30,520 nt of DNA from a virus. Positions within the stretch are counted from its first letter, which is position 1. Every line of letters begins with the position of its first letter. The translations under genes and the position numbers were made by a program. Under the pieces are notes generated by a model. The model was not told where the DNA came from. It searched no databases and saw nothing but the letters and a program-made list of their open reading frames with translations. Positions 1 to 30,520 of this stretch are shown piece after piece. The stretch spans positions 1 to 30,520 of the IMG/VR virus record IMGVR_UViG_3300033182_000064; one strand, 5' to 3'.

Positions 1-1661
1 TCTGCCACAACGATACGAGCCAGTGCTTGGACGATGTTCTCCGTTACCTTCCCGCCGTAGATACGAGTCCAGTCCACCTTCACGGTCGGGTCTTGTGCGT
101 ACTTGCGGTAGGTTCGTGCGTCCGATATGTACTCGAATCCATCCGAGGTTGAATGCAAGGCTGAGTATCGTATGCGCAGAGAGTTGGGCAGTATGATTCC
201 GTCACTATCATATGGAAGCCAGTCGGTGATATTTCCTGCACCACCTGACAACATACCTGTGAGTGCGTGTCCGCATTTGTTCCACAGGGCTACGATCTTG
301 TGGTTCTTCTGTCTGTATAGCCTGACGATACGCTCCGCTTCGTTCTCATCTATATCCACAGAGATCCCGCCCTGCCCAAGTGCAAGCGTGTCACGGAACT
401 TCTTAGCACCCATGCCATAACCTAATCCGAGGATGCAGGTTTTACCTACAAATCGTTCCACCTTGTCAGCCTTAGTTATCTTGCGTCCGTACACCTCAGT
501 GGCAAACTCAGAATACACATCACGGCCTTCACGAAACGCCTGCACAAGATCATCCTGTCCTGCAACATACGCCACCATGCGTGCCTCAATCTGCGACGAG
601 TCGCATGCAATCAGTATGTGTCCATCAGGTGCGGCCAACGCTGAGCGGATCGCTCCGTTACGCGGCAGGTTCTGTAGGTTTAGCTTGTCCCCTCCAGAGA
701 ATCTGCCTGTATGTGCGCCGTAGTAATTAAGCATGATGGGCAACCGCCCCCTCTCTGCTACGCGCATCAGGTTCTCTGTGCGTGTCTCCTCGATGGTTGA
801 CTTGGTTCCGAGTCGTGCAGCAACAAGGCCGGCAACCTGCGGGTTGTCATGCTCCAACAAACTGAGGAATGGTTTGTCCGTCTTGGCAAATGCCCACGCT
901 TGCTTACCTGTGCGCAGACTGGTCTTGGTCGGTGGCTCCACACCTAAGGACAGCAGCAGCTTGGCAAATATCTCATTGCTCATCAGTGCCTTCTTGATCT
1001 GCGCCTCGTTCAACCCCTTCAGCCCAAGCCCCTGCAACAAGTTCGACTTGTCAGCCCTAGCCTTCTGCAAGTGCTGCGCAAGCACATCCGTGTCGAGCAT
1101 AATGGTAGGCTCGGTGTACATCCGCAACGTCTGGTCAATCACCATCAACTCAGATACAGGGAATCCCTTACTGAGTTTCTTGAACAACTGGTATGTCAAG
1201 TCCACATCGTTGACGCAGTACTCTGCATACCTGTCAAGTTCTTCTGGTGTGAAGTCCGCTCTGCGTTTGGCCTCAGCGTTGAGTACCTCTGTACCCTTAG
1301 CCCCGATTTCGTAATGCTCGGCCAATGCTTTAAGTGAACCGCCCACAGTTACGTTATGTATAGGGCGTGCCATAGATAAAGTATCCAACCACAACTTAGG
1401 CTTGATACCGTAGTGCCATGACAGAATAGCCCCATCGAACGCAGCGTTGTGCGCAAGTATGGCTTTGTCCGAGTAGTCGAGGGAGTTCAGGAACCCGCCA
1501 ACATCGCTACCTGAGTACCAGTCTGTAGGGTAATTGTTCACCTTCACACCTACGCCGATCACCTCAAACTGAGGATCACGGACATAGGCTTCGGTGGTCA
1601 ACTTCTTCAGTGAGTACTTCTTGTCGTAGTATGTCTCGAAGTCAATCGTAACTATATCCAT
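1..1661 (-). CDS. Family A DNA polymerase with 3'-5' exonuclease (C-terminus cut by window edge)
   Basis: This is the phage replicative DNA polymerase; 553 codons are visible and the frame is open to the left edge. The N-terminal DEDDy exonuclease shows ExoI DFET (D7, E9), ExoII NAAFD (D76) and ExoIII YCVND (Y148, D152). The polymerase part shows motif A (D354 in DSSQIEAR) and the O-helix motif B R403-x3-K407-x3-L411-G-x2-Y415-G. Near the edge ENIVQALARIVV precedes motif C, which lies outside the window. The residue matching E. coli Phe762 is Leu411 (codon CTC at 429-431). The ATG shares its A with the TGA of the upstream gene (TGATG), so translation is probably coupled. No 5'-3' exonuclease domain precedes the proofreading domain, as is usual for phage enzymes. 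The family call is firm. Confidence 0.96.
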   Translation of the reverse strand, partial: MDIVTIDFETYYDKKYSLKKLTTEAYVRDPQFEVIGVGVKVNNYPTDWYSGSDVGGFLNSLDYSDKAILAHNAAFDGAILSWHYGIKPKLWLDTLSMARPIHNVTVGGSLKALAEHYEIGAKGTEVLNAEAKRRADFTPEELDRYAEYCVNDVDLTYQLFKKLSKGFPVSELMVIDQTLRMYTEPTIMLDTDVLAQHLQKARADKSNLLQGLGLKGLNEAQIKKALMSNEIFAKLLLSLGVEPPTKTSLRTGKQAWAFAKTDKPFLSLLEHDNPQVAGLVAARLGTKSTIEETRTENLMRVAERGRLPIMLNYYGAHTGRFSGGDKLNLQNLPRNGAIRSALAAPDGHILIACDSSQIEARMVAYVAGQDDLVQAFREGRDVYSEFATEVYGRKITKADKVERFVGKTCILGLGYGMGAKKFRDTLALGQGGISVDIDENEAERIVRLYRQKNHKIVALWNKCGHALTGMLSGGAGNITDWLPYDSDGIILPNSLRIRYSALHSTSDGFEYISDARTYRKYAQDPTVKVDWTRIYGGKVTENIVQALARIVVA

Positions 1662-2119
1662 CAAGCCATTACCGTACCGAATGCGATAGCAATAAGTGCT
1701 AGGAATATAACAACGAGGGCAAAAGTAACGCCGTCTGTATGATTCTCTACATCTTTCGGGACAGGCTCACTCGCTGGCTTCGTTACCTTAGGCAGTTCTT
1801 CCTTCGGCATTTCCACCCACGCTTCATTCTCGGGAGTGTTCGGGTCATCACCTACAAACTTACCCTCAGCAGTTCGCGCTCTTACTTTCTTAGCTGCCTT
1901 CTTGTCAGGATCAGATGCGTACTCTACCCTAGTGGTCTTTGTTGTAGTGTGTGTGATGGATGCTCTGCGCTTTGCAGCAGCACGCTTCTTCTTAGGTGCA
2001 GCCTTCTTCTTAGCTACAGCTTTCTTCTTAGCTACAGCTTTCTTTTTTGCGGCAGCCTTTTTCTTCGGAGCTGCTTTAGTCTTGGGCAACATAGATGCCA
2101 CAGTATCTTTCTGTTTCAT
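1661..2119 (-). CDS. Lys/Ala-rich histone H1-like protein with C-terminal membrane helix
   Basis: This is a 152-residue protein. Residues 13-52 are an extremely basic tail of KKKA, KKKAVA and KKKAAP units like the C-terminal tail of histone H1 or bacterial HctB/AlgP-type proteins, which bind DNA without sequence preference. A more ordinary segment follows, with an acidic/polar stretch around 88-128. Residues 130-150 are a hydrophobic helix (GVTFALVVIFLALIAIAFG) ending two residues before the stop, which looks like a tail anchor. The start ATG overlaps the stop of the 43-residue gene upstream (ATGA), and its own stop overlaps the polymerase start. The combination suggests a membrane-anchored DNA-binding protein made together with the polymerase. 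This role is inferred; I do not recognise a named family for the whole protein. Confidence 0.85.
   Translation of the reverse strand: MKQKDTVASMLPKTKAAPKKKAAAKKKAVAKKKAVAKKKAAPKKKRAAAKRRASITHTTTKTTRVEYASDPDKKAAKKVRARTAEGKFVGDDPNTPENEAWVEMPKEELPKVTKPASEPVPKDVENHTDGVTFALVVIFLALIAIAFGTVMA
2003..2038 (-). repeat. 18-bp tandem repeat encoding KKKAVA
   Basis: Two nearly identical 18-bp units (2003-2020 and 2021-2038, one mismatch at the first base) encode the six-residue KKKAVA unit. A degenerate third unit follows at 2039-2056. Such in-frame repeats can expand or contract by slippage and change the length of the basic tail. Confidence 0.8.
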
Positions 2120-2247
2120 AGTAATGTTCCTTGTGAAAAGGTTTCATACATGGCGTATGCCACCAACACCCACATGCCTACGCCAGAAAAGCACATGAGA
2201 TACCAAGTCAGTTTGTCGTACAAATCATCAGGCTTTTTTATCTTCAT
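2116..2247 (-). CDS. 43-residue single-pass membrane microprotein
   Basis: This small frame of 44 codons begins inside the end of the upstream gene and ends in an ATGA overlap with the histone-like gene. An AGGA sequence lies about eight bases before the ATG. The protein has a charged N-terminus (MKIKKPDDLYDK), then one hydrophobic segment from about residue 15 to 34 (WYLMCFSGVGMWVLVAYAMY) and a short polar tail. The tiling of start and stop codons on both sides is what marks it as real. Function is unknown; its neighbour also has a membrane helix, so the two might act together at the membrane. A holin-like role is possible but unsupported. Confidence 0.7.
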   Translation of the reverse strand: MKIKKPDDLYDKLTWYLMCFSGVGMWVLVAYAMYETFSQGTLL

Positions 2248-2413
2248 CTTCTAGTTCCTGTGTTTCCCACAGCACGTACTGTGCATCCTGTGCCATGCTG
2301 TCGATCTCGAAGTGGCACTCTACATCGTCCAAGTCTTTGCGCTTTGCCAGCGATACAGCTTTCTTAGCCAAGCACCGCGCCTTCTTTAGAACATCTATGG
2401 TGGTGTGTATCAT
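2228..2413 (-). CDS. Hypothetical 61-residue phage protein
   Basis: This is a small, probably helical protein with a basic first half (KKARCLAKKAVSLAKRK) and an acidic C-terminal half ending ELEDEDKKA. I recognise no family. Its ATG overlaps the stop of the 50-residue gene upstream (ATGA), and its own 3' end overlaps the start of the 43-residue membrane protein by 20 bases. It therefore sits inside the translationally coupled chain leading to the DNA polymerase. Confidence 0.7.
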   Translation of the reverse strand: MIHTTIDVLKKARCLAKKAVSLAKRKDLDDVECHFEIDSMAQDAQYVLWETQELEDEDKKA

Positions 2414-2562
2414 TCCATTCCCCTTTTGATTTCTTCAACGCATTCAGGATAGGTTTGCCATTCGCCCAGTGTGATCTCGTCCCATTGCACGGCATGAAGT
2501 ACATCGGTGTAGTGCGTATCGGGTTCTGTATCTGGGTGTACTCGGATGATTGGGAAGATCAT
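2410..2562 (-). CDS. Hypothetical 50-residue phage protein
   Basis: This short frame of 51 codons exactly fills the gap between two other small genes and overlaps both by ATGA. The protein starts MIFPIIRVHPDTEPDTHY and ends EEIKRGME; it is acidic with several aromatic residues. No domain is recognised. The evidence that it is translated is the perfect start/stop tiling and the absence of any other use of this DNA. Confidence 0.65.
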   Translation of the reverse strand: MIFPIIRVHPDTEPDTHYTDVLHAVQWDEITLGEWQTYPECVEEIKRGME

Positions 2563-2798
2563 AGGCTCCTCCACTGTGCTGTGTTCCAGTAGTCTAAGAT
2601 TTTCTTTATCAGCAAGTCGCGCTTATACATCAACTTTATATAGTCCGGCTTGCTGTAGTCGTAGATCCAGTCCTTCTCTGTACCGTGGGGACGTTTAGAC
2701 TTGGCAATCTTGATCGCTGCCTCACAAGTACGCATAAGTTCTGCACGCATAGTGAGCAGGGATGGGTCATCCATGAAAGCAGCAGGTCGTTTTCTCAT
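2559..2798 (-). CDS. Hypothetical 79-residue basic phage protein
   Basis: A small protein rich in Lys and Arg (MRKRPAAFMDDPSLL at the start, DYIKLMYKRDLLIKKIL near the end) with predicted helices and no cysteine pairs or membrane segment beyond one Cys. It overlaps the end of the 290-residue gene upstream and the start of the 50-residue gene downstream, both by ATGA. I do not recognise it. Confidence 0.75.
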   Translation of the reverse strand: MRKRPAAFMDDPSLLTMRAELMRTCEAAIKIAKSKRPHGTEKDWIYDYSKPDYIKLMYKRDLLIKKILDYWNTAQWRSL

Positions 2799-3667
2799 TG
2801 GGATTCCTTTGGTTGTATTACACCTAGCTTGCGGCGCAAGGATAGGCTTAGGTTCGACAAGACTTTATCAGCAGCCCTTAATACGAGTTCTTTAGATGGC
2901 TTCGTAGGTCGCCACGAGGATACTCTAACGGATCTGACAAAACCTTCCATAAGTTCTGCGGGGTAATCCTGTTTTTCTATCGCGTTTGCGAGCAGCGTTA
3001 CCCACGCATCGTCATTCCACTGTGGTTGCAGTAGCGCCGCACCCAGTGGGGCAGAAGTACGCTTGGCCCAATCATCATCAATATGTTTGTCGATGATGTT
3101 CAACTTGGCCCGCACCTTCAGGCCGGTCTTGAACTGCTTTAGATTCCTACGCCACTCAGTACGTTTCTCCGGTATCTCCTCGGCATCTTTCCAGCGGTCG
3201 TTGAAGCAGTGGCCTGTCGTCATGTCGAACTGCAATCCCTGCACGTACTCAGGGGCAATCTTCATACGCTCGTTGATCGCTTGCCAGCGTGATCGGAAGT
3301 CAGTCGGTGTTGCCATCGCAGCTTTCTGCACCTCAACCAGTGTCAGCGTGGACTCCATGCGGTACAGATTCGTGCGGATACGCTGCGGATAAAATGGAAT
3401 AAGTCTGTGTAATGCTTGCGTAAATGTGTTGGAGTACTTGAGGAACTCATCCTTAGGAAGTACAAACGTGAGTATGTTTTCAGGAGATACAGTGCATAGC
3501 GGCTGGCTGCCGTAGCCAATCGCGTGGATCACCATGTTGAAGTCATCGTCTTGAAAGAGCCGCGCCCACTTAGCAAGCGGCTTCCCCTTGTTGGGGTTAC
3601 GCGCAGTCTTGAACTCAGCCTGAAGCTGAGCGTAGTTCATATATCTTGAAGTACTGTATAGATACAT
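2795..3667 (-). CDS. Unrecognised 290-residue protein next to the MoxR/VWA cassette
   Basis: No known domain is recognised. The protein is soluble, with basic and acidic stretches spread throughout. It has a helical middle (about 95-190) and a C-terminal segment rich in Leu, Arg and Ser (VLSNLSLSLRRKLGV). I chose the ATG at 3667 because GAGG lies five bases upstream; a GTG at 3673 would add two residues but leaves no room for the ribosome binding site. It follows the 230-residue gene by seven bases and overlaps the 79-residue gene by ATGA. Its position in the same transcript as the ATPase and VWA genes suggests a related task, but that is inference. Confidence 0.85.
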   Translation of the reverse strand: MYLYSTSRYMNYAQLQAEFKTARNPNKGKPLAKWARLFQDDDFNMVIHAIGYGSQPLCTVSPENILTFVLPKDEFLKYSNTFTQALHRLIPFYPQRIRTNLYRMESTLTLVEVQKAAMATPTDFRSRWQAINERMKIAPEYVQGLQFDMTTGHCFNDRWKDAEEIPEKRTEWRRNLKQFKTGLKVRAKLNIIDKHIDDDWAKRTSAPLGAALLQPQWNDDAWVTLLANAIEKQDYPAELMEGFVRSVRVSSWRPTKPSKELVLRAADKVLSNLSLSLRRKLGVIQPKESQ

Positions 3668-3674
3668 AGCCACC

Positions 3675-4367
3675 TCACTTGGTTAGTTTGTGCAGAGCGA
3701 CAGCAGCGGTCATCTTGGTCAAGTCAATGCCAAGTTCTTCCTCAGCCTTAGCCTTACGCTGCGTAGTTTTTAGATGTCGCTCACGAATATCATCGTCCAA
3801 CAAATCCCACAGTGGTTGCCATGCCTTGATCGCAGGAGCCAGCGTTGTGTATGTGTCCATGATCTTGTCTAGACCGGCAAAGAACGCAGCCTTGCGTGCC
3901 TTAGCAGTGAAGATTTTGTGCTGGTAGTCCTTGAACTCAGGCTTGAGCCAGTCCCACATGGGATCTTCATAGTTAAGGTTCGTCCCAGCCCAAGACACAA
4001 AGCGCGGGTTAGCTATGCCAATAACCGCAGCACTAGGATCATTGGGGAATGGCATCGGTTTGCTGAACGCTAGGCGGGCATAGTTGCTAGTCGCCCAGAC
4101 TTGCATCTTGAACTCTCCTGTCTGATACCAGTCGTCAGGCGCACGGTCGAAGCCACCCAGTCTGATCTGCTCTTGTGTGGCAAACATATAGTCAGGAGCA
4201 GAGGCCATAACACGGCGATCACTTTCTCTAAACATCGTCTCATATATACGATCTGCCCAATGCGCAGGCACATCCAACTCAGCCTTCTCGATTATCGGAT
4301 CAAATAACTTGCTCGCATTGTTGCGGATCTTTTCCTTGAGTGCGTCACTAAAACGTACAGTAGCCAT
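3675..4367 (-). CDS. Unrecognised 230-residue protein downstream of the VWA-metallopeptidase
   Basis: A soluble protein with a clear ribosome binding site (AGGAG, seven bases before ATG) 13 bases after the VWA gene. The first 60 residues look helical. The middle is rich in Trp, Tyr, Pro and Asn (for example PRFVSWAGTNLNYEDPMWDWL), and the C-terminus is helical and charged. I see no catalytic motif and no family I can name. Because it lies directly behind the ATPase, helical and VWA genes, it could be a substrate or adaptor of that machine. This guess rests on position only. Confidence 0.85.
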   Translation of the reverse strand: MATVRFSDALKEKIRNNASKLFDPIIEKAELDVPAHWADRIYETMFRESDRRVMASAPDYMFATQEQIRLGGFDRAPDDWYQTGEFKMQVWATSNYARLAFSKPMPFPNDPSAAVIGIANPRFVSWAGTNLNYEDPMWDWLKPEFKDYQHKIFTAKARKAAFFAGLDKIMDTYTTLAPAIKAWQPLWDLLDDDIRERHLKTTQRKAKAEEELGIDLTKMTAAVALHKLTK

Positions 4368-4380
4368 AGTTAATCTCCTA

Positions 4381-5505
4381 TCAATGGTTCATTTCAACAA
4401 CATCACCGAACGGTGCTTTAGTCTGGTCAGTCGTTACCCACAGCACAGGGTAGTCAGGTACATCACCGAAGTCGCTGCAATACAGGTCGGTTAGAAACAC
4501 ACACGCGGATGGCGTGATTCCGTGTTCATCCATGTACTTGAACACTGGGCTGAAAGCCGTGCCGCCTCCGCCATGAGGCTTAATATCAAGAGAATCATCA
4601 CGGCCATAGGTTTCATAGTGGGACACCTCCGAATCAAAATAGACAACATGAATACGTGAAGGCTTGCTGTCCTCCTGTACTGTGCGAATCTCCGCAGCGA
4701 ACTGATCTACTATGTCTGGCCCGATAGATCCTGAGCAGTCAACAGCAAATGCAATCTCACCCAACGTCTCGCCCGATATGCTAGGCACATACATACCCTG
4801 CTGAGTAAAGCGGCGGTTCGGTCTAGCCCAAGTACGCTCATCAGTACGCGACTTCTCTACAAAGTTACGCAGTACATGTCGCCAATCAACCTTAGGCTGG
4901 AGAATCTCACCGACCATACGCTCCAGTCCAGCACTCAGTTTGCCCATCATCTTCGCAGTCTGAGCAGCCTGCGCTACCTTGACTCTCCACTCTGCTTGCT
5001 TCTGTGCTAACTCAGCCGGTGTCTCACCGCCATCCTGACAGTCATCCAGTGGTTGACCATCACCGCCAAATCCCCGCTGATCCTCAGGTACTTCAGGCAG
5101 GATGCTATAGATACCCTCAGTAGTCCCGCCGCCAGCTTGGTAGATTTCATCAGAATGCAGGCCACCGTTAGGCATCTTGCCGATACCCTCATCCACCAAC
5201 AACTTGTTGATTACATAGTCGCCGGCCATGTTCCAGCGATGTCGGTCTCGACCGTTGCGTCTATAGTTATGCTCAGACATTGGGTGCATACACTCGTGTG
5301 CTACTAGGAAGATCACCTCCTCATCTGTCTGTTTGTCAATATACTCAGGGTTGAATATCACACACTTGCCATCAGTCGCAGCCGTAGGAACTTGCTCCGA
5401 GATATGCACAGGCATACTCATAGCGATATGTCCGAAGAACGGATGCTCGAGGATTAGCGAAGTCTTAGCTTTAGATATTCGCTTAACGATATGGTCTATG
5501 CTCAT
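4381..5505 (-). CDS. HExxH metallopeptidase-like protein with C-terminal VWA domain (DUF2201 type)
   Basis: This 374-residue protein has two parts. The N-terminal half carries H70-E71-x-x-H74 (VAHECMH), a zinc-binding metallopeptidase signature. It is followed by WNMAGDYVIN (92-101), whose Asp is a likely third ligand. The C-terminal half (about 248-374) is a von Willebrand A fold with a full metal-ion-dependent adhesion site: D256-x-S258-x-S260, T316 in GGGGTAF, and D340 in FLTDLY. This order matches the putative metallopeptidase/VWA-like family DUF2201. Such proteins are usually encoded beside MoxR-type ATPases, as here. The start overlaps the stop of the preceding gene (TAATG). Whether it cuts protein or only binds metal cannot be told from sequence. 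Confidence 0.9.
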   Translation of the reverse strand: MSIDHIVKRISKAKTSLILEHPFFGHIAMSMPVHISEQVPTAATDGKCVIFNPEYIDKQTDEEVIFLVAHECMHPMSEHNYRRNGRDRHRWNMAGDYVINKLLVDEGIGKMPNGGLHSDEIYQAGGGTTEGIYSILPEVPEDQRGFGGDGQPLDDCQDGGETPAELAQKQAEWRVKVAQAAQTAKMMGKLSAGLERMVGEILQPKVDWRHVLRNFVEKSRTDERTWARPNRRFTQQGMYVPSISGETLGEIAFAVDCSGSIGPDIVDQFAAEIRTVQEDSKPSRIHVVYFDSEVSHYETYGRDDSLDIKPHGGGGTAFSPVFKYMDEHGITPSACVFLTDLYCSDFGDVPDYPVLWVTTDQTKAPFGDVVEMNH

Positions 5506-6356
5506 TAAATACCTCCCATAAATACAGCCATTTTGTCCATGATGTCCTTAGCCTCAGCCGCTTTATCACGGCGCAGGTCAGGGTTGTTACGCAGTGCATC
5601 AGGATGGTGGTTGACTAGCGAAACCTCCACTTGCATACGCAACGCCTCAAGGTTGGGGTCATCAGCGAAGTTAAGTCGCGGCAGTAACGCACACAACTCA
5701 CGTGTGTTCTCCAGCATGGAGTCGCGGAAGATTCCCTTAGGGTCAGCTAGTTTCTCAGCCATATGCTGCACGCGGTCATACAGTCGCTGCCACACATCCT
5801 TCATCGCAGTCTGCTGCGCCTCAGTTACACGCCGCTCAACATCGTCTTGGATACGTGCCAACTCATCGTCAGCGATGGACACTCGGAAGTCGTTACTTGG
5901 TACAGGGAACACCGCCATGTCCATGCGGAACTTATTAGCGATCTCTGATGCTGCTGGATAGTCAGCATCGTTATACATACTGCCAAGAAATCTCTGCGCG
6001 TCAGCCCTAAGCTGCGCATAGTTACTCACGAACTCATTGACAAGATACTCCCACTCCCCTTTCTCCTTGCGGAACTCCGACATGAAGTTCAGGTAGTTAG
6101 CACTAGGCAGCATCTGCGTACCCTCAATTCCCCACGGTAACGTGTTGTCGTAGTACTTCTGGCGGATAGCCGTAGCTTTCTTATGCACATGACTGAGGTA
6201 GTCATTCATCGGCAACAACGACTTGTTATACCGCCCTGCCGCCGTGGGTACACCGTTCTGGTCAGCGATCTGCTGAGTAGCCCGCTTGTCATACTTACGC
6301 GCTGTCCACTGGCTGATGGAAAGCTGTACTAGCAATGCACGATCTGAAAGTTTCAT
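5505..6356 (-). CDS. Helical partner protein between MoxR ATPase and VWA gene (DUF3150-like)
   Basis: This 283-residue, mostly helical protein sits between a MoxR-type ATPase and a VWA-metallopeptidase. In many plasmids and phages that slot is held by a DUF3150-type protein of about this length, and the pattern here (a helical charged body, with DDELARIQDDVERRVTEAQQ in the middle) agrees. I base the family link on context and general character, not on a motif, so it is tentative. A CGGAGA site precedes the ATG, and the stop TAA overlaps the next start. The likely role is an adaptor linking ATPase and VWA protein. Confidence 0.85.
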   Translation of the reverse strand: MKLSDRALLVQLSISQWTARKYDKRATQQIADQNGVPTAAGRYNKSLLPMNDYLSHVHKKATAIRQKYYDNTLPWGIEGTQMLPSANYLNFMSEFRKEKGEWEYLVNEFVSNYAQLRADAQRFLGSMYNDADYPAASEIANKFRMDMAVFPVPSNDFRVSIADDELARIQDDVERRVTEAQQTAMKDVWQRLYDRVQHMAEKLADPKGIFRDSMLENTRELCALLPRLNFADDPNLEALRMQVEVSLVNHHPDALRNNPDLRRDKAAEAKDIMDKMAVFMGGI

Positions 6357-6373
6357 ATGATTTCTCCGGTTGG

Positions 6374-7372
6374 TTAAAACAAAACATCTTGGTGGTCAAC
6401 AGCCCAACGGTTGAACGCATCCGTATTGGCTAACTCCGCGTTCTTACGTGTGGCAAATGACACGGTAAGCACACTGAACTCCGGCGGCATACGCCCTGTG
6501 TACTTAATAACACGTGAGAAGTTAGTCTCAGTTGCCCGCTCAGCTAACGCACCAGACAGTGCATAAAGCGTCGCAGGGTCAGTCGGCACGTCAGCCGTAT
6601 CAGGGTGAAGGATCACGTTGTCAGGGTTAGGCAGTTGGCGATACACCTCCATGAACCCCTTGAACTCAGCCGCAGCACCCTCACCAACAGCACCCTTGAA
6701 GCACTCATACTCAGCCTCGAGCGGCACTACCCTAAGCACTGCACTCACACCCTCATGCCATGAGCGAGGGCTAGGGTTACTGTCCTGCTGCGGGTCAAAG
6801 TTATGCAACATAGCTGGCTTAAACGACAGGTAAGCCCTAACCTCAGGCGCAGTACCGTTGTCCACCATCCACCGCATCGACTCGTGGTAGTCAGTGTCCA
6901 GCTCGATCACAGTCTCACGATTACGCAAGTGTGAAAGCACACGGTTAGCACCGGCTCGGTCTGACTGCCGGTTGCCCGTAGAGATCACTTGCCACCCATC
7001 AGCGATCTGCACACCGTGTAAGTTCCTAGCTTGACAGATGTTAGCCAGTACTTTCTGCAGGTCAGCGTTAGCTTGGTTGCGGTCATCGAAACACAGGATG
7101 CCACCCTTACCATCGTCATACTTACTGCCCTTAGCAGGGAACCAGTCAGGCAGCTTATACGCAAAGCTGTCTCCACTAGCCATCATGTCAGGCACACCGA
7201 AGTCCTCCACCAACATCGTCGGCATGTGCTTCTCGATGTAGTGAATGCCCAACTCTCTAGCAACTTGCTGCACGATGCTGGTCTTACCGCCACCTGGAGC
7301 GCCCTCTACGGCAACAGTCCTAAGCTGCGGATGCAGCGCTTTCAACGTATCTTTCAACAGACTAGCTTTCAT
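6374..7372 (-). CDS. MoxR-type AAA+ ATPase
   Basis: This 332-residue AAA+ protein shows Walker A GAPGGGKTS (24-32), Walker B ILCFDD (92-97) and sensor 1 N134 in STGNRQSD. An arginine-finger region follows at HLRNR (149-153). The segment SPRSWHEG near residue 200 fits the start of the helical lid. MoxR ATPases act as chaperone-like remodelling machines with VWA-domain partners, and such a partner is encoded two genes downstream. Walker B ends Asp-Asp where most AAA+ proteins have Asp-Glu, so hydrolysis may be slow or rely on Asp97. The gene starts three bases after the 60-residue gene, whose last codons supply GGAG. The family is clear; the cellular target is unknown. Confidence 0.92.
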   Translation of the reverse strand: MKASLLKDTLKALHPQLRTVAVEGAPGGGKTSIVQQVARELGIHYIEKHMPTMLVEDFGVPDMMASGDSFAYKLPDWFPAKGSKYDDGKGGILCFDDRNQANADLQKVLANICQARNLHGVQIADGWQVISTGNRQSDRAGANRVLSHLRNRETVIELDTDYHESMRWMVDNGTAPEVRAYLSFKPAMLHNFDPQQDSNPSPRSWHEGVSAVLRVVPLEAEYECFKGAVGEGAAAEFKGFMEVYRQLPNPDNVILHPDTADVPTDPATLYALSGALAERATETNFSRVIKYTGRMPPEFSVLTVSFATRKNAELANTDAFNRWAVDHQDVLF

Positions 7373-7374
7373 AC

Positions 7375-7557
7375 TTACACTCCTTTGAACTTGTGATGAT
7401 CGGGGCCGTAGCTAACCACTACATCCCCACCGTAAGAGTCGCGAGCAGCCTTAGCCTCCCGCTTCTCCCTGAAGTACAGAGCCTCGCCGTTGTCAGACTT
7501 AACAAAGGCTCCGCCCTTACCGTGCCGCAGCACAAACAGCTTCAATGCCATACTCAT
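7375..7557 (-). CDS. Hypothetical 60-residue basic phage protein
   Basis: A small protein with a KxFVLRHGKGG start, a central EALYFREKREAKAARD stretch and a beta-like end (DVVVSYGPDHHKFKG). The pattern resembles small single-domain beta-alpha proteins, but I name no family. AGGAG lies five bases before the ATG at 7557; a second ATG two codons later is also possible. It is the first gene directly ahead of the ATPase and ends three bases before it. Confidence 0.75.
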   Translation of the reverse strand: MSMALKLFVLRHGKGGAFVKSDNGEALYFREKREAKAARDSYGGDVVVSYGPDHHKFKGV

Positions 7558-7565
7558 ACAATCTC

Positions 7566-7754
7566 CTATCGTTTGGGGTTGGTGAACTTAAGCAAGTTGG
7601 GATCAGTGATAAGCTGATACGCCCCTTTGCTATACGGAATCGCTACTGTGTGGCGCACAGAGCGGGCTTGAGACTCTCCACAGGTAAGGCATGTCCTATA
7701 ACCCAATGCCCACCGCTGCGGATGCACTTCAGTCTTGCAGCACTGACAATGCAC
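7566..7754 (-). CDS. Small zinc-ribbon protein, GTG start
   Basis: A 62-residue protein with two cysteine knuckles, C3-x-x-... in HCQCC (Cys3, Cys5, Cys6) and CLTCG (Cys22, Cys25), typical of a short zinc ribbon. It begins with GTG at 7754 inside the end of the preceding gene (26-base overlap), and GGAG stands eight bases upstream. It stops with TAG eight bases before the next start. Its role is probably DNA or protein binding, but no specific family is recognised. Confidence 0.7.
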   Translation of the reverse strand: MHCQCCKTEVHPQRWALGYRTCLTCGESQARSVRHTVAIPYSKGAYQLITDPNLLKFTNPKR

Positions 7755-7923
7755 AGTAATCTCCGAACTTTACAGCCGGTCTTGCTTGAAACCGCTGCGT
7801 GTCGTACTCGTTGTCTATAAACTGCACCACTGGTGGGTGAAACATACACTGACCATCGCCATACCCATCGTCCATAGGGTTGGCAAACCTCTTGAAAAAC
7901 TTACACTCTATACACTTTGTCAT
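7729..7923 (-). CDS. Small cysteine-containing phage protein
   Basis: A 64-residue protein beginning MTKCIECKFF, with further cysteines at C26 (GQCMFHPP) and C57 (GDYCALS). The CxxC-start, spaced CxxHP and terminal C arrangement is common among short phage proteins thought to bind a metal ion. The ATG overlaps the TGA of the upstream gene by ATGA. No function is assigned. Confidence 0.75.
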   Translation of the reverse strand: MTKCIECKFFKRFANPMDDGYGDGQCMFHPPVVQFIDNEYDTQRFQARPAVKFGDYCALSVLQD

Positions 7924-8258
7924 ACCACATCTCCTGTAAGGCGGGCTTTCGCCAGCTTGTAATAACCTCTCTCAGCCAGTAGCCGCATCGCTCCTGTACT
8001 TAACTTTACAGTTGGCTCTAGGAATGTCGGTCTAGCCTGACTCTGATGCTTGCTAGTGGTGCGGCTGTACTTGTCAGTGTTCTCATACCACTGACCACTG
8101 GTATAGATAAACATTGGGAAGTGCGTACCAAAACTGTACACGACATAACGATCACCTCCCTTAGAGGATCTAATCCAGTTGGCGAATAGATTGCTGCCCT
8201 GAAAGGGCTTGCACTGCTGAACATAGCCACGGCAATTACTGTTAGCTACACGTTTCAT
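7920..8258 (-). CDS. Hypothetical 112-residue phage protein (YSFGTHFPMFIY type)
   Basis: The core reads RYVVYSFGTHFPMFIY, then WYENTDKYSRTTSKHQSQARP, a pattern I associate with a family of small phage proteins of unknown function found near replication genes. I chose the ATG at 8258. The bases around it (TATGGAG, about nine bases, ATGAA) match the leaders of the two genes upstream at 8529 and 8969. An ATG at 8273, also behind a GGAG, would add five residues. Longer versions would run through the inverted repeat at 8281-8303 and are unlikely. It overlaps the next gene by ATGA. Confidence 0.75.
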   Translation of the reverse strand: MKRVANSNCRGYVQQCKPFQGSNLFANWIRSSKGGDRYVVYSFGTHFPMFIYTSGQWYENTDKYSRTTSKHQSQARPTFLEPTVKLSTGAMRLLAERGYYKLAKARLTGDVV

Positions 8259-8280
8259 ACTCCAATGCTCCATATGTATA

Positions 8281-8303
8281 ACTCCAATACTCCGTATTGG
8301 AGT
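8281..8303. repeat. Perfect 10-bp inverted repeat, operator- or hairpin-like
   Basis: ACTCCAATAC and GTATTGGAGT are exact reverse complements separated by TCC. The element lies between the terminator of the 62-residue gene and the start of the 112-residue gene, and on the minus strand it ends in a GGAG motif. It could be a repressor site or a hairpin that controls access to the ribosome binding site. Confidence 0.6.
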
Positions 8304-8332
8304 AAAAATAAAAGGGCAGCTAATGCTGCCCT
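8304..8332 (-). terminator. Rho-independent terminator after the 62-residue gene
   Basis: On the minus strand AGGGCAGC-ATTA-GCTGCCCT forms a perfect 8-bp stem with a four-base loop, followed at once by TTTTATTTTT. It begins eight bases after the stop codon of the gene at 8341-8529. Confidence 0.85.
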
Positions 8333-8340
8333 GCTGAGGG

Positions 8341-8529
8341 TTAGATACCAATAGTTGTAAAGAACCAGTCATTCGCTTTACGTACCGCAGCCTGTTTAGA
8401 GTTGTAATAACTCTCGGCTACTAGCTTGCCAGCCCTTGAAAGCTGGACACGATACTGTGATTTACCACGGACTTTACGTACTGTAACCTCAGGGATTACA
8501 GCGGTTGAGAGAGATGGTTTAGTGTTCAT
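8341..8529 (-). CDS. Hypothetical 62-residue basic phage protein
   Basis: A small basic protein with the central pattern VRKVRGKSQYRVQLSRAGKL followed by a helix SKQAAVRKANDWF. Short beta strands followed by one helix recall integrase arm-type or AP2-like DNA-binding domains, but the match is only in general shape. GGAG lies nine bases before the ATG in a leader shared with neighbouring genes. Terminators stand on both sides, so it forms a one-gene unit. Confidence 0.75.
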   Translation of the reverse strand: MNTKPSLSTAVIPEVTVRKVRGKSQYRVQLSRAGKLVAESYYNSKQAAVRKANDWFFTTIGI

Positions 8530-8552
8530 ACTTCAATACTCCATATAAAACA

Positions 8553-8583
8553 AATAAAAAAGGCGGCTACTAATGTAGCCGCC
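8553..8583 (-). terminator. Rho-independent terminator after the 123-residue gene
   Basis: On the minus strand GGCGGCTAC-ATTA-GTAGCCGCC makes a perfect 9-bp stem followed by TTTTTTATT. It uses the same ATTA loop as the terminator at 8304-8332 and lies 15 bases after the stop of the gene at 8598-8969. Confidence 0.9.
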
Positions 8584-8597
8584 ATAGGGTTGCAGTG

Positions 8598-8969
8598 TTA
8601 CAGCAATACAGACTTGGTTACAGTCTTCTTTACATGGTCAACTGGAGAAGCGATTGTCATACGTGGCTTGCCCCACTTACCAACACCGATATATGGTGTC
8701 ATACCGGCCTTAACAGCATCCTTTACCTTAGACACTGGCAGTACCTTAGTAGCCTTAGCTAACTTCTCATTTACATCAGGAATAAAGAAGTCCCAGCGAT
8801 TAAAGCCAGCTACTTCAGCAGGGTTGTCAGCAACGTACACTAAAGCTGCATCTAAAATAGCATCAGCATCGTCGGCTGTATACTTACCACTACCATCCTT
8901 GTTAAGTTTAAACTGAATCAGTTTAGTCTTAGCGTTAACTTCTACGTCAAAGTTGCCTTCATACTTCAT
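8598..8969 (-). CDS. Early protein of 123 residues, possible paralogue of the 10092-10454 product
   Basis: A soluble, Lys/Ala/Val-rich protein. Its N-terminal third (EGNFDVEV, then KDGSGKYTADDAD, then an Ala-rich helix) and its C-terminal tail (TKSVLL) can be aligned with the 120-residue protein encoded about 1.1 kb upstream. I know of no named family. The ATG has GGAG seven bases upstream within the TATGGAGTAT leader, and a strong terminator follows. It is the first gene left of the repeat-rich intergenic region, as expected for an early product. Confidence 0.85.
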   Translation of the reverse strand: MKYEGNFDVEVNAKTKLIQFKLNKDGSGKYTADDADAILDAALVYVADNPAEVAGFNRWDFFIPDVNEKLAKATKVLPVSKVKDAVKAGMTPYIGVGKWGKPRMTIASPVDHVKKTVTKSVLL

Positions 8970-9020
8970 AACTATACTCCATAAGAGGATTAAAAATAAA
9001 TTTACATAGCCAAACGGGTT

Positions 9021-9074
9021 CCCCGAAGGCTTCGTCCAGCCTGCCGGCGGCCTGCCGCCGAGTCAAGTTCGGGG
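9021..9074. repeat. GC-rich nested inverted repeat
   Basis: CCCCGAA (9021-9027) pairs with TTCGGGG (9068-9074), and inside it CGGCGG (9045-9050) pairs with CCGCCG (9055-9060). The element stands out from AT-rich surroundings in the leader region of the leftward gene at 8598-8969. It could be a structured 5' leader, a small RNA or an attenuator; no T-run follows on the minus strand. Confidence 0.5.
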
Positions 9075-9084
9075 CAGTTTTAAG

Positions 9085-9106
9085 TTTACAAAGTGCTATT
9101 TGTAAA
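9085..9106. repeat. 8-bp inverted repeat TTTACAAA/TTTGTAAA, operator-like
   Basis: Exact arms at 9085-9092 and 9099-9106 with six bases between them give a centre-to-centre spacing of 14 bp, a form typical of dimeric repressor sites. It lies at the gene-proximal edge of the iteron region, upstream of the leftward gene at 8969. Confidence 0.5.
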
Positions 9107-9217
9107 GTACTACCAGAGCAACTATCTAACTGTACATGTACACTATCTAAAAAGTTTGAGGATTTAGATAGGAAAATAGATAGTTGAAAGCGTTTAAGAT
9201 CAATGGGTTGCGGGCAA

Positions 9218-9360
9218 CTATCTAAAGTATCTAGTTTTTTTGGAATAATGTGGCGCTACAATGTTAGGAGTGTAACTGTACGTATAGTTATCCATAGTCA
9301 AAACGATTGCAGACAAAGGGTATGCGTTATTTTACTATATATTTTAGATACTTTAGATAG
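9218..9360. repeat. Inverted pair of identical 16-bp double iterons
   Basis: CTATCTAAAGTATCTA at 9218-9233 returns exactly, in reverse complement, at 9345-9360. Each copy is itself two TATCTA half-sites nine bases apart. A third double site with the same nine-base step, but a different three-base spacer, is at 9467-9481. Confidence 0.85.
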
Positions 9361-9617
9361 TATATATGTATAGTAATAGAATAAATACTTGTGGATCAAT
9401 GGCTTAGCCCACTCTTTACGTACAGTTTAGGTATCTAAAAAGCGGTTAACTTTACGAAATCCCAACTAGATAGTATAGATAGTTGTTTATAATCAATGAC
9501 TTAGCATAACTTTACATAGATAGGGCGTGTTATAGCACAACTTTACAGGAATCGCTATGTAAACCACGCTTTATTGCGTGCGATAACCCCCCGATGTATG
9601 GGAGTTTTTAATAGGTA

Positions 9618-9651
9618 AATAAAAAAGAGCAGCCCGGCCGAAGCCGGGTGC
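9618..9651 (-). terminator. Rho-independent terminator after the 63-residue gene
   Basis: On the minus strand CCCGGC-TTCG-GCCGGG forms a UUCG-capped stem (9633-9648), followed after CTGCTC by a TTTTTTATT run. It begins just past the stop of the gene at 9660-9851 and closes the right side of the iteron region. Confidence 0.8.
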
Positions 9652-9659
9652 CCTGTGGT

Positions 9660-9851
9660 TTAGATGTTCTCCCTCACTGAGAAGTAGAAGGAAGTGTTCC
9701 ACCGCTCGTCTCGGTTCAGCTTCGCCGCTGCTAGGTGAGCCAGCATCCGGTCGTTGTTGCCGAGATCGTGCCAGTAGGCGCGAACATGACCGAAGTGGTC
9801 GTTGACTTGTATCGAGAAACGATACGGCAGGAATCCAAGAGGATAGTCCAT
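9660..9851 (-). CDS. Hypothetical 63-residue phage protein
   Basis: A small aromatic-rich protein starting MDYPLGFLPYRFSIQVND, with a helix around LAHLAAAKLNRDE and the C-terminal strand TSFYFSVREN. GGAG stands seven bases before the ATG, and a terminator follows the stop directly. No family is recognised. Hairpins on both sides make it an isolated unit of the early transcript. Confidence 0.75.
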   Translation of the reverse strand: MDYPLGFLPYRFSIQVNDHFGHVRAYWHDLGNNDRMLAHLAAAKLNRDERWNTSFYFSVRENI

Positions 9852-9868
9852 GATAATCTCCGGTAAAT

Positions 9869-9890
9869 CCCGCTCCCTTGCGGGAGCGGG
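9869..9890 (-). other. Intercistronic 9-bp hairpin with GCAA loop
   Basis: On the minus strand CCCGCTCCC-GCAA-GGGAGCGGG is a perfect stem with a GNRA loop. It begins eight bases after the stop of the 47-residue gene. Only ATTT follows, so it is a weak terminator at most; an RNA stability or processing element fits equally well. Confidence 0.7.
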
Positions 9891-9897
9891 GTTGAGG

Positions 9898-10041
9898 TCA
9901 GTCGTCTAAATCGAGATCTTCAAAATCAATAATCAAATCTCGAAACTCATCAAAAGATATTGTTCCCACATAATATTGAAGAAACAATTCTTTTACCTTT
10001 TCGCGTTCCCGTAGGATCGCTTGCATTTCTGCAGTAGTCAT
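9898..10041 (-). CDS. 47-residue acidic microprotein
   Basis: A short frame of 48 codons, preceded by AAGGA about eight bases before the ATG and followed by a hairpin. The protein is one probable helix (TAEMQAILREREKVKELF), a short linker and then a highly acidic tail ending in DFEDLDLDD. Both flanking genes are separated from it by hairpins of the same design, which supports it as a real cistron. Acidic phage microproteins often imitate DNA or inhibit host enzymes; here that is only a possibility. Confidence 0.7.
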   Translation of the reverse strand: MTTAEMQAILREREKVKELFLQYYVGTISFDEFRDLIIDFEDLDLDD

Positions 10042-10060
10042 GCTGACTTCCTTGGTAGAT

Positions 10061-10084
10061 CCCAGCCCGCTTGCGCGGGCTGGG
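10061..10084 (-). other. Intercistronic 10-bp hairpin with GCAA loop
   Basis: CCCAGCCCGC-GCAA-GCGGGCTGGG on the minus strand, a perfect 10-bp stem, follows the stop of the gene at 10092-10454 by eight bases. Design and position match the hairpin at 9869-9890. No T-run follows. Confidence 0.7.
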
Positions 10085-10091
10085 GTTGAGG

Positions 10092-10454
10092 TTAGAGCAG
10101 CACGCTGCTCGACTTGGTGGCCTTGGCCTTGGTTTCAGTGAAACCGAAACGGATCACCGGAACACGGAACGTGATGCCCGTGCGGGTGCGGCGGCGAACC
10201 GCGACGAGCTGGATCTCGGTGGCCGAGACCATGAACGCCTGCAGTTGCTTAGCCGAGTAGGACTTCGCCGGACGCTTGTGATCCGGCTTGTCCACCCAGA
10301 CTGAGTATGTGCTGAGCGCAAGCCCAGCATCCACCGCAGCACTACACAGCTCAACTACGTTGTCGCTGTTCCACTTGCCCGACGCGTCAGCCTTGAGCGT
10401 CGGAACCCCATTGGTGCCAGCCTTGACTGACACCGAACCCTCAAAAATTGCCAT
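10092..10454 (-). CDS. Early protein of 120 residues, possible paralogue of the 8598-8969 product
   Basis: The protein starts MAIFEGSVSVKAG, continues through KADASGKWNSDNVVELCSAA and ends KATKSSSVLL. These three places align with EGNFDVEV, KDGSGKYTADDAD and TKSVLL of the 123-residue early protein downstream. The middle is basic (RRRTRTG near residue 90). GGAG lies nine bases before the ATG. Codon use is GC-richer than in the putative paralogue. Function is unknown; small basic early proteins of this size may bind nucleic acid. Confidence 0.85.
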   Translation of the reverse strand: MAIFEGSVSVKAGTNGVPTLKADASGKWNSDNVVELCSAAVDAGLALSTYSVWVDKPDHKRPAKSYSAKQLQAFMVSATEIQLVAVRRRTRTGITFRVPVIRFGFTETKAKATKSSSVLL

Positions 10455-10483
10455 AGTGCAATCTCCAGTGAAGTTAAAGAACG

Positions 10484-10497
10484 AACCCTTGCGGGTT
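10484..10497 (-). other. 5-bp hairpin with GCAA loop
   Basis: AACCC-GCAA-GGGTT on the minus strand repeats the loop of the two hairpins at 9869 and 10061 and overlaps the stop codon of a possible 40-residue gene. It is short and probably weak. Confidence 0.45.
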
Positions 10498-10618
10498 ACT
10501 GGCTGCTCTCAACCAGTGATTCCAGACTGCTACCATCCTGTCCGATTGTAAAGTTTACCGGTGTATCAGGGCATTCGACTGCCTTACCGATAGCAACGCG
10601 ACGCACTCGCGCACGCAT
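10496..10618 (-). CDS. Possible 40-residue microprotein
   Basis: A 41-codon frame begins MRARVRRVAIGKAVE and ends SLESLVESSQ, with its stop in a GCAA-loop hairpin as for two neighbouring genes. The basic start and acidic end look protein-like. Against it, no ribosome binding site precedes the ATG and no family is recognised. It may be an untranslated leader instead. Confidence 0.35.
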   Translation of the reverse strand: MRARVRRVAIGKAVECPDTPVNFTIGQDGSSLESLVESSQ

Positions 10619-10718
10619 GAAGAGAGGGGCACATGGACACGAGCAACGACCCCCCGCCCTATATAAGTAAACCGCTTAAAGCAAGACCCCAAAAATAGAA
10701 CGTGTAAAGTTAGCACAC

Positions 10719-10750
10719 CTTTCCAATTAAGGCCGCGCAGCTTTCCAATT
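10719..10750. repeat. 10-bp direct repeat with 22-bp period upstream of the late promoter
   Basis: CTTTCCAATT occurs at 10719-10728 and again at 10741-10750. The 22-bp step is about two helical turns, so both copies face the same side of the DNA, just upstream of the -35 at 10760. This is the usual arrangement of an activator or repressor binding site. Confidence 0.6.
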
Positions 10751-10759
10751 CATAACCAG

Positions 10760-10789
10760 TTGACACCTCCGTAAGCTACGGTCTACATT
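10760..10789 (+). promoter_or_regulatory. Sigma70-like promoter for the terminase genes
   Basis: A perfect TTGACA (10760-10765), 18-bp spacer and TACATT (10784-10789, four of six). The expected start, about seven bases on, coincides with the ATG at 10796. CCGTA-AGC-TACGG in the spacer is a small inverted repeat that could be an operator. Confidence 0.55.
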
Positions 10790-10795
10790 GCTGGT

Positions 10796-11284
10796 ATGGA
10801 TACCTTACCGCTCAAACATACCAAGTGGTCAGACCGCCTAGCGTTTGACGTAGCACTGCTGCTCGAAGGCAGTGGTGAGACACTGGATGAAGTGAAAGCC
10901 CGCCACCACATCAGCGCATCTGACCTGATTGTGTTCAACAAAGACCCGATCTTTCTGAAGAAAGTGGAGTCATACCGCGAGGAGATCCGTGATAAGGGCA
11001 TGACGTTCCGCCTCAAAGCTAGGGCACAGGCAGAAGAACTCCTCACAACAAGTTGGACATTGATCCATAGCCCAGACGTTTCACCTGCAGTGAAGGCGGA
11101 TCTCATCAAGAGCACCGTAAAATGGGGTGGCCTTGAGCCTAAGAACGAGGCGCAGGTCGAGGGTGCGGGCGGTGGTGTGACGATCTCGATTAACTTCAGC
11201 GGGCAGCAGCACACTGCAACCGTGGTCGATGCAGAAGAATACGAAGAAGTTGAGGACGTAGAAGTTGCAGCCCTTACTGGATAA
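10796..11284 (+). CDS. terS: Terminase small subunit (putative)
   Basis: A 162-residue protein placed just before the large terminase. The N-terminal part (about 10-60) holds a helix-turn-helix-like stretch (ALLLEGSGETLDEVKARHHI, then SASDLIVFNKDP), which in small terminases recognises packaging-site DNA. The middle (60-115) is helical with Arg/Lys, suitable for ring assembly. The C-terminus is Gly-rich then acidic (EEYEEVEDVEV), like tails that contact the large subunit. There is no ribosome binding site before the ATG and an in-frame stop lies at 10772, so the start is fixed and the message may be leaderless. Its stop lies 20 bases inside the next gene. Assignment rests on position and general pattern. 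Confidence 0.8.
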   Translation: MDTLPLKHTKWSDRLAFDVALLLEGSGETLDEVKARHHISASDLIVFNKDPIFLKKVESYREEIRDKGMTFRLKARAQAEELLTTSWTLIHSPDVSPAVKADLIKSTVKWGGLEPKNEAQVEGAGGGVTISINFSGQQHTATVVDAEEYEEVEDVEVAALTG

Positions 11285-11648
11285 CTTTACAGAAGCGTTC
11301 CAAGGGTACAGAGCGGTTCGGTTCCCGACGCTGGCGGAGTATCAGTACTTCGCTAAGGAGCTGACCAAAGAGCAGGTGTCCTTTCGGACACGGATCGTAA
11401 AGCACAAGCGGAAAAAAGCAGAGTACATGATCCTGCTAGTGGAGGACATAGTGGACGTAGATGACTTCGAGGAAGACGATCTTGGGCTTTGCCCAAGCTG
11501 TGACGCCCCGTTGGAAGCACCGTTCTGGTGTAAGTTCTGCGGTGACATCGACGTGACGCAGGCTAAAGACGACGATCCTGATGAGCTGGACTTTGACAAC
11601 GACCGCTGTGTGTACGACAGCCTGAATGTAAATGGCGCTGAATATTAA
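11265..11648 (+). CDS. Zinc-ribbon protein between the terminase genes, TTG start
   Basis: A 127-residue protein containing CPSC-x10-CKFC (about residues 76-93), a four-cysteine zinc ribbon, with acidic stretches on both sides (VDVDDFEEDD, KDDDPDELDFDND). An in-frame stop at 11259 leaves TTG at 11265 as the first possible start, overlapping the small terminase by 20 bases. A CTG at 11277 is an alternative. The last 17 bases overlap the large terminase. Position suggests a packaging accessory factor, possibly one that modulates the terminase, but no family is recognised. Confidence 0.75.
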   Translation: MQPLLDNFTEAFQGYRAVRFPTLAEYQYFAKELTKEQVSFRTRIVKHKRKKAEYMILLVEDIVDVDDFEEDDLGLCPSCDAPLEAPFWCKFCGDIDVTQAKDDDPDELDFDNDRCVYDSLNVNGAEY

Positions 11649-13020
11649 CTATACACCTCCCCCGACAGGGGAGAAGTTTATGATGGACGACTCCAAGATG
11701 CGCGTCCTCATGGGGCCGGTTGGTTCTGGGAAGTCTGTAACGTCCAGCTTTGAGATAGTGCGGCGGGCGTCCCTGCAGGAGCCGAACGAACAGGGCGTGC
11801 GCAAGACCCGTGCGGCGATTGTGCGTGAGACCGCCCGCCAGTTGCAGGATACCACCATCAAGACCTTTTTGGACTGGTTCCCACCGGGGCCGTGCGGGCA
11901 GTACATGCGCACGACCAAGACGTACTTCCTGAAGATCGGGGACGTGGAGTGTGAAGTGATGTTCCGCGCACTGGACGACGCGGACGACGTGGCTAACCTC
12001 AACTCGCTCGAGCTTACCTTCGCTTGGTTTAACGAGTGTCGTGACATCCACCCGGACATTGTGGACGCCATGTCTAAGCGTATCGGGCGTTTTCCCAGCG
12101 CCAAGGACGGCGGGCCGACGTGGTTTGGGATGTGGGGGGACACCAACCCCCCGACGATGGATACGTGGTGGTACTACCAGATGGAGAAGCTCGATCCCAA
12201 AGATGGGGTCAGCCCTAACGACAATGGGTGGGCGGTGTTTAAGCAGCCGTCGGGTAGGAGTCCGTACGCGGAGAACATTGAGAATTTGCCTGAGGGGTAC
12301 TACGACACGCAGGGGCGGAGTGAGGAGTACATCCGGGTTTACATCGACGGTGAGTACGGGCTGTCCAGCGCGGGCATGCCAATTTACAAATACTTCCGGC
12401 CGGACTACCACATGGCCAAGGAGAAGCTGCGGCCCATCGTCAACGGGGTAAGACCCATCGTTATCGGGATGGACTTGGGCTTGACGCCTGCGGCTGTGGT
12501 GGGGCAGCAAGACCCGCGTGGGCGGGCACTGATACTTGACGAGGCTGTCAGCTTTGACATGGGGGTGCAGAGGTTCATGCGGACGGTGCTCAAGCCGTTG
12601 CTGTACGAGCGGTTTCCCGGTGCGCCTGTGCTGATCGTAGTTGACCCGGCGGGGGTGCAGAGAGCGCAGACCGACGAGCGGAGTGCGGTGGACATCATCA
12701 AGGCGGAGGGGTTCAGGGTGATCCCGGCCAAGACGAACAAAGTGTCGGCGCGTATTAACGCGGTGGACGAGTACCTCATGCGGCAGGTGGACGGCGATCC
12801 GGGGTTTATTGTTGACCCACGGTGTACGCAGCTTAAGGCGGCCATGATGGGTGGGTATAGGTACAAGCCCAGAGGGGACGGTGAGATTGAGAAAAACAAG
12901 CACTCACACGTGGCGGAGGCGTTGCAGTACTTGATGTTGCACATCGGCAATGCGGGGGAAGGGCAGTTTTTGGCGCAGCGGCGTGAGGTTAAGATCTTGT
13001 CAGCCGCAGGGTGGACGTGA
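11632..13020 (+). CDS. terL: Terminase large subunit
   Basis: This is the packaging motor: an ATPase that drives DNA into the prohead and a nuclease that cuts it. Walker A is GPVGSGKS (28-35). The Walker B region is LTFAWFNE (128-135), with catalytic E135 and Asn where many proteins have Asp, as in related phage terminases. The RNase H-like nuclease shows IGMDLG (D281), VVDPAG (D338) and a final helix HSHVAEALQY in which Glu429 takes the place of the usual Asp. Length (462 residues) suits the family. The gene is GC-rich with much GGG for glycine, unlike its neighbours. It ends 69 bases before a strong terminator. Confidence 0.95.
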   Translation: MALNINYTPPPTGEKFMMDDSKMRVLMGPVGSGKSVTSSFEIVRRASLQEPNEQGVRKTRAAIVRETARQLQDTTIKTFLDWFPPGPCGQYMRTTKTYFLKIGDVECEVMFRALDDADDVANLNSLELTFAWFNECRDIHPDIVDAMSKRIGRFPSAKDGGPTWFGMWGDTNPPTMDTWWYYQMEKLDPKDGVSPNDNGWAVFKQPSGRSPYAENIENLPEGYYDTQGRSEEYIRVYIDGEYGLSSAGMPIYKYFRPDYHMAKEKLRPIVNGVRPIVIGMDLGLTPAAVVGQQDPRGRALILDEAVSFDMGVQRFMRTVLKPLLYERFPGAPVLIVVDPAGVQRAQTDERSAVDIIKAEGFRVIPAKTNKVSARINAVDEYLMRQVDGDPGFIVDPRCTQLKAAMMGGYRYKPRGDGEIEKNKHSHVAEALQYLMLHIGNAGEGQFLAQRREVKILSAAGWT

Positions 13021-13088
13021 TACATTTATGAAGCTGGAATGCTTCGGCTCTAGTCACCTCCAGCCTTCCCTCCTCGTCCGAGGGTTTT

Positions 13089-13127
13089 ATCCCCCGTTGA
13101 GCGTTGCTCCGGGGGATTTCTTTTTTA
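13089..13127 (+). terminator. Strong rho-independent terminator after the large terminase
   Basis: ATCCCCCG pairs with CGGGGGAT (13089-13096 with 13110-13117), and inside it GAGC pairs with GCTC. A TTTCTTTTTT run follows. A weaker hairpin (13030-13068) lies between it and the terminase stop. It separates terminase and head transcription. Confidence 0.9.
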
Positions 13128-13158
13128 TTGACACCCTGTATACTTCTTGATAAATAAT
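13128..13158 (+). promoter_or_regulatory. Sigma70-like promoter for the head operon
   Basis: A perfect TTGACA (13128-13133) directly follows the terminator. Candidate -10 elements are TAAATA after 17 bp or AATAAT after 19 bp; neither is ideal. Its place between a strong terminator and the portal gene supports a real promoter. Confidence 0.5.
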
Positions 13159-13209
13159 CCGCCGTAAAGCGGGGGACTCCGCGAAGATAAACAGGATGTG
13201 AAGGAAATT

Positions 13210-15261
13210 ATGGCCGGACTTACATTTTTACGAGTTGTAAGTAACGCCGATCTTGAGAAGCAAGAACGGGAAGCAAGTGACCGTGCGCTGCAGGAACGGC
13301 AGAACCAGCCAGTTATCCTTGGCCTGACGGGCTATATCCGTGAATGTTGGGATGCTGCGTATATTGCGAAGCGTCCGATTGAAGACATTATGCTGCGTGC
13401 ATTGCGCCAGCGTAATGGTGAGTACGAGGCAGATAAGCTTCAGCAGATTAAGTCACAGGGTGGCTCTGAAGTTTATATGATGATTACCGAAGTGAAGTGT
13501 CGTGCGGCTGAGAGTTGGCTGCGTGATATTTTGCTGGACGATGGTTCTCCCCCGTGGGACTTGGACGCTACTCCGATCCCTGACCTCAGCCCTGCGCAGA
13601 CTAAAGAAGTGCAGGGTATGTTTGCCGAGCGTGTACTGAAACTTATTCAGGAATACGGCAAGGCTCCGAATACTGAGGAAATGCGGGAGATCAAGGAAAT
13701 GGTCTCGCAGGACTTCCGGTTCTCGATCCTGCAGGAAGCGCAGCTACGCGCAGACCGCATGAAGATCAAGATTCAGGATCAATTCGCGCAAGGTGGTTGG
13801 GCCGATGCGTTCAACGACTTCATCACAGACATCGTGACATTCCCTGCGGCGTTCGTTAAGGGGCCGGTTGTGCGTCGCCAGCGTGAGCTGGGTTGGAAGA
13901 CTGACATCACTGGTCGCACCGTGGTCGAGCCGATTGAGAAGCTGGGGCCGGAGTACGAGCGCGTTGATCCGTTCAACATCTACCCAGAGCCGGGGATTAG
14001 CGACCTCAACGAAGGCTACTTGTTCGAGCTGCACCGCATGACTCGCAGTGAGCTGGCTGACCTGATTGGCGTGCCGGGGTACGACGAGGACGCTATCCGC
14101 CGTGTGCTTGAGGGAGGCAACGGGGCGAGTTGGATCAATGAGGACGTTGACCTGCAGAAGAACGAGGAGGAGCGGAAGTATTACTCCTACATGCGGCCGA
14201 CGGCTGAGTTCGATGCACTGGAGTTCTGGGGTAAGGTCAGCGGCGATATGCTGATCGAGTGGGGTATGGACGAAGAAGAAGTCCCAGACGCCGCCCGCGA
14301 ATACGATGTGAATGTCTGGGTTGTGGGCAACTACGTCATCAAGGCTGTGTTGAACTACGACCCGCTGGGTGAGAAGCCTTACGCCAAGACTTCGTTTATT
14401 AAATCCCCCGGCGCGTTCTGGGGTAAGGGTATCCCTGAGATTATCGAAGACTTGCAGAATGTTTGTAACGCCGCTGCTCGCGCACTGGTGAACAACATGG
14501 GTATTTCCAGCGGCCCGCAGGTTGAAGTCAACGTAGAGCGTTTGCCGCCTAACGAAGACATCACCACACTGCAGCCTTGGAAAATCTGGCAGACGATCAA
14601 CGATCCTGTCGGTTCTAGTGCACCGGCTATCCGCTTTAACCAGCCGGATTCACGTGCGTCTGAGCTGATGGGTGTGTATGAGAAATTCAGCCGACTGGCT
14701 GACGACCACTCCGGTATTCCGGCGTATGTCTACGGCGATCTCAACGTGCAGGGTGCAGGGCGTACGTCGTCCGGGCTGTCCATGCTGATGGGTGCTGCAG
14801 GTAAGGGGATTCGTCAGGTAGTCATGCACATCGACAGCGATGTGGTCAAGCCGATTGTCCAGCGTCAGTTCGTGTACAACATGCGGTACGACGAAGACGA
14901 AAGTATTAAGGGTGACGTTGTGGTTATCGCCAAGGGTGCGATTAACCTTGCGGTTAAAGAAACCGTCAACGTGCGCCGTATCGAGTTCCTCAATGCAACC
15001 GCCAACCCGATTGATATTGAAATCCTTGGGAAGGAAGGGCGCGCCTCGATCCTTAGGGAAGTGGCGAAAGGGTTGCAGATGCCCGTGGAAGACGTTATTC
15101 CGTCTCGGGAGAAGTCAGGCTATCAAGGACGTATTCAGGCAAGGGCCGCGCTGGCAGCTCAGCAAGCTCAGCCTGCAGGTACACCTACGCAGCCGGATGG
15201 CACTCCCAAAGGCGGTCAAGAGGGAAACACGGTCAGTAGCCGCGTGAGCGGAGCTGCGTAA
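13210..15261 (+). CDS. Portal protein
   Basis: The 683-residue protein has the size and layout of portals in short-tailed phages: a helical N-terminus, a long mixed central region including DPFNIYPEPG and a Glu-rich segment, then a helical segment (VYEKFSRLADDHSGIPAYVYG) followed by GRTSSGLSMLMGAAGKGIRQ, a pattern I recognise from podovirus portals. The C-terminus is Gln/Pro/Gly-rich. The portal forms the dodecameric ring at one head vertex through which DNA passes. I chose the ATG at 13210 because AAGGA stands just upstream; a GTG at 13198 would add four residues. Its stop overlaps the next start (TAATG). Confidence 0.92.
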   Translation: MAGLTFLRVVSNADLEKQEREASDRALQERQNQPVILGLTGYIRECWDAAYIAKRPIEDIMLRALRQRNGEYEADKLQQIKSQGGSEVYMMITEVKCRAAESWLRDILLDDGSPPWDLDATPIPDLSPAQTKEVQGMFAERVLKLIQEYGKAPNTEEMREIKEMVSQDFRFSILQEAQLRADRMKIKIQDQFAQGGWADAFNDFITDIVTFPAAFVKGPVVRRQRELGWKTDITGRTVVEPIEKLGPEYERVDPFNIYPEPGISDLNEGYLFELHRMTRSELADLIGVPGYDEDAIRRVLEGGNGASWINEDVDLQKNEEERKYYSYMRPTAEFDALEFWGKVSGDMLIEWGMDEEEVPDAAREYDVNVWVVGNYVIKAVLNYDPLGEKPYAKTSFIKSPGAFWGKGIPEIIEDLQNVCNAAARALVNNMGISSGPQVEVNVERLPPNEDITTLQPWKIWQTINDPVGSSAPAIRFNQPDSRASELMGVYEKFSRLADDHSGIPAYVYGDLNVQGAGRTSSGLSMLMGAAGKGIRQVVMHIDSDVVKPIVQRQFVYNMRYDEDESIKGDVVVIAKGAINLAVKETVNVRRIEFLNATANPIDIEILGKEGRASILREVAKGLQMPVEDVIPSREKSGYQGRIQARAALAAQQAQPAGTPTQPDGTPKGGQEGNTVSSRVSGAA

Positions 15262-15476
15262 TGCTTAAGCCCGAACCAAGAGTCATCAAGGCATTGGCAA
15301 TGGCTGTCGGCCAACACCCAGAAATTCTGGAGTGGCTGAAGGGTATTTCTACCCATGAGCTAAAGCGACTTCCCTATGCGGTTGAATCTCCGGCAGTGTT
15401 TCAGGGGCGCTGTCAGATGGTTACTGAACTCATTGAGTTCTTAAATGAATCCCCTGCCGTAGCGGCAAAGTTATAA
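15261..15476 (+). CDS. Hypothetical 71-residue protein between portal and scaffold
   Basis: A small helical protein (HPEILEWLKGISTHELKRL in the first half, MVTELIEFLNESP near the end) translated from an ATG overlapping the portal stop. Short genes in this slot are common in podovirus-like head operons, but their role is usually unknown. It has no motif of its own. Confidence 0.8.
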   Translation: MLKPEPRVIKALAMAVGQHPEILEWLKGISTHELKRLPYAVESPAVFQGRCQMVTELIEFLNESPAVAAKL

Positions 15477-15517
15477 GACTCGCCGTCTAATCACGCACAC
15501 CGATAGGAGCGTTCAAC

Positions 15518-16552
15518 ATGGCACTTCCAGAGCAGATCCGTAAACAGACCGAGGCAGTTCAAGAGTTGTATAAGCAACTCAACGGCGATGACAACACAGG
15601 CAACGAAGCTGTTGCCGATGATACCGACTCGTCCGTAGAGAATGCCGATGACAACAATGAAGCCGACGGCGACACTGGTGCGGTAATTGCTGCCCAATCA
15701 GACGAAGCTGAGCACGATTCGTCTGACGACAAAGTGCAGGATGAAACCGTCTTGCAGAAATACAAGACGCTTCAAGGTATGTACAACGCTGAAGTTCCGC
15801 GTCTGCACCAGCAGAATCGGGAAATGACTCAGCGTGTGCAGCAGATGGAACAGTTGTTGGCAACAATGTCTGCCCAATCTCAAGTGGCACCGAAAGCCCC
15901 CATAACCGCAGAAAAGCTTGTTACTGATGTGGACGTGGAGGAATACGGCGATTCGATTGACGTTATGCGTAAGGTTTCACGGGAGGAACTTCACTCCGTG
16001 GCTAGCCGTATGGCACAGATTGAGCAGGCGCTAAAGCAGATGCAGACGAACATTGTGCCGCAGGTTCAAAACCTAACGCAGCGTCAGCATATGGGAGCCG
16101 AACAATCGTTCTGGGCTGATCTAGCATCGGCAGTTCCGAATTACCGCGACATCAACAATGATGACGGTTTTCAGAATTGGTTGCTGCAGATTGACCCGCT
16201 GACTGGCATTACTCGCCAGACTTACCTTGAGGATGCGCAGCGTTCACTTGATGCACGCCGCGTAATTAGTTTCTTCCGTACTTGGCTTGATGAAACTGGA
16301 CAAGCCAGCGTTGCTCAATCCACTGGTCGCGGTTCCTCTGAGTTGGAAAAGCAGGTTGCTCCGGGCCGCTCACGCAGCTCCGGTTCGGCTGTAGCGTCTA
16401 ACAAAGCCAAGACGTACACCCCGCAAGACATCCAGAAATTCTTTAACGATGTTCGAGCTGGGAAGTACAAGGGTAAGGAAAAGGAACGTGATCGCATCGA
16501 ACGCGATATTTTCGCCGCACAGCGGGAAGATCGCATTGTAATGAATGCTTGA
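15518..16552 (+). CDS. Scaffolding protein (putative)
   Basis: The 344-residue protein lies between portal and major capsid genes, the usual scaffold position. Residues 24-75 are very acidic and low in complexity. A coiled-coil region rich in Gln and Met follows (about 88-130, EVPRLHQQNREMTQRVQQME), and the C-terminus is a basic helix (about 300-340, FFNDVRAGKYKGKEKERDRI). Scaffolds of this kind bind coat protein through a basic C-terminal helix and leave the head before DNA enters. AGGAG stands eight bases before the ATG. The assignment is from position and composition. Confidence 0.85.
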   Translation: MALPEQIRKQTEAVQELYKQLNGDDNTGNEAVADDTDSSVENADDNNEADGDTGAVIAAQSDEAEHDSSDDKVQDETVLQKYKTLQGMYNAEVPRLHQQNREMTQRVQQMEQLLATMSAQSQVAPKAPITAEKLVTDVDVEEYGDSIDVMRKVSREELHSVASRMAQIEQALKQMQTNIVPQVQNLTQRQHMGAEQSFWADLASAVPNYRDINNDDGFQNWLLQIDPLTGITRQTYLEDAQRSLDARRVISFFRTWLDETGQASVAQSTGRGSSELEKQVAPGRSRSSGSAVASNKAKTYTPQDIQKFFNDVRAGKYKGKEKERDRIERDIFAAQREDRIVMNA

Positions 16553-16568
16553 TTAGAGGAGCACTATT

Positions 16569-17492
16569 ATGTCTTATTCTGTATCTCCGGGCCGCCCGAA
16601 TTACAGCGGCAACTTTATCCCAGAAATCTGGTCAGGTAAGCTGATCGAGAATTTCTACGACGCGACCGTACTGGCCGCTATCTCCAACACCGACTACGAA
16701 GGCGAAATCCGTCAGTATGGTGACACGGTTAATATCCGTACCACCCCGGAAATCACCATTCGTGAATACGTTAAGGGTCAGGCTCTTACCGTAGAAAACC
16801 CGGACAAGCCGAAGCTGCAGCTTCTGATCGACAAGGGCGAATACTTCGCTGCTGTTGAAGATGACGTTGACAAGGTTCAGTCCGACATCAACCTGATGGA
16901 CACTTGGTCTAAGGATGCTTCTGAGCGTATGAAGATCAAGATTGACCAGCGCGTTCTGACCGATATGTTGCCGGACGTATCCGCTAGCAACAAGGGCGCA
17001 ACTGCAGGTGCTATCTCTAGCTCTTTCAACCTCGGTACTTCTGGTGCTCCGTTGACTGTAACTAAGGACGGCGCTTCCAGCACCACCGCTGTAGTCGACC
17101 TGCTGGTTGATATGGGCACCGTACTTGACGAAGCTAACGCTCCTGAGCAGGATCGCTATGTAGTGATTCCGGCTAAGATGGCTGGCCTCATCAAGAAGTC
17201 AGAACTGAAGGATGCTTCCCTGACTGGTGACGGTACCTCTATCGTCCGTAACGGCCGTCTCGGTATGATCGACCGTTTCACTGTATACGTCAGCCACAAC
17301 CTGAACGTATCTTCCAGCAAGTACAGCATCATCGCTGGTCACAAGATGGGCTTCACCTTCGCATCTCAGATGACGAATATGGAAACCATCCGTTCTGAGA
17401 CTACTTTCGGCAACATCATCCGTGGCCTGCAGGTTTACGGTTATAAGGTTGTTAAGCCGGAAGCTCTGGCTACCGCTGTAATTACGTTCTAA
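16569..17492 (+). CDS. Major capsid protein
   Basis: This is the coat subunit of the head. The 307-residue length, the start SGNFIPEIWSGKLIENFYDA, the segment GDTVNIRTTPEITIREYVKG and the end TFGNIIRGLQVYGYKVVKPE are typical of HK97-fold capsid proteins of podovirus-like phages. GAGGAG precedes the ATG by seven bases. The coding sequence is rich in favoured codons (GGT, CGT, AAC, CTG), as expected for the most abundant virion protein. It is placed directly after the scaffold and ahead of two putative decoration proteins. Confidence 0.94.
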   Translation: MSYSVSPGRPNYSGNFIPEIWSGKLIENFYDATVLAAISNTDYEGEIRQYGDTVNIRTTPEITIREYVKGQALTVENPDKPKLQLLIDKGEYFAAVEDDVDKVQSDINLMDTWSKDASERMKIKIDQRVLTDMLPDVSASNKGATAGAISSSFNLGTSGAPLTVTKDGASSTTAVVDLLVDMGTVLDEANAPEQDRYVVIPAKMAGLIKKSELKDASLTGDGTSIVRNGRLGMIDRFTVYVSHNLNVSSSKYSIIAGHKMGFTFASQMTNMETIRSETTFGNIIRGLQVYGYKVVKPEALATAVITF

Positions 17493-17503
17493 GGAGTTTA
17501 GAA

Positions 17504-17959
17504 ATGACTGCATATACTGACTCACTGGGCTTTAACAAAGGCTCTGCCGCTTACCCGGATCAGAACCGCCCTGTCTCTAAGATTGAAGTTGAACTCGACT
17601 TCGCTAAGATCGTTGCTGCTCGTTCGGCTGCTGGCGCTACGGCGCTTTCTGCTGCCGATACTCTCGCGGTTATTAACCTGCCTGCGTACTCTGTAGTTCT
17701 GGCCGCCGGTCTGAACGTAACTTCAGCGGAAACTACCAACACCACTGCGACTTTCGACTTTGGTTACACTGGCGGTACTCCGGCTGCAGCGAACGTTTAT
17801 TGCGATGACTTTGCTTCAAACGCTGTTGCAATGGACTCCGATAACCTTGCTAATCCGACCGTGATTAAGAGTGCCGACACTATCGACATTCTTCTGAACA
17901 CTGCAGTTCCGACTGACTGTGTGGTCAAGGCATGGGCTATCGTAGCTGACTGCAACTGA
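17504..17959 (+). CDS. Putative head decoration or minor capsid protein
   Basis: A 151-residue Ala/Thr-rich protein predicted to be mainly beta strand (DTLAVINLPAYSVVLAAGLN, TNTTATFDFGYTGG, DTIDILLNTAVPTDCVVKAW). It begins 11 bases after the major capsid gene behind a strong AAGGAG, and a UUCG hairpin follows. Small beta proteins in this position commonly stud the capsid surface. No catalytic motif is present. The role is inferred from position and composition. Confidence 0.8.
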   Translation: MTAYTDSLGFNKGSAAYPDQNRPVSKIEVELDFAKIVAARSAAGATALSAADTLAVINLPAYSVVLAAGLNVTSAETTNTTATFDFGYTGGTPAAANVYCDDFASNAVAMDSDNLANPTVIKSADTIDILLNTAVPTDCVVKAWAIVADCN

Positions 17960-17963
17960 TCGA

Positions 17964-17983
17964 ACGGGGGCTTCGGCCCCCGT
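17964..17983 (+). terminator. UUCG hairpin after the first decoration gene
   Basis: ACGGGGGC-TTCG-GCCCCCGT is a perfect 8-bp stem with a UUCG loop, followed by TTTATAAGGAGG. The short T-run makes it a partial terminator or a 3' stabiliser for capsid mRNA. Confidence 0.65.
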
Positions 17984-17999
17984 TTATAAGGAGGTTCTT

Positions 18000-18434
18000 A
18001 TGGGTGTTTACACTGGTATTGCGCTAGATAATGTAACTATTAACAGTGGTACTGCGGCTCTGCAGACTCTCTCTGTTTCTGGTGGCATTACTGCCGACAT
18101 CACTGGCAACATTACCCTTCCGGTTGCTGCAGTTGCTGCTGCTGGCTCCGACAACACTGACGCAGGTACTATCTCCGCTTATGGTGTAGTTCACGCGACT
18201 GGTGCTGACGGTACCAAAGGTGTCAAACTGCCTACGGCTGCCGCAGGTAAAGTTGTCATTATCAAAAACGCAGATGCGGCTAACGCCGTCCTGAAGGTTT
18301 ATCCGGGTACTTCGGACAAGATCAACTCAGGTACTGCAACTACTGGCTCGCTCGATATGGCTGCTAAGACTTCAGCCGTGCTGATTGCGATTGACGATAC
18401 GGATTGGTTCTCTGTACCGTTGTTGCCGTCGTAA
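18000..18434 (+). CDS. Second putative decoration or head fibre protein
   Basis: A 144-residue protein, Ala/Gly/Thr/Val-rich and beta-dominated. A region from about 55 to 130 (SAYGVVHATGADGTKGVKLP, then VVIIKNADAANAVLKVYPG, then TDKINSGTATTGSLDMAAKT) recalls the beta fold seen at the tips of phage virion fibres. AAGGAGG precedes the ATG. It lies between two nearly identical UUCG hairpins, so it is a self-contained expression unit. Function is inferred. Confidence 0.8.
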   Translation: MGVYTGIALDNVTINSGTAALQTLSVSGGITADITGNITLPVAAVAAAGSDNTDAGTISAYGVVHATGADGTKGVKLPTAAAGKVVIIKNADAANAVLKVYPGTSDKINSGTATTGSLDMAAKTSAVLIAIDDTDWFSVPLLPS

Positions 18435-18447
18435 TGATGTAACCACG

Positions 18448-18465
18448 GGGGGCTTCGGCCCCCCA
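18448..18465 (+). terminator. UUCG hairpin after the second decoration gene
   Basis: GGGGGGC-TTCG-GCCCCCC with ACTTATAACGGAG after it closely copies the hairpin and ribosome binding site block at 17964-17994. With almost no T-run it is more likely an attenuator or mRNA end protector than a full terminator. Confidence 0.6.
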
Positions 18466-18485
18466 CTTATAACGGAGATTGAGTG

Positions 18486-20270
18486 ATGCCCGGTAAACGT
18501 ATTAGTGACCTTGATGTTATTGCTGGTGCAGGCACGTCTAACGACGACCAGCTTGTTATTTTTGACACTGATACGAGCACAACGAAGCGCATCATTCGGT
18601 CTCAGCTTGCCGCTGGGATTGTAGGGGATCTTCCGTACACCCCGTCCGGCGGCATTTCTGCAACGACTGTACCTACAGCGATTGCGGAGCTTGACTCTGA
18701 AGCAGCTAAATCCGCTACCCTTGCTGCCGCTGGCGGCGCTGCGTTAATTGGCAACACCCCTGCGGGCACGATTGCCGCGACGACGGTTCAGGGCGCGATT
18801 GATGAGATCGTGAGTGACCTTGCTGCGAACAGCGGATCGTCTCTCGTTGGGTACACTCAGGGCGGGGCAAGCTCGGTAGATCGCACTGTTCAAGCCAAGC
18901 TACGTGAAACTGTAAGTGTTAAAGATTTTGGTGCAGTAGGCGATGGTGTCACTGACGATACTGCGGCTATTCAGGCGGCTATTGATACAGGCAAAGATGT
19001 CTATGTTCCAGAAGGAAACTTTTTGGTAACAGATACGCTTGATATTTCAACGCCTTATCAATCTTTATTTGGCTCTGGAGAAGGTTCTCAAATCACTTTT
19101 ACATTTGCATCAAGCAAAGCAGGTTTAGCCATTGTTCCAACTGGTGTGACTTCTACAGAAAGCGTATCAATACGCAATTTGTATTTGCGTGGTACAGCAA
19201 ATGTCAGCAAGTTGATTAGCATTGGTGGCCCTTTGTGTGTCATTTCTGAAAACAGATTAGTTAATGCTACTTCAGCAGGAAGTGTTATCTATTTTGAGGA
19301 TGAAGATTCTGGAAATGGCATTTGGTGTTTTGCCGGACGCATCATTAACAACCGAATTTATGGTTCTTTAACGGCTAATGCAACTGGTATTCGCACAGGA
19401 TTGTATTGCCATGCCTCAGTTATTGCATTTAACACTGTAGAAAACTGTGGAACATTACTTTACATTAATGGCGCATTAACAAAACTAACGGTTTATGGAA
19501 ACATTCTTCAGCGTTGTTTAGATTCTGAATATGCAGTTCGCATTTACAGAACTGGATCGTCTGGTCAAGAAATATATGCTGCTAGTTTTACCGATAATTA
19601 TTTTGAAGAAGTGCAGAAAGTCTTTAAACTTGAGGACGCAGCCTTTACCAATATCAACATATCTAATAACTATGCTTACAGAAATACCGCAACTAAAACT
19701 GGCAGTTATTTTTATGAGGGTGGAACAGGTACTTCAGCAGCCTCTAAAGAATTTATCGTAAAAAATAATCATATTGAAGATTATGATTATGTGTTTAATT
19801 TAACAAACGAATATTCTGCTTTACAGCTTGATGCTAAAGACAATCATTTAAATAGCGTTAATGGATATTCTACTGGCACATACGCTAGTCGTGCGTACAA
19901 AGTGCGTGTAGTTAGTCCTTATTTTACTAGAGCTATTGCGTCAGGTTCTTTTGTTTCGGAATCTAGGCTTCGAATGGAAGCTACTTCAATTACTTACAGG
20001 ATTCCTCTTGAAGTTCAAACGCAAGAGTTTATTGAGAAAATCACGTTCTATTATATCTCATCAGGCAGCGGCACTAGCACAGCCACCATCTATTGCGATG
20101 GCACTAGCATTGGAACTGTATCAACTACTGGTGGAACAGAGGGGACTTACACGATTACCCTAGATCATTCCACTTATCCGCAATCTCGTGGTGGCCAATA
20201 TTGGGCAGAATTTTCAATAACCGATTCAATTGCAGGATATATTTATCCTGTGAATATTTATACGAGGTAA
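18486..20270 (+). CDS. Beta-helix spike with pectate-lyase-like domain (receptor binding or depolymerase)
   Basis: A 594-residue protein. Residues 1-120 contain two copies of an ATTVxxAIxEL repeat (59-70 and 98-108), a common proximal fibre motif. Residues 139-163 are the linker LRETVSVKDFGAVGDG and VTDDTAAI, which opens pectate-lyase-type beta-helix domains. The remainder fits a parallel beta helix plus a beta-sandwich-like end (STATIYCDGTSIGTVSTTGG). Such spikes bind and often degrade surface polysaccharide; catalytic residues cannot be identified here. From about 18910 the DNA is much more AT-rich. I use the ATG at 18486; a GTG one codon earlier is possible. It lies among head genes, ahead of the connectors. 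Confidence 0.88.
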   Translation: MPGKRISDLDVIAGAGTSNDDQLVIFDTDTSTTKRIIRSQLAAGIVGDLPYTPSGGISATTVPTAIAELDSEAAKSATLAAAGGAALIGNTPAGTIAATTVQGAIDEIVSDLAANSGSSLVGYTQGGASSVDRTVQAKLRETVSVKDFGAVGDGVTDDTAAIQAAIDTGKDVYVPEGNFLVTDTLDISTPYQSLFGSGEGSQITFTFASSKAGLAIVPTGVTSTESVSIRNLYLRGTANVSKLISIGGPLCVISENRLVNATSAGSVIYFEDEDSGNGIWCFAGRIINNRIYGSLTANATGIRTGLYCHASVIAFNTVENCGTLLYINGALTKLTVYGNILQRCLDSEYAVRIYRTGSSGQEIYAASFTDNYFEEVQKVFKLEDAAFTNINISNNYAYRNTATKTGSYFYEGGTGTSAASKEFIVKNNHIEDYDYVFNLTNEYSALQLDAKDNHLNSVNGYSTGTYASRAYKVRVVSPYFTRAIASGSFVSESRLRMEATSITYRIPLEVQTQEFIEKITFYYISSGSGTSTATIYCDGTSIGTVSTTGGTEGTYTITLDHSTYPQSRGGQYWAEFSITDSIAGYIYPVNIYTR

Positions 20271-20275
20271 TAAAA

Positions 20276-20536
20276 ATGGCACTTTCTAAAGAAATTTCTA
20301 TTGATGTATTTGGTAAAAATGTCGCATTTCAAAATGCTTACATCAAGGTTGCTCACATTTCTGGAAGCAAGGATAGCGTAGTTGCGACAGTCAATATGAT
20401 GAATGCTAAAGATGGGCAAATCATCAAACAAAATGATTATGAATTTACTCCATCTATGAATGGCAATAACTTTATTGCTCAAGCCTATGAGCATCTTAAA
20501 ACTCTACCTGAATTTGCTGACGCTACGGACTGCTAA
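20276..20536 (+). CDS. 86-residue protein coupled to the first spike
   Basis: The protein begins MALSKEISIDVFGKNVAFQNAY and looks like two short beta hairpins followed by a helix (NNFIAQAYEHLKTLPEF). GAGG lies eight bases before the ATG, in the end of the spike gene. Its DNA is AT-rich like the distal spike, so it probably moved together with it. A chaperone or adaptor for the spike is a reasonable guess. Longer upstream starts overlap the spike and lack a ribosome binding site. Confidence 0.75.
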   Translation: MALSKEISIDVFGKNVAFQNAYIKVAHISGSKDSVVATVNMMNAKDGQIIKQNDYEFTPSMNGNNFIAQAYEHLKTLPEFADATDC

Positions 20537-20538
20537 TC

Positions 20539-21579
20539 ATGGCTACTAATCTTACAGGCTCAACGATTGCCTCTACGTATGACCAACTACTGCATGTAGA
20601 CGACGGCCCAGCCGCGACTGAGAAAACGGTCTATAGCGGCACTGGCGTTGCTACGGCTGTAAAGATTGGTACCGGCTCTGCCTCGGTTGACAACATTCAG
20701 ATCGACGGCAACACGGTTGCTTCGACCGACACAAACGGCAACATCGTCCTTTCACCTAACGGTACGGGTACGGTCAATATCTCGAAGGCTGCTATTACCG
20801 GCGGCTCGATCTCAGGTATCACTGACCTTGCTATTGCAGACGGTGGCACGGGTGCGTCTGACGCAACTACGGCCCGGTCAAACCTCGGCCTCGGGTCGAT
20901 GGCTACGCAAAACTCGAACAGTGTCTCCATCACGGGCGGGTCGATTACCGGCGTTGTTTTCACTGGCAGCTTCTCCGGCATCACGTCAATCACGTCCGAC
21001 GGATTCTACACAAGCGATGCTGCGGCGGGGCTATCCCTGACCGGGAACGATCTTCTGGCCGACGGCACAGATGCGAACATCGACATTGACATCACCCCCA
21101 AAGGCACCGGGGAAGTTAACATCCCGAAAGTTGACATTAACGGCGGCACGATTGACGGCACCACGATTGGTGGGGCTACTCCGGCCGGGGTCAAAGGTAC
21201 GACTGTCGAGGCAACTACCTCCATCGGATACCCGGTAGGTACGGGCGGCACAGTCACGCAGCTCACAAGCCGCACGACTGGGGTAACGCTGAATAAGATC
21301 ACTGGGTCGATCACCCTTTTTGCCGCTGCCATCGCAGGCCGCGAAGCTGATGAGTTCACGCTTACGAACAGCACAATCGGCGCAAACGACGTAGTTATGG
21401 TTAGCATCAAGTCCGGTGCTGCTGCGGCTACTCGCAAGTATTACCAGACACACGTGGTGGCTACCGCCGCCGGTTCCTGCGTTATCTCTGTAGGCAACCT
21501 GGACAATTCTTCTATCCCAACGGCAGGTACTGAAAGCCCTGTCCTTCAATTCGTTGTGATTAAAGGAGCAGTTGCGTAA
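20539..21579 (+). CDS. Fibre-like virion protein
   Basis: A 346-residue Gly/Thr/Ser/Ile-rich protein. It contains IADGGTGASDATTARSNLGL (about 98-117), a motif of phage tail fibres also present in the gene at 26563, and many ITGGSI-type repeats that suit a triple-stranded fibre shaft. The C-terminal 105 residues (from about TSRTTGVTLNKITGSITLF) look like a compact beta domain seen at the end of other virion fibres. It starts two bases after the preceding stop, so translation may be coupled. Composition returns to GC-rich here. Whether it sits on head or tail is unclear. Confidence 0.85.
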   Translation: MATNLTGSTIASTYDQLLHVDDGPAATEKTVYSGTGVATAVKIGTGSASVDNIQIDGNTVASTDTNGNIVLSPNGTGTVNISKAAITGGSISGITDLAIADGGTGASDATTARSNLGLGSMATQNSNSVSITGGSITGVVFTGSFSGITSITSDGFYTSDAAAGLSLTGNDLLADGTDANIDIDITPKGTGEVNIPKVDINGGTIDGTTIGGATPAGVKGTTVEATTSIGYPVGTGGTVTQLTSRTTGVTLNKITGSITLFAAAIAGREADEFTLTNSTIGANDVVMVSIKSGAAAATRKYYQTHVVATAAGSCVISVGNLDNSSIPTAGTESPVLQFVVIKGAVA

Positions 21580-21827
21580 TGGCTAAGACAATCGACAAAT
21601 CCAAGATGGCCTGTAATAGCCCGCGCCGCACCCCCGGCGCAAGCAAGAAGTTTGTGGTTAAAGCATGCCAAGGGGGTAAAGAGAAGATTATTCGCTTCGG
21701 TGACCCGAACATGACCATTAAGAAGGATCAACCCGCCCGCCGCAAATCTTTCCGCGCTCGCCATAAGTGTGACACAAACCCCCCTAGCAAAATGACTGCC
21801 CGACATTGGAGTTGCAAAAAATGGTGA
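21579..21827 (+). CDS. Small basic Cys/Arg-rich phage protein
   Basis: An 82-residue very basic protein with the ending RARHKCDTNPPSKMTARHWS then CKKW. This RHxC...ARxWSCxxW pattern is found in a widespread family of small virion-associated phage proteins (a DUF6321-like family, from memory). The two late cysteines, with nearby His, could bind zinc. The ATG overlaps the preceding stop. The exact role is unknown; its place among head-to-tail genes suggests a structural or packaging accessory protein. Confidence 0.85.
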   Translation: MAKTIDKSKMACNSPRRTPGASKKFVVKACQGGKEKIIRFGDPNMTIKKDQPARRKSFRARHKCDTNPPSKMTARHWSCKKW

Positions 21828-21837
21828 GGAAAAAGTA

Positions 21838-22014
21838 ATGGCCGAGAAATGGATTCAAAAGGCGATCAAGAAGCCGGGGGCATTGCGTAAAGAACTCGGC
21901 GTAAAGAAAGGCGAGAAGATTCCCGCTAAGAAACTAGCCGAAGCGGCTAAGAAACCCGGCAAGACTGGCCAACGAGCGCGTCTTGCCAAAACCCTAAGGA
22001 AGCTGAAGAAATGA
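21838..22014 (+). CDS. 58-residue Lys/Ala-rich phage protein
   Basis: A short, strongly basic protein: MAEKWIQKAIKKPGALRKEL, then GVKKGEKIPAKKLAEAAKK, then a KxGxxARLAKTLRKLKK end. This pattern is common in phages between structural genes and is helical with a likely DNA-binding surface. GAGGA precedes the ATG. Its TGA overlaps the next ATG (ATGA). I recognise the type but no established function. Confidence 0.88.
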   Translation: MAEKWIQKAIKKPGALRKELGVKKGEKIPAKKLAEAAKKPGKTGQRARLAKTLRKLKK

Positions 22015-22274
22015 GCAAGATGTACATTCGTGTAAAGAAAGACGGTTTTATTTACGACTACAACGACATTCTGGCTAGGAATCCGGCGTGTGAAGTAATC
22101 ACCGAGGAGCAGGCGTACCCAGAACGCTTCATGCCTGAAGCTGCAAAGAAGAAGGCTACCCGCAAGTCCAAGAAGGTTGCGCCAGTTATTGACATGTCAA
22201 CCGATGACATTCCTGAGCCGCCGGAATATACTCTGCCGGAATTGGCTGAAGAAGCCTCCAGAGGACTTGAGTAA
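22011..22274 (+). CDS. 87-residue hypothetical virion-region protein
   Basis: The first 40 residues (MYIRVKKDGFIYDYNDILAR, then NPACEVITEEQA) form a compact beta-alpha motif found in many small phage proteins of this region. A basic linker (KKKATRKSKK, about 45-56) and an acidic Pro-rich tail follow. Overlaps on both sides (ATGA and TAATG) place it in the same translational chain as the connector gene. Function is unknown. Confidence 0.85.
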   Translation: MSKMYIRVKKDGFIYDYNDILARNPACEVITEEQAYPERFMPEAAKKKATRKSKKVAPVIDMSTDDIPEPPEYTLPELAEEASRGLE

Positions 22275-22915
22275 TGACGCCGAGCGAAGTGATTGATGAA
22301 GTCCGCCGCATCATTCAGGATACTAGAACAACGTATCGTTATAGTGACGCGGTTCTGCTCGGGTTTGTAAATCAAACTCTGAAGCGGATGGTCGCACTTC
22401 GCCCGGATCTATTCACTGTTGTCGATACAGTCTCTACGACAGCAGACACACCTGTACAGTCTCTACCCGCCGATGCGATGCGTCTAGTTGACGTGTTTCA
22501 AGTAAGTGGGGGTAACGTCGTAGAGGAAGTAACGCGCAGCGTTCTGAACAAGACTGCACCGAACTGGATGGCAGCTACGTCTGGTACTCCAGTAAACTTC
22601 ATGCGTCATGTTCGCACACCGACAAAGTTCTTTCTATATCCTCCGCCGGCGTCAGGCACGCAGCTTCTTGTAGAGTATGCGAAAACTCCTGATGACTATG
22701 GGTTTAACGATACGATTGACCTGAGCGAGTCGTACTTCCCGTCATTGGTTGACGGCACGGTATTCTTAGCTGAGTCGATTGATAACGAGCATGTAAATTC
22801 TGGTAGAGCGGAACTGTTTTACAAGACGTTTGTTCAGAGTCTAGGTGCGTCGCTGCAGTTACGTGTCCTAACTGACACCGATGAGGCAGGCATGGAGCCT
22901 GAGCAGGTAATCTAA
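22274..22915 (+). CDS. Head-tail connector/adaptor protein (DUF6682-like)
   Basis: A 213-residue protein starting MTPSEVIDEVRRIIQDTRTT, then YRYSDAVLLGFVNQTLKRM, a helical beginning typical of a family of phage adaptor proteins that ring the portal (gp6-like in general fold; DUF6682-like from memory). The centre carries a beta part (DTPVQSLPADAMRLVDVFQV, then TKFFLYPPPASGTQLLVEYA) and a terminal helix. Its stop and the next start overlap (TAATG), and the next gene is also connector-like. It probably joins portal and tail. Confidence 0.85.
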   Translation: MTPSEVIDEVRRIIQDTRTTYRYSDAVLLGFVNQTLKRMVALRPDLFTVVDTVSTTADTPVQSLPADAMRLVDVFQVSGGNVVEEVTRSVLNKTAPNWMAATSGTPVNFMRHVRTPTKFFLYPPPASGTQLLVEYAKTPDDYGFNDTIDLSESYFPSLVDGTVFLAESIDNEHVNSGRAELFYKTFVQSLGASLQLRVLTDTDEAGMEPEQVI

Positions 22916-23688
22916 TGGCGAACCGCACCTTTGCATCGTTGATCCCGAAGCTTGCCGTAAGTGTACCGGGATGCCCGCAGCCAACTATCCTACAACATAT
23001 TCAGGATTCTGCGGTACGTTCTTGTGAGCGTACCCTAGCGTGGCGGTATCAGATCCCGCTGTTCAACCTGCTGCCGGGGGTTCACGAGTATACATACAAC
23101 GTCCCTACTGATACGCAGGTGCACGTGCTGTTTGAGGCACTGGTCAATGACTACCCACTGGAGCGTTTGACACTGGAGCAGGCGATTGAGCGGTTCCCGC
23201 AGTGGGCTGACCTGTACTCAGGTGAAGACCCGTCTGTCGTGTGGAGCTTGACCCCTTCTGGTAGCTTCAATACTTCCGACTACAACGAGGCACTGTTCAA
23301 CGACAATTCGCCGTATGTGTTGCCGGATGCAATCGTGGCTGATGCAAGTACGCCGCAGGCAATCTGCCAGCTAGCGCCGGATAAGTTCATCGTGTTGCCG
23401 CTCCCCGACGGTGAGCGCACGTACCGCACTCGGATGTTTGTGGCCCTCAAGCCGACGCGAACTGCCGATGGGATGGATGAAGTTATCTTCGATGATCTTG
23501 AGGACATCATTGTCCATGATGCGCTGACCCGTCTATTAGTGATCTCTAATACGAACTGGGAAGACCGTGAGCTAGCGGCGTATCACGCAAAACAGTATTC
23601 TTACCTGACTGCAGAGCGCCGTGCGCGGGCCAACATGGGCAATATGCGCGGAACGATGCGGGCACGTATGCAGCCTTTCGGAGTCTGA
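22915..23688 (+). CDS. Second connector / tail adaptor protein (putative)
   Basis: A 257-residue protein whose N-terminus is a helix with ILQHIQDSAVRSCERTLAW followed by a strand pair (LLPGVHEYTYNVPTDTQVHV). It has a mixed middle and a C-terminal helical pair (DALTRLLVISNTNWEDRELA, then YHAKQYSYLTAERRARAN). This arrangement parallels the preceding adaptor and is common in podovirus tail-tube or head-closure proteins. Assignment is from position and general fold pattern, not from a diagnostic motif. Confidence 0.8.
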   Translation: MANRTFASLIPKLAVSVPGCPQPTILQHIQDSAVRSCERTLAWRYQIPLFNLLPGVHEYTYNVPTDTQVHVLFEALVNDYPLERLTLEQAIERFPQWADLYSGEDPSVVWSLTPSGSFNTSDYNEALFNDNSPYVLPDAIVADASTPQAICQLAPDKFIVLPLPDGERTYRTRMFVALKPTRTADGMDEVIFDDLEDIIVHDALTRLLVISNTNWEDRELAAYHAKQYSYLTAERRARANMGNMRGTMRARMQPFGV

Positions 23689-23689
23689 C

Positions 23690-24016
23690 ATGGGTATCAA
23701 GCTAACCAATAACGCCTCAACTACGATCCCCGCAGCGGTGTCAAGTACGGCTACGTCGATTGTTGTAGCTACAGGCAGTGGCGGCAAGTTCCCCATTCTT
23801 GGTGCGGGCGACTACTTCTTCGCTACGGTATCCGATGCTGCAAACAACTTTGAGATTGTTAAGGTGACCGCTCGGGCTGACGAAACTATGACGGTTGTGC
23901 GTGCCCAAGAAGGCACGCTAGCTATCCCGTTTCCCGCGAACAGCCGCTTCGAGCTGCGTGTGACTGCCCAGAATTTATCCGACGTTATCGAGTCATTGGA
24001 CTTGTTACTGTACTGA
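23690..24016 (+). CDS. Stand-alone copy of the spike N-terminal domain
   Basis: This 108-residue protein is almost entirely one domain, which matches residues 1-100 of the next gene at about half of all positions (shared EIVKVTAR, TVVRAQEGT and FELRVTA). GGAG stands seven bases before the ATG. In the next gene this domain probably attaches the spike to the virion, so the free copy may be an adaptor ring or spike base plate that pairs with it. The C-terminus differs (SDVIESLDLLLY). Tandem duplication is the simplest origin. Confidence 0.85.
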   Translation: MGIKLTNNASTTIPAAVSSTATSIVVATGSGGKFPILGAGDYFFATVSDAANNFEIVKVTARADETMTVVRAQEGTLAIPFPANSRFELRVTAQNLSDVIESLDLLLY

Positions 24017-24024
24017 GAATTACG

Positions 24025-26553
24025 ATGCCTATTAAACTAGCAAACAACGCTTCCGGTACTCTGGCTACAGCGATCAATGCGGCAGACACCGGCCTTGTCC
24101 TAACGACGGGCGACGGTGCTGAGTTCCCTGCGCTTAGCGCGGGCGAATATTTTTATGCGACGCTCACTAGCTCTCAAGGCACGATGGAGATTGTTAAAGT
24201 CACCGCCCGTAGCGGCGATTCCCTCACTGTCGTGCGTGCCCAAGAAGGCACCGTAGCTAACAGCTTTGCCGTAGGTACTTCGTTTGAACTGCGCGTGACT
24301 GCGGCGTCAATCATTGACACGGTGTACGGGATTACGAATTATCAAGGTGGTAGTGCAGCTAACCCAACGGCACGACTGGATGGCTCAGCATTGCAGGCAG
24401 GCGACTTCTATTTCAACACCGTAGCTGATGAAGTTCGGTTCTATAACGGCACAGCTTGGCAGTCTCTGACGACTGGTTCAATCGAAGTCCAAAACTTCTT
24501 GGGCAATGGGTCAACGACGAACTTCACGATGAGTACCGCACCTACGGGCGAGGACAACACACAGGTCTACATCGACGGTGTATACCAGCAAAAGGATACA
24601 TACAGTGTATCAGGGACAACCCTGATCTTTTCAGGTGCCCCGCCCTTGAATTCGACGATTGAAGTTGTGACGCTCGAAACGATTGCTATTGGGCAAACAT
24701 CTTCCGACTTGGTTAGTTACCAGCCTGCAGGAGCCTCTGCCGCCCCAAGAACAGTGCGTGACAAGTTACGCGAAACCGTTTCTGTCAAAGACTTTGGTGC
24801 TGTTGGTGATGGTGTTACCGATGATACGGCTGCTATCTTGGCTGCATTTGCAGCAATAGCATCAAATAATGGTGGTGTTCTTGAGTTCCCACAAGCAACT
24901 TATTTGATAAGTCATGGCTTCCGCGTTCCAAGCAATACAGTAGTTAATCTTAATGGTTCAACATTAAAAGCGACTACAACTTATGCTCAAGGAACAATTC
25001 CAACAGAAGGTGATAGTTCATTTTTTGCATTAGGTCGCCCACAAAGCGAAAGCCCTCTTGTTTCAGATATTGGAAACATTGTTATTAATGGTGGCGGTGC
25101 TGTACTAGATGGTCGTCGTGATGAACAAACTGGAACTATCGGTGGTTATTCTGGCATTAAGATGGAAACTACTGATACGCCAGTACAAGCAGATTTCCTC
25201 AAGTTAAAAAATATCCTGATTCAAGACTTAACTATTGATCGTATTGGTTATGATGGTATCTACATTGCGGGAGCGCAAAATGTAGTTGTTGAGAATGTCA
25301 TTGTTAATGCAGCTTTGCGTATTGGCGTCGTAGGTGTTGCAGGTGATAATGTGACATTTAGAAATGTTACATCTCAATATACAGTAGGTGACAACCCATC
25401 ATTGGCTGCAGGTCAACAAGGGCCAAGTAATAGTGGTGATGGTTTCTGGAATGAGCCTAATAATTCATGGCAAGACATGACTAATTGGGCGTATGAAAAC
25501 TGTAAAGCTCTATACAACTTCCAATCAGGCTTTAAAGTATGGAACGCGGGTGCTGATGCCAAATACCATATGCGTCTTGATAACTGTTATTCATACTCTA
25601 ATGTATATGATTCTGTTACTAGCACACTGCTTTCTTCTCCAGGTCATGCAGGATTTATTATTACAACAAATGCCACTTCTGCCGCAGAAGCAAGTGTAGC
25701 GTTTAATAATTGTATTGCTGAATCAGAAAATGGTTCCGGTTTTTCAATCAATCCTAATGGCGGCGGCTCTTTACAACGGTTTATTTATAACAACTGTGTA
25801 TCTTACAAGTGTAATCAAAATAATTCTGACAGTATTAACAGAGCGCCGTTTAGGGTTTCAGACGCAGCATACTCAGCAACTCCAACTATCGTAAGCAATG
25901 ACTCTGTAGTTATTGCTCCATCTGCCAATACGCTTGGTTATGGAATGTATTTCGGCAGCATGAAAAATGTCTACCTAAATAATCCAAAGTTTATTGGCAC
26001 ATTTACTGAAGAACTTGTTGTTAGTAGCACTTATGTACCTAATGATGATGAACGAGATACTGCGTTCTTCCAGACAGGTGCTACAAAAGCAAATGTAGCT
26101 GATGAAGTTTTCAAGTTTTCAATGCCTACTCGTCCTGCTTTGTTCGATCAAACATCTGAGCCTACGATTGCAGATCATTTGTTTAGAAATGAGATTGCTA
26201 TTTGGCAAGATGACAATAATCAATTTACAGGTGTATATCGCCGCAATGACAGCACTACGCCTAAATATATTGATTTCCAAGCAAAGAAAAGATTGCGTGG
26301 AGTTGCTAATTTAAGTTCTTCTGCGTCAATAGCAGCTCAAGATAAAGAAACAGGAACCATTGCAGTAACGGGTGCTGCTTTGGGTGACATAGTTACTATT
26401 GCGGCTACTGCTAATTTAGATTCTGATTTAATTGTGACTGCACGAGTTAGCGCTACTGATACAGTAAGTTATTACATACACAATCCATCTTCAAGTTCCG
26501 TTACGCGAGCTGCTACTTACTTGGCAGTAAATGTAGTTAGTAATGATTTTTAA
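24025..26553 (+). CDS. Large tailspike with attachment domain and pectate-lyase-like beta helix
   Basis: An 842-residue protein. Residues 1-100 are a virion-attachment domain shared with the preceding gene. Residues 118-150 (GSALQAGDFYFNTVADEVRF) and about 155-220 (GDGSTTNFT-like, with VYIDGVYQQKDTYSVSGTTL) are small beta domains common in phage fibres. At 249-270 the linker LRETVSVKDFGAVGDG opens a pectate-lyase-type beta helix that runs to about 640, with Asn/Gly-rich coils (NNCIAESENGSGFSINPNGG). The end is probably a trimerising domain. It likely recognises and may cut capsule or O-antigen. DNA turns AT-rich near 24770, so the tip is of different origin from the base. Confidence 0.9.
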   Translation: MPIKLANNASGTLATAINAADTGLVLTTGDGAEFPALSAGEYFYATLTSSQGTMEIVKVTARSGDSLTVVRAQEGTVANSFAVGTSFELRVTAASIIDTVYGITNYQGGSAANPTARLDGSALQAGDFYFNTVADEVRFYNGTAWQSLTTGSIEVQNFLGNGSTTNFTMSTAPTGEDNTQVYIDGVYQQKDTYSVSGTTLIFSGAPPLNSTIEVVTLETIAIGQTSSDLVSYQPAGASAAPRTVRDKLRETVSVKDFGAVGDGVTDDTAAILAAFAAIASNNGGVLEFPQATYLISHGFRVPSNTVVNLNGSTLKATTTYAQGTIPTEGDSSFFALGRPQSESPLVSDIGNIVINGGGAVLDGRRDEQTGTIGGYSGIKMETTDTPVQADFLKLKNILIQDLTIDRIGYDGIYIAGAQNVVVENVIVNAALRIGVVGVAGDNVTFRNVTSQYTVGDNPSLAAGQQGPSNSGDGFWNEPNNSWQDMTNWAYENCKALYNFQSGFKVWNAGADAKYHMRLDNCYSYSNVYDSVTSTLLSSPGHAGFIITTNATSAAEASVAFNNCIAESENGSGFSINPNGGGSLQRFIYNNCVSYKCNQNNSDSINRAPFRVSDAAYSATPTIVSNDSVVIAPSANTLGYGMYFGSMKNVYLNNPKFIGTFTEELVVSSTYVPNDDERDTAFFQTGATKANVADEVFKFSMPTRPALFDQTSEPTIADHLFRNEIAIWQDDNNQFTGVYRRNDSTTPKYIDFQAKKRLRGVANLSSSASIAAQDKETGTIAVTGAALGDIVTIAATANLDSDLIVTARVSATDTVSYYIHNPSSSSVTRAATYLAVNVVSNDF

Positions 26554-26562
26554 GGGTTAGGC

Positions 26563-27918
26563 ATGAGTATCAAATCACAAGGCGGCGTATTCGGTAGAAA
26601 CCCAACCTTCGCAACCCTGACGGTTGAGAATGGGATCTCTGTCGGTAGCCTGACGGTAGGCGGTGAAACCATTACCGGCCTCAGCTATGAGGGCGCTTGG
26701 AACGCTAATACCAATACTCCAGACATTACTGCCTCTCCAGCACAAGGACAGTTTTGGATTGTATCGGTGGATGGCTCTACCAATGTCGGTGGGATTACGA
26801 ATTGGACTACCGGCGACTGGGCTTTGTACGATGGCTCTAGCTGGCAGCGTGTCGAAGGTGGCAACACCGATCTCAGTTCTGGGGTAACTGGACAGCTTGC
26901 AGTCACAAACGGCGGTACAGGGGCTTCTGACGCAGCCACAGCGAGGACGAATCTGGGGTTAGGTAGTGCAGCTACCACAGCCTCTACAGACTACGCTACG
27001 GCTGCTCAGGGCAGTCTGGCGGATAGTGCTGTTCAACCTGCTGATATATCAAATATGTTGGAAACCTCTGACATTGGTGTAACAGTGCAAGGGTATGACG
27101 CTAATATCCTGACTAGCTCAGATATTGGTAGCACTGTTCAAGGCTATGATGCTGATACAGCCAAGCTAGATATTGCTCAAACATTTAGTGCTGAACAAAC
27201 AATTCCAACAATTAACACAACAGACATTGATTCTGGCACTGGCAATGATGCAATTAATATTGCGGATTATGGATACGTTGGTATTCGTACAGCAGGTGTA
27301 GATAGTCTTTGTGTTAAAGCAAACAGTACAACTCAGTTTGAGTTTGGTGGTGGTGCAGGTGGATTTGATGGTCGTATATTGATGTACGATCGTGGTGGAT
27401 CACCAGGATTTGCGTCTTTTTATGCACACGCATCTAATATTGGCTTTTACATTGGCTCATCTGGAAAGGTTGCTGAAATAACATCTGCCGGAAATCTATG
27501 GTTTGATAACGGTAGAGGTATTGATTTTTCAGATTCTTCTGGTGCGGGCAGCACAAGTGAACTGCTTGATGACTATGAGGAAGGTACTTGGAGTCCTACT
27601 GATGCTTCTGGTGCAGGACTTTCGTTATCTTCTGTTTCAGGAACATATACAAAAGTTGGAAGGCAGGTAACTATAATTTGTTCTGTTACATATCCAACAA
27701 CAGGAAGTTCAGCCAATGTTGCTATTGGTGGATTACCGTTTACAACTGGTACTCCAGAAGGCGCTGCGTTTATAAGATATACAACTGCATCTTCTGTATC
27801 TTATACATTTCCAGTTTTAACAACAACAATAGCCGGATACCAAGCTAGTGGAAACACTATCCAGAATTCAGTTCTTTCTGGAAAGAGGATTGATCTTGTT
27901 GGCTCATATTTCGTATAA
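26563..27918 (+). CDS. Tail fibre protein
   Basis: A 451-residue protein. It starts with a short virion-binding part (MSIKSQGGVFGRNPTFATLT), then SYEGAWNANTNTPDITASPA and DWALYDGSSWQRVEGGNTDL. The repeat NGGTGASDAATARTNLGLGS follows near residue 115, and then two VQGYDA repeats (about 175 and 193). The last 125 residues (from about YEEGTWSPTDASGAG) are a receptor-tip domain known from other phage fibres, with GTYTKVGRQVTI. Up to about 27040 the DNA is GC-rich; after it, AT-rich. It probably forms a side fibre with the spike genes around it. Confidence 0.88.
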   Translation: MSIKSQGGVFGRNPTFATLTVENGISVGSLTVGGETITGLSYEGAWNANTNTPDITASPAQGQFWIVSVDGSTNVGGITNWTTGDWALYDGSSWQRVEGGNTDLSSGVTGQLAVTNGGTGASDAATARTNLGLGSAATTASTDYATAAQGSLADSAVQPADISNMLETSDIGVTVQGYDANILTSSDIGSTVQGYDADTAKLDIAQTFSAEQTIPTINTTDIDSGTGNDAINIADYGYVGIRTAGVDSLCVKANSTTQFEFGGGAGGFDGRILMYDRGGSPGFASFYAHASNIGFYIGSSGKVAEITSAGNLWFDNGRGIDFSDSSGAGSTSELLDDYEEGTWSPTDASGAGLSLSSVSGTYTKVGRQVTIICSVTYPTTGSSANVAIGGLPFTTGTPEGAAFIRYTTASSVSYTFPVLTTTIAGYQASGNTIQNSVLSGKRIDLVGSYFV

Positions 27919-27930
27919 AAGGTAACAGAT

Positions 27931-29772
27931 ATGTCATTAACAAAAGTTTCTTATTCAATGGTAAATAAATCATCTATTAGCGTAGTTGATTTTGGAGCCG
28001 ACCCAACTGGCACTAATGATTCAACTGTTGCAATTCAAGCAGCATTTGATTTTATGACAGCTAATTCAAATTCAGTTCAAGATGATCTTGGTCAATATCT
28101 TGGCAATGCACCAAAAGTTTATTTTCCAGAAGGTGTTTATTTAATTAGCGATGAGCTTTCATGGGCTGCATCTTATTGCAGAATAGATGGCAATCAAGCA
28201 ATCTTAAAACCTACTGCAAGTTTCTCTGGCAATGCTGCTATTTATGTTCCTACTTCAGCATGGAGATCAGCAATAACTGGATTGCAGTTTGAAAATTTTG
28301 CTGTCGGAATTAATGCAGGTACTCCAAATACAGGATCAACAATTCCGCAAATTAGAGATTGTTCATTCTTTAATTGTGATATTGGCATTTATCTTGATGA
28401 CAGATCAGCTATTGCTGTTATCCAGAGATGTATTTTTAGAAAAAATCGATGCGACATTCATTCAGAAAGCATTGATTGGACAGTAATCAAAGACTGTTAT
28501 CAATTAGCAGGTACATTAGCGAATGATGGTGATGCTCACATTGTTGCAAACAATTCATCAAAAATAATTCTTGAGAACTGGTTTGGAAACCCACAAGCTC
28601 AAACTATTTCTGAGCCAGCGTGGGTAAAAATAAGTGGCAAAGGATCAGCATTATATACTTATGGGCATTGCAGATTTGGTGGAGAAGTTGGCGGATATAC
28701 AGTCGTTAATGCAAATGCGGCTGCATCATTAAGCACAACAGATACGCCTAGTATTATCTCAATTCAAGATGGAATGACATATTCTGGCCCTTATGCGGGT
28801 GATCGTTCTATTGTTAGATTATTTGATTTACCTAATGCAATTTTGATAAAAAACAATTACGGCATGGTAAATAGTCCGTATGTGACTTGGTCAAGTACAG
28901 TTAGCTCTGGAACGCAAGCAACTCTTGTTGCTCAAGTAACTGATTCTAGATTGCGAACTAATTTATTTAGATTTGCATTCAGGGATAACATACATTTATC
29001 TCCGTCAACAACTAATCCACCTATTCCATCAAATATTATTTTTCCTGAATATCCTGAAAATTCAAAGCTAAGGCTTGAAGGATCAAGTGGAAGCCATGCT
29101 TATACTGAATTCTTTATTGAGGAAACAGCCATTTCTGCTGACACGACTTTAGGAGAAACTCGATATTACTCTGGAGATACATCAGTTGGCCCGGGAATTG
29201 TTGCTTATCAAAAAGGCATACAAGCAACAACTGCTTGTGAAGGAAAAATTATTTGGGGAACTGGTAGACCTAGTGGATCAAGCGGCACTGAAACAAGAGA
29301 TCGTTTAATACTTGACCCGTTGGGCAACTTGCTTGCATCTGAAGATAATTTAAGAACTCTTGGCGGCGCATCTAATAGATGGTCTGAGGTATTTGCAGGT
29401 AATGGAACAATCAATACTTCTGACGCTAATGAGAAGCAAGATGTTCGTGATTTGACAACTGCTGAATCTAATGTTGCCGCTACATTAAAAACAAAGTTAA
29501 AAGCATTTAAGTTTATTGATGCTGTTGAATCTAAAGGTGATGAAGCACGGATTCATTTTGGTGTAATTGCTCAAGATGTTAAATCTGCATTTGAAGCAGA
29601 GGGTTTGGATGCTACTAAGTATGGATTATTTTGTTCAAATACTTGGATGGAAAAGGATGGCGAAGTAGTAATGCCTGATGAAGAAAATCAATATCCAGAA
29701 GGCTCTATTGAAAAAACTCGTCTTGGTATTCGATATGAGCAATTATTAGCATTCATTATTAGTGCGCTTTGA
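27931..29772 (+). CDS. Beta-helix spike with C-terminal S74 self-cleaving chaperone
   Basis: A 613-residue protein. Residues 17-60 (SVVDFGADPTGTNDSTVAIQ) open a pectate-lyase-type beta helix. At the C-terminus, about 490-613, is a peptidase S74 intramolecular chaperone: S497 and K502 in SDANEKQDV form the catalytic dyad, followed by HFGVIAQDV and the C-terminal RLGIRYEQLLAFI. S74 domains help trimers fold and then cut themselves off just before the serine, leaving about 496 residues. No N-terminal attachment domain is present, so it must dock onto another fibre, perhaps the gene before it. The whole gene is AT-rich. Confidence 0.92.
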   Translation: MSLTKVSYSMVNKSSISVVDFGADPTGTNDSTVAIQAAFDFMTANSNSVQDDLGQYLGNAPKVYFPEGVYLISDELSWAASYCRIDGNQAILKPTASFSGNAAIYVPTSAWRSAITGLQFENFAVGINAGTPNTGSTIPQIRDCSFFNCDIGIYLDDRSAIAVIQRCIFRKNRCDIHSESIDWTVIKDCYQLAGTLANDGDAHIVANNSSKIILENWFGNPQAQTISEPAWVKISGKGSALYTYGHCRFGGEVGGYTVVNANAAASLSTTDTPSIISIQDGMTYSGPYAGDRSIVRLFDLPNAILIKNNYGMVNSPYVTWSSTVSSGTQATLVAQVTDSRLRTNLFRFAFRDNIHLSPSTTNPPIPSNIIFPEYPENSKLRLEGSSGSHAYTEFFIEETAISADTTLGETRYYSGDTSVGPGIVAYQKGIQATTACEGKIIWGTGRPSGSSGTETRDRLILDPLGNLLASEDNLRTLGGASNRWSEVFAGNGTINTSDANEKQDVRDLTTAESNVAATLKTKLKAFKFIDAVESKGDEARIHFGVIAQDVKSAFEAEGLDATKYGLFCSNTWMEKDGEVVMPDEENQYPEGSIEKTRLGIRYEQLLAFIISAL

Positions 29773-29802
29773 GCGTGGACAGTTCCGACAGGAAGGTAAA
29801 TT

Positions 29803-30084
29803 ATGTTAGAGAAAGAAACACTTAACGATAAAATTGAAGTTGTGAATAACGGGATATTCCCAGTTATCCAAGTACGCACAGCCACAATCATTACAGACGA
29901 TGGGGTAGAGATCAGTCGCAATTTCCACAGGCATGTACTGACCCCTGATGCTGACATTGCTCAGGAAGATGCAGATGTCTATGCGATAGCACAGCGTGTA
30001 TTCACCGCACAGGTAAAGCAGCAGTATGCTGAGTATCTGGCTTCCTTAGGGCCACAGCCGATTGTGGCTGATGTAGTGGAGTAA
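29803..30084 (+). CDS. 93-residue hypothetical protein after the spike genes
   Basis: A small protein beginning MLEKETLNDKIEVVNNG, with a beta segment (PVIQVRTATIITDDGVEISR) and a C-terminal helix (VFTAQVKQQYAEYLASLGP). I recognise the ISRNFHRHV pattern from short phage proteins in fibre regions but not a tested function. AGGAAGG precedes the ATG. Composition returns toward the GC-rich background here, unlike the spike before it. Confidence 0.8.
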   Translation: MLEKETLNDKIEVVNNGIFPVIQVRTATIITDDGVEISRNFHRHVLTPDADIAQEDADVYAIAQRVFTAQVKQQYAEYLASLGPQPIVADVVE

Positions 30085-30087
30085 GAC

Positions 30088-30390
30088 ATGGCTTTGTTAG
30101 CAACTAAAAATATCACTGCGCAGAATCAGTTTACGGACGCTGTGCGGCTTGAAGGTTATTTCAACCTGTCGATTACTGGCCCTACGTTCACTAACACAAC
30201 GACTGTAACTGTGCAGCGTAGCCCGGATAACGTGACGTGGTATGACGTGGATACGTTCACAGCGCCTTCCGAGAACGTGGGCTTCGATCCTGAGAATATG
30301 TGGTACCGAGTCGGTGTGAAGACGGGGCAGTTCACTGCAGCCGATGACATCAACGTACGTCTGGGTCGCGAAGATAACAATCGTCACTAA
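30088..30390 (+). CDS. 100-residue virion-type beta protein
   Basis: A beta-rich protein: VRLEGYFNLSITGPTFTNTT, then TVTVQRSPDNVTWYDVDTFT, then MWYRVGVKTGQFTAADDINV. The pattern of an Ig-like or jelly-roll strand set with WYDV is frequent in small phage proteins that accompany fibres. It begins three bases after the preceding stop with GGAG six bases upstream. Its role could be a fibre tip or joint; this is inferred. Confidence 0.8.
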   Translation: MALLATKNITAQNQFTDAVRLEGYFNLSITGPTFTNTTTVTVQRSPDNVTWYDVDTFTAPSENVGFDPENMWYRVGVKTGQFTAADDINVRLGREDNNRH

Positions 30391-30398
30391 GGTATGAA

Positions 30399-30520
30399 AT
30401 GGATCAGATTATCTTTAACTGGATCGTGGGCGCGTTCGGCGTACTTGGCGGCTGGACATTGAAGGTGATCTGGGATTCTCTCCAAGAACTGCGCAAGGAT
30501 GTCCGCACTTTGGACACCAA
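30399..30520 (+). CDS. Membrane/coiled-coil protein, 3' end cut by window edge
   Basis: The visible 40 codons start MDQIIFNWIVGAFGVLGGWT and continue into a charged helix (DSLQELRKDVRTLDT). One hydrophobic helix followed by a coiled coil is a common phage protein type found at the border of structural and lysis genes. AAGG lies six bases before the ATG at 30399; an earlier ATG at 30394 is in another frame and soon meets a stop. It may be holin- or spanin-related, but the visible part does not decide this. Confidence 0.75.
   Translation, partial: MDQIIFNWIVGAFGVLGGWTLKVIWDSLQELRKDVRTLDT

Follow-up and report, generated by a model that had tools for sequence, protein, structure and literature searches.

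Related AAA+ and VWA systems in cells and phages

RavA-ViaA combines a MoxR ATPase with a VWA partner, as does the gene pair at the center of the phage locus analyzed here, and ViaA is not known to carry an HExxH motif. The pair also resembles the rubisco activase CbbQ-CbbO, which is driven by its AAA+ protein, whereas its VWA protein attaches to rubisco by MIDAS binding to an acidic residue of the enzyme (PMC4660213). The two systems share a MoxR-group AAA+ protein, the putative motor in the phage, and a VWA protein, the putative adaptor, with a complete MIDAS. On the other hand, the region preceding the VWA domain of CbbO is unrelated to known domains with no HExxH domain reported, and its substrate is rubisco (PMC4660213).

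In group 2.2 jumbo phages, Iyer et al. (2021) described a MoxR AAA+/metallopeptidase-vWA chaperone pair with the same two-protein architecture, in which an N-terminal metallopeptidase is fused to vWA (PMC7824862). In their passage on it, the pair is presented as two proteins and virion assembly is proposed, whereas a helical subunit and two linked partners are features of the cassette studied here. Likewise, gp24 (ATPase) and gp25 (vWFA protein) of N4 are core genes of N4-like phages (Schitoviridae) and are transcribed as middle genes (PMC4193335), while no functional data on them were found in the main text of the CRISPRi-ART paper. The metallopeptidase-VWA protein of N4 is homologous to ours (A4 profile, E about 1e-75) and its gene adjoins an ATPase gene, but N4 has no helical DUF3150-like gene between gp24 and gp25 and no orphan B was detected in it. 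The pair was also found in phages of other groups with neither orphan B nor the helical subunit detectable, implying that it can work without them.

Thus, the core pair highlighted in the preliminary description is real but not new, as it has already been described in phages (PMC7824862; PMC4193335). The new part is the linkage and fast evolution of two further genes, orphan A and orphan B, together with the helical third subunit.

Organization of the locus

The window, i.e., the whole stretch of 30,520 nucleotides analyzed (IMG/VR record IMGVR_UViG_3300033182_000064), comes from an uncultivated phage and contains the five genes as ORFs at the positions previously assigned to them (Table 1). 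The ATPase (AAA_5), DUF3150-like, and DUF2201 genes form an operon-like triad with the layout of the cellular triad, and the orphans follow it almost without a gap, both as had been noted; the successive gaps along the cassette are 17, -1, 13, and about 1-7 bases. The spacing of -1 between the helical and VWA genes is the commonest one (44/155 loci), and no strong terminator was found within the cassette.

Table 1. Features of the five-gene cassette in the window
Feature	Position	Strand	Basis and remarks
AAA+ ATPase gene, 332 aa	7372-6374	minus	ORF
Helical protein gene, 283 aa	6356-5505	minus	ORF
DUF2201 (HExxH-VWA) gene, 374 aa	5505-4381	minus	ORF
Orphan A gene, 230 aa	4367-3675	minus	ORF; remote Nmad5 (PF18757)-like, fast evolving
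Orphan B gene	3673 (GTG, 292 aa) or 3667 (ATG, 290 aa) to 2795	minus	ORF
TAATG stop/start overlap, helical gene/VWA gene	5503..5507	minus	sequence

The assignment of the cassette to the replication arm also holds, as it shares the strand with the family-A DNA polymerase gene, the terminase-capsid-tail arm being on the opposite strand. This location argues against a role in virion assembly, in which the ATPase and metallopeptidase-vWA pair would chaperone structural proteins and process them proteolytically. Such a role was proposed by Iyer et al. for the same domain fusion in jumbo phages, and a MoxR-VWA precedent has been reported for p618/p892 of Acidianus two-tailed virus (cited in PMC7824862 and PMC7911831); furthermore, roseophage RPP1 encodes four virion proteins near its gp24/gp25 homologues (PMC4193335). 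Nevertheless, N4 gp24/gp25 are middle, not late, transcripts (PMC4193335), and the orphans bear no clear homology to structural proteins. We regard virion assembly as rather improbable for this cassette.

The three core proteins

The ATPase matched Pfam AAA_5 (E=3e-5, 24.4 bits against a cut-off of 22) and was assigned to phrog_1297, while AAA_3, which represents MoxR proper, was absent to E=1. Midasin provided the best PDB relatives of the ATPase profile (E 1e-27), and RavA was missing among the 60 best PDB matches. Judged from these matches, the protein appears to belong to the broadly defined MoxR group (AAA_5), not to MoxR proper as defined by AAA_3. Its motifs comprise Walker A (GAPGGGKT), Walker B (FDD), and sensor-1 (N134), as well as R152 and R203, of which the roles as arginine finger and sensor-2, respectively, were assigned from position only. 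K30, D96, N134, R152, and R203 are invariant in the alignments of both the clade and remote phages. The position of the catalytic Walker B Glu is occupied by Asp97 in every one of the 90 clade members that have a residue at this site, whereas the Glu is present in the five remote relatives aligned. Hydrolysis may be slow, since Asp replaces the catalytic Glu of most remote relatives.

In the VWA protein, the Pfam search recovered DUF2201, as anticipated in the preliminary description. Both domains, DUF2201_N (PF13203; E=4e-46, 158.2 bits against 23.2) and DUF2201 (PF09967; E=7e-25, 87.9 bits against 26.4), scored above the curated cut-offs in this order and covered residues 9-372. An N-terminal HExxH domain, a putative metallopeptidase (H70, E71, H74), is fused to a C-terminal VWA domain with a complete MIDAS (DxSxS...T...D; D256, S258, S260, T316, D340). 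All of these residues, first pointed out in the preliminary description, are invariant in 115/115 clade sequences and in 30 sequences including those of Vibrio, Thermus, Bacillus G, Rhizobium, and cyanobacterial phages. H79, N92, and D96 are likewise invariant, H79 and D96 being candidate third metal ligands in the HExxH domain. In both the clade and remote phages, little or no variation was seen at the HExxH, MIDAS, Walker A, sensor, and arginine positions, so that the two metal sites and ATP use are under selection. The label 'HNH endonuclease' (phrog_1314; RefSeq annotation of N4 gp25) was rejected, as there was no HNH Pfam match and the two DUF2201 domains span almost the entire protein; the N4-like core pair thus carries a misleading database label.

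The VWA gene has relatives in 118 stretches of the virus collection and 743 phage records and the helical gene in 233 stretches of the collection, so that neither can be regarded as a chance ORF. No DUF3150 (PF11348) match was found for the helical protein of the window, while the profile matched 19 of the 32 helical proteins of the clade to E<=1 (best 0.003) and 10 of the 22 in a set of phage and cellular helical proteins (best 1.1e-5). Among nine phages with a VWA gene, the same profile found no match to E=1, whereas the A3 profile detected the helical protein in one of them, a cyanophage. The DUF3150 profile is therefore weak for this family, as it misses the clearly homologous cyanophage protein, and its silence elsewhere means little. 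No convincing solved relative of the helical protein, orphan A, or orphan B was found by sequence.

A tight triad of ATPase, helical, and DUF2201 genes, mostly in the same order, was found in 18 loci of bacterial genomes (Acidobacteria, Desulfobacteraceae, Alphaproteobacteria, Chitinophaga, and others), in which all three subunits are homologous to those of the phage and the helical one scored with HMM E of about 1e-56 to 1e-93. In contrast to the phage order, the triads of Chitinophaga and Paraflavitalea are arranged as ATPase-VWA-helical. Neither orphan was found beside these chromosomal triads, and no neighbors are shared among them except by lineage synteny, with almost no other resemblance to the phage lineage. 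Thus, we regard the triad as a self-contained module and the helical protein, by its profile matches, as a recurrent third subunit that is distantly DUF3150-like and kept in cellular triads.

Affinities of the two orphan genes

Orphan A had been called unrecognized but is in fact remotely Nmad5-like. The Nmad5 profile (PF18757; curated cut-off of 27 bits) gave no match to orphan A of the window, reached 14-16 bits in three clade genomes, which is under the cut-off, and matched 33 of the 63 orphan A relatives to E<=0.1 (best 1.7e-5). Among 797 ORFs, orphan A was closest to YuA gp15 and the Nmad5 of Bordetella phage CN1 (HMM E 2e-8 and 1e-7, respectively), for which hhalign gave 95% (over 149 columns) and 94%. 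Furthermore, Nmad5-annotated proteins appeared at E 0.0025 and 0.023 among the mostly unnamed BFVD fold matches. Altogether, the profile and predicted fold suggest that orphan A is a remote Nmad5 protein, despite its score under the Pfam cut-off.

The Nmad5 genes of YuA and CN1 adjoin deoxyuridylate hydroxymethyltransferase genes, and that of Vibrio phage ICP2 lies five genes away from CobT and CobS homologues. These neighborhoods are consistent with a base-modification pathway, of which orphan A would be a component and the triad a maturation or metal-insertion machine following the logic of CobS/CobT-like chelatases. However, no thymidylate-synthase-family (dUMP hydroxymethyltransferase) gene was found in five near-complete genomes of the lineage, whereas YuA and CN1 score in the same search, so that DNA hypermodification was rejected as the context of Nmad5 here. 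No other modification enzyme was recognized among the scanned proteins of the replication arm, and the biochemical role of Nmad5 itself is not established. We consider this pathway highly unlikely, and the occurrence of Nmad5-like proteins outside base-hypermodification clusters puts the family name in question. Among the nine VWA-gene phages, the Nmad5 profile matched in Vibrio phage 1.097.O alone, where the gene lies between the ATPase and VWA genes; this case was not counted as an independent co-occurrence, as N4-like phages have the VWA gene among their core genes.

Orphan B, the fastest evolving of the five, has a confident predicted structure (pLDDT 92) with no PDB fold match at E<0.2. 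It was found in no other phage group examined. Its alignment has no conserved blocks, and a divergent member served as the query for the virus collection. Planktothrix phage Pag-Yong1 likewise has two genes following its VWA gene, of which one is annotated as AcrVA2, but these were rejected as homologues of orphan A or B (hhalign probability about 1% or less).

Linkage and evolution of the orphans

The preliminary description treated the orphans as isolated sequences, and single-sequence searches with those of the window found no relatives. As the neighborhood analysis recovered many relatives of both, the empty searches reflect a failure of sensitivity. The proposal that the orphans travel with the triad was borne out in that they accompany it in 131 of the 133 testable loci and, reciprocally, are accompanied by it in 77/77 and 15/15. 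Nevertheless, all of the five-gene cassettes belong to a single phage lineage (TerL is 77-88% identical in 11 of 12 divergent contigs), so that the co-occurrence represents a constraint but not independent repeated assembly.

Plain inheritance could thus account for the linkage, the orphans being unrelated to the triad and kept adjacent to it by a stable replication arm, whatever the role of the triad. The lack of orphans beside cellular triads, as well as that of orphan B in the other phage groups, fits this neutral scenario. However, the neighborhood is not simply frozen: the next three downstream genes (79, 61, and 152 aa) turn over completely, all of the loci lacking relatives of them, and the VWA gene and orphan A can be separated by inserts of up to about 1.2 kb. 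Moreover, the distances of the orphans and the triad correlate beyond what DNA polymerase predicts. After removing DNA-polymerase distances (53 contigs), the partial r was 0.79 for ATPase-helical, 0.65 for ATPase-VWA, 0.59 for VWA-orphan B, 0.54 for VWA-orphan A, and 0.67 for orphan A-orphan B, although these values do not prove contact, as adjacent genes share recombination history. We hold neutral synteny to be somewhat unlikely.

With mean distances of 1.14 and 1.41 against 0.35-0.45 for the triad genes, the orphans change at about three times the rate of the core, as would be expected of components whose partner keeps changing. They might accordingly be aiming subunits that keep pace with a host protein, for instance of a defence complex, which the triad would unfold or cleave; that a mutation in nmad5 allows a Dhillonvirus to evade detection by the Tmn system (PMC11846954), a defence system, points in the same direction. 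On the other hand, PADLOC gave nothing but a weak P-loop match for the five proteins (IetA, E 0.002), the pair belongs to the core genes of N4-like phages, which suggests that it is generally needed, and loss of the orphans is extremely rare, which is not typical of accessory anti-defence genes. Host takeover or anti-defence is therefore an unlikely explanation in our view.

Proposed function of the cassette

We propose that the products of the three core genes form an ATP-driven machine, which would be made together with the replication genes and for which the orphans would serve as phage-specific substrates or adaptors, and give this reading even chances. The ATPase would be the motor for remodeling proteins, and the DUF2201 protein both substrate adaptor and protease: an acidic residue of the target would complete the coordination of the MIDAS metal, and the HExxH domain could cut the target. 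CbbQ-CbbO (PMC4660213) offers a precedent for such an AAA+ motor with a VWA adaptor that binds its substrate through the MIDAS. The helical protein would be the third subunit of the complex, most likely a linker coupling the adaptor to the motor; its recurrence in bacterial chromosomes defines a three-part complex for reconstitution. The machine may act on a protein complex of the replication or middle phase, and the Nmad5-like orphan A and orphan B would be lineage-specific partners, either substrates or adaptors aiming the machine. As two strictly linked, fast-evolving phage proteins, they are concrete candidates for these roles. A bolder version, which we consider quite improbable, is that the five proteins constitute a dedicated machine in which orphan A and orphan B are captured, remodeled, or activated by proteolysis through the core, that is, an undescribed replication-phase maturation system employing a module that otherwise stands alone in bacterial chromosomes. 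The TAATG overlap and the lack of a strong terminator within the cassette support the proposed machine.

Cassette layout and genome setting

The triad of genes, encoding an AAA+ ATPase, a helical third subunit and a DUF2201 metallopeptidase-VWA protein, is followed by two genes, orphan A and orphan B, and the five constitute the cassette. Rechecking the ORFs and residues upheld the coordinates and metal-site residues of the preliminary description. In this 30.5-kb virus record, a family-A DNA polymerase gene lies past the cassette on their common strand, and the terminase-portal-capsid-tail arm (portal, capsid and tail being called from size, order and similarity rather than by profile) occupies the opposite strand. 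Among named phages, even the closest, Pseudomonas phage Rollin (TerL 45%) and Rhizobium phage RHph_TM3_14A (polymerase 40%, TerL 38%), are distant. Two strong terminator-like hairpins lie upstream of the cassette, and none of comparable strength was found within it.

Positions of the features discussed in the text
Feature	Record	Positions	Strand	Remark
Five-gene cassette	window	7372 to 2795	minus	gaps 17, -1, 13, about 1-7 bases
ATPase	window	6374-7372	minus	332 aa
Helical third subunit	window	5505-6356	minus	283 aa
DUF2201 protein	window	4381-5505	minus	374 aa
Orphan A	window	3675-4367	minus	230 aa
Orphan B	window	2795 to 3667 or 3673	minus	290 or 292 aa
Terminator-like hairpins	window	8313-8332, 8562-8583	minus
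Segment with tailspike-like ORF	window	17504-22010		about 4.5 kb; ORF 595 aa
Large spike-like proteins	window	18483-20270, 24025-26553, 27931-29772
N4 gp25	L229	2165-3307		DUF2201 family
S6 gp062	L232	16775-17305
ICP2 gp36 to gp42	L235	5001-10176
Acidobacterial locus	L289	1225-8191		within 7 kb
ORF closing one arm	G001	37752-45782		2,676-2,708 aa
ORF closing one arm	G005	30572-38698		2,676-2,708 aa

The ATPase and the metallopeptidase-VWA protein

As single sequences, the DUF2201 protein exceeded the Pfam cut-offs for DUF2201_N and DUF2201, the ATPase barely passed that for AAA_5, and the helical protein and both orphans had no significant Pfam match. The HExxH residues (H70, E71, H74) and the MIDAS (D256, S258, S260, T316, D340) are invariant in 115 sequences of the phage clade and also in the alignment with Vibrio, Bacillus, Thermus, Rhizobium and cyanobacterium phages. 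H79, N92 and D96 are likewise invariant in the 115 sequences, and one of them may be the third metal ligand. The ATPase, of which midasin is the best PDB relative by profile, retains Walker A, an Asn at sensor-1, the conserved R152, and R203; directly after the Walker B Asp comes a second Asp in every clade ATPase with a letter there, and Glu in the remote relatives aligned.

The DUF2201 family, including N4 gp25, is labeled 'HNH endonuclease' in phrog_1314 and RefSeq records. This label looks wrong, and has spread, since Pfam found no HNH domain in the window protein. In Vibrio phages JA-1 and pVco-5 (L233, L234), the ATPase match falls in two stretches about 0.9 kb apart, as if an intron, intein or homing-endonuclease gene interrupts it.

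The helical subunit and chromosomal triads

The pair of ATPase and metallopeptidase-VWA protein is already known. In the open-licence papers covered, we found no description of the recurrent third subunit, of its layout in common with the chromosomal triads, or of the two partners (one Nmad5-like, one of unknown fold) that are strictly linked to the triad. Planktothrix and Synechococcus phages encode a 30%-identical helical relative, its gene likewise flanked by those of the ATPase and the VWA protein. When bacterial genomes were scanned with the VWA alignment, more than 400 relatives emerged, and 19 of the 80 loci kept possess the helical subunit. One of the 19, L253 (contig CAKZRW010000107.1), is probably a phage contig in an actinobacterium bin, its triad proteins being 65-68% identical to those of the phage lineage, with small genes in common. 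The other 18 hold the ATPase, helical and VWA genes together, matching the cellular layout that had been claimed for the triad. Around these 18 triads, no further conserved gene was found beyond lineage synteny, nor any other resemblance to the phage lineage save a few helicase- or polymerase-like matches. DUF3150 matched 10 of the 22 members of a joint phage-cell helical alignment (best 1.1e-5), and the term 'DUF3150' does not occur in the open-licence papers.

The helical profile found no counterpart in the examined parts of N4, Erwinia S6, Bacillus G, Thermus phiFa and Rhizobium phages, and most of the 80 loci kept lack the subunit. Thus, by these searches, one branch of the system has the subunit, and in another it is missing or cannot be recognized. 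An acidobacterial locus, L289, bears two DUF2201-VWA genes and two ATPase genes, apparently two adjoining copies of the cellular system.

Linkage of the orphans to the triad

Single-sequence searches returned no relative of either orphan, which would have implied their uniqueness. When the neighboring genes were read in 156 triad loci (a total in which L156, the locus of the window itself, is counted and some contigs appear twice), a relative of orphan A was found in 143 and one of orphan B in 139, with identities of 24-48% (triad proteins, mostly 50-82%). Co-occurrence of the orphans with the triad, on which the preliminary description had staked its cassette, was borne out, albeit within a single lineage with TerL 77-88% identical even among divergent contigs: both orphans were present in 131 of the 133 loci that extend 2.2 kb or more past the VWA gene, all three triad genes in every orphan-A locus that reaches 4.5 kb or more upstream (77/77), and the triad in 15/15 orphan-B loci. 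Orphan B accompanied orphan A in 117 of the 119 loci with enough downstream sequence.

The single lineage would suit neutral synteny of the orphans. The three genes directly past orphan B (79, 61 and 152 aa) had no relatives in any locus, and therefore the replication arm is not simply frozen; moreover, the distance correlations between orphans and triad exceed the share explained by DNA polymerase. These correlations agree with the orphans being substrates or adaptors and are no proof of contact. If the machine has substrates or adaptors specific to the phage, the best candidates are the orphans, which evolve fast and are rarely lost.

Identity of the orphans and base modification

Both orphans had been described as unrecognized, which held for orphan B and failed for orphan A. 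Pfam Nmad5 matched 33 of 63 orphan A relatives (best 1.7e-5) and phrog_1965 matched 31. The family profile against 797 ORFs ranked YuA gp15 (E 2e-8) and Bordetella CN1 Nmad5 (E 1e-7) at the top (hhalign, 95 and 94%), and Nmad5-annotated viral proteins were among the better fold matches of the predicted model (pLDDT 90). As its score is under the curated cut-off, orphan A is regarded as a remote relative of Nmad5, not a member by Pfam's rule. The orphan B model (pLDDT 92) had no PDB match, leaving this partner without a known fold, and a single strong viral fold match, A0A516LIB2. Its accession is close to that of the best orphan A match, A0A516LIC0, from which we infer that both come from the same genome.

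Nmad5 adjoins deoxyuridylate hydroxymethyltransferase genes in YuA and CN1, which would suit a DNA-base-modification pathway. A role in hypermodification is not supported in the present lineage, because a thymidylate-synthase-family gene is absent from five of its genomes. Elsewhere, Nmad5 lies among replication genes in several Schitoviridae, between the ATPase and VWA genes in Vibrio phage 1.097.O, and, as gp36 of Vibrio phage ICP2, five genes from CobT (gp41) and CobS (gp42) homologues, by annotation another VWA/AAA+ pair. Erwinia phage S6 gp062 has a weak fold-level Nmad5-like match (E 0.14) and directly precedes the DNA polymerase gene, the position also held by N4 gp38 and RHph_I1_6 EVC27_056.

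Possible mechanism and substrate

The best studied analogue of the phage machine is CbbQ-CbbO, which pairs an AAA+ motor with a VWA protein that binds an acidic rubisco residue by way of its MIDAS; its authors liken it to midasin and predict the same mode for similar systems (PMC4660213). By this analogy, the phage VWA protein would probably capture its target through the MIDAS. Unlike CbbO, it adds a protease-like domain, and capture could therefore lead to unfolding of the target, cutting or both.

Iyer et al. (2021; PMC7824862) proposed that this pair serves virion assembly in jumbo phages. The cassette lies with the DNA polymerase gene, and in N4 the homologues gp24/gp25 belong to the core genes and are transcribed as middle genes (PMC4193335), which points to a substrate of the replication or middle phase. 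Assembly, host takeover or anti-defence, base modification and synteny are not mutually exclusive, and their separate estimates do not sum to one.

Other features of the genome

The segment with the tailspike-like and other ORFs separates the capsid-like gene from the small gene preceding the tail genes, an interval of less than 1 kb in the related genome G001. Of the three spike-like proteins, the first two have the segment VSVKDFGAVGDGVTDDTAAI in common, and the C-terminal end of the third resembles, by eye, the S74 self-cleaving chaperone. In G001 and G005, related genomes of about 54 kb, a very large ORF closes one arm.
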